Positions 1-64,000 of a stretch of 64,000 bases of DNA are shown in pieces. The stretch lies in NCBI GenBank assembly GCA_030147525.1, contig JASBVF010000024.1, positions 124,001 to 188,000 of the forward strand, read 5' to 3'. Below the pieces are notes generated by a model. The model did no database searches and had not been told where the DNA came from. It saw nothing but the letters and a program-made list of their open reading frames with translations. Made by a program: the position numbers and the translations under genes. Positions within the stretch are counted from its first letter, which is position 1; every line of letters begins with the position of its first letter. Origin of the DNA: Bacteroidota bacterium. GTDB taxonomy: Bacteria > Bacteroidota > Bacteroidia > Chitinophagales > Saprospiraceae.

Positions 1-2507
1 GAAACCAAAATACACCCGCCCAACTCCTTCCACGTCAGCGGCTCCACTTCAAAGATTTCATTCAGCGCCGGTACGTACAGGATGGCTATTTGAAGAAAAA
101 AAGTTAGCAAAACAGCTCCTACCAACGGCATATTTGAAAAAATCCCCTGCTGGAACAAAAAATAATACTCGCTGCGAATAGCCATCACGTGACCCATTTG
201 ACTAAAACAAAGGATGGTAAAAACGTAAGTCTGCCACTTCGGGTCGCCGGTGTAAATCGACCAGGCCTGTGTGCCGAGGCAAACGGCCCCCATCAGCAGT
301 CCGACCCAGAAAATATGCAGCGCCATGCCATGGGCGAAAATGCTCTCGTTGGGTGGACGGGGCGGCATTTTCATCACGTTTTTTTCGGCGGGTTCGCCGG
401 CCAGGGCGAGGCCGGGCAGGCCGTCTGTCACCAGGTTGATCCAGAGAATGTGGATGGGCAGCAGCGGGATGGGTAGCCCGGCAAGTGGGGCCAGGAAGAT
501 CGTCCAGATTTCGCCGCTGTTGCTGGTCATCGTGTACTTGATGAACTTGCGGATGTTGTCGAAAATGCGGCGGCCCTCCTTCACGGCTTTCACAATGGTG
601 GCGAAATTGTCGTCCAGCAGGATCATGTGCGCCGCTTCCTTCGACACGTCCGTGCCGGTGATGCCCATCGCCACGCCGATGTTGGCCCGGCGCAGGGCGG
701 GTGCATCGTTTACGCCGTCGCCCGTCATGGCGACGAACTGGTTTTTCTTTTGTAAAGTTTTGACAATCTGCAACTTCTGCTCCGGCGATACCCTTGCGTA
801 GACCTTGATCCGCTTGATTTGCTCTTCAAAATCATGCTCTGACATTTGCTGTAAGGCCGCCCCCGTGACGAGCCTGTCTTTCGGTTTTTCAAAAATACCG
901 ATCTGGCGGGCGATGGCTTCGGCAGTCGCCGGGTGGTCGCCAGTGATCATCACGGGCACGATGCCGGCCGTTTTACAATCCTCGATGGCACGGGCGGCTT
1001 CCTCCCGGGGCGGGTCCATCATGCCTGCCAGCCCGCAGACCTGCAGGCCGGTCTCGAGGGTGTCGAAATCTATTTTTTCAGGAAGTTCCTCCACCATGCG
1101 GCAACCGTAGGTGAGTATGCGCAGGCCGTTTTCACCCATTTTTTCCGCTTCTGCCGTCAGGGTTTTTTCATCGGGATCAGTGCAGGCGGCGAGGATGGCT
1201 TCGAGGGCGCCTTTGGTTACGATCAAAAAACGGTCATCGAACTCGTGTACGGTCGTCATCATTTTCCGGTCGGAATCGAAGGGTAGTTCGGCAACCCGGG
1301 GGTGGTTTTTTAGGTCAAATTTTGATAAAACCGGGTGCTGGCCGGCAAATTCCGCCAGCGCCACTTCCGTCGATTCCCCGGTCATTTCACCTTCCTCATT
1401 TTCCTGCACGTCGTGGTTGAGCGCCATGCTGAGGATCAACGCTTCTTCGGCGGAGAGCGGTATGCCTTCGGGTGGCGTCTCCGGCGTCCAGGTTTCGGTG
1501 ACGGTCATGCGGTTTTGCGTCAGCGTCCCGGTTTTGTCGGTGCAGATGTAGGTGACCGAACCCAGCGTTTCGACGGCGGGCAGCTTGCGGATCAATGAAT
1601 TTTGTTTCACCAATCTCTTTGCCCCGAGCGCCAGGGAAATGGTGACTACAGCAGGCAGCGCTTCCGGAATGGCGGCCACGGCCACGGAGATGGCAGTGAG
1701 CAGCATGTTCAGCGGGTCCTCGCCACGCAGCAACCCGGCGCCGTAGAGGATCACGCAAATGCCGAGCACGGCGAAGGAGAGTTTTTTACCGAAATCAGCC
1801 AGTCGCTTTTGCAACGGTGTCAGCGATTCGTCCTCCTGGAGCATTTGGGCGATGCGCCCGATCTCGGTTTGCATACCTGTGGCGACGACGACGCCTAGGC
1901 CCCGGCCGTAGGTGGCAAGGGTGCCTTTGTAGGCCATATTGGTGCGGTCGCCGAGCGGTAGTTGTTCGCCCTTCAGTTCTTCCGGGTGCTTTTCCACGGC
2001 CAGCGACTCGCCAGTTAGCGAGGCCTCTTCAATTTTCAGGGAGTGGGTTTCCAACAGGCGGATGTCGGCGGGGATCATGCTGCCGGCTTCGAGTTCCACC
2101 ACATCGCCGGGCACGAGTTGGGCGGCGTTGATTTCAGCAGGTTTTCCATTGCGAAGCACCGTGGCTGACGGTGCCGACATTTTTTTCAGGGCCTCCATCG
2201 CCTTCTCGGCCCGGAATTCCTGCACGAATCCGACTACGGCGTTGAGCACCACGATAACGAGAATAACGATGGTGTCTTTCAAATCGCCGATCAGTCCCGA
2301 CACAGCGGCGGCGGCGATGAGGATGAGGATCATGACGTCCTTGAACTGGCCGAGGAACATAAGCCAGGCGGGCTTTCGTTTTTTTTCCTGCAACTGGTTA
2401 GGGCCGTACTTTTCCAGCCGTTCCTCCGATTCGGAAGCGGTGAGGCCGCCGGGGCGGCTGCCCGTCTTTTCGAGGGCTTCTTTTGTTGAAATGAGGTGCC
2501 AGTTCAT
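1..2507 (-). CDS. P-type Ca2+-transporting ATPase, 3' end cut by window edge
   Basis: This is a membrane cation pump of the SERCA/PMR1-like P2A group, predicted to export Ca2+ using ATP. I translated it from the minus strand; about 835 codons are present and the C-terminus lies beyond base 1. An N-terminal cation-ATPase domain is followed by hydrophobic segments, the actuator motif TGES, the PEALP ion-binding segment, the phosphorylation motif DKTGT (Asp about 324) and the hinge MTGDGVNDAP (about 594-603). Further hydrophobic segments follow. The start is the ATG whose first base is at 2507 (MNWHLIST). Family and catalytic motifs are clear. Ca2+ as substrate, rather than Mn2+ or another ion, is inferred from the PEALP motif and overall similarity. 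Confidence 0.93.
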   Translation of the reverse strand, partial: MNWHLISTKEALEKTGSRPGGLTASESEERLEKYGPNQLQEKKRKPAWLMFLGQFKDVMILILIAAAAVSGLIGDLKDTIVILVIVVLNAVVGFVQEFRAEKAMEALKKMSAPSATVLRNGKPAEINAAQLVPGDVVELEAGSMIPADIRLLETHSLKIEEASLTGESLAVEKHPEELKGEQLPLGDRTNMAYKGTLATYGRGLGVVVATGMQTEIGRIAQMLQEDESLTPLQKRLADFGKKLSFAVLGICVILYGAGLLRGEDPLNMLLTAISVAVAAIPEALPAVVTISLALGAKRLVKQNSLIRKLPAVETLGSVTYICTDKTGTLTQNRMTVTETWTPETPPEGIPLSAEEALILSMALNHDVQENEEGEMTGESTEVALAEFAGQHPVLSKFDLKNHPRVAELPFDSDRKMMTTVHEFDDRFLIVTKGALEAILAACTDPDEKTLTAEAEKMGENGLRILTYGCRMVEELPEKIDFDTLETGLQVCGLAGMMDPPREEAARAIEDCKTAGIVPVMITGDHPATAEAIARQIGIFEKPKDRLVTGAALQQMSEHDFEEQIKRIKVYARVSPEQKLQIVKTLQKKNQFVAMTGDGVNDAPALRRANIGVAMGITGTDVSKEAAHMILLDDNFATIVKAVKEGRRIFDNIRKFIKYTMTSNSGEIWTIFLAPLAGLPIPLLPIHILWINLVTDGLPGLALAGEPAEKNVMKMPPRPPNESIFAHGMALHIFWVGLLMGAVCLGTQAWSIYTGDPKWQTYVFTILCFSQMGHVMAIRSEYYFLFQQGIFSNMPLVGAVLLTFFLQIAILYVPALNEIFEVEPLTWKELGGCILV

Positions 2508-2601
2508 GCGGGGTGGTTTTTGGTAAAAATGCGGGGTTGTGCTTAGCCTGCGAGATGATTTTTATCAAATCAAAATGAATCCTGGCGAAATTATCAAAAA
2601 C

Positions 2602-4386
2602 TTACCTCCCCATCACCATCACCTTCTCACAAAACCGCAGCCCTCCGTTTTTCACCAAAACAAAATATAATCCCGGCGAAAGCCCGGAAAGATTGACCTC
2701 GCCGTTTTCATTTAAAACTGCCCGTTGGACGACCTTCCCGGCCGGGTCAAGGATGGAAATTTCAGGGGTTTCCGGGCCGGCATTTTTCAATTGAATTTTC
2801 AAAATACCAGTGGTTGGGTTCGGGTAAATTTTCCAATCTTTTTCACCCAAAAACTGCTCGCCTGCGTTTGAAACGACCGGCGGCGGCATTTCACAAGCCG
2901 TCATTTCCCCTTCCAGAAAACGAGCACGGGCAGGGGTGGTTCCGGAGTTGGCAGGATTGGGCAGGCCGATGCTGCCAATTTCCAGTGTTGTTTCCTCGAA
3001 ATAATCAGGCTTGCCATTAAGGTAGAGCGACGAAAAGGTCAGATCGCTGGTGTTGGCAGGTGTCACGGTGTTTTTCACAATGTTCCCGTACTCGAAATGT
3101 CCCGTGCCGTTGAGCAGGTAGAAGCCGGTGAACGGCAGGTTGCCCGTCACCTCGTTGCCGATGAAAAGCTGCCCGTCGGACGGTGGATTGTTGTTCATAA
3201 AAATGCCGTACATCTCGGCCCGGTTGCGGAAAAACACGTTTCCGGGACCGTTGGCGCCATGCGAATCGTCGATCACGATGTTCTGGACGATGTTGCCTTC
3301 GAAGAGGTTGGCATATGGGAAATTGCCGTGCAGCACCAGGTCGCCGGCGGCGTTGGGAGGCAGGCTGGTGCCGGTCCAGAAGGGCTGCATGGAGTAGTTG
3401 TAGCTGACGACGTTACCGTTCGGGCCGGCCTGAAGGAGCATGGCGTGGCGCAGTTGTTTGAAAACATTGTTCTCGACGAGGCAGTCGCTGCTGCTGAATT
3501 GCAGCACCACGCCGTAGGCTTTGCCGCCGCCGCCGTAGTCGAAAGCATCGTGAAAATAGCCGCCACTGACCTGCACGTGGGCGCTGTTTTGAACGGTGAC
3601 GTGTCCGAAATTGCAGTACGCCGAATGCACGCCTTTCACCCAACAGTTGGCTGCCCGGTCAAAGAAAATATTGCTTGTTTGCTGGCTCGTCGTATCCCGT
3701 CTTTCGATGCTAATGCATTCAATGCCAGCGAATTGAACGGGCGCCATCCGAATGATGCGGGGTTGGCTTTCCAGCGTCAGCGACTTGCGAAGGGCTGGCT
3801 GGATGGTTAACTGGTTGCCCTGTATTTGCGTTATCTGACAGATTTGTCCGGTGCTGTACTCCGCCCATGAGGAAGTGACCAGCGCCTCGTCTTCGCAGAT
3901 GATTTTGATAAAATCACCCGGCTGAAACAGGGTCGCATTTTCCACTGTCAGAATGCTGGAATCCTTGGGTACCTCTGCCAAAATTTCCGTGGCAGCCCCG
4001 TCAGCAGCACCCCGAATGCTGATGAGGTGGCCGGGTTCTGTCAGATCAAAAATGAAACGGGTTTCCGTGGCGGAAGCGCCTTTGATGACTTGCCCCTCGC
4101 CGAGGTGGATGGTTTTTTCAAAAAAATAATCCCCCGGCGGGAAGAGGAACACAGCCGGGCCGGTGTGGCTGTCCAGCAGGTTTTGCAGTTGCTGGTCGTT
4201 CGACGTTTGGCCGTCGGTGAAAAAGTTGTATTCCTGAATGCCGATGGTGTCGTAGTTGGGGAGTTCGGCCTGCAGGCCTGCGGTGGACCAGTCCACCAAT
4301 TTTTCTTGCGGTAATTGTTGTGAGAATGCGAGGGTGTTGAACAGGAGCGCCCCTCCCAGCAGGGCATTTTTGAGTGAGTGATTCAT
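2602..4386 (-). CDS. secreted parallel beta-helix protein with T9SS sorting tail
   Basis: This 594-residue protein has a signal peptide (about 1-22, ending SQQ). A pectate-lyase-like beta-helix segment follows: residues 65-110 carry the stretch VFLFPPGDYFFEKTIHLGEG typical of the fold's N-terminal cap. Many Asn-rich coils follow, typical of right-handed beta-helix proteins. The last 75 residues form a type A C-terminal sorting domain (IYPNPTTGILKI near its start, LSGLSPGLYFVLV near its end), so export by the type IX system and attachment to the cell surface is expected. Such folds often bind or cleave polysaccharide, but I see no assignable catalytic residues and do not claim an activity. Confidence 0.85.
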   Translation of the reverse strand: MNHSLKNALLGGALLFNTLAFSQQLPQEKLVDWSTAGLQAELPNYDTIGIQEYNFFTDGQTSNDQQLQNLLDSHTGPAVFLFPPGDYFFEKTIHLGEGQVIKGASATETRFIFDLTEPGHLISIRGAADGAATEILAEVPKDSSILTVENATLFQPGDFIKIICEDEALVTSSWAEYSTGQICQITQIQGNQLTIQPALRKSLTLESQPRIIRMAPVQFAGIECISIERRDTTSQQTSNIFFDRAANCWVKGVHSAYCNFGHVTVQNSAHVQVSGGYFHDAFDYGGGGKAYGVVLQFSSSDCLVENNVFKQLRHAMLLQAGPNGNVVSYNYSMQPFWTGTSLPPNAAGDLVLHGNFPYANLFEGNIVQNIVIDDSHGANGPGNVFFRNRAEMYGIFMNNNPPSDGQLFIGNEVTGNLPFTGFYLLNGTGHFEYGNIVKNTVTPANTSDLTFSSLYLNGKPDYFEETTLEIGSIGLPNPANSGTTPARARFLEGEMTACEMPPPVVSNAGEQFLGEKDWKIYPNPTTGILKIQLKNAGPETPEISILDPAGKVVQRAVLNENGEVNLSGLSPGLYFVLVKNGGLRFCEKVMVMGR

Positions 4387-4522
4387 GTTCTACAGGATTT
4401 GGATGAGCGGGAGGGCGATTGAAGAGCTGCAAATACCTTTCCAGACCGTGATTTCTGCATGACATTCGTCATCAGCGGGACTGCGTGGCGTGGGTATTTT
4501 TACCCGGTTTTTTACAGTTAAA

Positions 4523-4987
4523 ATGAACATGAATCGAACAACTCCCATCCGGCTGACGAAGATTTTTACCTTCGAAATGGCGCATGCCCTCCCCGGCTAC
4601 GAGGGCGACTGCAAAAATCTGCACGGCCATTCCTACCGCCTCGAAATAACCGTGCGGGGTCTGCCGCAGCACCGGCCCGGCCACTCCGGCGACGGCATGG
4701 TGATGGATTTTAAAGACCTGAAAAAAATCGTGAAAAACGCCGTGCTCGACGACTTCGACCATGCGCTGTTGCTGCCTGAAAGCGTACCTGACGATGTGCT
4801 CGGCGTGTTGAAAAGGCAGTTTGAAAAAGTGCGGGTCGTGCCGTTCCAGCCAACCTGCGAGCTGATGCTGTTGCATGTTGTTGAAAACATCCGGGAGGCG
4901 CTGCCGCCGGGGGTGGAACTTTGGAACGTGCGGCTGCACGAGACGGGAACCTCGTTTGCAGAGTGGTGCGCAACGGATGAGGTTTGA
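4523..4987 (+). CDS. queD: 6-pyruvoyl-tetrahydropterin synthase / QueD-like 6-carboxytetrahydropterin synthase
   Basis: This 154-residue enzyme belongs to the PTPS/QueD family, which converts 7,8-dihydroneopterin triphosphate in queuosine or pterin synthesis. Zinc ligands His21, His34 and His36 (motifs AHAL and LHGH) and the catalytic Cys30 (GDCKN) are visible. So are a DFKDLK segment, a FDHALLL segment and the C-terminal HETGTS motif with the pterin-anchoring Glu. The ATG at 4523 is chosen over an in-frame GTG at 4490 because family members begin just before the first beta strand. It stands alone between a beta-helix gene and an oxidoreductase, so the pathway (queuosine versus another pterin) is not settled by context. 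Confidence 0.88.
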   Translation: MNMNRTTPIRLTKIFTFEMAHALPGYEGDCKNLHGHSYRLEITVRGLPQHRPGHSGDGMVMDFKDLKKIVKNAVLDDFDHALLLPESVPDDVLGVLKRQFEKVRVVPFQPTCELMLLHVVENIREALPPGVELWNVRLHETGTSFAEWCATDEV

Positions 4988-5050
4988 CCTTTTTTAAAAA
5001 TTGCCAAATCTGCCTGTGAAGGTTATTTTCACCGCTAAAATAACTTCACC

Positions 5051-6160
5051 ATGCCTTTAAAACTTCCGCTTGCCCTCATTGCTTTTTCACTTTTTGGTCA
5101 AATTTCTTTTTCGCAAAACAAGCCGGCCAAGCCGCTACGGGTCGGTGTCGTTGGCCTTGTCCACACGCATGTCCACTGGATTCTGGGCCGTGAAAACCGG
5201 GGCGACATCGAGATCGTGGGCATCGCAGAGCCTAACCGGGAACTGGCCCAACGCTACGCCGAACAGCACGGCTATTCGATGGACATCGTGTACCCGACCA
5301 TCGACGAGATGCTGGAAAAAACGAAACTGGAGGCCGTTACGGCATTCAACACGATTTACGGTCACCTGGAAGTGGTGGAAAAATGCGCCCCAAAAGGTAT
5401 TCACGTCATGGTCGAAAAACCACTCGCCGTCAGCCTCGACCACGCCCGGAAGATGGAGGCTCTGGCCCGAAAACACGGCATCCACCTGCTGACCAACTAC
5501 GAAACCACCTGGTACGGCAGCAACCACGAGGCAAAGCACCTTTTTGAAACAGAGGCTGAGACATTCGGCCCCATCCGCAAAATTGTCGTACACGACGGCC
5601 ACCCCGGCCCCATCGAAATCGGCTGCAATGAGGAATTCCTCGAATGGCTGACCGACCCAGTGCTGAATGGCGGCGGCGCTCTTACCGATTTCGGCTGCTA
5701 CGGCGCCAACCTCACCACCTGGTTGATGAATGGCCAAAAACCCACTTCCGTCACTGCCGTCACCCAACAGATCAAGCCGCACCTCTACCCGAAAGTGGAC
5801 GACGAAGCCACGATCATCCTGACCTATCCGGACGCTCAGGCCATCCTGCAGGCCAGCTGGAACTGGAACTACAACCGAAAGGACATGGAGGTGTACGGCA
5901 AGACCGGCTACGTCCATGCCCTCAACCGCTCCGACCTGCGCATCATGCGCAGCGAGCAAGAGGGCGCTGTTTCACAAAAAGCGGAAGCTCCGCAAACGCC
6001 GTTCGACGATCCGTTCGCTTACCTCGAAGCGGTGGTGCGTGGCAAAATCAAAGTCGCTCCGGCTGACCTTTCTGCGCTGGAAAATAATTTGACGGTGATG
6101 GAGATTCTCGAGGCGGCGAAGGTGTCGGCGAGGGAGGGGAGGAGGGTGGAGTTGAAGTGA
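5051..6160 (+). CDS. secreted Gfo/Idh/MocA family oxidoreductase
   Basis: This 369-residue NAD(P)-dependent sugar oxidoreductase-like protein has an N-terminal signal peptide (about 1-21, ending FSQ), implying periplasmic location. The Rossmann start RVGVVGLVHTHV replaces the usual GxGxxG loop with a His-containing variant. The family's EKP motif (VEKPLAVS, about 122-129) is intact, followed by the C-terminal alpha/beta substrate domain with GGGALTDFGCY. Periplasmic members with tightly bound NADP are known in Bacteroidota, often acting on glycans. Substrate unknown. A hairpin terminator follows six bases after the stop. Confidence 0.88.
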   Translation: MPLKLPLALIAFSLFGQISFSQNKPAKPLRVGVVGLVHTHVHWILGRENRGDIEIVGIAEPNRELAQRYAEQHGYSMDIVYPTIDEMLEKTKLEAVTAFNTIYGHLEVVEKCAPKGIHVMVEKPLAVSLDHARKMEALARKHGIHLLTNYETTWYGSNHEAKHLFETEAETFGPIRKIVVHDGHPGPIEIGCNEEFLEWLTDPVLNGGGALTDFGCYGANLTTWLMNGQKPTSVTAVTQQIKPHLYPKVDDEATIILTYPDAQAILQASWNWNYNRKDMEVYGKTGYVHALNRSDLRIMRSEQEGAVSQKAEAPQTPFDDPFAYLEAVVRGKIKVAPADLSALENNLTVMEILEAAKVSAREGRRVELK

Positions 6161-6165
6161 AAAAA

Positions 6166-6202
6166 TTTGCGCCTGTCCAACTTCAGGTCGAACAGGCGCA
6201 AA
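6166..6202. terminator. hairpin between convergent genes (copy 1 of twin hairpin)
   Basis: Perfect 11-bp inverted repeat (TTTGCGCCTGT and its complement) with a 15-nt loop, placed between the end of the Gfo/Idh/MocA gene and the end of the minus-strand 103-residue gene. Short A/T runs flank both sides, so it may act in both directions. A near-identical hairpin sits at 7154-7187. Confidence 0.65.
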
Positions 6203-6224
6203 TAACAGTGAATCAAAAAATTCG

Positions 6225-6536
6225 TCAGGCAACGCCTGCCAGCAAACCTTCCGAAACTTCGTTGTATTGCTTTATTTCCTGGATTGATTTTGAAAATAAT
6301 TCTTCGAGCATGTAATAATCCAGTTCGTAAACCTGGGAAATACTTTTAGTGATTGCCCGCATATTTTCTTCGTAGTCAGGGGTATTTTTGAACTTTTCAA
6401 GTACCAAATGAAACCTCATGTCTTTTTTAGTTTTGACTTCTTTCGGAGGCTTCATGAGGTAATGAGTGGCTGTTGTTTTATCCAGCGTCCAGCCTTTATG
6501 ACGGAGAAAACCGAGGACATTCTGTACGTTTATCAT
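6225..6536 (-). CDS. small hypothetical protein, partner of the DUF4365 protein
   Basis: This 103-residue protein is unrecognised. It is charged, without signal peptide or membrane segment. The N-terminal half (VLGFLRHKGWTLDKTTATHYLMKPP) looks like a small mixed fold and the C-terminal half is helical. It lies 4 bp downstream of the DUF4365 gene on the same strand, so the two are very likely co-transcribed. The pair is visibly more AT-rich than its neighbours and is bracketed by twin hairpins, which suggests a cassette acquired or moved as a unit. Confidence 0.7.
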   Translation of the reverse strand: MINVQNVLGFLRHKGWTLDKTTATHYLMKPPKEVKTKKDMRFHLVLEKFKNTPDYEENMRAITKSISQVYELDYYMLEELFSKSIQEIKQYNEVSEGLLAGVA

Positions 6537-6540
6537 GACT

Positions 6541-7092
6541 TCAGTTCTTTATTGTATTGAAAACGTTGACTATGAAATCCAAATCTACTTTGTTTTCAGG
6601 TGGAATGTAAAGCCTTACAGTCTTTTTATTTGAAGAAAGAGGCTCTATTCGCTCAGGAAAATACCAGTATGCGATTCCGCCAATTTTTAAAACTCCCTCT
6701 GCCAGTGTTTCGTTCAACAGGATTTGAAGCCATTGTTTTGAATCCTTCGGGAGGACGAGAATAATCAATAAAAGAGGGTTAACCTGTGTATCGGCTGCCA
6801 GTTTTCTTCTCCAGATCAGATCGTTGTGATTTTTAACGTCCAAATCAAATGTGAAAAGGCCATCGTTGGTTTTGAAACGCTTGCCATTCGTACACTTTAA
6901 CTGAACATCAACTGCTTTCCCGATATCAACGTAACGAGTTTTATTGTTGAATTGCAGTTTCTGAAATTCGGCAATTGTAGCATCCACTCCCGTTGGATTT
7001 CCGGCTGGTATTTTAAGTAAATGCCCAGCTTTTGCCACCAATGCCCCCAAATAATGAATCGAAAGTTGCTCTTTGATTTGTTCCGTCGTCAT
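6541..7092 (-). CDS. DUF4365 domain-containing protein
   Basis: This 183-residue protein resembles the DUF4365 family: an N-terminal helix (EQLSIHYLGALVAKAG), then GVDATIAEF and the segment VDIGKAVDVQLKCTN. The order D...(V/I)QLK recalls the core of restriction-endonuclease-like folds (D-xn-QxK), a relationship proposed for this family. I therefore infer a nuclease-like fold but no proven activity. The middle (NPLLLIILVLP) is a hydrophobic strand, not a convincing membrane helix. It precedes the 103-residue partner by 4 bp and has low GC for this region. A defence or toxin-type role is possible but unsupported by direct evidence. Confidence 0.75.
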   Translation of the reverse strand: MTTEQIKEQLSIHYLGALVAKAGHLLKIPAGNPTGVDATIAEFQKLQFNNKTRYVDIGKAVDVQLKCTNGKRFKTNDGLFTFDLDVKNHNDLIWRRKLAADTQVNPLLLIILVLPKDSKQWLQILLNETLAEGVLKIGGIAYWYFPERIEPLSSNKKTVRLYIPPENKVDLDFIVNVFNTIKN

Positions 7093-7153
7093 CTCAGTGT
7101 ATGTTTTGCCTCAAATTTAGTGATCCGGGTGAAATCTTCCAGCTAAAAACAAC

Positions 7154-7187
7154 TTGCGCCTGTCCAACTCAAGTCGAACAGGCGCAA
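7154..7187. terminator. hairpin downstream of thrS (copy 2 of twin hairpin)
   Basis: Perfect 10-bp inverted repeat (TTGCGCCTGT and complement) with a 14-nt loop. On the minus strand it follows the thrS stop and is followed by GTTGTTTTT, so it fits a thrS terminator. It is almost the same sequence as the hairpin at 6166-6202, including most of the loop. Confidence 0.6.
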
Positions 7188-7209
7188 TAACAATCCAACA
7201 ATTCAGCAA

Positions 7210-9129
7210 TTACAAAAGCATCTTAAACCACTCCACAAACTCCCCGACGCTCTTTGCTCCGAGGTCGCCCTCGCCCTGCTTGCGGATGCCGACCGTGCCG
7301 GCTTCTTCTTCCTTCTCCCCGACGATGAGCATGTAGGGAATTTTCTTCAACTCGTTGTCCCGGATTTTCCGGCCAATGCTCTCCGTGCGGTCGTCGATGA
7401 TGGCACGGATGTCCTGGAGGGCAAGCTGCGCCTGCACTTTTTTGGCGTAGTCCAGGTACTTGTCGCTGATGGGCAGGATGGCGCATTGCTCCGGCGCCAG
7501 CCACAGCGGGAACTTTCCGGCGCAGTGTTCCGTGAGTACGCCGATGAAACGTTCCATTGAGCCGAAAGGCGCACGGTGGATCATCACCGGGCGGTGCGGC
7601 GCATTGTCGGGGCCAATGTATTCCAGCTCGAAGCGCTCGGGCAGGTTGTAGTCCACCTGGATGGTACCGAGTTGCCAGGAACGTCCGAGGGCGTCTTTCA
7701 CCATGAAATCGAGCTTGGGGCCGTAGAAGGCCGCTTCGCCGAGTTCCGTTACGGTTTCGAGGCCCGCTTCGGCGGCAGCGTCGATGATAGCCTGTTCGGC
7801 TTTTTCCCAGTTTTCGTCGGAGCCGATGTATTTTTCCTTGTTGTTCGGGTCACGCAGTGAAATCTGGGCCGTGTAATTGTCAAAGCCCAGTTTTTGCAAC
7901 ACCAAACGAGTCAATTCCAGTACACCCAAAAATTCCTCCTTGAGCTGGTCTGGTGTGCAGAACAAGTGCGCATCGTCCTGCGTGAAACCACGCACCCTCG
8001 TCAGGCCGTGCAATTCGCCGCTCTGCTCGTAGCGATAGACCGTTCCGAACTCGGCGATACGCAGCGGCAGTTCCTTGTACGAGCGGGGTTTGTGGCCGAA
8101 GATCTCGCAGTGGTGCGGACAGTTCATCGGTTTCAGCAAAAACTCCTCGCCCTCCTTTGGCGTGTGGATGGGCTGGAAGCTGTCCTTGCCATATTTTTCG
8201 TAGTGGCCGCTGGTCATGTACAGGTCTTTTTTACCCAAATGCGGCGTGATGACGGGCTGGTAGCCACGCTTGATCTGCTCTTCCTTCAGGAAATTTTCGA
8301 GGCGGGTGCGCAGCGCCGTGCCTTTGGGCAACCAGATGGGCAGGCCCATGCCGACTTTTTCAGAAAACATGAATAGTTCGAGTTCCTGGCCGAGCTTGCG
8401 GTGGTCCCGTTTTTTGGCTTCTTCCAGCATTTCAAGGTACTCGGTCAGTTCCTTTTGCTTTGGGAACGTCACACCGTAGATCCTCGTGAGTTGCTGGCGT
8501 TTTTCATCGCCCCTCCAGTAGGCGCCGGCGATGGCCATGAGTTTGGCAGCCTTGATTTTGCCGGTGTCGGGGATGTGCGGCCCACGGCAGAGGTCGGTGA
8601 AATTGCCCTGCGTGTAAAAAGTGATCTGGCCGTCTTCCAGTTCGTCGATGAGTTCGAGTTTGTACTCGTCGCCTTTTTCTTTGAAATATTTGATGGCGTT
8701 GGCTTTGCTTACCTCCTTGCGGACGTACTCGTTGCCCTGGCGGGCGAGTTCGAGCATTTTGTTTTCGATTTTTTCAAAATCATCGCTGGAAAGCTGCTGT
8801 CCGCCGGGGTCCACGTCGTAGTAAAAACCGTTCTCCACGGGCGGGCCGATGGCGAATTTGATGCCGGGGTAAATGGCTTCGAGCGCCTCTGCCATGAGGT
8901 GGGCAGAAGAGTGCCAGAAGGTGTTTTTCCCGTCCTTGTCGTTCCAGGTGAGGAGTTGGAGCGTCGAATCTTTTTCGATGGGGCGGTTGGCGTCCCACAC
9001 TTCGCCGTTGACTTTGGCAGAGAGGACGTTGCGGGCCAGGCCTTCGCTGATGGATTTTGCGACGTCCATGGCTGAAGTGCCTTTCGGGTATTCACGGACG
9101 GAGCCGTCCGGTAGCGTAATTTTAATCAT
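7210..9129 (-). CDS. thrS: threonyl-tRNA synthetase
   Basis: Class II aminoacyl-tRNA synthetase of 639 residues, the usual bacterial length, which charges tRNA-Thr. The TGS domain is at about 1-60. The editing (SAD) domain carries HSSAH (His73, His77) and CRGPH (Cys181, His185). The catalytic core has zinc ligands Cys337 (MNCPHH), His388 (DDAHLF) and His518 (MIHRAPFGS), and the anticodon-binding domain occupies the last 100 residues ([11 protein letters not shown] onward). All domains are complete. A possible -7 element (TAATTTTG on the minus strand, 9225-9232) lies about 95 bp upstream, but I see no matching -33 element. Confidence 0.98.
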
Positions 9130-9644
9130 GATATCTGGATAAATGATGTTTTAAAAACGAAAGAAAATTCTACGGTGGGTTTTGAAAAAAAGTTCGCCCA
9201 ACGCCTCATTTTCTGTAAGCGGGGCAAAATTAGTTTTTTTAAAAATACAGATGGTCGTAAATGGTTTTTCTGATAAAAAAGGGTATGGATTATGTTTACC
9301 CAATTTTAGTTTGATTTCCTGCTGCAAAAAGAAATGTAGATGCTGCAAGTTGATATTTTTCCAAAATCGAGGCCGCACTTTCGACTTGGGTTTCGTTAAT
9401 AATGAGGTTCTCTCTTTTTGCAGAGAAATAAACGAACAGTAAAATTTGTTAGTAAAAAGCTAAGCTCAATAACGAACAGGTATTCGCCGAACGCATCAGA
9501 ATGATTTGCGTCGCTCAGAACTTAATTTGCTTGGATCAAAGTGAAGTTTGTTAAAAATTGATGTTTCCGATGGGAGATATCAGTTTCAATGATGATGATC
9601 CAATGACCAACGACCAACAATCTACAGTATTTATTCTCACTGAT
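9130..9644. other. AT-rich non-coding region between thrS and susC
   Basis: About 515 bp without a convincing gene on either strand. It should hold the divergent promoters for thrS (minus) and the SusC operon (plus). I could not identify a SusC promoter with both -33 and -7 elements. No tRNA, small RNA or riboswitch was recognised. It ends in the hairpin at 9645-9705. Confidence 0.5.
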
Positions 9645-9705
9645 AAAACGTCTTTCACAGTGTTTGTCCATGACGGGCAGCACCGTGAGAGACGTTTTTT
9701 TTTTT
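9645..9705 (+). terminator. terminator-like hairpin in the susC leader
   Basis: Two 18-nt arms (9645-9662 and 9681-9698) pair with one G-U and one A-C mismatch, enclosing an 18-nt loop. A run of eleven T residues (9695-9705) follows directly. This is the form of a strong intrinsic terminator on the plus strand, yet it lies only 26 bp before the susC start codon and no plus-strand gene precedes it. It may attenuate SusC expression or stop stray transcription from upstream. Confidence 0.65.
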
Positions 9706-9731
9706 GATTATTTCACCAAATTTAAAATAGT

Positions 9732-12700
9732 ATGAAAAAACTCGTATTAACCTTTGCTTTACTAGTTGGTGTCGTCGCTATGACGATTGCCCAGCGTACT
9801 GTGACGGGGTCGGTCACCGATGAAAAGGGCGAACCCCTTATTGGTGTCAGCATTTTTGCACGAGGTACCTCTGTAGGTACTGTTTCTGACGTTGACGGAG
9901 GCTACTCATTAAATGTGCCTGCGGGTGTCAATACCCTGGTTTTTAGTTATACTGGTTTCAGCACAGAGGAAGTTGAAATTGGTGACCAAAGCGTGATAAA
10001 CATGACCTTGAAAGAAGGTATCACGCTTTCCGAGGCGGTTGTAACTGCCCTCGGAGTTCAACGGGAAGAAAAAGCACTGGGCTACGCTGTGCAGGAAGTT
10101 GGCGGCGATCAGTTGACGATATCCAATGACGTCAACTTCGTGTCCTCCCTGTCAGGGAAAGTAGCAGGCGTCCAGGTTATCAGCTCTTCCGGTGCGAGCC
10201 TTGGTGGTAGTGCCAAGGTGCGTGTACGCGGGGTGAGCAGTCTGGTTGGTGGTGACCCGCTCTACGTAGTGGACGGTACGCCGATTGCCAACGACAACTT
10301 CTCCAGCGGCACCGGTGGTACTGACTACGGTAACCTGGCTGCCGATATCCCAACCAACGATATTGAAAAAATTTCTGTTTTGAAAGGCCCGGCTGCCACG
10401 GCACTTTACGGTGAGCGGGCTGCCAACGGTGTGGTGATGATTACCACCAAGAAAGGTACTTTCGGAAGAAAAGGTTTGGGGGTCACTGTTTCCTCCTCAC
10501 TTTCAGCTGATCGTGTTTACATTCTGCCAGAATATCAGGATGAATACGGTGGTGGTTATGATCAGGAATGGGCCGAAACGGTTGACCCGCTGGACGGACA
10601 AACTTACCGGATCCTGAACTATTCTGCTGATGAAAGCTGGGGCCCAAGAATGGATGGTACTACTTACCGTCCTTATTGGAGTTGGTATCCCGGTACGCCT
10701 GATTACGGTACGGTGGTTCCTCTGAATCCTAATCCGGACAACGTTCGCAACTTTTTCGATACAGGCATCACAAATAACAATAACGTTAGTATCGACGGCG
10801 GAAATGAAAGCACCGGTTTCCGTTTTGGTTTTACCAACCTGAATCAGACAGGGGTAATGCCAAACAGTGAACTCGACCGCAATAGCTTGAATTTGAGTGT
10901 AAGACACAAATTGGCTAAGCGTCTGACTATGGGTGTAAATGCTAATTTGATTTTCACAGAAGGTAGCGGCCGGCCGGAGTTTGGGTACAGCACAAGAGGT
11001 GGAAACCCTGTTAACTCTTTCAATCAGTGGTTCCAGCGTCAGTTGGACATGGACCGGCTGGCTGAATACAAGAATGCCGACGGTACTTTCAGGTCCTGGA
11101 ATATCCGTTCAGCAACTGATACCCGCCCATTGTACTGGGACAGCCCTTACTTTGCCGTTTTTGAAAACGTGCGCACAGATTCCCGTGCCCGCTATTTCGG
11201 GGATATTAACCTGGCTTATGAAGTCATGGACGGGCTGAGAATTTCCGGTGCCTTGCGCCGTGATAATTTTACACAGCGTATCGAAGAACGAGTAGCAAGC
11301 GGTGGTTTGGAAGAGCCTTGGTATCGTGAGTTTGTTGCCAACGGTACGGAAGATAACTACGAGCTGATTGGTAACTACCAGAAGTATTTTGGTAAGGTTT
11401 CCTTTGACGCCATGGCCGGTGGTAATATTCGTAAAAACACCTACCACCAGAACAACGCACAGACAGTGGGTGGCTTGACAGCGCCGAACCTTTTCAATAC
11501 CAGTGCTTCGGTGGATCGCCCGGCCATCAGTAGTGAGATTCGTGAAAAGACAGTTCGTTCATTGTTTGCTTCCGCAAACGTTGGCTTCAATGGCATTGCT
11601 TTTATCGGCGCCACAGTGCGTAACGACTGGTCTTCTGCACTTCCTTCCAGCAACAATAACTACCTCTATCCTTCTGTCTCAGGTAGTCTTATCTTCTCTG
11701 AATTGCTCAATACTTCCTGGCTTTCATTTGGTAAGCTGTATGGTAGTATTGCACAGGTGGGTGCTGATATTGATCCTTACCTGACTAACAGTGTGTACGA
11801 TATCGGAACCCCTTACGGCAGTAACTCCACTTTTGCCGTGCCTAACCTGTTGCCGAATACAGATCTGGAGCAGACCCTGTCTACCTCTTGGGAGGTTGGA
11901 TTGGATTCCCGTTTTTTCAACGATCGTTTGGGTTTCAACCTGATCTATTATGAAGTGTCAACTGAAAATGACATTCTGCAGGTACAGATTCCGGGTGCTT
12001 CCGGTTACTCTTCAGCACTGGTTAATGCCGGTTTGATTTCCTCCAGAGGGGTCGAGCTTGCCCTGCACGGTTCGCCGGTTCGCAACAACAACCTGACCTG
12101 GGACATCTCTGTAAACCTTTCCCGCAATACCTCGGAAGTGGAAGAACTTTACGGCGACCTGACCAACTATAAACTTGCAGACGGTATCGGCGGCTCTCGC
12201 TGGGGTGGTTTTACCGTAAATGCCCGTATCGGAGAAGAGTGGGGACTTGCTAATGGCCGTGGTTTCACCTACGACGATCAGGGCCGTGTTGTGATCGATG
12301 AAGCTGGTCGTTACGTTGTAACATCCAATAAAGATCTGGGCTCCATCCTCCCGGATTATACAGGTGGTGTGTTAAACACTTTGAACTACAAAGGATTTGA
12401 ACTGCGTGCCATGGTGGACTTCCAGGTGGGAGGAAAATTCTTCTCCGTTACCCGGATGTTCAACGCCTATTCCGGCCTTGGTATCGAGACAGTAGGCAAC
12501 AACGCATTGGGTAACCCGGTACGTGATCCTCTGACTGATCAGACCGGTAAGGCTATCGATGGTTCCAGCATTCTGGCCAGCGAGGCAGGTTCAAACTCCG
12601 GTGGTGTTCTTGTGGAAGGTGTTTCAGAATCCGGTGAAGAGTTGTCAGTACTTGTAGAGCCTCAGACTTTCTACGGCCGTATGTTCGGTCTGCACGAACG

Positions 12701-12959
12701 GTGGCTGTATGACGCCAGCTTTGTAAAGCTGCGTGAAGTAAGTCTCGGTTATGAGATTCCGAAAAAGGCACTGGGTAACATGCCGGTGCAGAATCTGAAA
12801 GTTTCATTGTTTGGCCGTAACCTCTGGCTGATTCACTCAAAAGTAGATGGTATTGATCCTTCTGAGGTACTTCCGGGTTCCAATAATATCGTTTTTGAAG
12901 AGCGTGGCGGCCTTCCGGGCGTTCGCTCAATTGGTGCCAGAATCACGGTTGGATTCTAA
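9732..12959 (+). CDS. susC: SusC/RagA-family TonB-linked outer membrane protein
   Basis: This 1075-residue outer-membrane importer works with a SusD lipoprotein to take up oligomers such as glycans or peptides using TonB energy. Signal peptide 1-20 (ending IAQ). A carboxypeptidase-regulatory-like domain follows (RTVTGSVTDEKGEPLIGV, about 21-95). The plug domain contains the family signatures SEAVVTALG and DPLYVVDGTPI. The rest is a long beta-barrel ending in aromatic strands (GVRSIGARITVGF). The susD gene starts 108 bp downstream. No glycoside hydrolase or regulator is adjacent, so the substrate cannot be inferred. A hairpin with a T run sits in the leader. Confidence 0.97.
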   Translation: MKKLVLTFALLVGVVAMTIAQRTVTGSVTDEKGEPLIGVSIFARGTSVGTVSDVDGGYSLNVPAGVNTLVFSYTGFSTEEVEIGDQSVINMTLKEGITLSEAVVTALGVQREEKALGYAVQEVGGDQLTISNDVNFVSSLSGKVAGVQVISSSGASLGGSAKVRVRGVSSLVGGDPLYVVDGTPIANDNFSSGTGGTDYGNLAADIPTNDIEKISVLKGPAATALYGERAANGVVMITTKKGTFGRKGLGVTVSSSLSADRVYILPEYQDEYGGGYDQEWAETVDPLDGQTYRILNYSADESWGPRMDGTTYRPYWSWYPGTPDYGTVVPLNPNPDNVRNFFDTGITNNNNVSIDGGNESTGFRFGFTNLNQTGVMPNSELDRNSLNLSVRHKLAKRLTMGVNANLIFTEGSGRPEFGYSTRGGNPVNSFNQWFQRQLDMDRLAEYKNADGTFRSWNIRSATDTRPLYWDSPYFAVFENVRTDSRARYFGDINLAYEVMDGLRISGALRRDNFTQRIEERVASGGLEEPWYREFVANGTEDNYELIGNYQKYFGKVSFDAMAGGNIRKNTYHQNNAQTVGGLTAPNLFNTSASVDRPAISSEIREKTVRSLFASANVGFNGIAFIGATVRNDWSSALPSSNNNYLYPSVSGSLIFSELLNTSWLSFGKLYGSIAQVGADIDPYLTNSVYDIGTPYGSNSTFAVPNLLPNTDLEQTLSTSWEVGLDSRFFNDRLGFNLIYYEVSTENDILQVQIPGASGYSSALVNAGLISSRGVELALHGSPVRNNNLTWDISVNLSRNTSEVEELYGDLTNYKLADGIGGSRWGGFTVNARIGEEWGLANGRGFTYDDQGRVVIDEAGRYVVTSNKDLGSILPDYTGGVLNTLNYKGFELRAMVDFQVGGKFFSVTRMFNAYSGLGIETVGNNALGNPVRDPLTDQTGKAIDGSSILASEAGSNSGGVLVEGVSESGEELSVLVEPQTFYGRMFGLHERWLYDASFVKLREVSLGYEIPKKALGNMPVQNLKVSLFGRNLWLIHSKVDGIDPSEVLPGSNNIVFEERGGLPGVRSIGARITVGF

Positions 12960-13067
12960 AATCAACGCAACTGCAATGCAACAGAAAAGCGGCGGCCGTT
13001 AGTTTTTGTACATTCCAATGTACAGCTCCGAAAGCCGCAATTATTCTAAACTTAAATTTTTCATCTT

Positions 13068-14513
13068 ATGAAAAACATAATAAATAAAGCAATTCTAACC
13101 CTTTTCGTATTTGCCTTTGCCGCATGCGGGGAGTTTGACGATCTCAATGTCAACCCTAACAAACCTGTGGCGGTGGATTCTGAAACTCTGCTGAGCAGTG
13201 CTATGCGGCAGATCGGAGAAGGGGTTTTAAGTAATACCCGTATTGGCCCGATTTACGCACAACACATTGCCAATATCACCTATACGGATGATGATCGTTA
13301 TCAGGCTGTTCAGTCCGATTTCTCGGGCTGGTACACCGGGCCATTGTCTGACATAGAACGGCTCATTAAATTGAATACGGACGAAGATACCAAAGATGCT
13401 GCCTCGAAGAGTGGTTCCAATGCCAACCAGATTGCAGCTGCCCGGATCTTGAAGGCTTACTTCTTCAATTTCCTGACGGACATGTGGGGCCCAATGCCTT
13501 ACAGCAATGCGTTGCGGGCAGAAGATGGTGTCCTGACGCCTGCGTATGACAGTCAGCAAGCAATTTATGAGTCTTTGTTCAAAGAACTGGAGGAAGCTGT
13601 TGCGCAGATGGATGGTGGAGCCGGGGTTTCCGGTGATTTCATTTTTGGCGGCGACATGACCCAATGGGCTCGTTTTGCCAATACCATCCGCATGAATATG
13701 GCCATCCGTGCCGCCGATGCTAATGAGGCACTGGCTAAGGCTCAGTTTCTTGATGCTGTATCAGACGGCGTCATTGAGGCGGATCTCATGTATCCATTTC
13801 TGCCGGAAGCTAATAATGAGAACCCTTGGTTCTCGGCGTTCCGTACCCGTACAGATTTTGCCCTCACTGAAATGTTGGTGAATGACTTGAAGAACACCAA
13901 CGATCCCCGCCTGGCACAATACGCTGACCCAACGCTGAACTCGGTAGCAGCAGGGAACCCTGTGTACGTCGGGATGGTCTATGGGCTTTCGACTCCTTCT
14001 ACTCAGCCGCCGGATGTTTCTTTCCCGAACTCTACTTACGTGAAAGCACAGGATGCACCCTTAGCTATTTACTCTATGGCTCAGGTGCACTTTGCGATGG
14101 CAGAAGCTGCCGCCCGTGGATGGACCAGCGAAAGTGCTGAAGCACATTACAAGGCTGCTATCAAAGCTTCCTGGGATCAGTGGGACGTTTCTTACGATGA
14201 TGCAGCTTTCGACAGCTACTACAATCAGACAGGTGTTAAATGGAATAACTCCAACTGGGGCGAGTTGCTTGGATACCAGAAATGGGTGGCACTCTTTGGT
14301 CAGGGCTACGAAGCCTGGACGGAGTGGCGCAGACTGGACTATCCGGAGCTCATTCTGCCGGAGGATCCGCTCAGCCCAAGTGGCGGCATTCCATTGCGTC
14401 TCATCTATCCTGCTGCTGAAGAAAACCTGAACGGTGCCAATTACCAACAAGCCGTCCAGATGCTCGGAGGCCCCGATAGCGATGGCACCCGCCTGTGGTG
14501 GGATACCAAGTAA
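13068..14513 (+). CDS. susD: SusD/RagB-family nutrient-binding lipoprotein
   Basis: This 481-residue surface lipoprotein forms the lid of the SusC channel. The N-terminal lipobox FAAC puts the acylated Cys near residue 20, followed by the typical FDDLNVNPNKP. The sequence fits the SusD-like_2 subgroup: tetratricopeptide-like helices in the N-terminal half (GPIYAQHIANITYTDDDRYQ), a WGPMPYSNAL segment, and the C-terminal WTEWRRLDYPEL and IPLRLIYPAAEE motifs. It is paired with susC upstream and ends in a strong terminator. The ligand is unknown. Confidence 0.95.
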   Translation: MKNIINKAILTLFVFAFAACGEFDDLNVNPNKPVAVDSETLLSSAMRQIGEGVLSNTRIGPIYAQHIANITYTDDDRYQAVQSDFSGWYTGPLSDIERLIKLNTDEDTKDAASKSGSNANQIAAARILKAYFFNFLTDMWGPMPYSNALRAEDGVLTPAYDSQQAIYESLFKELEEAVAQMDGGAGVSGDFIFGGDMTQWARFANTIRMNMAIRAADANEALAKAQFLDAVSDGVIEADLMYPFLPEANNENPWFSAFRTRTDFALTEMLVNDLKNTNDPRLAQYADPTLNSVAAGNPVYVGMVYGLSTPSTQPPDVSFPNSTYVKAQDAPLAIYSMAQVHFAMAEAAARGWTSESAEAHYKAAIKASWDQWDVSYDDAAFDSYYNQTGVKWNNSNWGELLGYQKWVALFGQGYEAWTEWRRLDYPELILPEDPLSPSGGIPLRLIYPAAEENLNGANYQQAVQMLGGPDSDGTRLWWDTK

Positions 14514-14559
14514 ATCGAATTTCAACTACAGGGATGATTTCATCCCCTGAAATAAGTTG

Positions 14560-14600
14560 ATCGGAGTGGCGCATTTGGTTGCGCTACTCCGATTTTTTTT
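14560..14600 (+). terminator. intrinsic terminator of the susCD operon
   Basis: A 13-bp stem (ATCGGAGTGGCGC with its complement, one G-U pair) and 8-nt loop are followed by eight T residues, 47 bp after the susD stop. Confidence 0.85.
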
Positions 14601-14722
14601 GAAATGTTGCCATTACGACATCCCGGGAGCTTATTTTTTCCGAATTTATGCCTGCTTTCACCGGAAGACGATTCACCGGAAGTTTTCGGCCCGGTTTTTC
14701 TTTTTCTTAAAAAAAATCCATC

Positions 14723-15880
14723 ATGAGCCTGCTTACCAATCATTTTTCATGGCGATTCTCTGCAGGAATCCTTTTGCTGTTACTGATTTCTTTTTCGTGC
14801 AACAAGGAGAAAAATTTAATCGAAAATGTGAAGCCTATCACTGCAACTCCTTCGGTGAGAGTCATTAATGATTTTTTCAATGATCTTCCGGTAGTGGTGG
14901 CGGGGAGTGAACGCTTCGAGTTTATGGTGGCTTTTGGCCGCCAGATGCCGGATGGGACCGTGTTGAAATTCGAGGAGATTCCCACGGTGCTGCCTGCCAT
15001 TATGGAAGATAATGAAGGCAATCTTTGGGACATTGCAGGGTATGCCATCCGGGGACCCAGAGAGGGACAACGATTGCCTGCTGTGTCTGCTTTCATGGGG
15101 TATTGGTTTGCCTGGAGCGGCATGTATCCTGGCGCTGAAATATTTGAAGGGGATAATCCTGCCTTGGAGTTCGAGCCGGCGCCGGTTTCTCCGGGGTGGA
15201 CAGTTCCCTCGGAGGAGATTTTTGCGGGCAGCGGTTTTGACCTGATTCCTGCGCTCGATTTTCCAAAGGCAAAAGTCTATCGGGAAAGAGACAGCTGGGG
15301 GGAGAAATATTTCCTGCATGATACCAGTCTCGTGCTCGGAGTGAAAATAGAGGGCCGCTACCGCTTATATCCCCGAACAGTGCTCGACTTTCACGAAATC
15401 GTTAACGATACGCTGGGGTCAACGCACATTGCTGTCGCTTACTGTCCGTTAACCGGTACAGCTACAGCCTGGAACCGGGAGGTGGCGGACGGACTGGTTA
15501 CTACCTTCGGCGTTTCCGGACTTTTGTACAATAGCAATCTCATCGCTTTTGACCGGGCTACGGAAAGCCTGTGGTCGCAGATGCGGCAGGAATGCATCAA
15601 TGGAGCATTTTTAGAATACAAAAAGGAGATAATTCCCATCCTGGAAACCACTTGGGAAACCTGGAAGGTTATAGGAAAAAATCTGGAAGTCATGACTTTT
15701 GATACGGGGCACTCTTACAATTACAGCCAATCACCTTACTGCGATTATGCCTGCAATACTACGGCATCTCCGTATCCCATTCAACATGAAGATCACCGGC
15801 TGCCTCCCAAAGAGCGGGTGCTGGGTGTGGCGGTGGATGGTAAGGCAAAGGTCTTCCGCTTCTCTTCGTTCGGGCGATGA
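14723..15880 (+). CDS. DUF3179 domain-containing lipoprotein
   Basis: This 385-residue protein has a lipoprotein signal (about 1-26, SFSC before NKEKN). Its C-terminal two thirds match DUF3179, with the motif VAYCPLTGTATAWNR preceded by PRTVLDFHEIVND. It also has FGVSGLLYNSNLIAFDRATES, and the end SPYCDYA. The conserved Cys, Thr and Asp residues suggest an enzyme or binding site, but the family has no known function. It follows susCD after a terminator, so it is probably a separate transcript. It may start slightly later or earlier; the ATG at 14723 gives the complete signal peptide. Confidence 0.85.
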   Translation: MSLLTNHFSWRFSAGILLLLLISFSCNKEKNLIENVKPITATPSVRVINDFFNDLPVVVAGSERFEFMVAFGRQMPDGTVLKFEEIPTVLPAIMEDNEGNLWDIAGYAIRGPREGQRLPAVSAFMGYWFAWSGMYPGAEIFEGDNPALEFEPAPVSPGWTVPSEEIFAGSGFDLIPALDFPKAKVYRERDSWGEKYFLHDTSLVLGVKIEGRYRLYPRTVLDFHEIVNDTLGSTHIAVAYCPLTGTATAWNREVADGLVTTFGVSGLLYNSNLIAFDRATESLWSQMRQECINGAFLEYKKEIIPILETTWETWKVIGKNLEVMTFDTGHSYNYSQSPYCDYACNTTASPYPIQHEDHRLPPKERVLGVAVDGKAKVFRFSSFGR

Positions 15881-15907
15881 TGACTACCCGCCGGAATTTA
15901 AAAAGAA

Positions 15908-15944
15908 AAGCCCCGTCAGCAGTCATCGCTGACGGGGCTTGTTT
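15908..15944. terminator. bidirectional terminator between convergent genes
   Basis: A perfect 13-bp stem (AAGCCCCGTCAGC and complement) with a 7-nt loop and a T-rich tail on the plus strand, and an A-rich flank giving a T-rich tail on the minus strand. It separates the DUF3179 gene from the end of sucA. Confidence 0.85.
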
Positions 15945-15959
15945 TATTCAGATATTCAT

Positions 15960-18704
15960 TCATTTAAACGCATCTTCCACCAACTCAGCCTGCTGCTGAT
16001 CGTGCTTCTTTTTGTAGCCCGTAGCAGGGTTGGCGTTTGCCGGACGGCTCACCAGCTCCATAGGTTTCTTTTGGTGGAAGTGGAACAACAGGTGCGTCCA
16101 GGCGCCCATGTTGGCGGGTTCTTCCTGTACCCAACGCAATTTGGCATTTTTGTATTTTTTGAAAATAGCCTCCAATTGCTTCTCAGGCAGCGGGTACAAT
16201 TGTTCCAAACGAACGATGGCCACGTCTTCCCGCTTGTCGTTGCGTTTTTTGTCCAAAAGGTCGAAATAGACTTTACCGGTACACAGTATCACCATTTTAA
16301 CCTTAGCCGCTTTTGCTGTCGGGTCGTCCAGAACTTCCTGGAAGCGGGTGCCCGTTGTGAAATCTTTGATATCGGAAATCACTTCCGGATGGCGAAGCCC
16401 GCTCTTTGGCGTCATCAAAATCAATGGCTTGCGGAATGGGCGGGCCAATTGACGGCGAAGGAGGTGAAACAGGTTGGCAGGTGTCGTAACATTGGCAACC
16501 GTAACGTTGTAGTTGGCGCATCCCTGCAGGAATCGCTCCACACGTCCGCTGGAGTGCTCCGGCCCCTGTCCTTCGTAACCATGCGGAAGGTACATGCACA
16601 ATCCGCTCATTCTCTGCCACTTGCGTTCTGCCGACATGATGAACTGGTCGATGACGACCTGCGCTCCGTTGAAGAAATCACCGAACTGCGCCTCCCAGAT
16701 CACCAGCGCATCGGGGCGGGCCAGCGTGTAGCCGTACTCAAAACCCAGTACGCCGTACTCTGAGAGCAGCGAGTTGAAAATCCGGAATTTCCCCTGGCCA
16801 TCTTTCATGCCGTCGAGGCGGTTGTGCTCCTGCTCATTGCCTTCGTCGTAAAGGACGGCGTGGCGGTGAGAGAAGGTACCCCGGCGAACGTCCTGGCCGC
16901 TGAGGCGCACATCGTTGCCTTCGAGGAGAATGGAGCCGTAGGCAGCCATTTCACCCAAAGCCCAGTCCAGCCTGCCTTCGTCCACCAGCTTTTGGGATGA
17001 TTTCAGAATCCGCTTGATTTTACCGACCGGATTGAAGCCCTTCGGAAAGGTGTGAATGTGCTTTAAAATTTTCTTCACTGTAGCTTCGTCAATGCCCGTT
17101 TCCGGTGACTCCACAAAGTCCTCGGCAGTGGTATTTTTTTTCAGGGCACGCCAGGCTTGTTCGCTCTCCTGATATTCGTAAGGCAGTTTTTTCTGCTTTA
17201 CATTATCGAGTCGGGCCTGAAGTTCGTCCCAGAATTCTTTTTCCATGTTTTCAGCCAGCTCTTTCTCCACATCTCCACGCTCCACCAGACGCTTGCTGAA
17301 AATTTCACGTGGGTCCGGATGATTGTTGATGATGTCGTACATCAGCGGCTGCGTGAATTTCGGGTCGTCACCTTCGTTGTGGCCGTGTTTGCGGTAGCAA
17401 ACCATATCGATAAAAACATCATTGTTGAAATGCTGGCGGTACTCCATCGCCAGTTTGCAGGCGAAAATGACCGCTTCAGGATCGTCGCCGTTGACGTGAA
17501 AAACAGGCGCCTGCACGACGCTTGCCACGCTTGTACTGTAAGTGGAGGAGCGGGCATCTTCCCAGTCGGTGGTGAAACCAATCTGGTTGTTGATCACAAA
17601 ATGCATGGTGCCACCGGTGTAGTAGCCTTCCAGCTGGCTCATTTGTGTTACTTCGAAAACAATTCCCTGACCGGCCAATGCCGCATCGCCGTGGATCAGA
17701 ATCGGGAGAATCCGGTCGTAGTCGCTGCTGTACAGCACGTCGGCCTTTGCCCTGGAGAACCCTTCCACGACCGGGTTGACGGCTTCAAGGTGCGAGGGGT
17801 TGGGCACGAGTTTCAGGTAAATCTGCTTACCGTTCGGTGTTTTCACCATGGAAGAAAAACCGAGGTGGTACTTCACGTCTCCGTCGCCAAAGCTGAGGTC
17901 TTCCGGCATTTCACCTTCGAATTCGGTGAAAATCTGCTCGTAAGTTTTACCCAAAATATTTGCCAGTACGTTCAGACGGCCACGGTGCGCCATGCCGATG
18001 ACAACTTCCTCCACCCGGTCGTCTGCTGCGGCGGTGATGATGGCGTCGAGGGCTGCGATGGTCGTTTCACCGCCTTCCAGCGAGAAGCGTTTCTGGCCAA
18101 TGAATTTTTTACCTAAAAACTGTTCGAAAATGGTCGCGCCGTTCAGTTTCTGAAGGATGCGTTTTTTCTCGTCGAGTGTCAGTCCGAATTGATTTTCGGG
18201 CGAAAGTGCTTCGATGCGCTGGCGCAACCAGCGGCGCTTTTCACGGTCCTGAATGTGATGAAACTCGAAGCCGATGTTGCTGCAATACACTTTTTCCAGC
18301 TTGGCGATGATCTGGCGGAGGGTGGCATTTTCCAGGTTGATTTCCTTGCCGGCAGCGTACACCTTGTCGAGGTTGGCTTCGGAGAGTTTGAAATCCGAAA
18401 GCTCCAGTCCTGGTTTTCTGTCCTTGCGTTTTTTGATGGGGTTGGTGGTGGATTTCAGGTGGCCCCGGTTGCGGTAGGCGAAAATGAGCGCCAGTACCCG
18501 GAGCTCGTCAAGGTCAACTTCGCCGGGCGTTACGTGTGCGGTGGTGCCATTCGTGGCGGCTGTGCCGTTGCCGAAGCCGTAGTCAAAACCCTTAAAAAAC
18601 AGGCGCCAGCTTTCTTCTACAGTGTCGGGGTTGTTGACATACTGCTCGTACAGCGAGTCGATGTAAGATGGATGCGCATTAGCGATGAAAGAGTAGTCAG
18701 TCAT
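15960..18704 (-). CDS. sucA: 2-oxoglutarate dehydrogenase E1 component
   Basis: Thiamine-diphosphate enzyme of 914 residues (usual length about 930) that decarboxylates 2-oxoglutarate in the TCA cycle. The N-terminus (MTDYSFIANAHPSYIDSLYE) matches the E2-binding arm of the family. Motifs include GMAHRGRLNVLANILGK, HGDAALAGQG, the KHGHNEGDDPKFTQP segment, and WEAQFGDFFNGAQ in the pyrimidine-binding domain. The ATG at 18704 is chosen over an in-frame TTG 42 bp upstream because the arm starts here. The lipoyl E2 gene sucB is not adjacent in this window. Nothing is missing from the catalytic core. Confidence 0.97.
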   Translation of the reverse strand: MTDYSFIANAHPSYIDSLYEQYVNNPDTVEESWRLFFKGFDYGFGNGTAATNGTTAHVTPGEVDLDELRVLALIFAYRNRGHLKSTTNPIKKRKDRKPGLELSDFKLSEANLDKVYAAGKEINLENATLRQIIAKLEKVYCSNIGFEFHHIQDREKRRWLRQRIEALSPENQFGLTLDEKKRILQKLNGATIFEQFLGKKFIGQKRFSLEGGETTIAALDAIITAAADDRVEEVVIGMAHRGRLNVLANILGKTYEQIFTEFEGEMPEDLSFGDGDVKYHLGFSSMVKTPNGKQIYLKLVPNPSHLEAVNPVVEGFSRAKADVLYSSDYDRILPILIHGDAALAGQGIVFEVTQMSQLEGYYTGGTMHFVINNQIGFTTDWEDARSSTYSTSVASVVQAPVFHVNGDDPEAVIFACKLAMEYRQHFNNDVFIDMVCYRKHGHNEGDDPKFTQPLMYDIINNHPDPREIFSKRLVERGDVEKELAENMEKEFWDELQARLDNVKQKKLPYEYQESEQAWRALKKNTTAEDFVESPETGIDEATVKKILKHIHTFPKGFNPVGKIKRILKSSQKLVDEGRLDWALGEMAAYGSILLEGNDVRLSGQDVRRGTFSHRHAVLYDEGNEQEHNRLDGMKDGQGKFRIFNSLLSEYGVLGFEYGYTLARPDALVIWEAQFGDFFNGAQVVIDQFIMSAERKWQRMSGLCMYLPHGYEGQGPEHSSGRVERFLQGCANYNVTVANVTTPANLFHLLRRQLARPFRKPLILMTPKSGLRHPEVISDIKDFTTGTRFQEVLDDPTAKAAKVKMVILCTGKVYFDLLDKKRNDKREDVAIVRLEQLYPLPEKQLEAIFKKYKNAKLRWVQEEPANMGAWTHLLFHFHQKKPMELVSRPANANPATGYKKKHDQQQAELVEDAFK

Positions 18705-18898
18705 TATTATTGCAATTGGCAGTTGGCGTTTGGTTGTGGCTAACAAGCAAAAAACAACTGTTGGAATATGAAATTTTTACACAAAACGTCCAGCAAACCG
18801 GGAGGTTTTGGCAAATCCCGGCAAATATCCATAAATCCCGGTTTGAACAAAATCAAACGTCTGGAAAATCTTGCCGTGGGCCGGACTTGCGGCTTTTT

Positions 18899-19501
18899 TC
18901 AAAACAATTCGCTTTGAATCGTATCCGGCAGCAATCGGAAAGATTGCCGGTGTTCCGGTGTGGCGCCATGCAACCGGATGGCTTCCCGGTGAGCCGCTGT
19001 CGGGTAGCCTTTGTTTTGCTCCCAACCGTAGTGCGGGTATTTTACAGACAGATTTTCCATGTATTCGTCACGCCATGTTTTGGCCAAAATGGAAGCCGCC
19101 GCAATGGACAGGTACTTACCGTCACCTTTCACGATGCAGTGGTGCGGGATGCCGGGAAAAGGTTTGAAGCGATTGCCGTCGATGAGCAGGCTGGATGGTT
19201 GGATGGTTAATTGTTTGATGGCTAAATGCATGGCCCGAACGGAGGCCCAGAGAATATTCAGTTTGTCGATTTCCGGCGGATCGAGCCAGGTGACGGCCCA
19301 GGCCAGTGCTTTTTTTTCGATGATGGGCCGAAGTTCATTTCGCTGGTTTTCAGTGAGTTGCTTGGAGTCGTTGAGCAGCGGATGCTCGAAATCTTTAGGT
19401 AAAATAACGGCAGCCGCAAATACCGGCCCGGCCAGGCAGCCTCTTCCGGCTTCGTCGCAGCCGGCTTCGGTTTCGTTTTTGTTTAAAAAAGGTAGCAGCA
19501 T
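18899..19501 (-). CDS. rnhB: ribonuclease HII
   Basis: A 200-residue endonuclease that removes RNA from RNA-DNA hybrids, including single misincorporated ribonucleotides. The family's first catalytic motif DEAGRG is at 16-21. [16 protein letters not shown] and [10 protein letters not shown] (with the third acidic residue near 108) follow, then [11 protein letters not shown], the [11 protein letters not shown]-type helix of the family. It lies about 195 bp downstream of sucA and about 60 bp after the dual-OB gene on the same strand. Confidence 0.95.
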
Positions 19502-19561
19502 GTTCTGTGCGCTGTTGCATGATTTTTATGAAAAAACAGGAGCAAAAGTAACGTTTTTTCC

Positions 19562-20224
19562 TCACTGCCCCAGAACGACGCCAGCGGCCAGTTTGTAGTA
19601 TTTTCCTTCAAAGCTGATGCCCAGCGACACGGTAAGATAGACCGAATCCAACCCTTCAGTTACGGAGGGATTCTCCTGCATCACGTCAAAAAAATTCACA
19701 TCCGTCATCGGGAAGTCGTAAGTCGTGCCGCCATGCCGGAATTGCAGCCGGGGTTTGGTGTTGTAGGGCGTGGTGAAATAGGCCCTCGGCTGCATCGCTT
19801 TCACGAAAGCCAGGGAGCGGTTCACGCTGCCGATTTCAGTCTCGCACAGGTATTTCAACCGGTTTCCGAAAATCGTATCGTCCTGTTTTTCAACCAGTTG
19901 GTCCAGGTGAGCCGGGCTCAGTTGCGCCGGTCTGACCACCCTCAACGTGTGCCGCTCAAAAAGTGCGTTTTCTGTTTGATATGCCCTTGGGCAAGCCCGG
20001 CTGACGCCCAATTCAACAATATCTCCAACCCGGATGTCCTGCACCCAGGCGGCGGGAACTTCGCCATGGTCCGTTCCTGACACGGGTCGGATCCACTTGG
20101 GGTGGTCGTCGGATTTTACAAAATGAAACTGGCCGGCGTGATCGGGCCGCAGTTCGATGCCGGCGATGCAGCGTTCGCCGTACTTTTTGGAATTGGCAAG
20201 GCAGAGGAAATGGGTTTTCATCAT
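19562..20224 (-). CDS. dual OB-fold domain protein associated with DUF488 genes
   Basis: This 220-residue cytoplasmic protein has no signal peptide. It begins MMKTHFLCLANSKKYGERCIAGIEL, then HPKWIRPVS and VGDIVELGVS, resembling the dual OB-containing family often encoded next to DUF488 proteins. OB folds usually bind nucleic acids or oligosaccharides, but no function is established for this family. Here it directly follows two DUF488 genes on the same strand (57 bp gap), which supports the assignment and a shared role. Confidence 0.7.
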   Translation of the reverse strand: MMKTHFLCLANSKKYGERCIAGIELRPDHAGQFHFVKSDDHPKWIRPVSGTDHGEVPAAWVQDIRVGDIVELGVSRACPRAYQTENALFERHTLRVVRPAQLSPAHLDQLVEKQDDTIFGNRLKYLCETEIGSVNRSLAFVKAMQPRAYFTTPYNTKPRLQFRHGGTTYDFPMTDVNFFDVMQENPSVTEGLDSVYLTVSLGISFEGKYYKLAAGVVLGQ

Positions 20225-20281
20225 AGTTTTTCCTGAATTTGAGGCGTAGTTTCCGGGAATATTGGATGGGTGCGTTTAGCT

Positions 20282-20722
20282 TTATTTCAGGTGGCTGATT
20301 TCCACATCGGTAAACTTATGTTGAAAATATTCGGCCAGCAGGCGCCGGTGGCACTTCTCCGGGCCGTGTTCGCTGCACAGCAGGCAGTGGCGGTGCAGTT
20401 CTTCGATATTCACTTTACTCCCCAGCTTTCGCATGTCCACGAGGTTCAGGTACTCCACTTCGTACTCCTCCCAACTCATGTTTTTTTTGCGGTAGGCGTC
20501 CAGCAATTCTTTGGTCGGGGCAAAATCGAGGTTGTGCTCGTAGCCCATTCCGCCGATTTCTTTCAGGAAAAACTTCAGGTCTGTCCCTTTCGCAAAGCCC
20601 GCCAGTTGCGAAGCATTGCTGATGCGGGTATCCACGACCGTTTCGACCTCATTTTTGCGAAGCAGATCGAAAAACTTGCTGGCGGGCTTGCCGGTGAATC
20701 CGATGGTGTAGAGTTTTATCAT
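20282..20722 (-). CDS. DUF488 domain-containing protein (short form)
   Basis: This 146-residue protein opens with the DUF488 signature MIKLYTIGFTGKPASKFFDLL, then VVDTRISNASQLAGFAKG and, near the end, CLLCSEHGPEKCHRRLLAEY. The C...C..H arrangement LLCSEHGPEKCHR is conserved in the family. The ATG at 20722 is preferred to a TTG at 20755, which would give a non-homologous extension overlapping the upstream gene. It is a paralogue of the next gene upstream. Biochemical role unknown; the family is sometimes found near DNA-modification or defence genes. Confidence 0.85.
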   Translation of the reverse strand: MIKLYTIGFTGKPASKFFDLLRKNEVETVVDTRISNASQLAGFAKGTDLKFFLKEIGGMGYEHNLDFAPTKELLDAYRKKNMSWEEYEVEYLNLVDMRKLGSKVNIEELHRHCLLCSEHGPEKCHRRLLAEYFQHKFTDVEISHLK

Positions 20723-20751
20723 TCGCAGATAGGTTTTTAAAAAAAAACAAG

Positions 20752-21384
20752 TCAAGCTCCGTTCTCCTGTCCGTCACCTTTTTTCGGTGACCACCCAACC
20801 TGCTGGTTGTGAAGCCGGTATGCCGCCCGAACCTGGTCCTCCCGGGTGACGCCGGGGTTGAAAATGTCGGGTTGCGGTAGTTTTTTCGCAAAGCGTTTCA
20901 GTAGCTCCTTCTCAAGTTCCTCATGGCTCACGATCTCATTGTCTTTTAAAATATGCAAAACCTCGAAACCCTTTGCTTCGAGGTAAACCGAAATCATCGA
21001 GAACCGGTGGCAGTCCAGCGGGTCGGCTTCGGCGCACATGAGGGCGGGAAAGTAGCCTTTTTCAATACCCTCCTCGAGGCGTCGCACCCCTTCCGTAAAT
21101 GCGCCGGTAGCCTGGACTTTTTCAAAATCTACTTTTCCGTCGTCGTCGTGCAGTACCGTGTTGGTGTGCCGGGCGCCAAATTCCCGGCCGAAATGCAGGT
21201 AGAGGATATCGTTGTCTTTCAGGAATTCAGCCAGGATGGGCTTATTGTACTGCGGGTTGTACTGGCTGGCTGGCGTGCTGCGCACGTCCACCACGCAATC
21301 CACGCCGTGCGTTTGGAGCAGTTCCAGGAAAAATTCAGCGGGATGGTTGGAATGGCCGATAGTGTAGATGACTTTTTTGGGCAT
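20752..21384 (-). CDS. DUF488 domain-containing protein (long form)
   Basis: This 210-residue protein opens KVIYTIGHSNHPAEFFLELL, followed by VVDVRSTPASQYNPQYNKP, the FGREFGARH segment and the C-terminal LMCAEADPLDCHRFSMIS. These match the DUF488 core and its CxxxxxxCHR motif more fully than the shorter paralogue downstream. A C-terminal tail of about 40 residues (PQPDIFNPGVTREDQVRAAY) resembles the extension seen in the longer family members. It is the first gene of a likely three-gene unit with the short DUF488 and the dual-OB gene. It starts 93 bp after the end of the eCIS ATPase, so read-through from that operon is possible. Confidence 0.87.
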   Translation of the reverse strand: MPKKVIYTIGHSNHPAEFFLELLQTHGVDCVVDVRSTPASQYNPQYNKPILAEFLKDNDILYLHFGREFGARHTNTVLHDDDGKVDFEKVQATGAFTEGVRRLEEGIEKGYFPALMCAEADPLDCHRFSMISVYLEAKGFEVLHILKDNEIVSHEELEKELLKRFAKKLPQPDIFNPGVTREDQVRAAYRLHNQQVGWSPKKGDGQENGA

Positions 21385-21477
21385 GCGATCAGGAGGTATA
21401 AGTTTTCTCTTTTATGAAAAATGAAAGCGGTCAAAAGTAAAGAAATCGGTGAAAAAACCAAGCAGCCGCCCAAAAAA

Positions 21478-22800
21478 TCACACCATCTTTCCCTCCTTCA
21501 CCAGTTCATTCCTGATCCCGTTGACCAGGTTCTCCTGGCTGATGAGGTCCGTGTTTTCTTCCAGCGCCGAGATGCAGCAGTATTGCACGATGTTCATGAT
21601 GTTCGCCCCGGTGAGTTCGTAGCGGTTTGAAATATCCCTCCAGTCGATTTTGCGGTCGATGCGCACGGCGGACGGGAAGGATTTTTCCCAAAGTAACTGC
21701 CGCTCCTCCGGCTTCGGAACCGGGAAGTAGATCATCGCCTGGAAGCGCCGCTGGAACGCCTCGTCGATGTTGCTTTTGAAATTGGAGGCCAGGATCGTCA
21801 GCCCCGGGTAGGTTTCGATGCGCTGGAGCAGGTAGCTCACCTCCTGGTTGGCGTATTTGTCGTGGGCGTCACGGATGTTGGTGCGCTTGCCGAAGAGGGC
21901 GTCGGCCTCGTCGAAGAAGAGAATCCAGTTTTTGTTCTGCGCCTTGTCGAACAGGCGGGAGAGGTTTTTCTCCGTCTCGCCGATGTATTTCGACACCACC
22001 ATCGAGAGGTCGATTTTAAAAACATCCCGCCCGGTGTACTTGCCCAACAGCGTGGCGGTCAGCGTTTTACCCGTGCCCGGCGGGCCGTGGAAGAGCACCC
22101 GGTAGCCGGGTTTTACCTTGCGGTTCATGCCCCATGTTTCAAAAAAAGTCGATTGGTGGCGCACCCAGCTTTCGATCTCCCGGATTTGGCGCAGCGTGGC
22201 ACCGGCCAGCACGAGATCGTCCCATTCCAGTTGGGTCGTAATGTATTCAGCCGGGAAATCGGTGCTGAAACGGGGTTTGCTCACCCTGCCCAGTGTCAGC
22301 AATTCCACCACCTCCGGGTCGAGGATGATGCGGCCGCTCATGACCGGTTCGCCGTGCGGCACTCCTTCCAGGTAGAGGATATTTTTTTGATGAAACCAAT
22401 GTTCCGTGCTGAAAAGTTGCTGCACTTCGAGCCGTTTTTCGAGATCGTCGCCGGCGAGGAGAAACTGCGCCGTTTCGCCGGTGGGCAGGATGTCACGATG
22501 ATTGGAAGCCTTCACTCCGCCGAACTCCGGGAAGTCGCCGCCACCGGGCAAAAATTCAGCAATGGCGGCACTGAACATGCCGGGCCGCAGGTGCGGTGCC
22601 AGGGCCAGCAGCAGGACGATGATTTCATCGGAAGTCAGGTCTTTTTTTTGAATAAAATCAGAGAGCGGGGAGTCATCCTGCAAAAAATTCAAAGGACTGA
22701 CCTCCACGCTTTCCGCTTTCCCAAAGTGCAGGCTCAGGCAGGCATGCAGTACTTCCCCGAGCCAGTTAGTTGCATAAAATAAGTTCGTAACACTAGTCAT
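21478..22800 (-). CDS. eCIS AAA+ ATPase (Afp15-type)
   Basis: This 440-residue AAA+ ATPase is the last gene of the contractile injection locus. Walker A GPPGTGKT is at 239-246 and Walker B ILFFDEAD at 293-300. The second region of homology includes LASNFKSNIDEAFQRRFQ with the arginine fingers. The N-terminal 200 residues are family-specific. In Afp and PVC-type systems the equivalent ATPase is required for particle assembly or cargo loading, though its exact step is unsettled. The gene lies 27 bp after the HExxH gene. It could in principle be an unrelated FtsH-like remodeller, but position and the N-terminal domain favour the eCIS role. Confidence 0.92.
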   Translation of the reverse strand: MTSVTNLFYATNWLGEVLHACLSLHFGKAESVEVSPLNFLQDDSPLSDFIQKKDLTSDEIIVLLLALAPHLRPGMFSAAIAEFLPGGGDFPEFGGVKASNHRDILPTGETAQFLLAGDDLEKRLEVQQLFSTEHWFHQKNILYLEGVPHGEPVMSGRIILDPEVVELLTLGRVSKPRFSTDFPAEYITTQLEWDDLVLAGATLRQIREIESWVRHQSTFFETWGMNRKVKPGYRVLFHGPPGTGKTLTATLLGKYTGRDVFKIDLSMVVSKYIGETEKNLSRLFDKAQNKNWILFFDEADALFGKRTNIRDAHDKYANQEVSYLLQRIETYPGLTILASNFKSNIDEAFQRRFQAMIYFPVPKPEERQLLWEKSFPSAVRIDRKIDWRDISNRYELTGANIMNIVQYCCISALEENTDLISQENLVNGIRNELVKEGKMV

Positions 22801-22827
22801 ATTCGAAATGTAAGTTCAATTCCCAAT

Positions 22828-23451
22828 TTAATCCTCACAATCGATATCCACCGTAAAATTGAACGGGTCAATATCATCGCTGCGCTGTTGCACCAGGCTG
22901 CGCCGGTTCTGTTCGATTCCACGGTGCAGTTGTGCCAGTCGCTGGTTGAAAGCCCGCTGGCTGTGGCACATTTGGAAGGAAAACGGCGTCACCACCGTGC
23001 CGTCATACTCGTGGAAAATTGCTTCGTGCCGTCGCTCGTGTGGTTCAAGGATGGTCCGGATGGCATGCGCTACCCGCCGACGCTGACAGGGGGTCAGGCT
23101 TGGGTAGTCCGAAGCGCTGGGCACCTGAATGTCGGGGTTGGTGGTGAAAACGGAAACCAACTCGCCCGTGATCAATACACAGCGCCCACGGGGACAGCCC
23201 CGGCAACCCCTGGCCGGACTCACAGTTTCGTTCCGGGAAGTAAAGGAATGGCCGTAATTCGCTGCCGTCCGGCCTTCCATGATCTGTAATTCGTTCGTCT
23301 GGCCGTTGCCGTGAGCGACGTAGTTGGGGGCTTTTTTGAAAATACCCTGTCCGGACTTTGGGAAAAAACTGCCTTTTGAAAAAGCGGGCACGGTGTTCTC
23401 CGGTCCTTTGCGGACAGCGGGGGAGTGAGTATGGTTGGATCTGCGTCGCAT
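22828..23451 (-). CDS. putative eCIS accessory or cargo protein with HExxH motif
   Basis: This 207-residue protein is not recognised as a named family. Visible features are a basic N-terminus with a phenylalanine-rich stretch (AFSKGSFFPKSGQGIF, about 24-38), a Cys cluster CRGCPRGRC (83-91), and HERRH at 138-142 followed by His147. HExxH is the zinc-binding core of many metallopeptidases, but third ligand and fold cannot be assigned. The Phe-rich N-terminus resembles that of the neighbouring DUF4157 protein (FFAGEKGGGFF), which hints at a shared loading signal. It sits 9 bp after that gene and 27 bp before the ATPase, within the operon. A structural role is also possible. Confidence 0.65.
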   Translation of the reverse strand: MRRRSNHTHSPAVRKGPENTVPAFSKGSFFPKSGQGIFKKAPNYVAHGNGQTNELQIMEGRTAANYGHSFTSRNETVSPARGCRGCPRGRCVLITGELVSVFTTNPDIQVPSASDYPSLTPCQRRRVAHAIRTILEPHERRHEAIFHEYDGTVVTPFSFQMCHSQRAFNQRLAQLHRGIEQNRRSLVQQRSDDIDPFNFTVDIDCED

Positions 23452-23460
23452 GTTTAAATA

Positions 23461-26400
23461 CTAATTTCTTCTCCTGTTTTGAAAATCAACACTGACCACG
23501 TTGCCCGATTGAGGTGATGGCACGGTGGGGGCGATGCCTCTGGCAGCCCGGCTTCTGGGGGTGTGCGTATTGGCGAAGGAAAGCCTGCCGTTTCTCGCAG
23601 CTCCCCCCTGCCCCGTGGAGCGCCATTCCACTTCTCTCATGAAATGCCGGTCTTCGCCTGCCCGGTAGATGTCCGTGACTTTGACCCAAAGGGTAGCGCC
23701 GCTTTCCAACTGGTTGCGCCAGCGCCGTTCCATGCTGCGGAAGGTGCCGTAGCGGTTTTGAATCCAGTTCTGAGGGCTGAGATTTTCCTGGCCGCCTGCG
23801 CCGCCGAAGAGGTCGCCGATCAAATGCCCGGCATCGTCGCCCGTGCCGCCGGACACCCTGCGCTGTGCGGAGGTGTCCCGCTGCCGCTGTGATTTTGGCA
23901 GTACCCGAAGGTTGCCTTCGGCAATTTTGTAAACACGGCCCGGCCGGTTTTCCTCCCGGAAAGTCAGCGTTTGCGTCGTTTGCCGTGGGGCATCATCGAC
24001 CTCGTTACCTTCGCCGGCCTGTGCCTGGGTGTCCTGGTCGTCGGTGGGATTCACGGTACCCCGCACGGCCCAGCGACCTCTTCTTTCAACAATTTCCAAC
24101 CGCTGAAATCCGTACCTGGTGCGGATGCCTGCCAGCAGCGGCGTCAGCACGGCCCTGCCGACTCTTCGCCCTGCAAAGCGGTTGACGGCCCGCACGGCCG
24201 CCTGCATTCCCAGTCGCAGCCGCTGTGCCGGATCTCTTGGCACGCCGGCCTGGGCAACGCCCCGAACGACCCGCCTTGCCAGCCTCGTCAGCCAGCTGAC
24301 CACCCGGTTCATCGCCCGGTCGATCGGCCGGCGAATGCGCCGGATGATACGGGAAATATGGCGGGAAATGCCGCCCAGCCCCACCAGCCGGGCCAGGAAG
24401 CTGATGACGAGCGTCAGCATGCCGCCCATGGTTTGCTCCACCCGTTGGGCGGCACGCCCGATAGCTCCCCGGGCTATCGCACCAAGGGAGGCAAGGATGG
24501 ACTGGCCGACCTGCATGATCGTGCGAAGGCGCTCGACCAGGAACATGATCGTGTTGTAAATGGCCATGATCGCCTGCAGCACAGCGCCCGCCGGGTTCAG
24601 GCTCATGACCAACCGGGTGATGGCGGCCTGAACTATTCTGACAATGACAAAATTCCGGATTTGCTCGATCACCATTTCACGCAGATTGCCCAACTCCTGC
24701 CGGATTTGGTTCCAGGCTGCGGCCGGGCCTTCCCGTACCAGGGTCACCACCACGCCGACGGTGGTTTCGAGGGTGCGGACAACCGGCTCGCCCAGTACCC
24801 GCACCAGCCTCGTGCGGATCGCCTGCCAGGTGACGCTGAGAATGGAGAAGACGAACTTTATGATTTCACGTAAATTAAATGCCTGCGGAATGTAAACGCC
24901 AGCGCCTGACAAGGCGCCGGTAAGCCAGCCGATCAGGCCCGTCTGCAGGTGGCGGAGTATGTTTAACCCAAACCGCTCAAATCCTTGCCGGACGGCTGTA
25001 ACCAGATTGCGGATGAAGCCGACCGGATTGCGGAGGATGGCCCGGAATGCTCCTCCTGCCCTTCGCAGATAGGGCATGATCGCTGGTGCTACAACAGAAA
25101 ACAGTATTTCAAGTAATTTTATGACAGTGCTGCTCGCCCAGCTTACAAACCGGGATGCCAGGCCGGCCGCAAAGCGAAAAACACGGCCAAAAAGTGCCAC
25201 CGGGTTCAGGAAATCCCGTAAGCTGACGGAGCGAAGGGTCTGCATGATCGCTGCAGGGATGGAGCGCACGAAACCCATCAGTCCAACCGTAGCGTTCTGG
25301 AACCAGGCCCATACCTGTCCCACGGCGCCGCCCCGTTGAATGTTCCGCCAGACTTCCTCCTGCCCAATGAGCCGCATGAATCCGCCGATGATGCTGGCTG
25401 GCGTGCGGGGATATGGTTCGCCGGTGACAGGGTCACGGCCCAGCAATGCTTTCAGCAAGTCGTAACCTCGGGTGCGCTGGGCCAATGCCGCCAGCGGCCT
25501 CAGTACGGCCTCCCGGATCATGGTCATGATGGCCTGGAACAAGCCACGGGCAAAGCTGATGATGCGGCGAATGGGAGTCGTGAAGATGCGCTGCGCCCGC
25601 CGCCAGACACCGCTCAGGTTGAAAATGTCCCGCCAACTCAGCGACCGCAGGAATTCATTGAGTGTGTTGCGGATGGAGCTGGCCGTGATGCCAAGCGCAT
25701 TGAGCTGCTGCTCGACAAATGCCCCGGCACGCTCAAAAATGCTGTACCGGTCGAGCACCTGCGTGATGAGGATGCCGCCGGGCATGAATTCGACGATGGC
25801 CCGCAAAATGTTCGCTGCGCTGCGGTTGGCCCGGCTCATGTTGATCGGGTTCACGCCCAGCACGATGGTGAACATCCGGAAACCGGGAATCAGGTAAGCC
25901 CTTTCCGCAAAATAATCCAGCGCATCGCTCACGCCCAGGCGCTGCACGTGCGGCTGGGTGACGGTGGTTGAAACCTGCGCCTTCCGCTGCACGGCATGAC
26001 CCTGCTGAATGACGTGCGTCAACTCGTGCGCCAGCAGGTGTTTGCCGCTGCTGGTGCCCGGCTGGTATTGATCTTTGTTGAAAAAAATATGATTCCGGTA
26101 CGTAAATGCCCTCGCACTCAGGCTGCTGCTCAGGCTGCCTGCCTCAGCGTCGGAATGGATTTTTACTTTTGAGAAGTCGGCGTTGAAACGGCTTTCCATG
26201 AAACTGCGGGTATCGTTACCCAGCGCTTGTCCGCCACTCATTTTATTGTAAATGCCGCTTTGGACGTCGGCGCTGACGGCTGGTGTGCCGTTGCTTTTGC
26301 GTTGGATTTTCGGTTGGGCTTCTTCCTCCTCTTCGGCTTTGCGTTGGATTTTCGGTTGGGCTTCTTCCTCCTCTTCGGCTTGGCGTTGGATTTTCGGTTG

Positions 26401-26838
26401 GGCTTCTTCCTCCTCTTCGGCTTGGCGTTGGATTTTCGGTTGGGCTTCTTCCTCTTCTTCGGCTTGCCGCTGAAGTTTCGGCTGGGCTTCTTCCTCTTCT
26501 TCGGCTTGCCGCTGAAGTTTCGGCTGGGCTTCCTCCTCCTCTTGCCGTTGGATTTTTGGTAAAATTTCTTCCTCTTCTTCTTCCTGCCGCCGGATTTGTC
26601 TCTCTTCAAGTCGAGGCTGTTCCTTTTCTCTGGCTGCGGCAGGGCCTGTCATGCGCATCACCCGGTTGGCAGTGGCATCGGCTTCCTGCTCGAACTTGTC
26701 GTCAGGCTGGCCGACTTTTAGTTTGGTTTGGATAGCTGGCGCAAAAAATCCACCCCCCTTCTCACCGGCGAAGAAAGTTCTCTGCGATTGCTGCGTTCTG
26801 GTGGTCGTCACGGAATGTTTTTCTGCTGCGGTTTTCAT
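23461..26838 (-). CDS. eCIS cargo candidate: DUF4157 domain protein with C-terminal non-specific nuclease domain
   Basis: With the start at 26838 the protein has 1125 residues. Order: Phe-rich N-terminus with the family phrase FFAPAIQTKLKVGQPDDKFE (about 31-50); an acidic repeat tract built on AEEEEEAQPKIQR (86-181); the DUF4157 (eCIS core) domain at 200-280 with HELTH at 271-275; a long middle of amphipathic, Arg-rich helices (300-950); and a C-terminal domain with DDAGHLIGDLFGG (1001-1013) and ENLSPQNWIQN. The last matches the His-Me finger DNA/RNA non-specific endonuclease pattern (GHL...N...N). DUF4157 proteins are typical eCIS-associated cargo. An ATG at 26958 would add 40 residues; the later start matches relatives better. 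No immunity gene is visible beside it. Confidence 0.85.
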   Translation of the reverse strand: MKTAAEKHSVTTTRTQQSQRTFFAGEKGGGFFAPAIQTKLKVGQPDDKFEQEADATANRVMRMTGPAAAREKEQPRLEERQIRRQEEEEEEILPKIQRQEEEEAQPKLQRQAEEEEEAQPKLQRQAEEEEEAQPKIQRQAEEEEEAQPKIQRQAEEEEEAQPKIQRKAEEEEEAQPKIQRKSNGTPAVSADVQSGIYNKMSGGQALGNDTRSFMESRFNADFSKVKIHSDAEAGSLSSSLSARAFTYRNHIFFNKDQYQPGTSSGKHLLAHELTHVIQQGHAVQRKAQVSTTVTQPHVQRLGVSDALDYFAERAYLIPGFRMFTIVLGVNPINMSRANRSAANILRAIVEFMPGGILITQVLDRYSIFERAGAFVEQQLNALGITASSIRNTLNEFLRSLSWRDIFNLSGVWRRAQRIFTTPIRRIISFARGLFQAIMTMIREAVLRPLAALAQRTRGYDLLKALLGRDPVTGEPYPRTPASIIGGFMRLIGQEEVWRNIQRGGAVGQVWAWFQNATVGLMGFVRSIPAAIMQTLRSVSLRDFLNPVALFGRVFRFAAGLASRFVSWASSTVIKLLEILFSVVAPAIMPYLRRAGGAFRAILRNPVGFIRNLVTAVRQGFERFGLNILRHLQTGLIGWLTGALSGAGVYIPQAFNLREIIKFVFSILSVTWQAIRTRLVRVLGEPVVRTLETTVGVVVTLVREGPAAAWNQIRQELGNLREMVIEQIRNFVIVRIVQAAITRLVMSLNPAGAVLQAIMAIYNTIMFLVERLRTIMQVGQSILASLGAIARGAIGRAAQRVEQTMGGMLTLVISFLARLVGLGGISRHISRIIRRIRRPIDRAMNRVVSWLTRLARRVVRGVAQAGVPRDPAQRLRLGMQAAVRAVNRFAGRRVGRAVLTPLLAGIRTRYGFQRLEIVERRGRWAVRGTVNPTDDQDTQAQAGEGNEVDDAPRQTTQTLTFREENRPGRVYKIAEGNLRVLPKSQRQRDTSAQRRVSGGTGDDAGHLIGDLFGGAGGQENLSPQNWIQNRYGTFRSMERRWRNQLESGATLWVKVTDIYRAGEDRHFMREVEWRSTGQGGAARNGRLSFANTHTPRSRAARGIAPTVPSPQSGNVVSVDFQNRRRN
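26298..26558 (-). repeat. 42-bp tandem repeats inside the DUF4157 gene
   Basis: Six tandem 42-bp units encode 14-residue repeats of the form AEEEEEAQPKIQRK. Units differ by few bases and the last ones diverge most. The products are acidic and probably helical or disordered. Such tracts can change copy number by slippage. Confidence 0.85.
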
Positions 26839-27007
26839 ATCGCTGATATTTACCTTGTTAAATGGTCTTTGGCCCGGGCAGCTTTTCAACATAAACTTTG
26901 CAGGATACGCTGCTCCCCGCAGGCCGGGTTTGCCGGGCTTTCCGTTAAAATACCCCATCCGTACTGCCCGTTTTCCCGGCCCGAATAAAACGGCTCGCCT
27001 CCTGTAT

Positions 27008-28549
27008 TTACTGCCATTCCACCCAAAGGACGCCCTCCATCCACGGCAGTTTGATCATCGAAAAACCCCACGGAAGATCGGCCAACAGTACGTCAAATCC
27101 CTTCTGCTCTACTTGCAATTGCCAGTCATCGCTGCCCCGCCGGGAGAGCTTGCCCTCCCTGCACAGGTAAGTGCCTTGCAGCCCTTCCGGTGAGGTGTTT
27201 TTTAAAACATTCCAATGCCGGATGACGGCTTCAAGCAGGTGCTTCGCTTCCGTTTTTTCTTTTTTGGCCAAACGGATACCCGCTTCGAGCGGCTCGCTGG
27301 TGGGGATGCCGCACAACACTTTGTTGAGCGGCAGCTCGAACTCTGGCGTGGCTGTTTGCCCGGTGGCCAGGTATTGCAACAGGTGGACGGCCCGCTGCGG
27401 CTTGAGCATCCTGCCCTTTTTCACCACGTTTAACTCCTCAAAAAATGCGGTTAGAAACGGGTGCAACAACACCAGCCCGGCGTTGTCGATGTAAAAAAGA
27501 TCGCTGCTGCCGGGAGTCCCGCCAAATTGGATGTCCTCCTCAGTATTCAGGCGTCCGCCGGAGGAGTGTACTTTTTTATCCAGCCGACTGCTCATCTCCC
27601 CGGGGTCGAATGATTTAACCGAAACCTTCCGTTCTGCGGGCGACAGAGCGGCCCATCGCTGAAAACGGGAGGGGTCGCTCATCAGCCAGTCTTTGAGGGC
27701 CAGGGCGTCAGGTCCGGCAGGGGCTGGGATATTCAGCGGGGCGGCATATTTTTTATCAGGGTTAAAAAGATGTTCAATCACGCCGGGCGTTTTGCCGGGA
27801 TGTTTCTTTAAAAAGCGCCGGACGGTCTCCATGAGGAGGGGCTGGTCCATGCCACCGGCGCCACCGGTCAATGCTGCCTCCCGGAAGGCGGTGTCGAATG
27901 CATGTCCCGTCAGGCCTGCTTCCCGGGCCAACGCATCGGCCAGCGTCCGGCTGCGTGACAGCTCGTCAGCGTTGTCAGGGAAAAAAGCACGGAGCAAATT
28001 CACTGCAAACGAAGTGTCAAATTGCAATGCTAATCGCCGCCGGACGGCCTCCGTCTTCAGCATTTTCGCAAACTGCTCCGACCATCCGGCAACGACTCGC
28101 TTATCTAACTGCTCCAATGTTTTTAAAATCTCGTCTTCAAAATTGCCTTTCAGCGCCGCCGTGGCATTCCAGGGTAGGTGACCGTTTTTTAAAAAGAAAA
28201 AGAACTGCTCCAGCCTGTTTTCAACAGCGCTAATGTTGACAGTACTGCCCTGTCCGGCATTTTCGTCCGGCGACAGCGGCAGGGCGTCTTCCACCTTTCG
28301 AAGCAGGTCGTCCAGCAACAGCTTATTCCAGTTTTTACCGGTAGACATATCGGCCGTTACCTCCAGCTTGTCCAGCCGGATCACCTCGCCGGGCACGGAA
28401 TGCCGGTCGAGCAGCGATTCCAATTGCGGCACGAAGGTTTCACGGAAAAAGCGGCTGAGGCGCTCCTGCCATTGCCAGTGTTCCTCCTCGTTCGATACAT
28501 CCACTTCGAGGATCTGGCGCCGAATGATATGGGTTTGGCGGTCGCTCAT
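27008..28549 (-). CDS. contractile injection system tape measure protein (CIS_TMP, Afp14-type)
   Basis: This 513-residue protein opens MSDRQTHIIRRQILEVDVSN, with the segment RETFVPQLESLLDRH and IRLDKLEVT, the characteristic N-terminus of the eCIS tape measure family. The C-terminal part has GLVLLHPFLTAFFEELNVV and RAVHLLQYLATGQ with LCGIP, also family hallmarks. It is thought to set tube length and occupy the inner tube before firing. The start overlaps nothing and lies 6 bp after the fibre-like gene. It is shorter than some Afp14 homologues, consistent with a short particle; that last point is inference. Confidence 0.88.
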   Translation of the reverse strand: MSDRQTHIIRRQILEVDVSNEEEHWQWQERLSRFFRETFVPQLESLLDRHSVPGEVIRLDKLEVTADMSTGKNWNKLLLDDLLRKVEDALPLSPDENAGQGSTVNISAVENRLEQFFFFLKNGHLPWNATAALKGNFEDEILKTLEQLDKRVVAGWSEQFAKMLKTEAVRRRLALQFDTSFAVNLLRAFFPDNADELSRSRTLADALAREAGLTGHAFDTAFREAALTGGAGGMDQPLLMETVRRFLKKHPGKTPGVIEHLFNPDKKYAAPLNIPAPAGPDALALKDWLMSDPSRFQRWAALSPAERKVSVKSFDPGEMSSRLDKKVHSSGGRLNTEEDIQFGGTPGSSDLFYIDNAGLVLLHPFLTAFFEELNVVKKGRMLKPQRAVHLLQYLATGQTATPEFELPLNKVLCGIPTSEPLEAGIRLAKKEKTEAKHLLEAVIRHWNVLKNTSPEGLQGTYLCREGKLSRRGSDDWQLQVEQKGFDVLLADLPWGFSMIKLPWMEGVLWVEWQ

Positions 28550-28555
28550 TTTACG

Positions 28556-31500
28556 TTATTGTGCTGCGCCAACGTGGACCGTGAGGATCGACGAGGCGGT
28601 GTTGCCATGGGCATCCGTAATTTCGTATTTGATTTTCACCACCCGGCCGCTTACTTCCTGGCTGGGTATGTACGTGATGCTGTTATTGTCAAAAGTTACC
28701 TGCCCCAGGTTGGCGTTTGAAAGTTCGGCGGAGGTGACTTTGATGCCGTTGCCGGTGTCGTTCGCCAACACATCCACGGTGACTTCTTTCATGAAAGCTG
28801 TTTCGGTTTCGTCCGGGTTAGCCACCGGCGGCTCCGTTCCCGATTCGCACGTATGCTCGAATTCCAGTTCCTCCGGCGGGCAGACCGAGCTGTCGCTGAC
28901 CATGATGGTTGTCAGCTGGCCACTTGGCAATGGTCCGGCGGTGATGGTGTGGGCATTCGGATTGGCCGGATCGGGTGTGGCTTCCACCTCCTTGCCGTCG
29001 ATGAAAAGCGGCAGCTTGCCATTGGCGACGAAGATTTTCACCGTGTAGGTCTGGTTGTCGTCGGCGCAGGTGATTTCACCGGGGTCGAGCGACATGGACG
29101 GTAAAATTTCAACCTCCTTCGGCAGGGAAACGCCGCCCTCGGCATCCTGGATGACGAGGGTGTGCTTGCCCAGGTTGAGGTTCACGGCAGCCTTCAGCGG
29201 CTGGAATTCGCCGTCGTCCACCCTCACCTCAAAGGGCGCCGTGCCTTTCACCACGTCGATTTCCACGATGGCTTCGCCGTTCTCGTCGGGGCAAAGTTGT
29301 TTTATTTCAAAAACAGGCCGCTCGGGCGGCAGCACGAAATGCACGGGCGGGCAGTCGGAGCAGCAGCGGTACGGCACGAAAAAGTCGGCAATGACCACCC
29401 CGTCGGGGATGGTGAAAACGGGTGGTTTTACCGGGATGACACCCGGCGCCAGCAGGCCCAGGTTGTCAAAAAAACCGGGCGAAACCGTGGCGCCGATTTT
29501 CGAAAATGCATCCGAAAGCAACTTGATCTGCGACGAGGAGAAAGTGCGGCCGGGCTGCAAAATAAGGTTAGGGTTGATTGTTGAAATGTCGCCCCCAGGT
29601 GTGGCCGGGCTGCCGGAGCCTGCCGCCGTGAAAAAGTTGGTGCCGGCTGCAAGCCCAGGCTTCGGGAAGGTGAACGTCGGCGGCGATTCCTCGAACACCA
29701 GGATGAACGTGCCGCCCACGGGTACGCCCGCTTTGTGCTGGATGTCGGGGTGTTTTTTTACGTAGCGGCTGAAGTAGAGCAGCTCTTCCACCTGCTGCTT
29801 GCGGCGATTGATTTCCGCCTGAAGCTCTTTGAGACGATCCTGCAGGCAGTTGTTGAGCAGGGTTTTGAGTTGTTTTAAAATTTCATCCTTCTCGGCCTGC
29901 GTGATGACGGGGTTGTCGGCAGGCGGTTTGTAAATGTCGAGCAGGTCGTGGTAGTTTTTGACGGCGTCGAGGAGGGAGCCGTACTTGTCATTGACTTTTG
30001 CAAAATTCAGGGTTGAGGCGCTTTCAGGGATGGATTCAGTGAAATCGTACAGCGCAGCGATCACATCCACCCGCTTGCCGACGGCGAGGTCGTAGTCCTG
30101 CACGGAGAGATTTTTCACAGCCTCATCTTCCTTGATGGCGTTGGTGATGTTGATTTTGATGTCGCTGGCGGTGTTGACGTTTGGTTTTTCAAGCACTTCC
30201 GTAAAAACACTGCCCAGGGTCCCCTCGTCTTTGACAACAGAATCCACGACGTTGATTTTCAGTGCAGCCGGTGCAGCTGACGAGGCGAAAAAGCTGCCGG
30301 CAGGCTTTGAGTGAGTGCCTGAAAAGGCAGCGATACTGCCAGCGCCGGGCCTTGGTGCGTCTTTGGGTACTTTGGTGAAAATTTGCAGGCCGGTCAGGTA
30401 CTTCATTTTGTCCTTGTACAGGCATTCGGCCTCCTTCATCCACGAGTTGTAAATCACCTGCAGGTCGTCCGTGATGCAGCGATTGAGCCAGGGGTTGTCC
30501 TTCACGGTTTTGTTGTCGGCATTCAGTACGATGACGTCGAAGGGCAGGCGGTGGCTCTCGATTTTTTTCAAAAGATCGCTCAGTACCGTGCGCCACGAGA
30601 AGCCGATGTGGCCCTCGATGCGGAAAAAGTTATGGCCTTCCAGGTCGTATTCCAGCGGTTTTTTTACGAAATCATCCTTGGCGTAGGTATTGGCGCTGTA
30701 ACTCGTGTTCTGGCGGGCACGGCCGGTGCTGGTTTTTTTGAAATCCCAGCGTTCGTACAGGGCGGGCGTGCCTGCGTCCACATTGAAATAGTACGGGATG
30801 CACTTCCCGGATAGCGGCGCCGTGCCGTAGTGGGTCGGCGTGATACGCACCATTTGTGAAGCCGACTGGCCGCTGGATGGCTTGTTGGGTTCGTTGAAAT
30901 TTTTCACCATCAGCACCAGCCGCTGGAAAAGGTGGAGCACTTCAAGCCGCAGCTTCGCCTGCCCGGTGTGAGCGGGCGACGGGCGGAAATAGTGCCGGAA
31001 TTCCTGTTTGACTACGTTGCCGGCCACGGTCGTTTCACCCAGCATCAGGTGCCGGGGATGAAGCCCGGCGGGCGGGCAGCAGAGCGCCATGAGTTCCAGG
31101 CCTTTCCAGCGGAATTCCTCATAGGCCTGGAGCAGATCGTCCATGAGGTCGTAGTAGTATTGGGAAAAAATGACCTTGTCGCCCGCCGTCATTTTGACGA
31201 ACTGGTTCCGGATGTTGGCGACCGACCCTGCAAACGGGTTTTCCTTCGCTACTTCCTGCACCACCGGCTGGAACACTTTCCATGCCTCAGTCAGCGCACC
31301 TTCCAGCTTGCCGAACAGGTCGGGGTTGCCGCCGGTCAGCAGTTTTTTGTAAGCGGAAAAAATGGCCTGGCCGTCCTGCATGTTGGAGTTGGGCACGTCG
31401 AGGCGGGGCAGGCGCAGGTCGGGCAGGTCGATGCGGCCTTCGAGATCGGGGAAGAAGTCGCCGGCGAGTTTGTCTTTTTCGAGGTTGGCGGCGATTTCGG

Positions 31501-32065
31501 CATTTATTTTTTTCAGATCATCTTCGGCGACAGCCAGCTTCCGCACGGTCACGTTCACCTGTGCGCCCTTGTCGTCGCAGGAGGCGGGGCTGCAATTTTT
31601 CAGGTCTTCCTCGGCCAGTTCGAGGAACAGCAGGATGACCTTGTCTTTCAAAAAAGCCTCCGTCAGTTGCGTGCCCTCGTCGTAGTCGTCGTGGCTCTTG
31701 TCCAGCAGTTCGAACATCGGGTACTGCTTGCCCTTGTTCGAGCCGCTCTTTTCGGTGAAAAGCGGGTAGGCCAGCTCGTCGGGCGCCTTGTAATCCTTGC
31801 GCCTGTCGGCGAGGAAAGCCCCGTCGCCCACGACCACGAGATACCCCTCGGACGTGATACCGCAGCCTCTCGAAATGACCACGGTCTGGTGGTTGACGGT
31901 GCCCGTGGCACTGATCTCCAGCCCGCACACCACGCCGGTGCCGTGCAGGTTGGCACGGCTCAGCCGGTGCTGCTCGTCCAGGTAATCCCGCACGGCATTC
32001 AGGTGATTGTTGGTGAGCACTTGGTTGGCTTCAAAAACCGGGTAACTTATTTCCTTTGGTATCAT
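28556..32065 (-). CDS. large fibre- or baseplate-associated eCIS protein with Ig-like C-terminus
   Basis: This 1169-residue protein has an N-terminal domain (YPVFEANQVLTNNHLNAVRD, then GTGVVCGLEIS and the Gly-rich GCGITSEGYLVVVGDG) found in Bacteroidota eCIS loci, probably the particle-anchoring part. The middle is helical with a coiled-coil stretch (KELQAEINRRKQQVEELLYF). The C-terminal 350 residues are beta-rich modules, ending in a DNDTGNGI/SGRVVKIKYEITDAHGN module typical of bacterial Ig-like or cadherin-like adhesion repeats. It occupies the slot of the Afp13 fibre, so host recognition is the likely role. The ATG at 32065 is used; the reading frame extends to a TTG at 32104. Confidence 0.75.
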   Translation of the reverse strand: MIPKEISYPVFEANQVLTNNHLNAVRDYLDEQHRLSRANLHGTGVVCGLEISATGTVNHQTVVISRGCGITSEGYLVVVGDGAFLADRRKDYKAPDELAYPLFTEKSGSNKGKQYPMFELLDKSHDDYDEGTQLTEAFLKDKVILLFLELAEEDLKNCSPASCDDKGAQVNVTVRKLAVAEDDLKKINAEIAANLEKDKLAGDFFPDLEGRIDLPDLRLPRLDVPNSNMQDGQAIFSAYKKLLTGGNPDLFGKLEGALTEAWKVFQPVVQEVAKENPFAGSVANIRNQFVKMTAGDKVIFSQYYYDLMDDLLQAYEEFRWKGLELMALCCPPAGLHPRHLMLGETTVAGNVVKQEFRHYFRPSPAHTGQAKLRLEVLHLFQRLVLMVKNFNEPNKPSSGQSASQMVRITPTHYGTAPLSGKCIPYYFNVDAGTPALYERWDFKKTSTGRARQNTSYSANTYAKDDFVKKPLEYDLEGHNFFRIEGHIGFSWRTVLSDLLKKIESHRLPFDVIVLNADNKTVKDNPWLNRCITDDLQVIYNSWMKEAECLYKDKMKYLTGLQIFTKVPKDAPRPGAGSIAAFSGTHSKPAGSFFASSAAPAALKINVVDSVVKDEGTLGSVFTEVLEKPNVNTASDIKINITNAIKEDEAVKNLSVQDYDLAVGKRVDVIAALYDFTESIPESASTLNFAKVNDKYGSLLDAVKNYHDLLDIYKPPADNPVITQAEKDEILKQLKTLLNNCLQDRLKELQAEINRRKQQVEELLYFSRYVKKHPDIQHKAGVPVGGTFILVFEESPPTFTFPKPGLAAGTNFFTAAGSGSPATPGGDISTINPNLILQPGRTFSSSQIKLLSDAFSKIGATVSPGFFDNLGLLAPGVIPVKPPVFTIPDGVVIADFFVPYRCCSDCPPVHFVLPPERPVFEIKQLCPDENGEAIVEIDVVKGTAPFEVRVDDGEFQPLKAAVNLNLGKHTLVIQDAEGGVSLPKEVEILPSMSLDPGEITCADDNQTYTVKIFVANGKLPLFIDGKEVEATPDPANPNAHTITAGPLPSGQLTTIMVSDSSVCPPEELEFEHTCESGTEPPVANPDETETAFMKEVTVDVLANDTGNGIKVTSAELSNANLGQVTFDNNSITYIPSQEVSGRVVKIKYEITDAHGNTASSILTVHVGAAQ

Positions 32066-32123
32066 GATTCGAAGAATTTGCGGGTTCAATGGTTTGGGGT
32101 TCAAAGTTTTTTGGGTTTTGAGG

Positions 32124-32146
32124 TGCCTACTCGCCTACCGGCCTAC
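32124..32146 (-). repeat. 23-bp repeat copy after a baseplate stop codon
   Basis: This 23-bp segment is identical to 39601-39623. On the minus strand it is a G-rich run of GTAGGC-type heptamers that follows directly on the stop codon of the 1129-residue baseplate gene. Confidence 0.8.
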
Positions 32147-32149
32147 TGC

Positions 32150-35100
32150 CTACTTGCCTACTCCTCCTCCGAGCATCGTACTCCCCAACCTCACCGGATT
32201 CTCATCGTTCCCATCGTCGCAGTCGTGCAGCGTGGCGGGCGGGTAAATGCTTTCGATTTTGGCCATGAGTAGCACCACGTTCCAGAGCTTCTCCGTCACC
32301 GTGAGGTAGGGAGCGTAAATTTCAGCGAACGCCTCCCGGAGCTTTTCCGTCTGGTCTTCAGGTATGCCGAAGTCCTTGATTTTCTTTTGTTTAAATGCCA
32401 GGTTGAAAATGCGTCTCACCTCCCGTTTTTTATCGGTGAAAGTCTTTCCGGTGAGCACGCAGGTTTTTATTTCTTCTGTAAAAGCCGTCCCGAACCGCTC
32501 GGCCAGTTGGCAGGCGATGCTCTTGCCGGGTTTGGTTTTCACCTTGACACCGGCCAGGACAAGCTCGATTTTCCTTACGACCTGCTCGTCGCACCACTCG
32601 AAACTGGCATTGGCGGCGAGCCATTCCTCCCAGGCCTCCTTGAAGCGGGTGTAGTGAAACCAGCGATCCTCGACGGCCACGGCGGTAAAGTGCCGGACGA
32701 GCATTTCAAAAACCTTGTCGCCGATCTCGTCGTAATTTTTCACCCCGCCGTAGATGTCCTCCAGCGGCGTCATTTTATCCCGGAACAGCGTGTCGAGTTC
32801 GGTTTTCATCTCGTCCTCCGACGGCCGTTTTTTTGGCAGCGCCTCGAACCACTCAACGAACAGGGCATGGGCCGCTTCGTAAATTTTCTCAGCTCCGCTC
32901 TGGGCGTTGGCCTCGGAAGGCTTGGCGCCGCCGGCGTTTTTACCCTCCTCCCGGAAAAATTTTTGCAACGGAGTGATCAGGTTTTTCTCCCAGCCCTCGC
33001 CGTAGTCCAGGTCGCTCACCCAGCATATCTTGCCGAGCAAATGTGACGGGAATTCCATGCGGATCGTGCGGTCGGCGAAGCGGCGCAGGGCGATATTTTC
33101 ATCGAAAGGCTCGGCCCAGCCGGGCATCACGACGGTGAGTTGGAAAGAGTAGGGGTCTTCCTCGCCGCAGTTCGTGCAGTTTTTACCGAGGCAAACTTCC
33201 ATCAGCGCATCGCCCTGGAATTTGGGCCGCAGCAGCAGGTGTTCCACCACGAGGATGCGTTCTTCCATCGGCTCGTCGAGGCCCAGCAGGCGGGCGATTC
33301 GCTTGCGCAAAACGGCCTGGTTTTCAGGCGTTTGGGGGATGTTTTTATAGTTAAAACTCCGTGCCCGCTCCCGGCTGATCACGGGGTAATCTTCCAGAAA
33401 GGCGATCTTCCTGTCGATGAGCGTTTCCTGTGCGACGGGCTTCAGCGTTTCAAACGAATACAGCATGAGCGCATAGTCGGTGAAACTTTCCGCAAAGCGG
33501 GCCATCAGATGGTCGAGGAAGCGGTTGCGGCGGTCGAGGAACTCCGGCTTCGTCTCGGCGAGCGCACGGAGTTTCAGGGTGTCAAGTTCAGGTTTCAGCA
33601 AATCCATCACGCCCCGGATGACCGAATCTTCCCGCAGATCACGGGTGAAGTAGGTCTGCTCCACGGTTTCATCGAGTGAAAAAAGTTTGCGCACGTTGGC
33701 CAGTTGGGCCAGGTAATTCGCCAGCAGCTGCTCGAAAAACAGCAGGAATCCTTTCAACTGCTTCGCCTGTGCCCGCCGTTTTTCGGTGGCCGGTTCCCGC
33801 ACGCCGTCAAAGCCAACGCCGTAGGTGAGCGGGAAGGAGTACTGCACCGGGAAGTAATCTTCCGGCGAGCGGAATTCGCCCTTCGGCACGGGCAGGTCGA
33901 GTTCGTCGGGGCGTAAGTTTCTGATTTTCAGTCGTTCGTCTTCGCCCCGGAGCTGGCTCAGCGTATCCTGCACCTCGCTGGCACGGGGGATGAACGGCAG
34001 GTCGTTTTTGAAAAAAAGCAACCTCGAATTGTCCACGTACAGCCTCGGCAGGCAGCGGTCGCTGAGTTCGAGTGTCCAGGCGGCGCTGATCTTTTCGGGG
34101 TCGGAACCCTTGCGCACGTCGGTGAAGCCCTTCACGGGCTGGCCGTCCTGGTCGTAGCGGGTGAGCAGCAGGTTTTTCACCGCCACCACGCCCTCGATTT
34201 CCATCAGGCGATTGATGATGTCGGAGGTTCGGAGTTGGGATTTCAGCCCGGAGGCTTCGAGGTCTGCGGTTTTCACAAAACCGTGGCTGAGGCGTGGCCC
34301 TTCGAAAATTTCATCGACCGGCATGCCCTCGGCCAGCAACTCCTGCAAGGTGTAAAATTTGATGCCGGGGTTGAAATACTGCTCGATCTCGAACAGCACC
34401 TTCGCCAGCACCAGTTCGATGTCGGCTTCAGGCGTCACCTCCACGTCGGCGCAAATGGCCACGTCCTCGACCTTGATCCGGGAGGTGCAGCAGAAGTCCT
34501 CGCAGAGGTTGCGGTGCTCGTTTAGGGTATTTTTCACGACTTCCAGCGTCTGCTCCACCACCAGCATTTTTTTCAAAAATAGCTCCGCCACGCCGGTCTT
34601 CAGGTCGTCCTGGCTGAACTGGTCAAAGTCCCAGCCGCCTTCGTCAAAGCTTTTTTTGAAAATGCGCCTCGCCTCGTCGGGGCCGAACAGTCGCAGCGGC
34701 ACGTCCTCCATCACGATCGCTGCGGGCGGGTTCGTGCCGCCGAAGCTGATCTCGATTTTGGCAAAATACACGTGCTGCCACTGGTTCCAGCGGCGGGGAT
34801 TCGGCTCGGTGACGTCCGTTTTTTTCTTGAGTGAAACGTCCAGCGTGACGCCGGCAATTTCATTTTTCAATGTGTCACCACCCTCGTTGAAGTAGCCGGA
34901 AGCAGCGCCCCAGGCAGCGGCGTCCCACTCCGGAAAGCGGAATTCAGCAGCGATGGGGTAGCGTTCGCCCGATTTCACCTCGATGATGAAGGTGTGGCGG
35001 ATTTTGCGTTCGTTGAGGTCGCCCAGTTCGGGGTCGTGGTCGAGTTGCAGCAGCACGTCGTAGGTGCCGAGCGGGGCGATTTTGATTTCCTGTTTTTGGC

Positions 35101-35539
35101 CGGGCGGCTGCTCGTATGAAAGTTTATCTTCCTCGCAATTGGCGTAGAGCGTCATTTCGCAGGCGCATTTTTTACAGATCAGCCAGGCGTTGGCGATGCG
35201 GTCGAGGTCGATCAGGATGCGGCGGAAGTCGTTGATGGTCAGGGGGTTGACGGTTAAAATTTCCCTGGCCGTGAAAAACGCCTGCTCATTCGGGTCCGCC
35301 GTCTCACTTGGCGGCGGCGCCAGGATGTCCTTGATGTCCCAGCCCGTCCGGTAGCCCAGGTCGGTGATGGCGTAGGCGAGGGCTTCGAGGATGGTGATCC
35401 CGGGGTCGTGCGTGTTGTAATCCGTCCACCCCCGGCTGCCCATCTGCTCGATGAACTCGATACCCTTGCGCCGCAGGAAGTAATAATCTTCGCTGTGCTC
35501 CAGATTTGGATTTTTTTCGATGGTGATGGAGGTGGCCAT
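32150..35539 (-). CDS. eCIS baseplate J-like protein (Afp12-type)
   Basis: This 1129-residue protein has the baseplate J hallmark WTDYNTHDPGITILEALAYA near residues 38-57, preceded by EDYYFLRRKGIEFIEQMGSRG. A long multi-domain body follows, including VCLGKNCTNC and a helical C-terminal third. In Afp-like particles two such proteins form the wedge of the baseplate around the hub, homologous to phage gp6/gp7-type subunits. It lies between the 1300-residue baseplate gene and the fibre-like gene, matching the Afp11-Afp12-Afp13 order. The extra C-terminal half without recognised domains is larger than in Afp12. Confidence 0.85.
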   Translation of the reverse strand: MATSITIEKNPNLEHSEDYYFLRRKGIEFIEQMGSRGWTDYNTHDPGITILEALAYAITDLGYRTGWDIKDILAPPPSETADPNEQAFFTAREILTVNPLTINDFRRILIDLDRIANAWLICKKCACEMTLYANCEEDKLSYEQPPGQKQEIKIAPLGTYDVLLQLDHDPELGDLNERKIRHTFIIEVKSGERYPIAAEFRFPEWDAAAWGAASGYFNEGGDTLKNEIAGVTLDVSLKKKTDVTEPNPRRWNQWQHVYFAKIEISFGGTNPPAAIVMEDVPLRLFGPDEARRIFKKSFDEGGWDFDQFSQDDLKTGVAELFLKKMLVVEQTLEVVKNTLNEHRNLCEDFCCTSRIKVEDVAICADVEVTPEADIELVLAKVLFEIEQYFNPGIKFYTLQELLAEGMPVDEIFEGPRLSHGFVKTADLEASGLKSQLRTSDIINRLMEIEGVVAVKNLLLTRYDQDGQPVKGFTDVRKGSDPEKISAAWTLELSDRCLPRLYVDNSRLLFFKNDLPFIPRASEVQDTLSQLRGEDERLKIRNLRPDELDLPVPKGEFRSPEDYFPVQYSFPLTYGVGFDGVREPATEKRRAQAKQLKGFLLFFEQLLANYLAQLANVRKLFSLDETVEQTYFTRDLREDSVIRGVMDLLKPELDTLKLRALAETKPEFLDRRNRFLDHLMARFAESFTDYALMLYSFETLKPVAQETLIDRKIAFLEDYPVISRERARSFNYKNIPQTPENQAVLRKRIARLLGLDEPMEERILVVEHLLLRPKFQGDALMEVCLGKNCTNCGEEDPYSFQLTVVMPGWAEPFDENIALRRFADRTIRMEFPSHLLGKICWVSDLDYGEGWEKNLITPLQKFFREEGKNAGGAKPSEANAQSGAEKIYEAAHALFVEWFEALPKKRPSEDEMKTELDTLFRDKMTPLEDIYGGVKNYDEIGDKVFEMLVRHFTAVAVEDRWFHYTRFKEAWEEWLAANASFEWCDEQVVRKIELVLAGVKVKTKPGKSIACQLAERFGTAFTEEIKTCVLTGKTFTDKKREVRRIFNLAFKQKKIKDFGIPEDQTEKLREAFAEIYAPYLTVTEKLWNVVLLMAKIESIYPPATLHDCDDGNDENPVRLGSTMLGGGVGK

Positions 35540-35619
35540 ATTCGTTGTTGGTTGATGGTTGTTCGTTGCTGGTTGGGGCGCTGCCTGAAATCAAAAATCA
35601 AGCATCGAAGAATCTTAAA

Positions 35620-38600
35620 TCAACACTTGCACTCCACCCCCTGCGCCGCCGTTTCGCTGGCGGGGATGGGGGTGACGGTATGCTCGTTCGCAGCGGCGGA
35701 GACGAGGATGGAGATGGCCGTCGAAGCGGCGACCTCTTCCAGGTCGGTGCCGTCTTGTCCGTTTTTTGGGTGAAACAGTTGAAAATCAGTCACATAGTCC
35801 ACGTAAGGCTGCTCTTCGACGAAGTCGATGAGCGAGGATTTGTAAATTTTTCCGCCGAAGCTCACGTCCTGTCCTGCCTCGAAGGCCCAGGGCGAGAGGA
35901 AGCGCACCAGCTCCTGCTGCAGGAGTTTTTGGTGAAATGCCTCGTCGGTGCCGGGGAAAAATTTCACCCGGAAACTCACCCGCACGGTTTCAAAAACCGG
36001 GTTGTGCACGTGCAGTTTCACGAAGCAGGACACCAGTTTTGCCAGGAATTTTTGGATCAAATCGAGGTCGCCGAGGCTCGTGTAGGGCCGCAGCGGGTCG
36101 ATGGCGTTGTGGTTGCGCAGGTTCGGAATGGCGACGAAGGTCACGTGGCCCGGCGCCAGTTCGTTGTAAATGTGGCTGCCGCCGTTGTCGTTGGGTTCGA
36201 AGTGGGTGTGGTTGAGGCATTTCACCTTGTAAATGTGTGGGAAAGCCTCCAGTACCAGACGCTCGTAGTCCCAGGCCGAAATCGCCCGGTTTTTGTGGCG
36301 CAGCCGCTCGCTGACACGGGTGTAAAATTTTTCCGTCGCCTCCCTGGCCCGCCCGCCGAAAGCAGGGTAGGGCTGCTCCACTTTTTTTACGGCGGCGTCG
36401 GGTTGGCGGAGTTTGGCGATGGTGCCTGCCGGCAATTGCGCAGCGAGAAAATCATCCGCATTGTTTTTGTTGTCAAACGTCACCCTCGCCGCCTGCGCCT
36501 GCACGGCGATGATGTTGCAGACGGCGTCGCTTTTGTTGGCCACAGTGGCCCGTATCCAGTGGCTGCCTTTGGGTAAAATCAGCGTGTCGCCCGCCGTCGC
36601 CTCCCTCGGCACGGACAGCCGGATGATGCCCGAACGGGTCAGTTGGCCGGTGGCGTCGCTGACTTCACTTTCCTTGAAATCCACCCAGTCGTTGCCGCTG
36701 AGGTAGCTCCACTGGACGTGTTTTTCCGGTTTTTTCACGGTAGGGTTGGCGCTGCCTTCGGCCAGCTGGAACAGCAGCGAGAGGTTCTGCGGGGGCTTCA
36801 GTCCGGTGAGGCCGATGTAAAATTCGCCCTCGTCCCGGTATTGCGGCAGCAGGTTGTAAACCGTCCGGGTCAGTAATTGACCGAGGTCGATGTTTGAAAA
36901 AAGTGAAAACGTGGAAAGCCCCGTTCCCAGTTGCGGTTTCTGAATGGTCAGCAGCAGAGAGGTCCGCTGTGTGTCGGGCGTTTCGTAGCCGAACGGCGTT
37001 TGCCAGTAAACTTTCGTGCTTGCGTCGCTTAGGCTGACGGCGGCGGTGTAGCTGAGCGTAAGTGATTCAATTTCAGGGGTGTAGGGTTCGATGGGCATGG
37101 CCTTAGAGAAGATTTTTACAAAATCGTCGTCGTACATATTTGGCTTTGGCGTAGCCCTGCCGTTGCTGTCGAAGTTGTAAAATTCATTGGCCAGTGCCGT
37201 TTTGGAAGTGTCCGTGTAGTCGGGGTTGTTCGCCACCCGCATCAAGTAACGGGTGAGCGTCAACTGGTAGAGCCGGTGCCCGAAGTCGCCGAGCAGCGAT
37301 ATTTTCAGGAAGCCGTTGCGGCTGTCTGTGGCGTAGGTTTTTTTATCGAAATGAGTACCTGCCACGCAGGCCGGCTTCAGGCTGGCTTTTGCAGCGGGGA
37401 AGTACGTTTTTTCGAGGGTGCCAAAAAACACCTGCACCTCGCCGGTGTCGTCGTTCAACGGTGACGGGAAATTTGGAGATGGTGTGAACGCCCCGAAGTC
37501 CGGCACATTCCAGTTGCCGTTGCCCAGGCACTCGAATTTTACGTTGGGGTAAAACGCATTGACCCAGTCGAAATCCATGTTGCCGATCCAGTCGAGCATG
37601 CCCTTCCATTTCACCTGAAACTGAAACTTCGCTCCCTTTTTCTGAAACACCTCGTCGCTGCCCACGATGAAAAAATTGCCTTTCTCCGGCACCGCCCCGA
37701 ACGGCTGGAACGGCTTGTCGGGCTTCACTTCTCCGCTTTGGGTGAAAATATGCAGGTTTTTCAGTCCCCCGTTTGCCGAAGGCTGACCGGAAGAAAAACT
37801 ATCGTAACCCACCGCCACGGCGACCTCACTGGCAGCGGGGTCGAGGCGCAAAGTTTGCAGGTTGGCGAAACGGGCAGCACCGCCGGCTTTTTCCTGGTTC
37901 AGCACCGCACGGACGACCGGTAATCCCTCCGGCAACCCTGCGCCGTGGACGTCCGCCTTGAGTGCCACGATGGGCGGCTGGCTGCCGTCCAGCAGGAGTG
38001 GCACGGTCACGGCGGTGGTAAGCCGGACGCCCAGTTTGTCGAGGCTGCCGTCGATGACGGCCTTCACCCAGCCTTTTTCACCGGTAAAATAAAAATCGAA
38101 AGCCTTGATGAAATCGGCTTGCGTGACGATCTCCGCCGGAGCCTCCTGGAAGCGCAGGTCGAGCCTGATTTTCCGGTGGCCCTCGCCCAGCAGCAGGTAG
38201 TGCGAGGCGATGGCGAAGCCAACTTGAGCCAGATTTACCGTTTCGGTTAGGCCCCGGTAGGGCGGCCATTGCTGGTCGGGCGAAGTGAGTTCGGCGCCGT
38301 TGCCGTCGGCGGAGTTGGCGATGGGGTAGGCGTAGAGCCGGGGGCCGGCGCCGGGCAGGGTGTGGTACACGGATTTCAGCGAAGTCACCTTGGCCACGTT
38401 GGGCACGAAATCCTCGTCGAGGGTGTAGGTCACGTCCTTGGCGGTGCTGTCTTTTCCGGCTTTGTAGGGCGTTGCTTTTTTCAGCAAATGGCTCTCGACG
38501 TGCTTGGCCAGTTCGTGGATGATGTGGGCGTGGTTTGGCTCCGCAGGTTTTTCTTTGAGTTGTAAAACTTCCTTGTAATAAAAATCCAAATGCCTGCCCG

Positions 38601-39522
38601 TCAGTGAGTTAGCGTGGTTACGGGCAAATTCGAGCAGGCGCAGAAAGGCCAGGAAAAGGGTGTAGTGCGGCTCGTGGGCGTTGTTTTCGGTGAGTGATTT
38701 TTCGAGGCTTTTTTCCGCTTCGAAAACCGTGCGGGCATACGTTTTTACCAGCAAATCGAAAATGCCGGTGAAGAGGTTGTGCCCGGCGGCGTGGTTCAGT
38801 TTTTCAAAAACCGTCGTCATCAAAACCCCGCCGAAAATGCTGTCGTCAGCCGTCAGCGAGGTGCGGAAGCCCGCCCAGTCCGAAAACTTGGGATTGGTGA
38901 TCCAGTCCGCCGAAAAGTTATTTTGTGAAACAACCTGAAACTGTCCGATCGGTGCCCCGAGGATGTCCCATTCGTAGGTGCTGTCGGTATCCACCAGCCC
39001 GTCAGCCACAGCGGCCTCGTAGTACCGGATGAGCCGTGCGAAGGCCGGGGCGAGTTGCAGGCGGATGAGGTTCTGGAGGACGCCCTTCAGGGCAATTTCT
39101 TTGGGTAAAATTTCCTTCAACTGCTCCAACTGCCAGGCCAGCGAACCGGCGCAGTTGAACAGGTGCCCGAAGTGGAGTTTTAGCCCGGCGTCGTTGGCCT
39201 GGTTGTCGCTGTCGAGCAGGAATTTGAAATATTGCTGAATTTTGCTTTTGTAAAAATCCACCTCCTGCACCGCCGCCACGGCCAGCAGCACGGACGGGTC
39301 GCTCTCGAAAAATGCCCGCCAGTCGCCGTCCGCCACGTTGTTTTCACCAAAAAAATGGACGTACTCGGCGTATCGCTTCGCAAACACCATCCAGTCGGCA
39401 GGCCGGTGTTCGTCCACCTGCACAAAGGCCGGTTTCAGCGGCTCCTGCGGTCGCTGTGCCTGGCTGACACCTTCCCGGTTCACCCGTTGCGGATTCAATT
39501 TTTCTGAGCAATCGGTTGGCAT
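35620..39522 (-). CDS. large eCIS baseplate J-like protein (Afp11-type)
   Basis: This 1300-residue protein has a C-terminal quarter with baseplate J features: HKNRAISAWDYERLVLEAFP, GHVTFVAIPNLRN, then VSFRVKFFPGTDEAFHQKLL and SFGGKIYKSSLIDFV. The N-terminal region (DWMVFAKRYAEYVHFFGENN, then WRAFFESDPSVLLAVAAV) is conserved in Bacteroidota eCIS loci. It is expected to form the main baseplate wedge with the 1129-residue paralogue. It follows the gp25 gene, separated by a spacer of heptamer repeats and a G-free repeat tract. The large middle region has no motif I can name. Confidence 0.85.
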   Translation of the reverse strand: MPTDCSEKLNPQRVNREGVSQAQRPQEPLKPAFVQVDEHRPADWMVFAKRYAEYVHFFGENNVADGDWRAFFESDPSVLLAVAAVQEVDFYKSKIQQYFKFLLDSDNQANDAGLKLHFGHLFNCAGSLAWQLEQLKEILPKEIALKGVLQNLIRLQLAPAFARLIRYYEAAVADGLVDTDSTYEWDILGAPIGQFQVVSQNNFSADWITNPKFSDWAGFRTSLTADDSIFGGVLMTTVFEKLNHAAGHNLFTGIFDLLVKTYARTVFEAEKSLEKSLTENNAHEPHYTLFLAFLRLLEFARNHANSLTGRHLDFYYKEVLQLKEKPAEPNHAHIIHELAKHVESHLLKKATPYKAGKDSTAKDVTYTLDEDFVPNVAKVTSLKSVYHTLPGAGPRLYAYPIANSADGNGAELTSPDQQWPPYRGLTETVNLAQVGFAIASHYLLLGEGHRKIRLDLRFQEAPAEIVTQADFIKAFDFYFTGEKGWVKAVIDGSLDKLGVRLTTAVTVPLLLDGSQPPIVALKADVHGAGLPEGLPVVRAVLNQEKAGGAARFANLQTLRLDPAASEVAVAVGYDSFSSGQPSANGGLKNLHIFTQSGEVKPDKPFQPFGAVPEKGNFFIVGSDEVFQKKGAKFQFQVKWKGMLDWIGNMDFDWVNAFYPNVKFECLGNGNWNVPDFGAFTPSPNFPSPLNDDTGEVQVFFGTLEKTYFPAAKASLKPACVAGTHFDKKTYATDSRNGFLKISLLGDFGHRLYQLTLTRYLMRVANNPDYTDTSKTALANEFYNFDSNGRATPKPNMYDDDFVKIFSKAMPIEPYTPEIESLTLSYTAAVSLSDASTKVYWQTPFGYETPDTQRTSLLLTIQKPQLGTGLSTFSLFSNIDLGQLLTRTVYNLLPQYRDEGEFYIGLTGLKPPQNLSLLFQLAEGSANPTVKKPEKHVQWSYLSGNDWVDFKESEVSDATGQLTRSGIIRLSVPREATAGDTLILPKGSHWIRATVANKSDAVCNIIAVQAQAARVTFDNKNNADDFLAAQLPAGTIAKLRQPDAAVKKVEQPYPAFGGRAREATEKFYTRVSERLRHKNRAISAWDYERLVLEAFPHIYKVKCLNHTHFEPNDNGGSHIYNELAPGHVTFVAIPNLRNHNAIDPLRPYTSLGDLDLIQKFLAKLVSCFVKLHVHNPVFETVRVSFRVKFFPGTDEAFHQKLLQQELVRFLSPWAFEAGQDVSFGGKIYKSSLIDFVEEQPYVDYVTDFQLFHPKNGQDGTDLEEVAASTAISILVSAAANEHTVTPIPASETAAQGVECKC

Positions 39523-39580
39523 GGCTGTTTGATTTGTTTGATGGGTTTGAGGGGTTTGAATTGTTTGATTTGTTTGGGGT
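39523..39580 (-). repeat. G-free 9-nt tandem repeat before the 1300-residue baseplate gene
   Basis: On the minus strand the bases before the ATG consist of six units of CAAACnnnn with period 9 and almost no G. A 24-bp core (TCAAACAATTCAAACCCCTC plus AAAC) is also found before the uroporphyrinogen methyltransferase start at 58.7 kb. Confidence 0.8.
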
Positions 39581-39600
39581 CTCTGCGGCCTACTGCCTAC

Positions 39601-39623
39601 TGCCTACTCGCCTACCGGCCTAC
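39601..39623 (-). repeat. 23-bp repeat copy across the gp25 stop codon
   Basis: Identical to 32124-32146. On the minus strand the GTAGGC-type heptamers include the TAG stop of the gp25 gene and continue into the spacer. Confidence 0.8.
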
Positions 39624-40067
39624 TTCCGAGAAAGTCGTTACCACGTTCACGTCAGTGCCTTCGGTTTTATAAAATGGGTACACGATATTGTAGCGGGTGT
39701 TCGTGCTGCGGATGCGGTATTCCACTTCGATGAGCACGATGCCTTCCATTTCACGTTCGGAGTTGAGCGTCACTTTCAGTACGTCGATGCGGGGTTCGTG
39801 GTAGAGCAGGGCGGTCTCGATTTTATCGGCAATGATCGTCTTCGTCGTTGTGTCCAGCGATTCGAACAGAAGCTCTTCCAGGTTGCAGCCGTAGTCGGGC
39901 AGCATGATGCGCTCGCCGAGGGTGGTCGAAAGCAGGATCTCGAGGCTGCTGCACACGTCGACCTCCTTTTCCAGCATCTGCACGCCGGGGATTTCCCGTT
40001 TGAACGTGGGCGGAAAACTCCAGCCACGGCCGAGGAAATTAGTGAGTTGTTGCTGTTCGTCGTTCAT
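39612..40067 (-). CDS. eCIS gp25-like baseplate protein (Afp9-type)
   Basis: This 151-residue protein resembles T4 gp25, which nucleates sheath assembly at the baseplate. Characteristic elements are FLGRGWSFPP near the start, then SSLEILLSTTLGERIMLPDY followed by GCNLEELLFE (the EPR-like core region of gp25 proteins), ALLYHEPRIDV and a C-terminal strand VEYRIRSTNTRYNIVYPFY. Position between the PAAR and baseplate J genes matches Afp9. The start ATG is preceded by a G-free repeat. Complete and of normal length. Confidence 0.92.
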   Translation of the reverse strand: MNDEQQQLTNFLGRGWSFPPTFKREIPGVQMLEKEVDVCSSLEILLSTTLGERIMLPDYGCNLEELLFESLDTTTKTIIADKIETALLYHEPRIDVLKVTLNSEREMEGIVLIEVEYRIRSTNTRYNIVYPFYKTEGTDVNVVTTFSEVGR

Positions 40068-40110
40068 TTTTAATGAGTGAATGAGTGATTGAATGAATGA
40101 TTGAATTTTT
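40068..40110 (-). repeat. G-free ATTCA/ATCA repeat before the gp25 start codon
   Basis: In the sense direction about 43 nt upstream of the ATG contain no G and consist of ATTCAATC- and ACTCATTC-type units ending CATTAAAA. No Shine-Dalgarno motif is present. Confidence 0.75.
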
Positions 40111-40187
40111 GAAAAATCGCTTAAGTGTTTGTTAATCAGTGCTGTAAGTTCTCACGTCTCGCCCCTCACGTCTCACTTCTAAATGCC

Positions 40188-40478
40188 TCACCCTCCGATC
40201 ATCACCGTCGGCGCACCTGCTACGATTACACCGCCGTGTGCCGTCTGGTCGCCCATGCGGGCCGCCGGTTTTCCGCTGATCATCACGGTGGCCGAGCCTT
40301 TCGCTATGGTGTCGGGTGGGCCGACGCACACGGCCATGTCGCCCACCACAGCTGCCGGAATTCCGGCAATCAGGACGGTAGGGACGCCGGGGCCGGCAAT
40401 CGGGCCGCCCACGTGGGGCACTGTGCCGGTAACCATCGGGCAGGTGTGCATGTCGGTAAGTCTGGCTGCTGGAGGCAT
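40188..40478 (-). CDS. PAAR-domain spike tip protein (Afp10-type)
   Basis: This 96-residue protein consists almost entirely of a PAAR fold: MPPAARLTDMHTCPMV at the start, GGPIAGPGVPTVLIAGIPAAVVGD in the middle and GSATVMISGKPAARMGDQTAHGG later. The His and Cys residues that bind a metal ion at the tip (His12, Cys14 and His82 in the last repeat) are present. It caps the VgrG-like spike trimer to sharpen the puncturing tip. The gene follows the spike gene by 6 bp. Confidence 0.95.
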   Translation of the reverse strand: MPPAARLTDMHTCPMVTGTVPHVGGPIAGPGVPTVLIAGIPAAVVGDMAVCVGPPDTIAKGSATVMISGKPAARMGDQTAHGGVIVAGAPTVMIGG

Positions 40479-40484
40479 TTTTAA

Positions 40485-42230
40485 TCAGTTTATTTGAACT
40501 ATTGCGCCTTTCAACGTTGCCTGGCCGCTGGCTTCGAGGCTCAGGGAGGCGCTTCCCTTCACCGTGGCGGCGGCGCTGGCTTCTGCGGTGAAATTCACAC
40601 CTTCTATTTTCAGGTCAACGGCGGCTTTAAGAATGAGGTCCTTGGCACTTTCCAGGGTGATGCCGTCGCTGTTCATCACGATTTTGTTGCCGTTCTGGTC
40701 TTCGAGCGTGATCGAACTTTCATCTTCCGACAGCACCAGTTTGTTACCGGCCGGGGTTTCGAGGGTGAAAATTTTCTTTTCGTCGTCAAACACCATTTTC
40801 ATCTCGCTGCGGGAGACGTAGCCCTTCAGGTGGTTGTCGTCGGTGGCGGTTTCGGGGGCAGGTTTGGCGCTGCTGTGAACGCCGCCGAGTACCACCGGAT
40901 GCCGGGGGTCGCCGTTCAGGAATCCCACGATCACCTCGTCGCCGATCTCCGGGCGGAAAAAAGTCCCCCGGTTTTCACCGGCATCGAGCGTGGCGATTCT
41001 CGCCCAAACACCTTCCTCGCTGGGACTGATCACCGGCAAACGCACCTTGATGCGGTCTTCGCCGTCGGGGTCGCCTTCCAATGCGGTCACGACGCCGATT
41101 TGCAGTCCGCCAACTGGTGGGAGCAGGCCCGCCGCTGCCGGTTGTTCGATGTCAAATTCGTTCACGTGCCAATCGGGTTTCACCCCAAACTGGATGTCGG
41201 TTTCCCAATTGCCTTCGGCAATCTGATGGCGAATGCCCGACACGAAAACTTTGCCCTCGAAGCGCTCGCCGACGCCCAGAATTTCAAGCATGTTGCCCGG
41301 TTTTACCCCTGCAAAACCCTGGCAGGTCACCCGCCCGCAGGTCTTGGCCAGGCGCTGGCGGAGCAGTTTGGCGTCGGCCCAACTTTGCAGTTCCGGCTCA
41401 AGCAATCTACCGCTGTGGCCCAGGTTGAAACTCTCCACATTCACCGCATCGGCGAGGTCGTCAGCGGAAACGTTGCCGTTGTCAACAGCGGGCGGCTCGT
41501 TTGCTTCGGTCTCCACGAGTTCCTGCGAGGAGTGGTCCCAGGCGGTGGTTTTCACTTTTTTAAACTGGTGGCGGGCGTCCATTTCCACGTCGAATTCGAG
41601 CATGGTGGCGCCGTAGGCCAACGAGAGCACTGCGTCCGTACTCAGGTCGGGTTTTTTCACCGAAACTTTGCCATCGTCCACGATGCAAAGCTGGCCGTTC
41701 GCCTCCGCACGGGTGATGATGAAATCCCAGTCCGAAGCGTCGAATTGTACCAGTTCCTTGTGGGTGACGGTGGTCGCTTCCACGTCAGTTTCCAGGCTGT
41801 AAGTGCCTGCCAGTTCCTCGATCACGTCGCTGTCTTTCACTTCGGTGAAATATTTGTGCTTGCGGTCGAGCGTCATTTTCACGGCCTCGTCCTGGCATTC
41901 GACGGTGAGGAAAGCGCCGTTTCTCCTGATTTTCAAATTGTGTCCCACGACCATTCCTTTGAAGATCGTGTCTTCCTCCGATCGGTAGCCCGCTTTGATC
42001 TCGATTTTTTTTCCGGGTAAAAAATCCGGGGCATTGCTGATCGTGAACGTCTGCTGCGAAGCCTCTCCGTCCAGCAGGATGAGCGTAGCCCTGGGCACCC
42101 GGTTGAGTTCTTTGGTCACCGCCACCGACACCACGTGGCACGTCCCCGGAATTTGCTGACCTTCCGAGAGGATGGTCACGGTGACGACGTCCGGCGTTGC
42201 GGGAGTAGGTACGGTGGTTTGACCTGGCAT
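40485..42230 (-). CDS. VgrG-like spike protein (Afp8-type)
   Basis: This 581-residue trimeric hub and spike protein combines a gp27-like hub (VTVTILSEGQQIPGTCHVVS, LPGKKIEIKAGY, then DSDVIEELAGTYSLE) with a gp5-like OB domain (about 375-460: IGVVTALEGDPDGEDRIKVRL, then GTFFRPEIGDEVIVGFLNGDP with RHPVVLGG). A beta-helical spike rich in LE/KIEGV repeats ends the protein (MNSDGITLESAKDLILKAA). It joins the tube to the PAAR tip. The spacer before its ATG forms a large hairpin made of 8-nt repeats. Confidence 0.95.
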   Translation of the reverse strand: MPGQTTVPTPATPDVVTVTILSEGQQIPGTCHVVSVAVTKELNRVPRATLILLDGEASQQTFTISNAPDFLPGKKIEIKAGYRSEEDTIFKGMVVGHNLKIRRNGAFLTVECQDEAVKMTLDRKHKYFTEVKDSDVIEELAGTYSLETDVEATTVTHKELVQFDASDWDFIITRAEANGQLCIVDDGKVSVKKPDLSTDAVLSLAYGATMLEFDVEMDARHQFKKVKTTAWDHSSQELVETEANEPPAVDNGNVSADDLADAVNVESFNLGHSGRLLEPELQSWADAKLLRQRLAKTCGRVTCQGFAGVKPGNMLEILGVGERFEGKVFVSGIRHQIAEGNWETDIQFGVKPDWHVNEFDIEQPAAAGLLPPVGGLQIGVVTALEGDPDGEDRIKVRLPVISPSEEGVWARIATLDAGENRGTFFRPEIGDEVIVGFLNGDPRHPVVLGGVHSSAKPAPETATDDNHLKGYVSRSEMKMVFDDEKKIFTLETPAGNKLVLSEDESSITLEDQNGNKIVMNSDGITLESAKDLILKAAVDLKIEGVNFTAEASAAATVKGSASLSLEASGQATLKGAIVQIN

Positions 42231-42312
42231 TTTCGTTAGTAAATTGGTGAATTGGTAAATTGGTGAATTAGGTGGAGCGGAACCCAGTTTACTAATTCAC
42301 CAATTCACCAAT
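42231..42312 (-). repeat. intergenic hairpin of CAATTCAC/GTGAATTG repeats before the spike gene
   Basis: Sense-strand G-rich GTGAATTG repeats follow the LysM gene stop, and CAATTCAC/CAATTTAC repeats (period 8) precede the spike ATG. The two tracts are reverse complements and can fold over a loop of about 20 nt, which would bury the initiation region. Confidence 0.8.
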
Positions 42313-43008
42313 TCACGTCTTCTTCACCGGCGGAAAAAAAATCTCCGTTCCCGGCGTCAGTTGTCTGAAATTTTTCAATCCGTTCGCTGCTGCGACTTGC
42401 AGGTAAAATCTGGGGCTGCCGTAGATCCGCTGACACATCAGCGGTAGCGTGTCGCCGGCTTTCACCATGCGCACATGGGTCAGGTCGGGCGAACTGCGGC
42501 GTTCCTGGGCCGCCCGTTTTTCCTCTTCGATGCTTTGTTTGAAACTCGCCTTCGCAACGGCCCGCAGCGGCTGACCGTCCGGTGAAAAAAGTTTGTAATT
42601 GATGCTGAGCGAGATCAAACGGCCTTTGAACAGGGTCGAATTTCCCCAGGCCAGTTTGATGTGCGGCGGTTCGTGCGTATCGCCCTTGAATTCGAGCAGC
42701 ACTTTTTTAAAATCGGCGATGTCCTGGGCCACATTCTCCCGGCGCTTCCCGTCGATGATGCCCGTGCAGTCGAAGAGGAATTCGAAGGACATTTCACCCG
42801 GATTGGAGTATTCGTACTTCAATTGTCTGCCGCTGGTGCCCTGCCCTTGACCCTCCTGCGAAAACTTGAGTTTGTAGTCCATCGTGAAGGACTCCGGGTT
42901 GATCAATACCTCGATCGGCGACCCTTCGAACGGCTGGCCTCCCTGCTCCATTGTTTTGGAGTCCGGGTAGGCGTAGATTTTCATTTTTTCGAGTTTTCCG
43001 GAAGGCAT
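42313..43008 (-). CDS. LysM-containing tube-baseplate connector (Afp7-type)
   Basis: This 231-residue protein has an N-terminal domain (MKIYAYPDSKTMEQGGQPF, then PIEVLINPESFTMDYKLKF and FEFLFDCTG) characteristic of eCIS and phage tube-initiator or gp53-like proteins. A C-terminal LysM module follows (VKAGDTLPLMCQRIYGSPRF, then VAAANGLKNFRQLTPGTEIFFP). In Afp-type particles this protein fits between the spike hub and the tube. The first ten residues (MPSGKLEKMK) allow a slightly later start at the second Met. It is followed after 82 bp by the spike gene. Confidence 0.93.
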   Translation of the reverse strand: MPSGKLEKMKIYAYPDSKTMEQGGQPFEGSPIEVLINPESFTMDYKLKFSQEGQGQGTSGRQLKYEYSNPGEMSFEFLFDCTGIIDGKRRENVAQDIADFKKVLLEFKGDTHEPPHIKLAWGNSTLFKGRLISLSINYKLFSPDGQPLRAVAKASFKQSIEEEKRAAQERRSSPDLTHVRMVKAGDTLPLMCQRIYGSPRFYLQVAAANGLKNFRQLTPGTEIFFPPVKKT

Positions 43009-43009
43009 T

Positions 43010-43047
43010 TTTTAATGATAAATGATGAACGATGAATGATGAATTTT
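43010..43047 (-). repeat. 38-bp element before the LysM gene, identical to one before sulfite reductase
   Basis: On the sense strand this is a 7-nt-period tract of ATTCATC-type units with one G, ending two bases before the ATG. The same 38 bases occur at 56451-56488 before the sulfite reductase start, in the same orientation relative to the gene. Confidence 0.85.
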
Positions 43048-43055
43048 CTTCCCGA

Positions 43056-43235
43056 TCATCGCTCTTTCTGTTTTTTTAAAATATTCAAAACCTGCTCGAC
43101 GCACTCGGCGATGATGGCTTGCTTTTTTTGTTCGTTGCCATTTTCACCTGCTCCTCCTGAGGGAGCGGCAGGCCGGGTATCTCCCTGCTGGTTCACGTTC
43201 AGTTTTATGTGCAATTCCCTGATCTCGATGGGCAT
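43056..43235 (-). CDS. DUF5908 small eCIS protein (Afp6/Pvc6 position)
   Basis: This 59-residue protein, read directly from the minus strand, begins MPIEIRELHIKLNVNQQ and ends in a basic helix (QVLNILKKQKER). A flexible Gly/Pro/Asn linker lies in between (PAAPSGGAGENGN). The start phrase MPIEIREL is typical of the DUF5908 family in Bacteroidota injection loci. It lies between a tube gene and the LysM gene, the position of the small Afp6/Pvc6 proteins. Function unknown; a tube or baseplate accessory role is inferred. It is short enough to be missed by automatic calling. Confidence 0.88.
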   Translation of the reverse strand: MPIEIRELHIKLNVNQQGDTRPAAPSGGAGENGNEQKKQAIIAECVEQVLNILKKQKER

Positions 43236-43240
43236 TTTTG

Positions 43241-43314
43241 AAGGATTGATGGATTGAAGGATTGGAGGATGGGAGGGCCTTCAATCCTCCAATCCTCCAA
43301 TCCTTCAATCCTTA
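43241..43314 (-). repeat. intergenic hairpin of CAATCCTT/AAGGATTG repeats before the DUF5908 gene
   Basis: Sense: AAGGATTG-type units follow the tube-gene stop and CAATCCTT/CAATCCAT units (period 8, no G) precede the DUF5908 ATG. The arms pair imperfectly along about 35 nt each with a very short loop. A close relative lies at 43751-43824. Confidence 0.85.
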
Positions 43315-43745
43315 ATTTCAAAGTATCGGTAGCTCAGTTCCAAGGTTTCCACCACCACATTGTTATCGGTGGAGTTAAAATCGCTGACAGACCATTTCTT
43401 TGGCCAGGCATGCACCACGCTCCAGACTTTGAGCGGGTCGCCTTTTTCATTCAAAAGTGAAACCGTCACATTGGCAGGCTCGAACTCCCGGTCCCGGAAG
43501 GCTTTCAGGCACCATTTGATAACGTCCGAATCGGTCAGCAGGCCCCGTTTCAGCACGAGGTCGCTGTACTTCGTGCGGCCGGGGAGCTTGTGCTCGAAGC
43601 GGTTTTCGCCGCCTTCTTTGTACGACTCGACATCGTACTCCACGGTCAGCCCGGAGACGGACTGGAAGCGGACGTCATTTTTGTTTTTACTGATGTCGAA
43701 CTCGACCCGGAAGTAAAATCCGGGCGGTGGATAGTAGTCTGCCAT
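43305..43745 (-). CDS. eCIS inner tube protein 2 (Afp5-type)
   Basis: This 146-residue protein belongs to the phage tail tube family (T4 gp19-like). Features are GFYFRVEFDISKNKNDVRF, FQSVSGLTVEYDVESYKEGG, then HKLPGRTKYSDLVLKRGLL and VTVSLLNEKGDP, ending in the paired strands VVVETLELSYRYFEI. It stacks as hexameric rings in the inner tube; in Afp-like systems the second tube protein forms the ring nearest the hub. It follows the other tube gene across an 8-nt-repeat hairpin. Confidence 0.93.
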   Translation of the reverse strand: MADYYPPPGFYFRVEFDISKNKNDVRFQSVSGLTVEYDVESYKEGGENRFEHKLPGRTKYSDLVLKRGLLTDSDVIKWCLKAFRDREFEPANVTVSLLNEKGDPLKVWSVVHAWPKKWSVSDFNSTDNNVVVETLELSYRYFEIKD

Positions 43746-43750
43746 GCTGA

Positions 43751-43824
43751 GAGGATTGATGGATTGTAGGATTGAAGGATTGGAGGGGCTTCAATCCTCC
43801 ATTTCTTCAAACCTTCGATCCTTT
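43751..43824 (-). repeat. intergenic hairpin of CAATCC repeats before the second tube gene
   Basis: Same repeat family and layout as 43241-43314: a G-rich GGATTGAAG arm downstream of the first tube gene and a G-poor CAATCCTT/CAATCCAT arm upstream of the next ATG. Confidence 0.85.
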
Positions 43825-44256
43825 TCATTTCACAAGACTCAGCCCTTCGTGGGCGATTTCAACTGTTTCGATGGCGACTTCGTTGCCGTCGGATTTCAGG
43901 TCGCTGGCCTGCACTTTTACGGGGAAGCAGCGAATGGCTTTCCAGGAGGCCACCGGTTCGTGCTTTTCGTTGAGCAGGCGAATGACGACGTCCCGGCGTT
44001 TGGTGGCCCGGTCGTCCTGAATGTCACTGAGCCAGTCGTAGTAATCGCTGTCGCCCTGGAAGGTGCCACGTTTCAGGGTGATGTTGCTGTATTTGCGCAT
44101 GCCGGGCATTTTGATTTTGGAAAACTCCCGGCTGTCGCTGTGCCGGTACTCGATGACTTCCACTTGCATATCGAGGCCCGAAGCTTCCGTGAAACTGAGC
44201 TTAGCGCCGCCCCAGTCAACCTGGAAGTGAAATTTGGGAAGAGGATACTCTGCCAT
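43825..44256 (-). CDS. eCIS inner tube protein 1 (Afp1-type)
   Basis: This 143-residue gp19-like tube subunit has PKFHFQVDWGGAKLSFTEAS near the start, VEVIEYRHSDSREFSKIKMP and MRKYSNITLKRGTFQGDSDY in the core, and FPVKVQASDLKSDGNEVAIE near the end. It forms the main body of the ejected tube. The two tube paralogues share the order G-tract, YSN/DI-LKRG and C-terminal EVAIE strands, so an internal duplication is likely. It follows the sheath gene by 66 bp. Confidence 0.94.
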   Translation of the reverse strand: MAEYPLPKFHFQVDWGGAKLSFTEASGLDMQVEVIEYRHSDSREFSKIKMPGMRKYSNITLKRGTFQGDSDYYDWLSDIQDDRATKRRDVVIRLLNEKHEPVASWKAIRCFPVKVQASDLKSDGNEVAIETVEIAHEGLSLVK

Positions 44257-44322
44257 GATTTTTTTGATTTAAGATTCTTGATTGAGGATTTTTGATTTTT
44301 GATTGGATCGTCCAATCATCCA

Positions 44323-45771
44323 TCAAGACTCAGCCATTTTATGTGAAAAACGGAGGATGATGAATTCCGCCGGGCGCACCACGGCCATGCCGATCTCGAC
44401 GATCATGCGGCCTTCGAGGATGTCGAGCGGCGTCATGGTTTTACCCAAACCAACGGCCACGTAGAAGGCGTGCTCCGGTTTGGCTCCCTGCAGGGCGCCG
44501 ATGCGCCAGAGGGTGTTCAGGTAATTTTCGATCATGGCCTGTACTTTCACCCAGGTGTTGGCGTCGTTGGGTTCGAAAACGAAAGGCTCGGTGGCTTTTT
44601 TTGTACTTTCCTCCACCATGTTGAAAAAACGGCGGACGGAGACGTAGCGCCACTCGTTGTCGTTGCCGGCCAGCGTGCGTGCGCCCCAGACGAGGGTGCC
44701 CTTGCCGGTAAAACTCCGGATGGCGTTGACGGACTTGCCTGTGTCGCTGATGTTCAGGTCACGCTGGTCTTCGTCGCTGATTTTTATGGTCGGTTCTATG
44801 ATGTCGGCCACCGATACGTTGGCGGGAGCTTTCCAGACGCCTCTCGTGCCATCGGTGGCAGCGTAAATACCTGCGATGGCGGGGGATGGTGGCATCAGCA
44901 CCCGCTGTTTGGCCAGTAATTTTTCCAGTTTTGAAAGGAATCCCGTGGTCATGAATTTGCCATGGTCGGCATGAAGCTTGGCATCGGCCAGGGTGAACAC
45001 ATCCGGGTCGCTGTCCGGGTCGCTGGCATCGGGCAGCGTGAGCGTGACACTGGCATCGTTCGTGCGGTGATTATAGGTCGTTTTCAGCCAGGGATAGTAG
45101 GCTGCACCATACTTCAGCGCCGTGTTGTCAAGCGTGGCGTTGCGGAAGTTGGTGATGACGGTGTTTTGCACGCCGTTTCTGACATCGATCAGGGCGAAGC
45201 GGTCCATTAGGTCAGCACTTTGCTTCAAACCTTTGTCGAACAGGCTGTAGTAGTCGGCGTCGTCGGCCAGCCCATTGGCATCGGGGAATACGAACAAGGT
45301 GACTTCGTCAACTTTTCGAATGATGTCCACACCGCCGGTTGCTGTGCCGTTGGTGCCCATTTCATTGGCCGAAACGCTGCCGTCGCCCTTGTATTTTCCA
45401 GCGGAAAAGATGTAGCAAGGACCGCCGCCATTGGCATAAAACAGTCGCAGCGCATGGTACATCCTGTAGTTGGATGGCGAGGGGATACTGACCGACACCG
45501 GCTCGTAAATCGCATCGCCACCTGTGCCGACCTGCTGAACGGTGACGTTGACAGCCTGTGCAGGTGCTTCGCCATAGCGTTCTACGTATTCGGTGAATGA
45601 GGTGATGCGGTATGCTTTTCCGATGAGATCGTTGTCAGCTTCCAACCGGGCTTTTTCGGTGTATCCGATGAAGGCGGGGATGGCAGTTTCCACCTGTGCC
45701 ACCGAGGGTGGAAATTTAGGCACCTCGTCAATGTAAACGCCGGGTGTCTTGAGAGTTGATAGGTTCAGCAT
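44323..45771 (-). CDS. contractile tail sheath protein (single copy)
   Basis: This 482-residue sheath subunit has the family start LKTPGVYIDEVPKFPPSV, with AIPAFIGYTEKA. Its C-terminal domain ends KTMTPLDILEGRMIVEIGMA and PAEFIILRFSHKM, which forms the conserved handshake core. Contraction of the sheath drives the tube out. Unlike Afp, which has three sheath paralogues, only one sheath gene lies in this locus, so this is a reduced arrangement. It follows the DUF4255 gene. Confidence 0.95.
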   Translation of the reverse strand: MLNLSTLKTPGVYIDEVPKFPPSVAQVETAIPAFIGYTEKARLEADNDLIGKAYRITSFTEYVERYGEAPAQAVNVTVQQVGTGGDAIYEPVSVSIPSPSNYRMYHALRLFYANGGGPCYIFSAGKYKGDGSVSANEMGTNGTATGGVDIIRKVDEVTLFVFPDANGLADDADYYSLFDKGLKQSADLMDRFALIDVRNGVQNTVITNFRNATLDNTALKYGAAYYPWLKTTYNHRTNDASVTLTLPDASDPDSDPDVFTLADAKLHADHGKFMTTGFLSKLEKLLAKQRVLMPPSPAIAGIYAATDGTRGVWKAPANVSVADIIEPTIKISDEDQRDLNISDTGKSVNAIRSFTGKGTLVWGARTLAGNDNEWRYVSVRRFFNMVEESTKKATEPFVFEPNDANTWVKVQAMIENYLNTLWRIGALQGAKPEHAFYVAVGLGKTMTPLDILEGRMIVEIGMAVVRPAEFIILRFSHKMAES

Positions 45772-45829
45772 GACGGATTGATTTTGATGATAAATATTTG
45801 GTTGTCAGTAGATTGCATTAATTTTATTT

Positions 45830-46447
45830 TTATGAAATCAATTTTGAGTTGATTTCAATTTCTTCGATCACGCCCCTGGTTTCAGGCTCGACGAATCGTT
45901 TCACTTCGATTAATCTGGCCACATACAGCACAGAGGGCAATTGCTTGCCACCCAGTGTTCCCCAAATGTGATTCAGCTCTTCAAATGAAGGAGAGTGGAG
46001 GTCAAGGATGATTTTGAACTCGTCCATGCGTTCCGTGAGCGGTACGTCACTCGTCGAGGTGATGGGGGCCGTATTTTCGTGCGTAAAGACATTTTTAGCC
46101 TGGAAAAAAGTGACGATTCTCGACAGGAAAATCAACCCATTGACGTAGCTGTTCTGGCTGGTGCTGATGAGCAGATACAGATTTAAGAATACGGGCGGGC
46201 TGAAATATTCCGTCTTGAGTGTGGTGTCGTTTCGGCGGGAAAAAGGGCCATTTTTTAGCGTTTTTTCTTCCCTGATGTTGATCAGGGAAATGATGACCTT
46301 GTTTTTAAGTGTGCTTGCTTCGCCCTGTTCGGGAATGTCCAATTGAGAAATATTACCCAATTGAACATCATCGCTCGGGTCGTTACCAAACGTGTTAAGG
46401 AAACTGTTTAATTCTTGCCTGAGGATTTGCAAGGCGTGGATAATCAT
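45830..46447 (-). CDS. eCIS tube terminator/cap protein, DUF4255 (Afp16-type)
   Basis: This 205-residue protein from the ATG at 46447 (MIIHALQILRQELNSFLNTF) matches DUF4255, with LKNKVIISLINIREEKTLKN, then YLLISTSQNSYVNGLIFLSR and FQAKNVFTHENT. In Afp the equivalent ends tube and sheath growth and caps the particle. The reading frame extends to a TTG at 46477, but the family starts at MI-x-AL. It is the first gene of the operon, divergent from nagB over 253 bp that must contain the eCIS promoter. I did not find a clear TAnnTTTG element there. Confidence 0.9.
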   Translation of the reverse strand: MIIHALQILRQELNSFLNTFGNDPSDDVQLGNISQLDIPEQGEASTLKNKVIISLINIREEKTLKNGPFSRRNDTTLKTEYFSPPVFLNLYLLISTSQNSYVNGLIFLSRIVTFFQAKNVFTHENTAPITSTSDVPLTERMDEFKIILDLHSPSFEELNHIWGTLGGKQLPSVLYVARLIEVKRFVEPETRGVIEEIEINSKLIS

Positions 46448-46730
46448 TTCAGTTGGTTTTAAATGGTAACGGATCAAGACCGGTCAGGCACTGTCCGATA
46501 AGTTTTCTCAGCAATTAAAAAACAGGGTAAACAAGGGTGCTTTAGGAAGAAGTGGTTTTCCTGTGTTTAAAATTTGGGAAGAAAAAAAGATGGAAGAGGT
46601 GAAGTAGTTTTGATGAAAAACGCTTTGAATTGTAGCAAATTTGGGCAAAAACAAATGATAAGTCAAGTTTTGGGAATAAATTTTCTCCATTAAATTTATT
46701 TCTATTTCTTGCATAGCTAATCTTTTTTCT

Positions 46731-47477
46731 GTGAAACCTGATATTTTTCAAAACTCCCGAAGCTTATCGGAATATGCCGCCCGGCTTATTGCCAAAGTCG
46801 TTTCCGGCAAGCCTGACGCAGTGCTCTGTTTCGCTTCCGGTCATACTCCAACCGGCACCTTCACCTGCCTTGTCGAGATGACAAAGGCAGGTCAGGTGGA
46901 CTTCTCTCACTGCCATTTCATCGGTCTCGACGAGTGGGTTGGTATTCCTTTATCAGCCGAGGGTAGCTGCCGTTACTTCCTGGATGAATTTTTTTTCAAA
47001 AAACTCAACATCCGGGAAGATCAAATCCATTTTTTTGATGGAATGGCCACCAATCTTGAAGCCGAATGCCGGAAAATGGACGACACCATCGCCCGCCTCG
47101 GCGGCCTCGATCTCATGCTCGTAGGCATCGGCATGAACGGCCACATTGCCCTCAACGAACCGGGTACGCCCTGGAATTTCCGTTCACACGTCAGCGACCT
47201 GGATGAAATGACTGTAACGGTCGGACAGAAATATTTTACCGAAAAAACCCAACTGACGAAAGGCATCACGCTGGGCCTGCAATACCTTCGGGAAGCCCGG
47301 CTGCCATTGCTCATGGCCTCCGGCAAAGGCAAAGCCCCAATCGTCCGGCAAGCGCTGGAAGGGGAGGTGACGGAGCAGGTGCCGGCCAGCATTTTTCAGA
47401 CGCTGCCGGAGGCGGTGGTGCTGCTGGACGCGGATGCGGCGGGGGAGTTGGAGGGAAATTTTGAAATTGGAAATTGA
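46731..47477 (+). CDS. nagB: glucosamine-6-phosphate deaminase-like protein
   Basis: This 248-residue protein is a member of the NagB/6-phosphogluconolactonase family. Motifs LCFASGHTPTGTF and FIGLDEWVGIP are followed by the family signature LVGIGMNGHIALNEPG. The catalytic Asp and His of NagB are preserved in GLDEW and NGHI, so deamination of glucosamine-6-phosphate to fructose-6-phosphate is likely. The start is GTG at 46731, as no in-frame ATG lies nearby. It is transcribed away from the eCIS operon and is followed by a large inverted repeat. Confidence 0.85.
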   Translation: MKPDIFQNSRSLSEYAARLIAKVVSGKPDAVLCFASGHTPTGTFTCLVEMTKAGQVDFSHCHFIGLDEWVGIPLSAEGSCRYFLDEFFFKKLNIREDQIHFFDGMATNLEAECRKMDDTIARLGGLDLMLVGIGMNGHIALNEPGTPWNFRSHVSDLDEMTVTVGQKYFTEKTQLTKGITLGLQYLREARLPLLMASGKGKAPIVRQALEGEVTEQVPASIFQTLPEAVVLLDADAAGELEGNFEIGN

Positions 47478-47573
47478 GAAATTTCCAGTGGCAGGGTGAC
47501 CCGGGCCGACTAATTTTTACGCTCATCCCCCTTTTAAAGGTGAAACAGGGTTTGCCAATTTATTACTGTCTCT

Positions 47574-47640
47574 GATAGGCCGGGTTATCATACCCGGCGA
47601 TGCCTTAAAAGAATCACCGGGTATAATAACCCGGCCTATC
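47574..47640. repeat. 24-bp-arm inverted repeat between convergent genes
   Basis: Arms 47574-47597 and 47617-47640 (GATAGGCCGGGTTATC... and complement) pair with one mismatch over a 19-nt loop. There is no T run, so it is unlike a simple terminator. It lies between nagB and a minus-strand T9SS gene. Confidence 0.8.
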
Positions 47641-47716
47641 GGAACGAAGAAAGTTTTCAACTGTCCATTTTCACCGTGAAGAGAGGAGGAGCTAATTTTC
47701 AATTTTCCAATCTCTA

Positions 47717-48868
47717 TTAATGCACTACAATTTTTAATCTGAAATGCCCTTTGCCATTCCATGCATGGATGAGGTAAAGGCCGGGCCGAAGGACGCCTGT
47801 TGGAATTTTCCTGGTGCCGCTTACGCCACTCCAGGATGTTTGAAGCTGTCCGTTGAGGTTGAAAATTGCAACTTGGAACGCTTCAGATGATACAGGCAAC
47901 TCGATGCTGACTTCTCCGGAGGCAGGGTTCGGGAAAACATGTAGCGCCTGCATTTCAACAGGCTCGGAAACAGCCACGGGCCCAGCGACATTGTGCTGAA
48001 AAACAAGCTGAGACTGGCTCAAAAGTACCCCGTTCCGAAATTCGCTGACACAGATTGCATAAGCAAATCTGCCTGCTATATTGGGTGTGCCGCTTACGAT
48101 TCCCGTCGTTTCACCGATGGTAAAATATGGATCGCCGGGAATGGGCTGGCTGGCTGAGTAGGAAGGGGTGATAAATGAAACTTCGCTGTACGGAGGCGGA
48201 AGGTCGGGGCTGGGAGCGACGCCGCCAGGCCCGGTTGCATTTTGCTGATCGGAGCCGCCGCCATCAAGGGGGGCACAAAATGCATACGCCAACGAATCGC
48301 CGTCGGCATCCGTAGCGCTGTGATCGAATGTGAATGGCTCATTGATGAACGAACAGGCCATGAGTGGTGGATTGAAAACCGGGCTGCTGTTGCACAAACT
48401 CCGGGCTTCCGGTGAAAGGTAAATGTAATAGGTCATGCCGGTTTCTCCGGGAGCATTGAGATTGGAAATCGTATTGTTCAGACAACAGCGCTGGTATGTG
48501 ACATAGACACCTCCGGTTACAGGTATTGTGAGGTCGAAAGAATAGGTACCTTTTTCGATGCAGAAAGACGGTATAAAACAATTGTTATCCGGCAGGATAG
48601 TTTCAACGGCCGGTGCGTCGAGCAAGATGGTGCTTAATGGTACTGAGCTGCCGGCCGAATACACCGTTACCGAAGCCGGAAAAGGAGCGCCGGGCGCAGA
48701 ATCGAACGGAGCGCCGCCGCCCTGGCAATCCCGGTACATGACAAGGGTGAAGCGGTAGTTGTTTCCGCCGGTGCATTCATAAGAGAGCTGCCCACCGATG
48801 ATGTGGGCGGCCTGTAAGTTGAGCGGGAGCAGGACAAGCAGGTAAAGCGCAGCGATGAATGTTTTCAT
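47717..48868 (-). CDS. secreted protein with T9SS sorting tail
   Basis: This 383-residue protein has a signal peptide (about 1-20, ending LQA), then AHIIGGQLSYECTGGNNYRF and MYRDCQGGG. This opening is common in large surface proteins of gliding and non-gliding Bacteroidota. Six conserved Cys in the first 180 residues suggest disulphides. A cadherin-like DADGDSLAYAF segment and GTPNIAGRFAYAICV follow. The C-terminal sorting domain (HVFPNPASGEVSIELP to GLYLIHAWNGKG) marks export by the type IX system. Adhesion or matrix function is plausible but unproven. Confidence 0.85.
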   Translation of the reverse strand: MKTFIAALYLLVLLPLNLQAAHIIGGQLSYECTGGNNYRFTLVMYRDCQGGGAPFDSAPGAPFPASVTVYSAGSSVPLSTILLDAPAVETILPDNNCFIPSFCIEKGTYSFDLTIPVTGGVYVTYQRCCLNNTISNLNAPGETGMTYYIYLSPEARSLCNSSPVFNPPLMACSFINEPFTFDHSATDADGDSLAYAFCAPLDGGGSDQQNATGPGGVAPSPDLPPPYSEVSFITPSYSASQPIPGDPYFTIGETTGIVSGTPNIAGRFAYAICVSEFRNGVLLSQSQLVFQHNVAGPVAVSEPVEMQALHVFPNPASGEVSIELPVSSEAFQVAIFNLNGQLQTSWSGVSGTRKIPTGVLRPGLYLIHAWNGKGHFRLKIVVH

Positions 48869-48928
48869 GAGTTAACGAATTTTTGGTGAATGAAGCAGCA
48901 ATTTAAAGTTTTCTTACAAAAACAACTC

Positions 48929-48957
48929 TTTGTCCTTCCGGCCGTTCGCTACTTTTA
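48929..48957 (+). promoter_or_regulatory. candidate Bacteroidota promoter
   Basis: TTTG at 48929-48932, 17 nt, then TACTTTTA at 48950-48957, seven of eight matches to TAnnTTTG. It lies 51 bp before the ATG of the peptidase-propeller-barrel gene. Confidence 0.4.
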
Positions 48958-49007
48958 CATTCAACATTAAAAATTCTACATTCTACATTTTTAAAACAGC
49001 ACCCCTT

Positions 49008-51830
49008 ATGAAAAAAATCTTCCCGCTCTTTGTCCTGCTTGCAGCCGCATTTCACCTTCATGCCCAAACCTTCGGCGGCCACCCGCCCGGGCTGCGCTGG
49101 CAGCAGATCAACACGCCCAACGTGAAAGTTATTTTCCCGGAAGGCATGGAGACACAGGCGGAACGCACCGCCAATATTTTCAATTACATTCACGAAAACA
49201 ACCTCCGCTCTGTGGGCATTCAGTCGGAAAAAATTGACCTGGTGATCCAGAATCAGACCGTCATTCCAAATGGCTACGTCGGCCTGGCGCCTTTCCGAAG
49301 CGAGTTTTTTGCAACGCCACCGCAAGACCCCACGCTGCTCGGTTCCCTCGACTGGATCGACGTGCTGGCGGTGCACGAGTACCGGCATGTGATGCAGTTC
49401 ACCAATGCCGACCGGGGGTTCACGACTTTTCTCCGGGCGCTCTTCGGGGAGCAGGGCTGGGCTGCTGGCGCATTTCTCAGCATTCCCGACTGGTACTGGG
49501 AGGGCGATGCCGTGGTCGCCGAAACGGCGCTGACCAATGCCGGACGGGGTCGCATGCCTGCCTTCACGCTGGAGCAGCGGGCCAACCTGCTCAACAACCG
49601 GAAATACAGCTACATGAAATCACGCAACGGCTCCTGGAAAGACCAGTTGCCGAACCACTACACGCTCGGTTATTCGCTGTGCAAATACGGCCGGGAGCAG
49701 TTCGGCAACGACATCTGGAAGAATGTTTTTCAGGACGGGGCCAGCTACCGGAAGATTATTTATCCCTTCTCCGGTGCGCTCAAACGGCACACCGGCATCC
49801 GAACGCCGGAACTGTACCGGCTGACTTACGACTCGCTCGCTACGGCCTGGAAAGCGGAGCAGAAGCAGCTGGCGACGACTCGTTTCACCAAAATAAACAA
49901 GGATAAAAAACGCCAGGTGACCCACTACAACTACCCGCGTCCGCTGAGCGACGGGAGCGTCGTGTGCGTGCGGGAAAGCTATGATAAAATTGCCAACCTG
50001 GTCGTCATTTCACCCAAAGGAAACGAACAGCGGCTGACCACGCAGGGCATCGTCATCGACCCTTACATTTCGGTGGTCAATGACAAAATCGCCTGGTCGG
50101 AGATCGAGACGCATCCCCGCTGGGGCAATGTTTTTTACTCAGCTATCGTGACTTACGACTACCGGACCGGCCAGAAAAACCGCCTTACCTCAAAGTCGAA
50201 ATATTTCTCTCCGGCCTGGTCGCATAGCGGCGGCAAGATCGCCGTGGTTCACGTTTCTGAAAACCAGCAAAACGAAATCCGCATCCTTGACGCCGCTACA
50301 GGCGAGGTGCTGGAACGACTGCTCAATCCCGGAAACCATTTCCTGATGTACCCTCAGTGGACGGCCGATGACCGGGCGCTGGTTTATATCGATAAAAGAA
50401 ACGGGGAAATGGCGCTCGTTCGCCACGACATTGCCGAAGGCTTAACGACCCAACTCACGGATTACACAGCCCACGTGCTCAACACGCCGTGGGTGCATGG
50501 CAACGAGGTGTTTTTCAGCGCCAGCTTCAGCGGCATCGACAACATCTACGCCGTGACGATGGGTGAAACGGGCATCCGGCAGGTGACTTCGGTAAAGGTC
50601 GGAGCCTTCCAGCCGTCGGTTTCCGAAGATGGCAAAACGCTGTATTTCAGCGATTTCACTGACATGGGGTACGATTTGGGAAAAACACCGGTAGAGCCTT
50701 CCGGATGGCAGCCCATCATGGTGAAGGAGCCGGTGGACATGTACAGTACGGCTTCGTTCAGCGAGGAAGGCGGCGATATTCTGGCGGAAGCGCCGCAGGA
50801 GCGTTTTGAGGTTGAACCGTACGATCCGCCGCTCGGCGGTCTGAAGTTTCACAGCTGGACCTACACAAGTGAAGGCCCTGCATCTATTGCTATTGTTGGC
50901 TTACTGAACAACGTGCTGAATACCTCGGCCATGACCCTTGGTCTGGGCTACAATACCAACGAACGCCAGCCAGAGGTGACCGGCACCTACCAGTACGGAG
51001 GTTATTTTCCGGTGATAAAACTGGAAGGCGGATACAGCAGGCGCCAGGCGGATTTTCTGACGAACGACCGCCTGAGGTCGTTAAATTTTGACGAAGGCCG
51101 TTTCGGAGCTGGCTTTGGTGTGCCTTTGCAGCGGTATCACGGAGCTTATTTTTCCGGCCTCGATCTGTCTGCGATGGCGTTTTACCGGCGTGCCAGTGAT
51201 TTTAAGCAGGACACCCTGCCTGCCTTCCGGGATGGCGTAAGTTTTTCGCATTGGGATCTGGGTCTGACTTTTTACAATCTTCGTAAAACGGCGCCTCAGC
51301 ACATCTACTCCCGTTTCGGGCAGCTCATCAGGGCCGGTTACCAGCGGGGTTTCGACCGTTCGGATATTGGAAGAATCTGGCTGCAAAGCCGCCTCTACCT
51401 GCCCGGCCTGCTGCCTAATCACAGCATCGAACTGGAAGCCGACTACCAGGAGGAAAAACTGACGAACCCGTACCAGTTCGGCGACGAGTTTCAGTATGCC
51501 AGGGGTTTCGACATGCCACTGAATGACAGGATCTGGCGATTGGGGGCGAACTATCACTTTCCGATCGTTTACCCGGATTGGGGTTTTGCAGGATACATTT
51601 ATTTCCGCCGCATCCGGGGGAATATTTTTTACGATAAAAGCCGGTTTTCGCATTTTGGCGTTAACCTGAACCAAAGCTCCACGGGTGGCGAGATAATTTT
51701 CGACACGCAGTGGCTGAACCTGCCGGTGGTGCTGAGCATCGGCACCCGGTACAGCTACCTGCTGGAAAAAGATCTGGTTGATCCGAGCCGGACGGGGCGG
51801 TTCGAGGTGTTTTTGGCGACGGAGTTGTGA
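49008..51830 (+). CDS. surface protein with gluzincin-like peptidase region, TolB-type propeller and C-terminal barrel
   Basis: This 940-residue protein has a signal peptide 1-20 (ending HAQ). Residues 21-290 resemble gluzincin metallopeptidases, with HEYRH at 123-127 and WYWEG with Glu165 downstream as a possible third zinc ligand. Next come repeats typical of WD40-like/TolB propellers (SGGKIAVVHVSENQQNEIRI, YPQWTADDRALVYIDKRNGE). The last 300 residues are amphipathic strands with aromatic ends, consistent with an outer-membrane beta-barrel. The start at 49008 is chosen over 48930 because it gives the signal peptide. Activity and substrate unknown. Confidence 0.8.
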   Translation: MKKIFPLFVLLAAAFHLHAQTFGGHPPGLRWQQINTPNVKVIFPEGMETQAERTANIFNYIHENNLRSVGIQSEKIDLVIQNQTVIPNGYVGLAPFRSEFFATPPQDPTLLGSLDWIDVLAVHEYRHVMQFTNADRGFTTFLRALFGEQGWAAGAFLSIPDWYWEGDAVVAETALTNAGRGRMPAFTLEQRANLLNNRKYSYMKSRNGSWKDQLPNHYTLGYSLCKYGREQFGNDIWKNVFQDGASYRKIIYPFSGALKRHTGIRTPELYRLTYDSLATAWKAEQKQLATTRFTKINKDKKRQVTHYNYPRPLSDGSVVCVRESYDKIANLVVISPKGNEQRLTTQGIVIDPYISVVNDKIAWSEIETHPRWGNVFYSAIVTYDYRTGQKNRLTSKSKYFSPAWSHSGGKIAVVHVSENQQNEIRILDAATGEVLERLLNPGNHFLMYPQWTADDRALVYIDKRNGEMALVRHDIAEGLTTQLTDYTAHVLNTPWVHGNEVFFSASFSGIDNIYAVTMGETGIRQVTSVKVGAFQPSVSEDGKTLYFSDFTDMGYDLGKTPVEPSGWQPIMVKEPVDMYSTASFSEEGGDILAEAPQERFEVEPYDPPLGGLKFHSWTYTSEGPASIAIVGLLNNVLNTSAMTLGLGYNTNERQPEVTGTYQYGGYFPVIKLEGGYSRRQADFLTNDRLRSLNFDEGRFGAGFGVPLQRYHGAYFSGLDLSAMAFYRRASDFKQDTLPAFRDGVSFSHWDLGLTFYNLRKTAPQHIYSRFGQLIRAGYQRGFDRSDIGRIWLQSRLYLPGLLPNHSIELEADYQEEKLTNPYQFGDEFQYARGFDMPLNDRIWRLGANYHFPIVYPDWGFAGYIYFRRIRGNIFYDKSRFSHFGVNLNQSSTGGEIIFDTQWLNLPVVLSIGTRYSYLLEKDLVDPSRTGRFEVFLATEL

Positions 51831-51849
51831 TTTTTTTCGTCTGCAACTC

Positions 51850-51960
51850 AAGGAGGATTGGATCACGGATTGGGCGGATCAGACGGATTAACACGGATTT
51901 TTCTATTGTGCCGTATTAAAACCCGTGTTTATCTGCCCAATCCGTGATCCAATCCTCCTC
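51850..51960. repeat. long intergenic inverted repeat
   Basis: Arms begin and end with AGGAGGATTGGATCACGGAT and its complement. The outer 25 bp are perfect and weaker pairing continues for about another 20 bp through GGAT-rich units, around a short AT-rich loop. It follows the propeller-barrel gene and has no T run. Confidence 0.75.
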
Positions 51961-52012
51961 GCTGACGCCTCTTTCAAAAAACACTTCATTTTGTAGTATG
52001 AAAAAATAAAAG

Positions 52013-52644
52013 GCGTACCATTTTGGCCGTTTCTGGCTGTACTTTCTTTCTATCGGCGTTGCGGTGGCATCCATGCGCTACTGGAGTTTCGAGGTGGTCG
52101 GTTTTTAAACATGAAAACGCCGGAAGTGCTAAACGACTGGCTGTTCCGGCTGGCATTTTACGGCCATGTAATTTTCGGCCCGATCGCCCTGATCACCGGG
52201 CCATTCCAGTTTTCACCGAAACTCCGGCAGCAGCGGCTGACGTTGCATCGTAATTTAGGTAAAATCTACGTGGCGGCCTGCCTGCTCAGCGGCGTGGCGG
52301 GTTTTGTTGCTGCGCAATACACCCCCGGCGGTTGGGTGACGCAACTCGGTTTTTCCGGGCTGGCAGTCAGTTGGCTTTTCACGACGACCCGTGCCTGGAC
52401 GTCCATCCGCCGGAAACAGGTGGAAGCGCACCGCCGTTGGATGATCCTGAGTTTTTCCCTGACCCTGGCAGCGGTGACGTTGCGGATGTACCTGCCGCTT
52501 TTGCAGGGCGTGGGTGGGCTGAGTTTCATCGAATCTTACCGTATTGTGGGTTGGCTGTGCTGGGTGCCGAATCTGGCGGTGGCCGGGATTTGGGTGTGGG
52601 GGAAAAAATGGATAGGTCATGTAACCGGGCCATCCCGTAAATAA
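52013..52644 (+). pseudogene. DUF2306 membrane protein gene with disrupted 5' end
   Basis: The intact part, 52111-52644 (177 residues), matches DUF2306: FYGHVIFGPIALITGPFQFS, LTLHRNLGKIYVAA and HRRWMILSFSLTL, with about four membrane segments. Just upstream, in the next frame, 52017-52106 encodes FGRFWLYFLSIGVAVASMRY, the missing first transmembrane helix. That frame ends at TAA directly before the downstream ATG. Adding one T to the T5 run at 52102-52106 would fuse both. The upstream part also has an in-frame TAA after ATGAAAAAA near its own start. Either the gene is decaying, the shorter 52111 form is used, or there is a sequence error. Confidence 0.6.
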
Positions 52645-52672
52645 ACCTACCTTCGCCGCCCAAACACCGCAC

Positions 52673-53425
52673 ATGGATTTCCTTCAAAACTTCCACCTCG
52701 ATCAAATGCAGTGGATCATGCTGACGCTGACAGCGCTGCTCATCGGCATGTCAAAAACCGGCGTGTTTGGCGTCGTCACGGTGATGGTGCCGGTGATGGC
52801 GTACCAGTTTGGCGGCAAACTTTCGACCGGGGTCATTCTGCCGATGCTCATCATGGCTGACATCTTCGCCGTAGCGTACTACCGCCGCCATGCCGAGTGG
52901 AAATATTTGATCAAACTGATCCCGTGGGCGTTTGCGGGGGTGCTGCTTGGCACCTGGGTCGGCAAGCTGATTGACGACGAGACGTTCAAATCCATCATGG
53001 GTGTGATCATTCTGGCCAGCGTCGTCATCATGATCTGGCGGGACTACCGGCGGGTGACTTCCATTCCCGATTTCTGGTGGTTTTCAATGCTGATGGGTTT
53101 GGCGGCGGGTTTCACCACAATGGTGGGCAACCTGGCGGGCGCCGTTACGGCGCTGTACTTCCTCTCGATGCGGCTGCCGAAAAATGCATTCATCGGCACG
53201 GGCGCCTGGTTTTACCTGCTGGTGAATTCGTTCAAAGTGCCGTTCCACGTTTTTTCCTGGGAGACGATCACGCTGGAGACGTTTGAGTTGAATTTGTTAA
53301 TGTTTCCGTTGATTGCGGCGGGCGCTTTTCTCGGGGTGAAAATCACGGGCTACCTGTCGGATGAGTTTTACCGGAAATTCGTGATCGGGGTGACGCTGTT
53401 GTCGGCGGGGTTGTTGTTTGTGTGA
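52673..53425 (+). CDS. TauE/SafE-family sulfite exporter-like permease
   Basis: This 250-residue membrane protein has about eight hydrophobic segments in two similar halves, as in TauE/SafE permeases. Recognisable parts are LTLTALLIGMSKTGVFG at the start, PMLIMADIFAVAYYRRHAEW, GVLLGTWVGKLI, and AGFTTMVGNLAGAVTALYFL opening the second half. The family moves sulfite, sulfoacetate or related small anions. With a sulfate reduction operon 3 kb away a sulfur role is tempting, but the two are not co-transcribed. The start at 52673 follows the DUF2306 gene by 28 bp. Confidence 0.88.
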   Translation: MDFLQNFHLDQMQWIMLTLTALLIGMSKTGVFGVVTVMVPVMAYQFGGKLSTGVILPMLIMADIFAVAYYRRHAEWKYLIKLIPWAFAGVLLGTWVGKLIDDETFKSIMGVIILASVVIMIWRDYRRVTSIPDFWWFSMLMGLAAGFTTMVGNLAGAVTALYFLSMRLPKNAFIGTGAWFYLLVNSFKVPFHVFSWETITLETFELNLLMFPLIAAGAFLGVKITGYLSDEFYRKFVIGVTLLSAGLLFV

Positions 53426-53512
53426 GAAGTTCATTTCGAATCGGCAATGCACCAAAATTTTGTACAACTTTAGGGATTTCTGTAATTTTGAAAAAACAAA
53501 CTCAAAGCCAAT

Positions 53513-53848
53513 ATGCCCCTGTTGCCCAATGCTGAATTTGCTGAGGTACCCATTGAAAAACTACGGGATTACGCATTGAATCCTGAACATCCTGTCGGAA
53601 AACACAAGGCAAGAGTATTTGAATTGGTATTAGGTTTGACAGTTGATGATGCGGCATTTTTAAAAGATAAAATTCTATTGGCCGTTTTGGAAAATGAAGC
53701 GATTTTGACCAGGCACGATGAATATGGAAAGCGTTTCAATATGGAGTTTGAATTAGAAAACAAGGGCAGAAGCGCAACCATAATGACGGCCTGGATCTTA
53801 ATTGAAAATGAACTTGTCCCAAGATTGACCAGTTGTTATGTCAAATAA
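53513..53848 (+). CDS. DUF6883 domain-containing protein
   Basis: This 111-residue cytoplasmic protein matches the DUF6883 pattern: MPLLPNAEFAEVPIEKLRDY, ALNPEHPVGKHKARVFELVL and RSATIMTAWILIENELVPRL. The conserved NPEHPVGKHKARVF and TAWI segments are seen in this family, which often occurs at the ends of polymorphic toxins or next to DUF4926 genes. A nuclease-like activity has been suggested for similar arrangements but is not established. It overlaps the DUF4926 gene by 11 bp, indicating translational coupling. Confidence 0.75.
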   Translation: MPLLPNAEFAEVPIEKLRDYALNPEHPVGKHKARVFELVLGLTVDDAAFLKDKILLAVLENEAILTRHDEYGKRFNMEFELENKGRSATIMTAWILIENELVPRLTSCYVK

Positions 53849-54071
53849 TTTTGAGATGAAACAAAATATCAAAATCTTAGACGTAGTTGCCTTGCTACAG
53901 CCTATGCCAAAAGTAGGGTTGCGAAAAGGACAGGTAGGAACTGTCGTCGAGCGATTGGCGGATGAAGTTTTCGAAGTCGAATTTTGCGACCGCAAAGGAA
54001 AAACTTTAGCAATGCTTCCTGTTAATGCCAAGGATTTATTGTTGTTAAAGTACGAATTGGAAGTTGCCTGA
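53838..54071 (+). CDS. DUF4926 domain-containing protein
   Basis: This 77-residue protein has KILDVVALLQPMPKVGLRKG followed by QVGTVVERLADEVFEVEFCD, a small SH3-like barrel typical of DUF4926. It overlaps the DUF6883 gene by 11 bp; an alternative ATG at 53856 would instead start 8 bp after it. Pairs of DUF6883 and DUF4926 genes recur in bacteria, which resembles a toxin-antitoxin or toxin-immunity layout, but roles are not proven. Confidence 0.78.
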   Translation: MSNNFEMKQNIKILDVVALLQPMPKVGLRKGQVGTVVERLADEVFEVEFCDRKGKTLAMLPVNAKDLLLLKYELEVA

Positions 54072-54079
54072 ATATTATC

Positions 54080-54574
54080 ATGTCCGAATCCCTCCTCCAA
54101 TCCTGGCAGCGCAAAAACGCACAGTCCACCGTCGAAAACCGGGACATCGTCAAGCGCCTGAAGCGCAAAAAAGGCAAGCAACTCGACCAGCTCGCCGATG
54201 AAGTGCACAACGAGGTTTTTTCAAAAATCGACTGCCTCGACTGCGCCGGCTGCTGCTCCGGCATCCCGCCCATCGTCACCAAGGCCGATGTCACGAGAAT
54301 TTCAAAAACCTTTGGGATGAAACCGGCAGAATTCGAGGCCCAGTACCTCACCGTCGATGAGGACGGCGATACGGTGATGAACACGACACCCTGCCCGTTT
54401 TTGCTGGAGGATCGCAAGTGCATGATCTACGACATCCGTCCGAAAGCATGCCGCCAGTTTCCGCACACCAACGACCTGGATTTTTCAAAAAACATGAAAC
54501 TGCACGCCATGAATGCTACGATTTGCCCCGGCGTTTTTCACATTTTGAGAAGGCTGGATGCAGTGATGGGATGA
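54080..54574 (+). CDS. YkgJ-family cysteine cluster protein
   Basis: This 164-residue protein has the YkgJ cysteine pattern: CLDCAGCCSG (about 48-57), TPCPFL, RKCMIYDIRPKACRQFP and TICPGVF. The clustered Cys probably bind Zn or an Fe-S cluster. Function unknown. The start lies 8 bp after the DUF4926 stop, so it may belong to the same transcript. It is followed immediately by an inverted repeat at 54572-54656. Confidence 0.88.
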   Translation: MSESLLQSWQRKNAQSTVENRDIVKRLKRKKGKQLDQLADEVHNEVFSKIDCLDCAGCCSGIPPIVTKADVTRISKTFGMKPAEFEAQYLTVDEDGDTVMNTTPCPFLLEDRKCMIYDIRPKACRQFPHTNDLDFSKNMKLHAMNATICPGVFHILRRLDAVMG

Positions 54575-54656
54575 ACGCTGAGGCGCCAAGACGCAGAGCC
54601 CAAACTTAGCCAATTCAAGACTCACAAACCTCTGCGCCTTTGTGTCTCAGCGTTCA
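54572..54656. repeat. intergenic inverted repeat between convergent genes
   Basis: Arms of about 27 nt beginning TGAACGCTGAGGCG and ending with the complement, separated by about 31 nt. Pairing is interrupted in the middle. It starts in the stop region of the YkgJ gene and ends at the stop of the aminotransferase gene. Confidence 0.7.
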
Positions 54657-55895
54657 TTTTGAAAACGTCTCGCTTTGCTGCAATATGCCGTCTTCCACTT
54701 TCCCGAAAATCAGCAAATACTGCCGCAGCGCCTCCCGCAGACAGTTCAGCGCCTCCCGCAGGTCGTTTTCGTTCAAAATGTAGGCGACCCGTACCTGCCG
54801 TTTTCCAAGTTCTTTGTGAAAATAAAACCCATCAGCGGGGGCAAGCATGACCGTATTCCCGTCGAGTTCGAAATCGGTGAGCAACCACTTGCAGAAATGG
54901 GCGGCGTCGGCCACCGGTAGCTCCACCATGTTGTAAAATGCGGCATCCGGTAGGTAGCAGTTCACGCCTTCGATGCTGCGCAAACCCTCGTACAGCACAT
55001 GGCGGCGACGGTCATACTCGGCCTTCGCTTTTTCGATGTATTCCTCCGAAAATTGGTAGCAAACCTCCGCCAACTGCTGCCCGAAGTAAGGCGGACACAG
55101 CCGCAACTGCGCATATTTGTTGACGATACGCTGGATGTCTTTATTTTTTGTGATCAAATAACCCACCCTTGCGCCGCAGCTGCTGAACACTTTTGAAATG
55201 GAGTCAATCACGATCACATGCTCCTCCATACCCTCGAACGACAGCACGGAAGTGAACTCCTTGCCGTAGCAAAACTCCCGGTACACCTCGTCCACGATCA
55301 AATACAAATCGTGGCGTTTTACGAGCGCCATCAGTTTTTCCAGGTCGGAACGGCTGTAAAGCTGGCCGGTCGGGTTGCCGGGGTTGCAGAGGAAAATGGC
55401 CTTTGTTTTTGGGGTGATTAATTTTTCAAATGCCTCAGGTTCAGGGAGTTGGAATTTTTTTTCCAGCGTCGTCGTCAGTGGAACGATGCGGATGGTGCCC
55501 ATTTGGGCGAAGCCCAGATAATTGGCATAAAATGGTTCCGGGATGATCACCTCATCGTTCTGATCGCAGCAGGTGAGCAGGGTGAAAAGAATGGCTTCGG
55601 AGGCGCCCGTCGTCACGTAAACGTCTTCGGAGGAAAGGTTGGCGTCAAATTTTTGATAGTACCGGGCCACCACTTCCCGCAGCGAAGGAATGCCTTCGGA
55701 GGGGCCGTAACCCACGATTTTTTCAGTGGCGCTGCGCACCGCTTCCAGTGCCTGTGGCGGTGTTTCGATGTCCGGCTGGCCGATGTTCAGGTGGAAGATA
55801 TGCCGGCCTTTGGCCTTCGCAGCCTTGGCAAAAGGGAGCAGGCTGCGAATGGGGGAATGTGGGACTTCGTCGCCACGGTTTGAATGATTTGGCAT
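54654..55895 (-). CDS. pyridoxal-phosphate aminotransferase, class I/II
   Basis: This 413-residue protein belongs to the aspartate aminotransferase fold family. Motifs are HLNIGQPDIETPPQALEAV, YGPSEGIPSLREVVARYY, LCNPGNPTGQLYS (binding the cofactor), and SISKVFSSCGARVGYL with the PLP lysine. The final part RQVRVAYILNENDLREAL carries the substrate-carboxylate Arg. The start is the ATG at 55895; upstream in-frame TTG at 55931 is less likely. Substrate cannot be told from sequence alone. It is divergent from the sulfate operon. Confidence 0.9.
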   Translation of the reverse strand: MPNHSNRGDEVPHSPIRSLLPFAKAAKAKGRHIFHLNIGQPDIETPPQALEAVRSATEKIVGYGPSEGIPSLREVVARYYQKFDANLSSEDVYVTTGASEAILFTLLTCCDQNDEVIIPEPFYANYLGFAQMGTIRIVPLTTTLEKKFQLPEPEAFEKLITPKTKAIFLCNPGNPTGQLYSRSDLEKLMALVKRHDLYLIVDEVYREFCYGKEFTSVLSFEGMEEHVIVIDSISKVFSSCGARVGYLITKNKDIQRIVNKYAQLRLCPPYFGQQLAEVCYQFSEEYIEKAKAEYDRRRHVLYEGLRSIEGVNCYLPDAAFYNMVELPVADAAHFCKWLLTDFELDGNTVMLAPADGFYFHKELGKRQVRVAYILNENDLREALNCLREALRQYLLIFGKVEDGILQQSETFSK

Positions 55896-55979
55896 GGTGA
55901 AAAAGCTGTTTTTATCAAAAAGTAACGGCAAAGGTATTTCAAAAAGAAAGCCGTTTTGGTTAATTTTTTTTCAAAAATG

Positions 55980-56010
55980 TTGCATCTAACGTACAATCCC
56001 GCTAAGTTTG
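55980..56010 (+). promoter_or_regulatory. promoter of the cysteine leader and sulfate operon
   Basis: TTG at 55980-55982 and TAAGTTTG at 56003-56010 (perfect match to the Bacteroidota -7 consensus TAnnTTTG), spaced by 20 nt. Transcription would begin close to 56016, only about 20 nt before the first leader peptide start. Confidence 0.7.
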
Positions 56011-56035
56011 CCGCTCAATCACAGAAAAATAACGA

Positions 56036-56119
56036 ATGAAGTATTTTATCATTTCCAACAATTTTCATCACAACAGCGCTTGTTGCTGTCTGTGTTGCTG
56101 TTGCTGTGAAATCCGGTAA
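56036..56119 (+). CDS. cysteine-rich leader peptide 1
   Basis: A 27-codon ORF beginning MKYFIISNNF whose residues 16-24 are CCCLCCCCC, that is eight Cys in nine codons (56081-56107). It stops with TAA and is followed 45 bp later by an intrinsic terminator. Its position between promoter and the sulfite reductase operon, its length and the codon run fit a leader peptide that senses charged tRNA-Cys. It is not expected to have a stable product. Too short for usual gene callers. Confidence 0.85.
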   Translation: MKYFIISNNFHHNSACCCLCCCCCEIR

Positions 56120-56124
56120 AATAC

Positions 56125-56179
56125 TCTGTTTTAGGTTTTTAGATACATTTTTGTTCATTCTGAAAAAACCTTTCCAGAG
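56125..56179 (+). promoter_or_regulatory. candidate antiterminator for terminator 1
   Basis: CTCTG...AGGTTTTT (56125-56140) can pair with AAAAACC...CAGAG (56164-56179), in two helices of 5 and 7 bp around a small internal loop. This uses the same bases as the 5' arm of terminator 1, so the two structures are mutually exclusive. Confidence 0.5.
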
Positions 56180-56201
56180 TAGTGTCTGGAAAGGTTTTTT
56201 T
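56164..56201 (+). terminator. attenuator terminator 1
   Basis: Perfect 15-bp stem (AAAAACCTTTCCAGA, 56164-56178; complement 56185-56199) with 6-nt loop, followed by a run of seven T residues (56195-56201). Lies between the two leader ORFs. Confidence 0.9.
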
Positions 56202-56249
56202 GTTTTGGTAAGGAATTTGAAAGCTTTAAATCATTACGATATAAATTCA

Positions 56250-56378
56250 ATGAAAATTAATTCAACATATCACATCATCAATGCAACGTCCGGGACCAGC
56301 GCCCAGGCATGTTGTTGCTGCTGTTGTTGCTGTCTGTCGGGAAATGATCTCCTGAATGGCTCCACAGTGGTTTTGTGA
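56250..56378 (+). CDS. cysteine-rich leader peptide 2
   Basis: A 42-codon ORF beginning MKINSTYHII with eight consecutive Cys codons at residues 21-28 (56310-56333), then LSGNDLLNGS and a TGA stop 25 bp before the second terminator. The codons alternate TGT and TGC irregularly, so this is selection for cysteine, not only a simple DNA repeat. It is a second cysteine leader serving the same operon. No similarity to leader 1 exists outside the Cys run. Confidence 0.85.
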   Translation: MKINSTYHIINATSGTSAQACCCCCCCCLSGNDLLNGSTVVL

Positions 56379-56403
56379 TGTTTTAAATTTCATGAAAAGC
56401 TGT

Positions 56404-56443
56404 AAAGCCCTTCCGGGAAATCGTGTTCCCGGAAGGGCTTTTT
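56404..56443 (+). terminator. attenuator terminator 2
   Basis: Perfect 16-bp GC-rich stem (AAAGCCCTTCCGGGAA, 56404-56419; complement 56426-56441) with a 6-nt loop and a T tail (56439-56443 then GTTTTT). It lies 47 bp before the sulfite reductase start. A partial antiterminator may involve GAATGGCT at 56354-56361. Confidence 0.9.
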
Positions 56444-56450
56444 GTTTTTA

Positions 56451-56488
56451 AAAATTCATCATTCATCGTTCATCATTTATCATTAAAA
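56451..56488 (+). repeat. 38-bp element before sulfite reductase, identical to one before the eCIS LysM gene
   Basis: ATTCATC-type 7-nt units ending two bases before the ATG; same 38 bases as 43010-43047 in the same orientation relative to the gene. Confidence 0.85.
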
Positions 56489-56490
56489 TC

Positions 56491-58629
56491 ATGCTCGACA
56501 ACCTACACCTCCACCGCCTGAACGAAGCCGACAAGGCCGATATCATCGAACTGGCCGAACGCACGGCCGCCTTCCGCAGCGGCAAGGAAGACTCCGAACG
56601 TTTCCGCCATTTTCGCCTCACACGAGGCGTGTACGGCCAGCGTCAGCAAAACGTGCAGATGTTCCGCACAAAAATTCCCTTCGGAAAACTGACCGCCGAA
56701 CAGCTCATCGTGCTGGCCGATTTGTCGGATAAGTATTCCAACGGAAAACTGCACCTGACTACCCGCCAGAACGTGCAATTGCACTACGTCCCGCTCGAAG
56801 ACGCTACCAAAATCTGGGTCGGTTTGGCGCAGGCTGGCATGACCGGCCGGGAAGCCTGCGGTAACACCGTGCGCAACATCACCGCCTCCGCTAATGCAGG
56901 CATTGATCCGAATGAACCGTTCGATGTCTCGCCCTACGTGCAGGCGATGTTTGAATACTTCCTTCGTAACCCGATTTGCCAGGACATGGGACGGAAGATC
57001 AAGACGGCATTTTCGTCGAGCGAAAAGGATTCGGCTTTCACCTACATCCACGACTTTGGTTTTATCCCAAAAGTAAAAATCGTGGACGGCAAGCCTGTTC
57101 GGGGCTTCAAAGTGCTGGTGGCTGGCGGACTCGGCGCACAGGCTATTCCGGCCCACGTGGCGCATGAGTTTCTGGAAGAAGACCTGCTCATTCCGTTCAA
57201 GGAAGCGGCGCTGCGGGTGTTCGACCGCTACGGCGAGCGGGAAAAGCGGATGAAGGCGAGGATGAAATTTTTGGTGCAAAAAATCGGGCTGGAAACCTTC
57301 CTTGAATTGGTGGAAGCCGAACGCAAAGCCCTGAAACACCAGCGCTATCCAATCGACCGGACGCTGGTGCAGGTGGCAGCCCTACCCGCTGAAAAGCCGT
57401 TGCCGGAGATCATCCTGCCCGATCTGAAAAAATATTCCGACTGGCTGAGAACCAATGTTTTTGAACAAAAACAAAAAGGATTTTTTGCGGTGCAACTCAA
57501 GGTGCGCCTCGGCAATCTGACCTCGGACGATGCCCGTAAACTGGCTGCCCTGGTGAAAAAATTCGCTGCCGATGACATCCGAATCACGATGAACCAGGGC
57601 CTGGTGCTGCGATTCGTGCGTGAAAATGCACTGCCACATTTGTTCGACGGTCTCGATGAGCTTGGGCTCGGCGACCCTGGCTTTGACTCCACGGCGGACG
57701 TGACGGCTTGCCCCGGCACAGATACCTGCGCCCTCGGCGTGACCAACAGCACGGGCATTGCGCAGCAACTCGAAAATGTCGTTCGGGAAGAGTATCCGCA
57801 CCTGCTGGAGGAGACGAATTTGAAAATAAAAATCAGCGGCTGCATGAATTCCTGCGGCCAGCACATGGCTTCCAACATCGGTTTCCACGGCAGTTCGCTG
57901 AAGCGTGACAACCAGGTGGTACCTGCCCTGCAGGTCGTACTCGGCGGCGGCGTCGATCCTGACGGAACTGGTCAACTGGCAGAAAAAATCATCAAACTGC
58001 CCACCCGCCGCATCCCCGCCGCCCTCCGTCTCGTACTCGACGACTACGAGCAAAACGCTGAGAATGAATATTTTAACCAATATTTCCGGCGGCAGGACAA
58101 GCGCTATTTTTATGATTTACTGAAACCGCTGGCCGACCTGAACACCTTGCAGGACGAGGAACTTTTTGACTGGGGTCAAACGCAGGAGTACGTCCAGTCC
58201 ATCGGCGTCGGCGAGTGCGCCGGGGTTGCCCTCGACGTGGTCGGGGCCATCATCGGCGATGCACAGAGCAAGGTGGAAGCGGCCCGGAAGTACCTTTCGA
58301 AAGATGCATTTGCCGAGGCGATTTACAGCGCTTACACGGCTTTCGTGATCGGCGCCAAGGCGGCGTTGCTGGCCAAAGACGTGCGCTGCAACACCCACAT
58401 CGGCATTCTGGAAGATTTTCAAACGCACTACGTTGAGACCGGCGATTTCACGCTCGAAACGGGTGAAGCAGACTTCGTCCACCATGTTCTGCAAAGCAAC
58501 CAGCACGAACCGAAGGCGGATTTTGCCACTCGCTACCTGGCCCAGGCTGATGTTTTTTTGAAAAAAATCATCCGGCTGCGGGAAGCCCAGTTGGTTGACA
58601 AAGTCGTGCTTGAAAATTATCGTGCTTAA
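56491..58629 (+). CDS. siroheme-dependent sulfite (nitrite/sulfite) reductase with C-terminal extension
   Basis: This 712-residue enzyme reduces sulfite to sulfide (or nitrite to ammonia) using siroheme and a [4Fe-4S] cluster. Cluster ligands are Cys407 and Cys413 (ACPGTDTC) and Cys451 and Cys455 (SGCMNSCGQ). The substrate motifs TTRQNVQLHYVP and CGNTVRNI are present in the first repeat. Ferredoxin-type reductases have about 550-580 residues; here about 140 more form a helical C-terminal domain (CAGVALDVVGAIIGDAQSK, then FAEAIYSAYTAFVIGAKAAL). Operon partners (siroheme synthesis, APS reductase) and cysteine leaders favour sulfite as substrate. Confidence 0.93.
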   Translation: MLDNLHLHRLNEADKADIIELAERTAAFRSGKEDSERFRHFRLTRGVYGQRQQNVQMFRTKIPFGKLTAEQLIVLADLSDKYSNGKLHLTTRQNVQLHYVPLEDATKIWVGLAQAGMTGREACGNTVRNITASANAGIDPNEPFDVSPYVQAMFEYFLRNPICQDMGRKIKTAFSSSEKDSAFTYIHDFGFIPKVKIVDGKPVRGFKVLVAGGLGAQAIPAHVAHEFLEEDLLIPFKEAALRVFDRYGEREKRMKARMKFLVQKIGLETFLELVEAERKALKHQRYPIDRTLVQVAALPAEKPLPEIILPDLKKYSDWLRTNVFEQKQKGFFAVQLKVRLGNLTSDDARKLAALVKKFAADDIRITMNQGLVLRFVRENALPHLFDGLDELGLGDPGFDSTADVTACPGTDTCALGVTNSTGIAQQLENVVREEYPHLLEETNLKIKISGCMNSCGQHMASNIGFHGSSLKRDNQVVPALQVVLGGGVDPDGTGQLAEKIIKLPTRRIPAALRLVLDDYEQNAENEYFNQYFRRQDKRYFYDLLKPLADLNTLQDEELFDWGQTQEYVQSIGVGECAGVALDVVGAIIGDAQSKVEAARKYLSKDAFAEAIYSAYTAFVIGAKAALLAKDVRCNTHIGILEDFQTHYVETGDFTLETGEADFVHHVLQSNQHEPKADFATRYLAQADVFLKKIIRLREAQLVDKVVLENYRA

Positions 58630-58632
58630 ACA

Positions 58633-58734
58633 GGTTTGATTTGTTTGATTTGTTTGATGAGTTTGAGGTGTTCGATGCGCCTCAAACAATTCAAACCCCT
58701 CAAACAAATCAAACTCATCAAACCATTCTAACCC
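58633..58734 (+). repeat. CAAAC repeats and hairpin before uroporphyrinogen methyltransferase
   Basis: The 54 nt before the ATG contain no G and consist of CAAAC-type 9-nt units. The sequence just after the sulfite reductase stop carries TTTGATTTG-type units that are their reverse complement, giving a hairpin. A 24-bp core is shared with 39523-39580. Confidence 0.8.
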
Positions 58735-59505
58735 ATGTCCACATCCATCACACCGAAAATCACACTCGTAGGCGCCGGTCCCGGCGACCCGGAACTCATC
58801 ACGCTGAAAGGCATTCGTGCCCTGCGCAAGGCGGACGTCGTGCTGTACGACGCACTGGCCAGCAACGAACTGCTCGATTTCGCACCGCCGGAGTCGCTCA
58901 AGGTTTACGTCGGTAAACGGGCCGGCAAACACTCCATGAAACAGGAGGAAATCAGCCTGCTGATGGTGCAGTTTGCCTACTCCCACGGCCACGTGGTGCG
59001 GCTGAAAGGCGGCGATCCGTTCGTTTTCGGGCGGGGCTACGAGGAGGTGGAATTTGCCCGGAATTTTAACATCCCGGTGGAAGTGGTGCCGGGAATCACC
59101 AGCGCTGTGGCCGTGCCCGGCCTGCAAGGCATTCCGTTGACCAGCCGGAACGTAAGCGAAAGTTTCTGGGTGCTCACAGGGACGACAAAAGACGAACAAC
59201 TGTCGAACGACCTGCGCCTGGCAGCGCAATCTTCCGCCACGCTGGTCATTTTGATGGGGGTGGGCAAGCTGCCGCAAATTGCGAAGCTGCTCGCCAGCCA
59301 CGGCAAGGCGGACGTGCCCGCCATGGTCATCCAGCACGGCTCGACACCGAAGGAAAAAATGGCCATCGGCACGGTCGGCACCATTTCAGGCATCGTGAAG
59401 GAAAAAGGCATCGGTACGCCCGGTATCATCGTCATTGGCGAGGTGGTAGGTCTGCACGAGTCGGTGCTGGAAACGGTGGCCGTTCAAAATATCGAACACA
59501 TTTAA
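58735..59505 (+). CDS. cobA: uroporphyrinogen-III C-methyltransferase
   Basis: This 256-residue SAM-dependent enzyme methylates uroporphyrinogen III twice to make precorrin-2 for siroheme. Signature motifs are VGAGPGDPELITLKGIRAL (about 10-28), VVLYDALAS, RLKGGDPFVFGRGYEEVEF and VVPGITSAVAVPG, and MVIQHGSTPKEK near the end. Length matches stand-alone CobA. It sits between the siroheme enzyme and the next siroheme-biosynthesis gene. Confidence 0.96.
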   Translation: MSTSITPKITLVGAGPGDPELITLKGIRALRKADVVLYDALASNELLDFAPPESLKVYVGKRAGKHSMKQEEISLLMVQFAYSHGHVVRLKGGDPFVFGRGYEEVEFARNFNIPVEVVPGITSAVAVPGLQGIPLTSRNVSESFWVLTGTTKDEQLSNDLRLAAQSSATLVILMGVGKLPQIAKLLASHGKADVPAMVIQHGSTPKEKMAIGTVGTISGIVKEKGIGTPGIIVIGEVVGLHESVLETVAVQNIEHI

Positions 59506-59512
59506 AAATGCT

Positions 59513-59589
59513 GATGTTCTTCCGGTTCCGATTCCGATAGGGTGCGAATTCAATTCGCCCCCTATCGGAATCGGAACCGGAAGAACATC
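59513..59589. repeat. 38-bp-arm near-perfect palindrome
   Basis: Arms starting GATGTTCTTCCGGTTCCGAT pair perfectly over 30 bp, then one mismatch, then GCGAATT to the centre. It fills the spacer between two siroheme genes. It has no following T run and spans the whole gap, so simple termination is unlikely; it could be a mobile or processing element. Confidence 0.85.
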
Positions 59590-59611
59590 TGTAAAATTTC
59601 ATCTGAAAATC

Positions 59612-60214
59612 ATGACAACTCAAACAGTACTCAATCCATTGTATCCCATTTTTTTGAAACTGCACGAACTCGACCTGCTTATCGTCGGAGCGGGCGAGGT
59701 GGGGCACGAAAAACTTTTTTTCATGCTGAAAAACAGCCCGAAAGCCAACGTGACGATCGTTGCGCCGTGGGTTTCACCAAAAATTGAAGCGTTGCTGGCT
59801 GAAAATCCCGGCCACCGGGTGACTTTCCGCCGGCGGGCATTCCAGTCGACAGATGTCGTTGGTTTTCAATTGGTTATTGCAGCGACGAATGATCGGTCGC
59901 TCAATGAATCTGTCCGGGAAGCGGCCAAATCCTGGGGGGCTCTCGTCAACGTGGCAGACACGCCAGACCTTTGCGATTTTTACCTCGGAGCCGTGGTGAC
60001 GAGGGGCGATTTGAAAATCGCTATTTCAACAAACGGAAAATCTCCTACATTTGCGAAGCGCTTCCGGCAACTTTTGGAAGAAGCGCTCCCTGCCAATACG
60101 CCAAACCTGTTAAAAAATCTTCATTCGCTAAGATCAAGGCTGACAGGTGATTTCGCTCAAAAAGTGGACCGCCTCAATGATTTGACCGCCTCGCTGGTGG
60201 ATCGGAAAAATTGA
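59612..60214 (+). CDS. precorrin-2 dehydrogenase / sirohydrochlorin ferrochelatase-like (siroheme synthase N-domain)
   Basis: This 200-residue protein resembles Met8p and the N-terminal half of CysG: PIFLKLHELDLLIVGAGEVG opens the NAD-binding fold, then ATNDRSLNESVREAAK, VNVADTPDLCDFYLGAVVTR and IAISTNGKSPTFAKRFRQLL with the conserved Asp of NVAD. It oxidises precorrin-2 to sirohydrochlorin and, in bifunctional members, inserts iron. Whether ferrochelation occurs here or by another enzyme cannot be told. It completes siroheme synthesis beside its user. Confidence 0.93.
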   Translation: MTTQTVLNPLYPIFLKLHELDLLIVGAGEVGHEKLFFMLKNSPKANVTIVAPWVSPKIEALLAENPGHRVTFRRRAFQSTDVVGFQLVIAATNDRSLNESVREAAKSWGALVNVADTPDLCDFYLGAVVTRGDLKIAISTNGKSPTFAKRFRQLLEEALPANTPNLLKNLHSLRSRLTGDFAQKVDRLNDLTASLVDRKN

Positions 60215-60263
60215 TTTTTTGGTTTCGTTCGATATTTCAACATTCAAAAACTCAAGCAACAAA

Positions 60264-61016
60264 ATGACATTGACTGCTGAAAACATCCAATCCGTCCAGA
60301 CAAAAACGAATGAATGGCAAGACATCAGCGTCGAACTGCTCAACCACATTTTCACGCCGTTGACTTTTCAGGAGCGCATTCGTCTGCTCTACAAGTATTT
60401 TAAAACGGACGACGTGCTGCTGACCTCGTCTTTTGGTACCAACTCCGTTTTCCTGCTCTACTGGATACAGGATATCCAGCCGGAGCAAAAGGTACATTTC
60501 ATCGACACGACCTATCATTTTCCGGAAACGCTGGCGTACAAGGAAGAGCTCACCCAACGGTTCAATCTGAAGGTGGTGGACGTATTGCCAGAGCCGGATG
60601 GAAACGCCCTCACCCGTGAGGAGCGGTGGTGGAAAGACCACCCCCGCATGTGCTGCAGCATCAATAAAGTGGTGCCGCTGGAGCCGGTGAAGGCCCGGCA
60701 CAAGGTCTGGATTTCAGGTTTGATGGCTTTCCAGACAGAGTTCCGCTCCCACCTGCGGGTGTTCGAACGGCAGGGCGACATCCTCAAATTTCACCCGATG
60801 GTGGACATCGACGAAGGGGAGGTTCTCTACTATTTTTCCCTGCACAATCTGCCCGAACACCCGCTGAAAGCACAGGGTTACGGCTCGGTCGGCTGCTCGC
60901 ATTGCACCCAGAAAGGCGAAGGCCGGGAGGGGCGCTGGAAGGGGCAGAACCGGACAGAGTGCGGCCTGCATCCGGGGTATTTTATCAACCGGAAAAACGG
61001 GCAATCGGCAAAATGA
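60264..61016 (+). CDS. cysH: [4Fe-4S] adenylylsulfate reductase (CysH family)
   Basis: This 250-residue enzyme reduces APS or PAPS to sulfite with thioredoxin. PP-loop start LLTSSFGTNSVFLLYWIQD, with FIDTTYHFPETLAYKEEL; the cluster Cys pair Cys130-Cys131 (RMCCSINK), Cys211 and Cys214 (GCSHC); and the catalytic Cys233 in ECGLH. The Cys pair and CxxC indicate the iron-sulfur form, which usually prefers APS. The ATG at 60264 gives the usual length; an upstream start at 60219 would extend it without homology. It is the last gene of the operon; ATP sulfurylase is not in this window. Confidence 0.95.
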   Translation: MTLTAENIQSVQTKTNEWQDISVELLNHIFTPLTFQERIRLLYKYFKTDDVLLTSSFGTNSVFLLYWIQDIQPEQKVHFIDTTYHFPETLAYKEELTQRFNLKVVDVLPEPDGNALTREERWWKDHPRMCCSINKVVPLEPVKARHKVWISGLMAFQTEFRSHLRVFERQGDILKFHPMVDIDEGEVLYYFSLHNLPEHPLKAQGYGSVGCSHCTQKGEGREGRWKGQNRTECGLHPGYFINRKNGQSAK

Positions 61017-61296
61017 CCGTGATTCGACCGGCATCTTTTCTTTTTTTACCTTAAAACCAACCTGCCTGCCAGGTCAGATATTTCAAGCTCGCTATCGTCA
61101 AAGTCCGTACTGTTTTTAAAAAACGTCGCCGGATTCGGGCGATTCCATTCTGTCGTTCAGTCAGGCCGTCCGGCCCTGGACAACTATTCCCTTTTTAGCA
61201 TGTTCTTACCCATTGATCGAAAAAATGCCTGCAATAGCATCCTGCGCACGATTTTCGTGTCCTTGTTTGAAATCATTGTGACCAAAATTATTCTGT

Positions 61297-63729
61297 ATGA
61301 AATTTTTCAACACCTTACTGTTATCGCTAACCTGTTTAATGCTGAATGCTCAAACCTCCGTGCAGGGCCAATTGCAGGATGCCGGTGGCCAGTCCGTCAT
61401 CTTCGCTAATGTCGTACTGCACAACGCTGCCGACAGCAGCATCGCCAAGGTGGAAACCAGCGACGAGGCCGGCATTTTTAAAATACGTGGCCTCAAAGCC
61501 GGCAATTATTTTCTCGTTGCCAGCTACGTCGGCATGCCGGATTTGCGTAAGCCGGACATCACTTTAAAAAATGACCAGCAACTCGATCTCGGCGTTCTCG
61601 TCTTCTCACCTTCTGCAGTGGAACTGACGCAGGCCACTGTCACCGCCTCCCGTGCGATGGTGGAAGTGAAACCCGACCGCACGGTGTTCAACGTGCAGGG
61701 AACGATCAACAGCACCGGCTCCGATGCCATTTCGCTGCTCCGCAAAGCGCCAGGCGTGGTGGTGGACAACCAGGACAATATCAACGTCCTCGGCCGGGCG
61801 GGCGTGCTGCTCTACGTAGATGGCAAGCGCCTGCCGATCACAGGCGAGAACCTCACGAACTACCTGCAAAATCTGCCCGCCGACCAGATCGACCGCATTG
61901 AGATCATCACCAACCCCGGCGCCCGCTACGAGGCCGAGGGTAATGCAGGCATCATCGATATCCGTTTGAAAAAAGATAAAAACCTGGGCGCCAACGGTAC
62001 TGTGAACGCTACGGCCAGCCAGGGTCGCTATGCCCAGTACAATCTCGGCGGCAGCGGCAACTACCGCAACCAGTTCATGAATACGTTCGGCTCCCTGGGC
62101 CTTGGCGGCGGCGAAAGGTACATGGACATGGATTTTCTGAGTTTTCAAAACGGCCTCGTGCTGGATGAAATCAACAACCACCGCAATGAGTCCCGGTACT
62201 ACGATTTCCGTTTGGGCACTGATTTTTTTGTGGCAAAAAATCATACCATCGGCTTCCTGGTGACGGGTGGACAATCGGAACGGACCAGCAACTCTTTTAA
62301 CCAAATCGCCATCTCTCCGCAAAGTGCGCAGACCGACATCGACAGCGTTCTCGTCGCTGATTCAAGGGCGGACAACGATCGAAATCAGCAAACTTTTAAC
62401 ATCAACTACCGCTACGACAACGGCAAGGGCCGCAGCCTGAACTTCGACCTCGACTACGGCCGCTACGAAAACGACAGCAAGCGTTTTCAGCCGAACCGCT
62501 ACTTCAGCCCTGAAGGCGACAGCGTTTTAACGGAAGTGATCAACTCGTTCGACACGCCGACGGATATCGATATTTACACCGCTAAAATTGATTTCGAAGA
62601 AAAACTGGCGGGCGGAAACCTGAGCCTCGGCTCGAAACTCAGCCGGGTTGTGTCCGACAATACGTTTTTGTTTTTTGATGTAAACAACGGCTCCACCGTT
62701 CGGAATGACCGTTCGTCGAACCTGTTTAAATACGAAGAAAATGTGTACGCCGGCTACGTCAACTACGCTCGTGCGTTGAGTGAAAAATGGAATTTCTCCG
62801 CCGGTCTCCGGGTCGAAACGACGGATGCTACGGGTGACCTTCAGGCTTTCCTGCCCGAATTGCAGGAGCCGCCCGTGGAACTGAACTACACGAGCTGGTT
62901 CCCCAGCGCCGGGCTGACCTGGCAAATTGCGCAGCAACACAGCCTCGCCCTGAACTACGGCCGCCGCATCAATCGGCCGGATTACAACGTGCTGAACCCA
63001 TTCAACAACCAGATCAGCCAGCTTTCGTATGAAAAAGGCAATCCGTTCCTGCGCCCGGAAATCGTGAACAACGTGGAAGTGGGTTACACAATGAAATATC
63101 GTTACAATTTCAAAGTCGGCTACAGCCTCACCACCGACCAGATCACCCGCCTGATCGCCCCCGATGAAAACGACCCCCGTGCCGGTTTTATCACCTGGGC
63201 CAACCTGGCGGAGCAACGCATCTGGAGCGCCAACATCAGCGCACCGCTCGAAGTGATGAAAGGCTGGAACGCTTACATCAACCTCAGCGCCGCCCACCAG
63301 GACAACCAGGCCGACTACGGTGATGGCGCCGTGGTGGACGTGCAGGTTTTTACCTACAATGTTTACATGCAGCACACGATCGACCTGCCATACGGTTTCA
63401 AAGGCGAAGTGTCCGGCTACTACGCCGGTCCCGGCGTTTGGGGTGGCGTGTTCGAGTACGATCCGAGCTGGAGCCTCGACCTGGGTTTGCAGCGGAAATT
63501 TCTCAACGACCAGTTGAATGCCCGGCTCAGTGTGTCCGACATTTTTTTCCAGACTTACTGGAGCGGCTTTTCCCGCTTCAATGGTCTTTACTCCGAAGGT
63601 CGTGGCCAGTGGGACAGCCGCCGGGTGAGCCTGAGTTTGAGCTACAATTTTGGGAACCAGAACGTGAAATCCCGCAAACGGAAGACCGGACTGGAAACGG
63701 AAGCTGGCCGGGTAGGCGGGGATAATTGA
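61297..63729 (+). CDS. TonB-dependent receptor-like outer membrane protein
   Basis: This 810-residue protein has a signal peptide 1-18 (ending LNA), a carboxypeptidase-regulatory-like domain (VQGQLQDAGGQSVIFANVVL, about 22-105), a plug with EVKPDRTVFNVQGTIN and LLYVDGKRLPI, then DQIDRIEIITNPGARYEAEG, and a C-terminal barrel of the outer-membrane beta-barrel type seen in Bacteroidota. No SusD gene is adjacent. It is probably a solitary receptor for metals, peptides or another ligand; its substrate is unknown. It starts 280 bp after cysH and ends before a strong terminator, so it is a separate transcript. Confidence 0.93.
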   Translation: MKFFNTLLLSLTCLMLNAQTSVQGQLQDAGGQSVIFANVVLHNAADSSIAKVETSDEAGIFKIRGLKAGNYFLVASYVGMPDLRKPDITLKNDQQLDLGVLVFSPSAVELTQATVTASRAMVEVKPDRTVFNVQGTINSTGSDAISLLRKAPGVVVDNQDNINVLGRAGVLLYVDGKRLPITGENLTNYLQNLPADQIDRIEIITNPGARYEAEGNAGIIDIRLKKDKNLGANGTVNATASQGRYAQYNLGGSGNYRNQFMNTFGSLGLGGGERYMDMDFLSFQNGLVLDEINNHRNESRYYDFRLGTDFFVAKNHTIGFLVTGGQSERTSNSFNQIAISPQSAQTDIDSVLVADSRADNDRNQQTFNINYRYDNGKGRSLNFDLDYGRYENDSKRFQPNRYFSPEGDSVLTEVINSFDTPTDIDIYTAKIDFEEKLAGGNLSLGSKLSRVVSDNTFLFFDVNNGSTVRNDRSSNLFKYEENVYAGYVNYARALSEKWNFSAGLRVETTDATGDLQAFLPELQEPPVELNYTSWFPSAGLTWQIAQQHSLALNYGRRINRPDYNVLNPFNNQISQLSYEKGNPFLRPEIVNNVEVGYTMKYRYNFKVGYSLTTDQITRLIAPDENDPRAGFITWANLAEQRIWSANISAPLEVMKGWNAYINLSAAHQDNQADYGDGAVVDVQVFTYNVYMQHTIDLPYGFKGEVSGYYAGPGVWGGVFEYDPSWSLDLGLQRKFLNDQLNARLSVSDIFFQTYWSGFSRFNGLYSEGRGQWDSRRVSLSLSYNFGNQNVKSRKRKTGLETEAGRVGGDN

Positions 63730-63752
63730 TTAGACGAAAATGTACAAAGGTT

Positions 63753-63810
63753 GAAGGGTTTAAGCGGCCCAATGGCAAATTTGGTGCAACCGCTTAAACC
63801 CTTCTTTTTT
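63753..63810 (+). terminator. intrinsic terminator after the receptor gene
   Basis: Perfect 15-bp stem (GAAGGGTTTAAGCGG, 63753-63767; complement 63790-63804) with a 22-nt loop, and six T residues (63805-63810). Confidence 0.85.
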
Positions 63811-63847
63811 GGTAAAAATAACAGACGAAACTTTGCTGGCTGTTTGG

Positions 63848-64000
63848 TCAAATCTTCCCTGTATGCCAGCGCCGGGTGTCCCAATGCCAGACATTTCTGG
63901 CGGGCTTGCTGATGAAGCTTGGGATGATGAAGCGGGGCTCTCCATTTCGCTTGTAAAACTCCATGATGAGCGTCACCGGGACAGTAGGAAATGGTTCTCT
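63848..64000 (-). CDS. unidentified protein, C-terminal 50 residues only
   Basis: An open frame entering from the right edge on the minus strand and stopping with TGA at 63848-63850. The visible part includes EFYKRNGEPRFIIPSF and ends RNVWHWDTRRWHTGKI. Convergent with the receptor gene and separated by its terminator, which fits a real gene end, but there is too little sequence to name a family. Confidence 0.45.
   Translation of the reverse strand, partial: REPFPTVPVTLIMEFYKRNGEPRFIIPSFISKPARNVWHWDTRRWHTGKI

Follow-up and report, generated by a model that had tools for sequence, protein, structure and literature searches.

Tandem cysteine-codon leaders with terminators ahead of a sulfite reductase operon in Saprospiraceae: a probable doubled attenuator

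Why should two short open reading frames (ORFs) packed with cysteine codons, each followed by its own terminator, stand in front of a single operon? A leader region in a Saprospiraceae genome (Bacteroidota) raises this question. It lies in a window of 64,000 nt (contig JASBVF010000024.1, positions 124001 to 188000, forward strand), the whole stretch of DNA analysed here, in which all positions below are numbered. The reading we prefer, with a probability of about 80%, is cysteine-responsive, ribosome-mediated transcription attenuation, in which two complete units in series sense charged tRNA-Cys ahead of the sulfite reductase–siroheme–cysH genes.

Anatomy of the leader region and its operon

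The leader region, its upstream neighbour and the genes behind it comprise the following features.

54654-55931, minus strand: divergent PLP aminotransferase gene, the upstream neighbour of the leader region
56003-56010, plus strand: probable promoter −7 box, TAAGTTTG, assigned from its match to the TAnnTTTG motif
56036-56119, plus strand: leader ORF 1, 27 aa, MKYFIISNNFHHNSACCCLCCCCCEIR, conserved upstream of the sulfite reductase gene (sir) in relatives
56122-56141, plus strand: 5′ strand of antiterminator 1, with its partner at about 56165-56181 (minimum-free-energy fold, duplex test)
56163-56201, plus strand: terminator 1, a perfect 16-bp stem with a 6-nt loop and T7 (sequence, fold)
56250 (ATG) to 56378 (end of stop codon), plus strand: leader ORF 2, 42 aa, MKINSTYHIINATSGTSAQACCCCCCCCLSGNDLLNGSTVVL, conserved in relatives
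56350-56361, plus strand: 5′ strand of antiterminator 2, with its partner at about 56406-56418 (fold with an intervening hairpin)
56404-56443, plus strand: terminator 2, a perfect 16-bp stem with a 6-nt loop and T5 (sequence, fold)
56491-58629, plus strand: siroheme nitrite/sulfite reductase, 712 aa (Pfam NIR_SIR, NIR_SIR_ferr)
58735-59505, plus strand: uroporphyrinogen-III C-methyltransferase (TIGR01469, 279.5 bits, above cut-off)
59612-60214, plus strand: siroheme synthase N-terminal domain, precorrin-2 dehydrogenase (TIGR01470, 121.6 bits, above cut-off)
60264-61016, plus strand: CysH, (P)APS reductase (NF002537, 191 bits, above cut-off; Pfam PAPS_reduct)

An initial annotation of this DNA had described two tandem Cys leaders, each with a terminator, before a sulfite reductase operon, and the sequence bears this out. 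As it had stated, ORF 1 carries eight Cys in nine codons (56081-56107, CCCLCCCCC), ORF 2 carries eight consecutive Cys codons (56310-56333), and terminator 2 is a perfect 16-bp hairpin (arms 56404-56419 and 56426-56441, 100% complementary, T5 at 56439-56443). Terminator 1, described there as a 15-bp stem, has 16 bp, likewise 100% complementary (arms 56163-56178 and 56185-56200, T7 at 56195-56201). The coordinates given for the features were otherwise right, with the start of ORF 2 corrected to 56250. The promoter placed before leader 1 is probable: TAAGTTTG at 56003-56010 fits TAnnTTTG, the Bacteroidota −7 motif. The putative box ends 25 nt before the leader 1 ATG, a distance that hints at a short 5′ UTR. 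Near the start of leader 2, the window (56250-56270, MKINSTYH) shares a conserved STYH with its two nearest relatives by sir, L006 and L007 (79% and 82% identity; MDSKSTYH and MNSKSTYH).

The operon behind the leaders serves the synthesis of cysteine, matching the codons that fill them. Pfam, TIGR and NF models identify the siroheme sulfite reductase, the two siroheme genes and cysH that the initial annotation had listed downstream, with the last, there called APS reductase, matching the broader (P)APS reductase class; its CC/CxxC pairs presumably fit the 4Fe-4S APS type. A TauE/SafE-type sulfite exporter family protein is encoded at 52673-53425, a few kb upstream of the operon. An Rfam search gave 23 matches with E values of up to 5, but each fell short of its gathering score, so that neither a T-box nor a SAM riboswitch nor any other Rfam riboswitch or leader was recognised; the best-fitting name, His_leader, reached 25.4 bits against a gathering score of 49. 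The leader peptides matched no NCBIfam model at E up to 1.

Cysteine leaders in related and distant loci

To survey the leaders beyond the window, we looked for sulfite reductase relatives in 84,980 species genomes, kept the best 80 of 313, and searched 1 kb upstream of sir in the 78 loci with at least 300 nt of upstream sequence. An ORF counted as a Cys leader if it held four Cys in six codons, and a terminator had to reach −10 kcal/mol or better. By this main criterion, 58 of the 78 loci from the best 80 of 313 relatives contain 80 Cys ORFs, with two in 22 loci; 69 of the 80 are terminated, and 51 loci have at least one terminated Cys ORF and 18 have two. Cys-run ORFs with terminators therefore recur upstream of related sulfite reductase genes, as the initial annotation had suggested looking for. 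It had named absence of the Cys runs from close relatives as grounds for dropping the idea; on that count it survives, each of L006 and L007 having the two leaders with their terminators.

Controls yielded next to nothing. The reverse strand gave one Cys ORF in 78 loci and a region 2–3 kb upstream gave one in 54, each lacking a terminator; dinucleotide shuffles gave 6 in 1,560, none with a terminator; the first 1,000 nt of the sir coding sequence (0/78) and the 1 kb downstream (0/71) gave none. Relaxed criteria (three Cys in five codons, an ATG start and a terminator 5–70 nt past the stop) found leaders in 56 of 78 loci, of which 18 were double and 38 single, with 22 loci lacking one; there were no triple leaders in the 78 loci, and none of 390 shuffles scored. 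Twenty of the 78 loci lack a main-criterion leader, eight of them having a weaker three-Cys leader with a terminator, and in 7 of the 58 loci that have Cys ORFs, none of these is terminated. The first Cys ORF before sir in Marinoscillum (L046, L063) and the sole one in Phaeodactylibacter xiamenensis (L060) lack an intrinsic terminator, recalling, by analogy, the mycobacterial form. All 18 relatives with two terminated leaders (among the best 80 of 313) are metagenome-assembled genomes.

From 120 family genomes drawn separately, 44 had sir and 29 loci were read: 24 had a leader, 22 a terminated one and 15 two terminated ones. The best-80 set already included 12 of these 29 contigs; counted apart, the other 17 comprise 14 with a leader, 12 with a terminated leader and 10 with two. 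A (TGY)6 run is present in 52 of 61 family genomes. Among 61 run loci read from a longer list, a terminated five-Cys ORF is present in eight. Six of the eight lie before sir, all of them doubled (L119, L120, L141, L186, L195 and L197), and the other two (L135, L183), with no gene start within 700 nt, look like chance. A phylum-wide draw of 296 genomes, of which 124 had some sir match, many of them remote, was read directly upstream of sir. It found a four-Cys leader in 2 of 38 loci (the window's own excluded), both single and both in the window's family, and a three-Cys leader with a terminator in two others. In many of these genomes sir may sit inside an operon.

A trinucleotide repeat or chance origin of the runs is ruled out by the controls, by codon usage and by reading frame. 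TGT and TGC are mixed within the Cys runs of 101 of 107 leaders, so the runs are not a DNA repeat. An ATG within 45 codons occurs in the Cys frame for 67 of 69 runs, but for only 5 in the Val/Ala frame and 17 in the Leu frame; this frame conservation suggests that the leader ORFs are translated. Outside the Cys run, the leader peptides vary freely between relatives.

The window's own genome shows that the leaders extend to operons that the initial annotation had not covered, those for CysM-Mec-CysO and a peroxiredoxin. Its 7.08 Mb contain (TGY)4TG at 26 places (21 distinct sites after merging), and at four of the 21 the run shares its frame with an ATG and is followed by a strong terminator; the window leaders account for two of the four. 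At a fifth (L086), the hairpin is weaker, with 9 bp, and the Cys frame has no ATG. One of the other two is a single Cys leader, MTIQIHIAACCCCCTIPLRKGGGVLH, with a terminator before a CysM–JAMM–ThiS-like–ThiF-like operon (L103:1476-1560 and 1644-2585, on C54 of the same genome). Here CysM-like denotes a PALP enzyme, and the ThiS-like and ThiF-like genes were named by eye from their sequences. We take the operon to resemble the CysO-CysM-Mec route of Mycobacterium, and it probably encodes a sulfur-carrier route to cysteine. Sulfite reductase and CysM-Mec-CysO both serve cysteine synthesis, so the targets fit Cys attenuation. Terminated Cys leaders precede seven of eight close CysM orthologues (at least 55% identity, the window genome's own included), with two leaders in five of the eight. 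None of the seven orthologues from other genomes comes from one of the 44 genomes in which sir was found, and a sir search in four genomes with a close orthologue (G005, G011, G024 and G028) gave no match; the leader before cysM is often doubled in relatives without sir. Beyond the close orthologues (at most 43% identity), 0 of 22 PALP enzymes, 20 of them with at least 600 nt upstream, had a Cys leader.

The remaining leader of the genome, with six Cys and a terminator, precedes a peroxiredoxin gene (L100 and L004; C46:201376-202177, minus strand), which may place a peroxide enzyme under the control of cysteine status. The leader also occurs in one relative (L264). As a conserved feature it was rejected, since only 2 of the 30 loci read have a terminated leader, one of them from the window's own genome. 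At another locus, the doubled Cys leaders are separated from cysM by a shortened peroxiredoxin-like ORF (L213:1051-1410), which suggests that the leader moved between peroxiredoxin and cysM genes. No Cys leader was found at the genome's own cysC-cysD-cysN operon or its cysE-linked operon.

Antiterminators, ribosome spacing and serial order

Attenuation by a translating ribosome calls for a second structure that competes with the terminator. In a duplex test, we paired the sequence that runs from the last Cys codon up to the terminator with the terminator 5′ arm and compared the result with shuffles, using 73 leaders (69 from relatives, the two of the window and two others of the window's genome). 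Pairing is better than in shuffles, with a mean z of −1.76; individually, 29 of the 73 leaders reach p < 0.05 and 13 reach p < 0.01, while 44 miss p < 0.05. Leader 1 of the window scores z −2.3 (p 0.045), leader 2 taken alone is not significant (z −1.1, p 0.124), and the peroxiredoxin leader has a strong antiterminator (z −5.3). When the window RNAs are ended before the terminator 3′ arm, both fold into antiterminators, at −16.8 kcal/mol for leader 1 (z −3.9, 0 of 200 shuffles as good) and, with an intervening hairpin, −24.3 kcal/mol for leader 2 (z −3.4, 2 of 200 as good). Adding the terminator 3′ arm switches both folds from antiterminator to terminator. A mutually exclusive antiterminator that shares the terminator 5′ arm is hence a property of the leader set, with window leader 2 at p 0.124 in the duplex test.

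This pairing is specific to each leader. Across 107 non-redundant leaders (93 before sir, 12 before cysM and 2 before peroxiredoxin), the antiterminator strand prefers its own terminator arm over those of other leaders by a residual of −2.74 kcal/mol, 13 times the permutation SD of 0.21, although related leaders are counted several times in these tests and the SD number is not a probability; the lowest of 5,000 permutations reached −0.69. Single (−2.82), first (−2.80) and second leaders (−2.60) behave alike. Within doubled loci, the own arm is preferred over that of the neighbouring unit in 24 and 25 of 34 loci for the two modules, and the preference fails in about a quarter.

The pairing begins a median of 15 nt past the last Cys codon (quartiles 12 and 18), against 24 nt (10 and 37) in shuffles, and starts at 10–20 nt in 75% of the 107 leaders but in 20% of shuffles. 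A ribosome reaches 12–15 nt from its P site, according to PMC3641672, so the pairing starts where the front edge of a ribosome halted at the last Cys codon would lie. If a ribosome sat at the stop codon, it would shield half or more of the antiterminator strand in 65% of the 107 leaders and leave it untouched in 17%. Terminators start a median of 27–32 nt past the leader stop codon.

Together these features suggest how each unit might work. With Cys-tRNA plentiful, the ribosome would read through the Cys codons and cover the antiterminator 5′ strand, the terminator hairpin would form, and RNA polymerase would stop. With Cys-tRNA scarce, the ribosome would stall in the Cys run with its front edge just before that strand, which would be left free to pair with the terminator 5′ arm and let polymerase pass. 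Release by ribosomes stalled at Cys codons had been proposed in the initial annotation; it gains computational support from the pairing relative to shuffles, the own-arm preference with its 15-nt spacing and the Cys-frame ATGs. A polymerase starting upstream would have to clear both leaders, whereby the read-through probabilities would multiply, giving a lower leak and a steeper response.

Whether the two units do stand in series depends on where transcription begins. If each attenuator had a promoter of its own, leader 2 could be the start of a second transcript; each leader is after all a complete unit, and the gap between terminator 1 and leader 2 reaches 232 nt among 34 doubled loci, so that some have room for a promoter. 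The median gap is only 36 nt, however, and of 72 loci, 22 have TAnnTTTG, the one motif tried, in the 120 nt ahead of their first or only leader; ahead of the second leader it occurs in 2 of 34, not above the shuffled rate of 9% (0.092). Since this excess is confined to the first leader, the two leaders appear to act in series, as the initial annotation had held; transcription would run through both from one promoter, and we regard the two-promoter arrangement as unlikely.

Two other explanations strike us as less likely still. The ORFs might encode functional poly-Cys peptides for metal or redox binding, the hairpins being the ordinary terminators of these small genes, as the strong terminators after 69 of the 80 Cys ORFs and the peroxiredoxin behind one such leader would allow. 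Free variation of the peptides outside the Cys run speaks against this, as do antiterminator strands about 15 nt past the Cys codons, which are not expected for peptide genes, and the position of the leaders before cysteine-synthesis genes; such a role is highly improbable. Just as improbable, in our judgment, is action via Rho or translation with the intrinsic terminators secondary, which PMC1262725 suggests for mycobacterial leaders. The terminatorless Cys ORFs of L060 and of leader 1 in L046 and L063 would suit it, whereas a terminated leader is present in 51 of the 58 loci that have any leader, and the antiterminator pairs with the terminator arm itself.

A recent duplication of one leader is not supported: mean likeness of leaders 1 and 2 within a locus (25.2) is barely above that between loci (23.8, SD 4.0). 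Mapped onto a tree of 106 sulfite reductases, doubling requires at least 11 changes against 29.6 in label shuffles (minimum 24), a count lowered somewhat by a few near-identical rows in the tree. So few changes indicate that doubling is inherited within clades, with repeated gain or loss.

Relation to known attenuators and tandem switches

We lean, by a narrow margin, toward a broader interpretation, in which peptide attenuators doubled for a single signal are a conserved class in Saprospiraceae-type Bacteroidota. Whichever operon chiefly supplies cysteine (sir, or CysM-Mec-CysO in species without sir) would be placed under two serial Cys-codon checkpoints. These would be the counterpart, built on ribosomes, of pseudo-cooperative tandem riboswitches, and selection would have favoured tight shut-off and a steep dependence on tRNA-Cys charging. 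Attenuation at these leaders would add cysteine to the amino acids under terminator-based leader-peptide control in Bacteroidota, and two cysteine routes and a peroxiredoxin would be linked to one readout, tRNA-Cys charging. The related genomes also offer a natural series with none, one or two attenuators, in which the gain from doubling a switch is measurable.

The trp-type attenuator of E. coli combines a short ORF rich in the codon of the end product, an antiterminator and a terminator that share a strand, and a biosynthetic operon behind them. The window leaders share all three elements, but unlike the trp type they form two complete serial units for one amino acid, cysteine, in a Bacteroidota host. 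Classical amino-acid leader-peptide attenuators of this kind are summarised in PMC3641672. Mycobacteria reportedly carry poly-Cys leaderless uORFs (Canestrari 2020), and Cys leader peptides have been proposed in Actinobacteria (PMC1262725); like the window leaders, both have Cys-codon runs before sulfur-assimilation genes and a proposed cysteine response. PMC1262725 gives no conserved terminators for mycobacteria, whereas the window has strong intrinsic terminators and antiterminators, often doubled in relatives. Another parallel is the uORFC-8-2 motif before cysS in Rhodobacterales, which, according to PMC8632094, combines a Cys-codon uORF, an intrinsic terminator and proposed release at low Cys-tRNA, as do the window leaders, but has two Cys codons, a single unit, a cysteinyl-tRNA synthetase target and a host in another phylum.

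Doubled leaders and doubled switches also have precedents. The Salmonella mgtCBR leader mRNA likewise contains two leader ORFs, tandem attenuators that its authors call a “singular example” (PMC3641672); its signals are ATP and proline and it has no intrinsic terminators, whereas both window leaders carry Cys runs and each is followed by an intrinsic terminator. Two leader peptides also precede ermB, where attenuation is given as translational and induced by erythromycin (PMC8274638). Within Bacteroidota, PMC9723704 refers in a general way to leader-peptide attenuation ahead of amino-acid operons in flavobacteria, and PMC7366714 describes leader-like small ORFs in Bacteroides thetaiotaomicron. 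In the open-access literature, we found neither a same-signal doubled amino-acid transcription attenuator nor, for Bacteroidota, any Cys attenuator. Tandem riboswitches that respond to a single ligand are well established (e.g., the pseudo-cooperative tandem TPP riboswitches, PMC9481103), and they too have two complete one-signal switches in series and a proposed steeper response; there the sensor is an aptamer, whereas in the window it would be a ribosome translating Cys codons. The principle is already known from trp-type attenuators, mycobacterial poly-Cys leaders, mgtCBR and tandem riboswitches.
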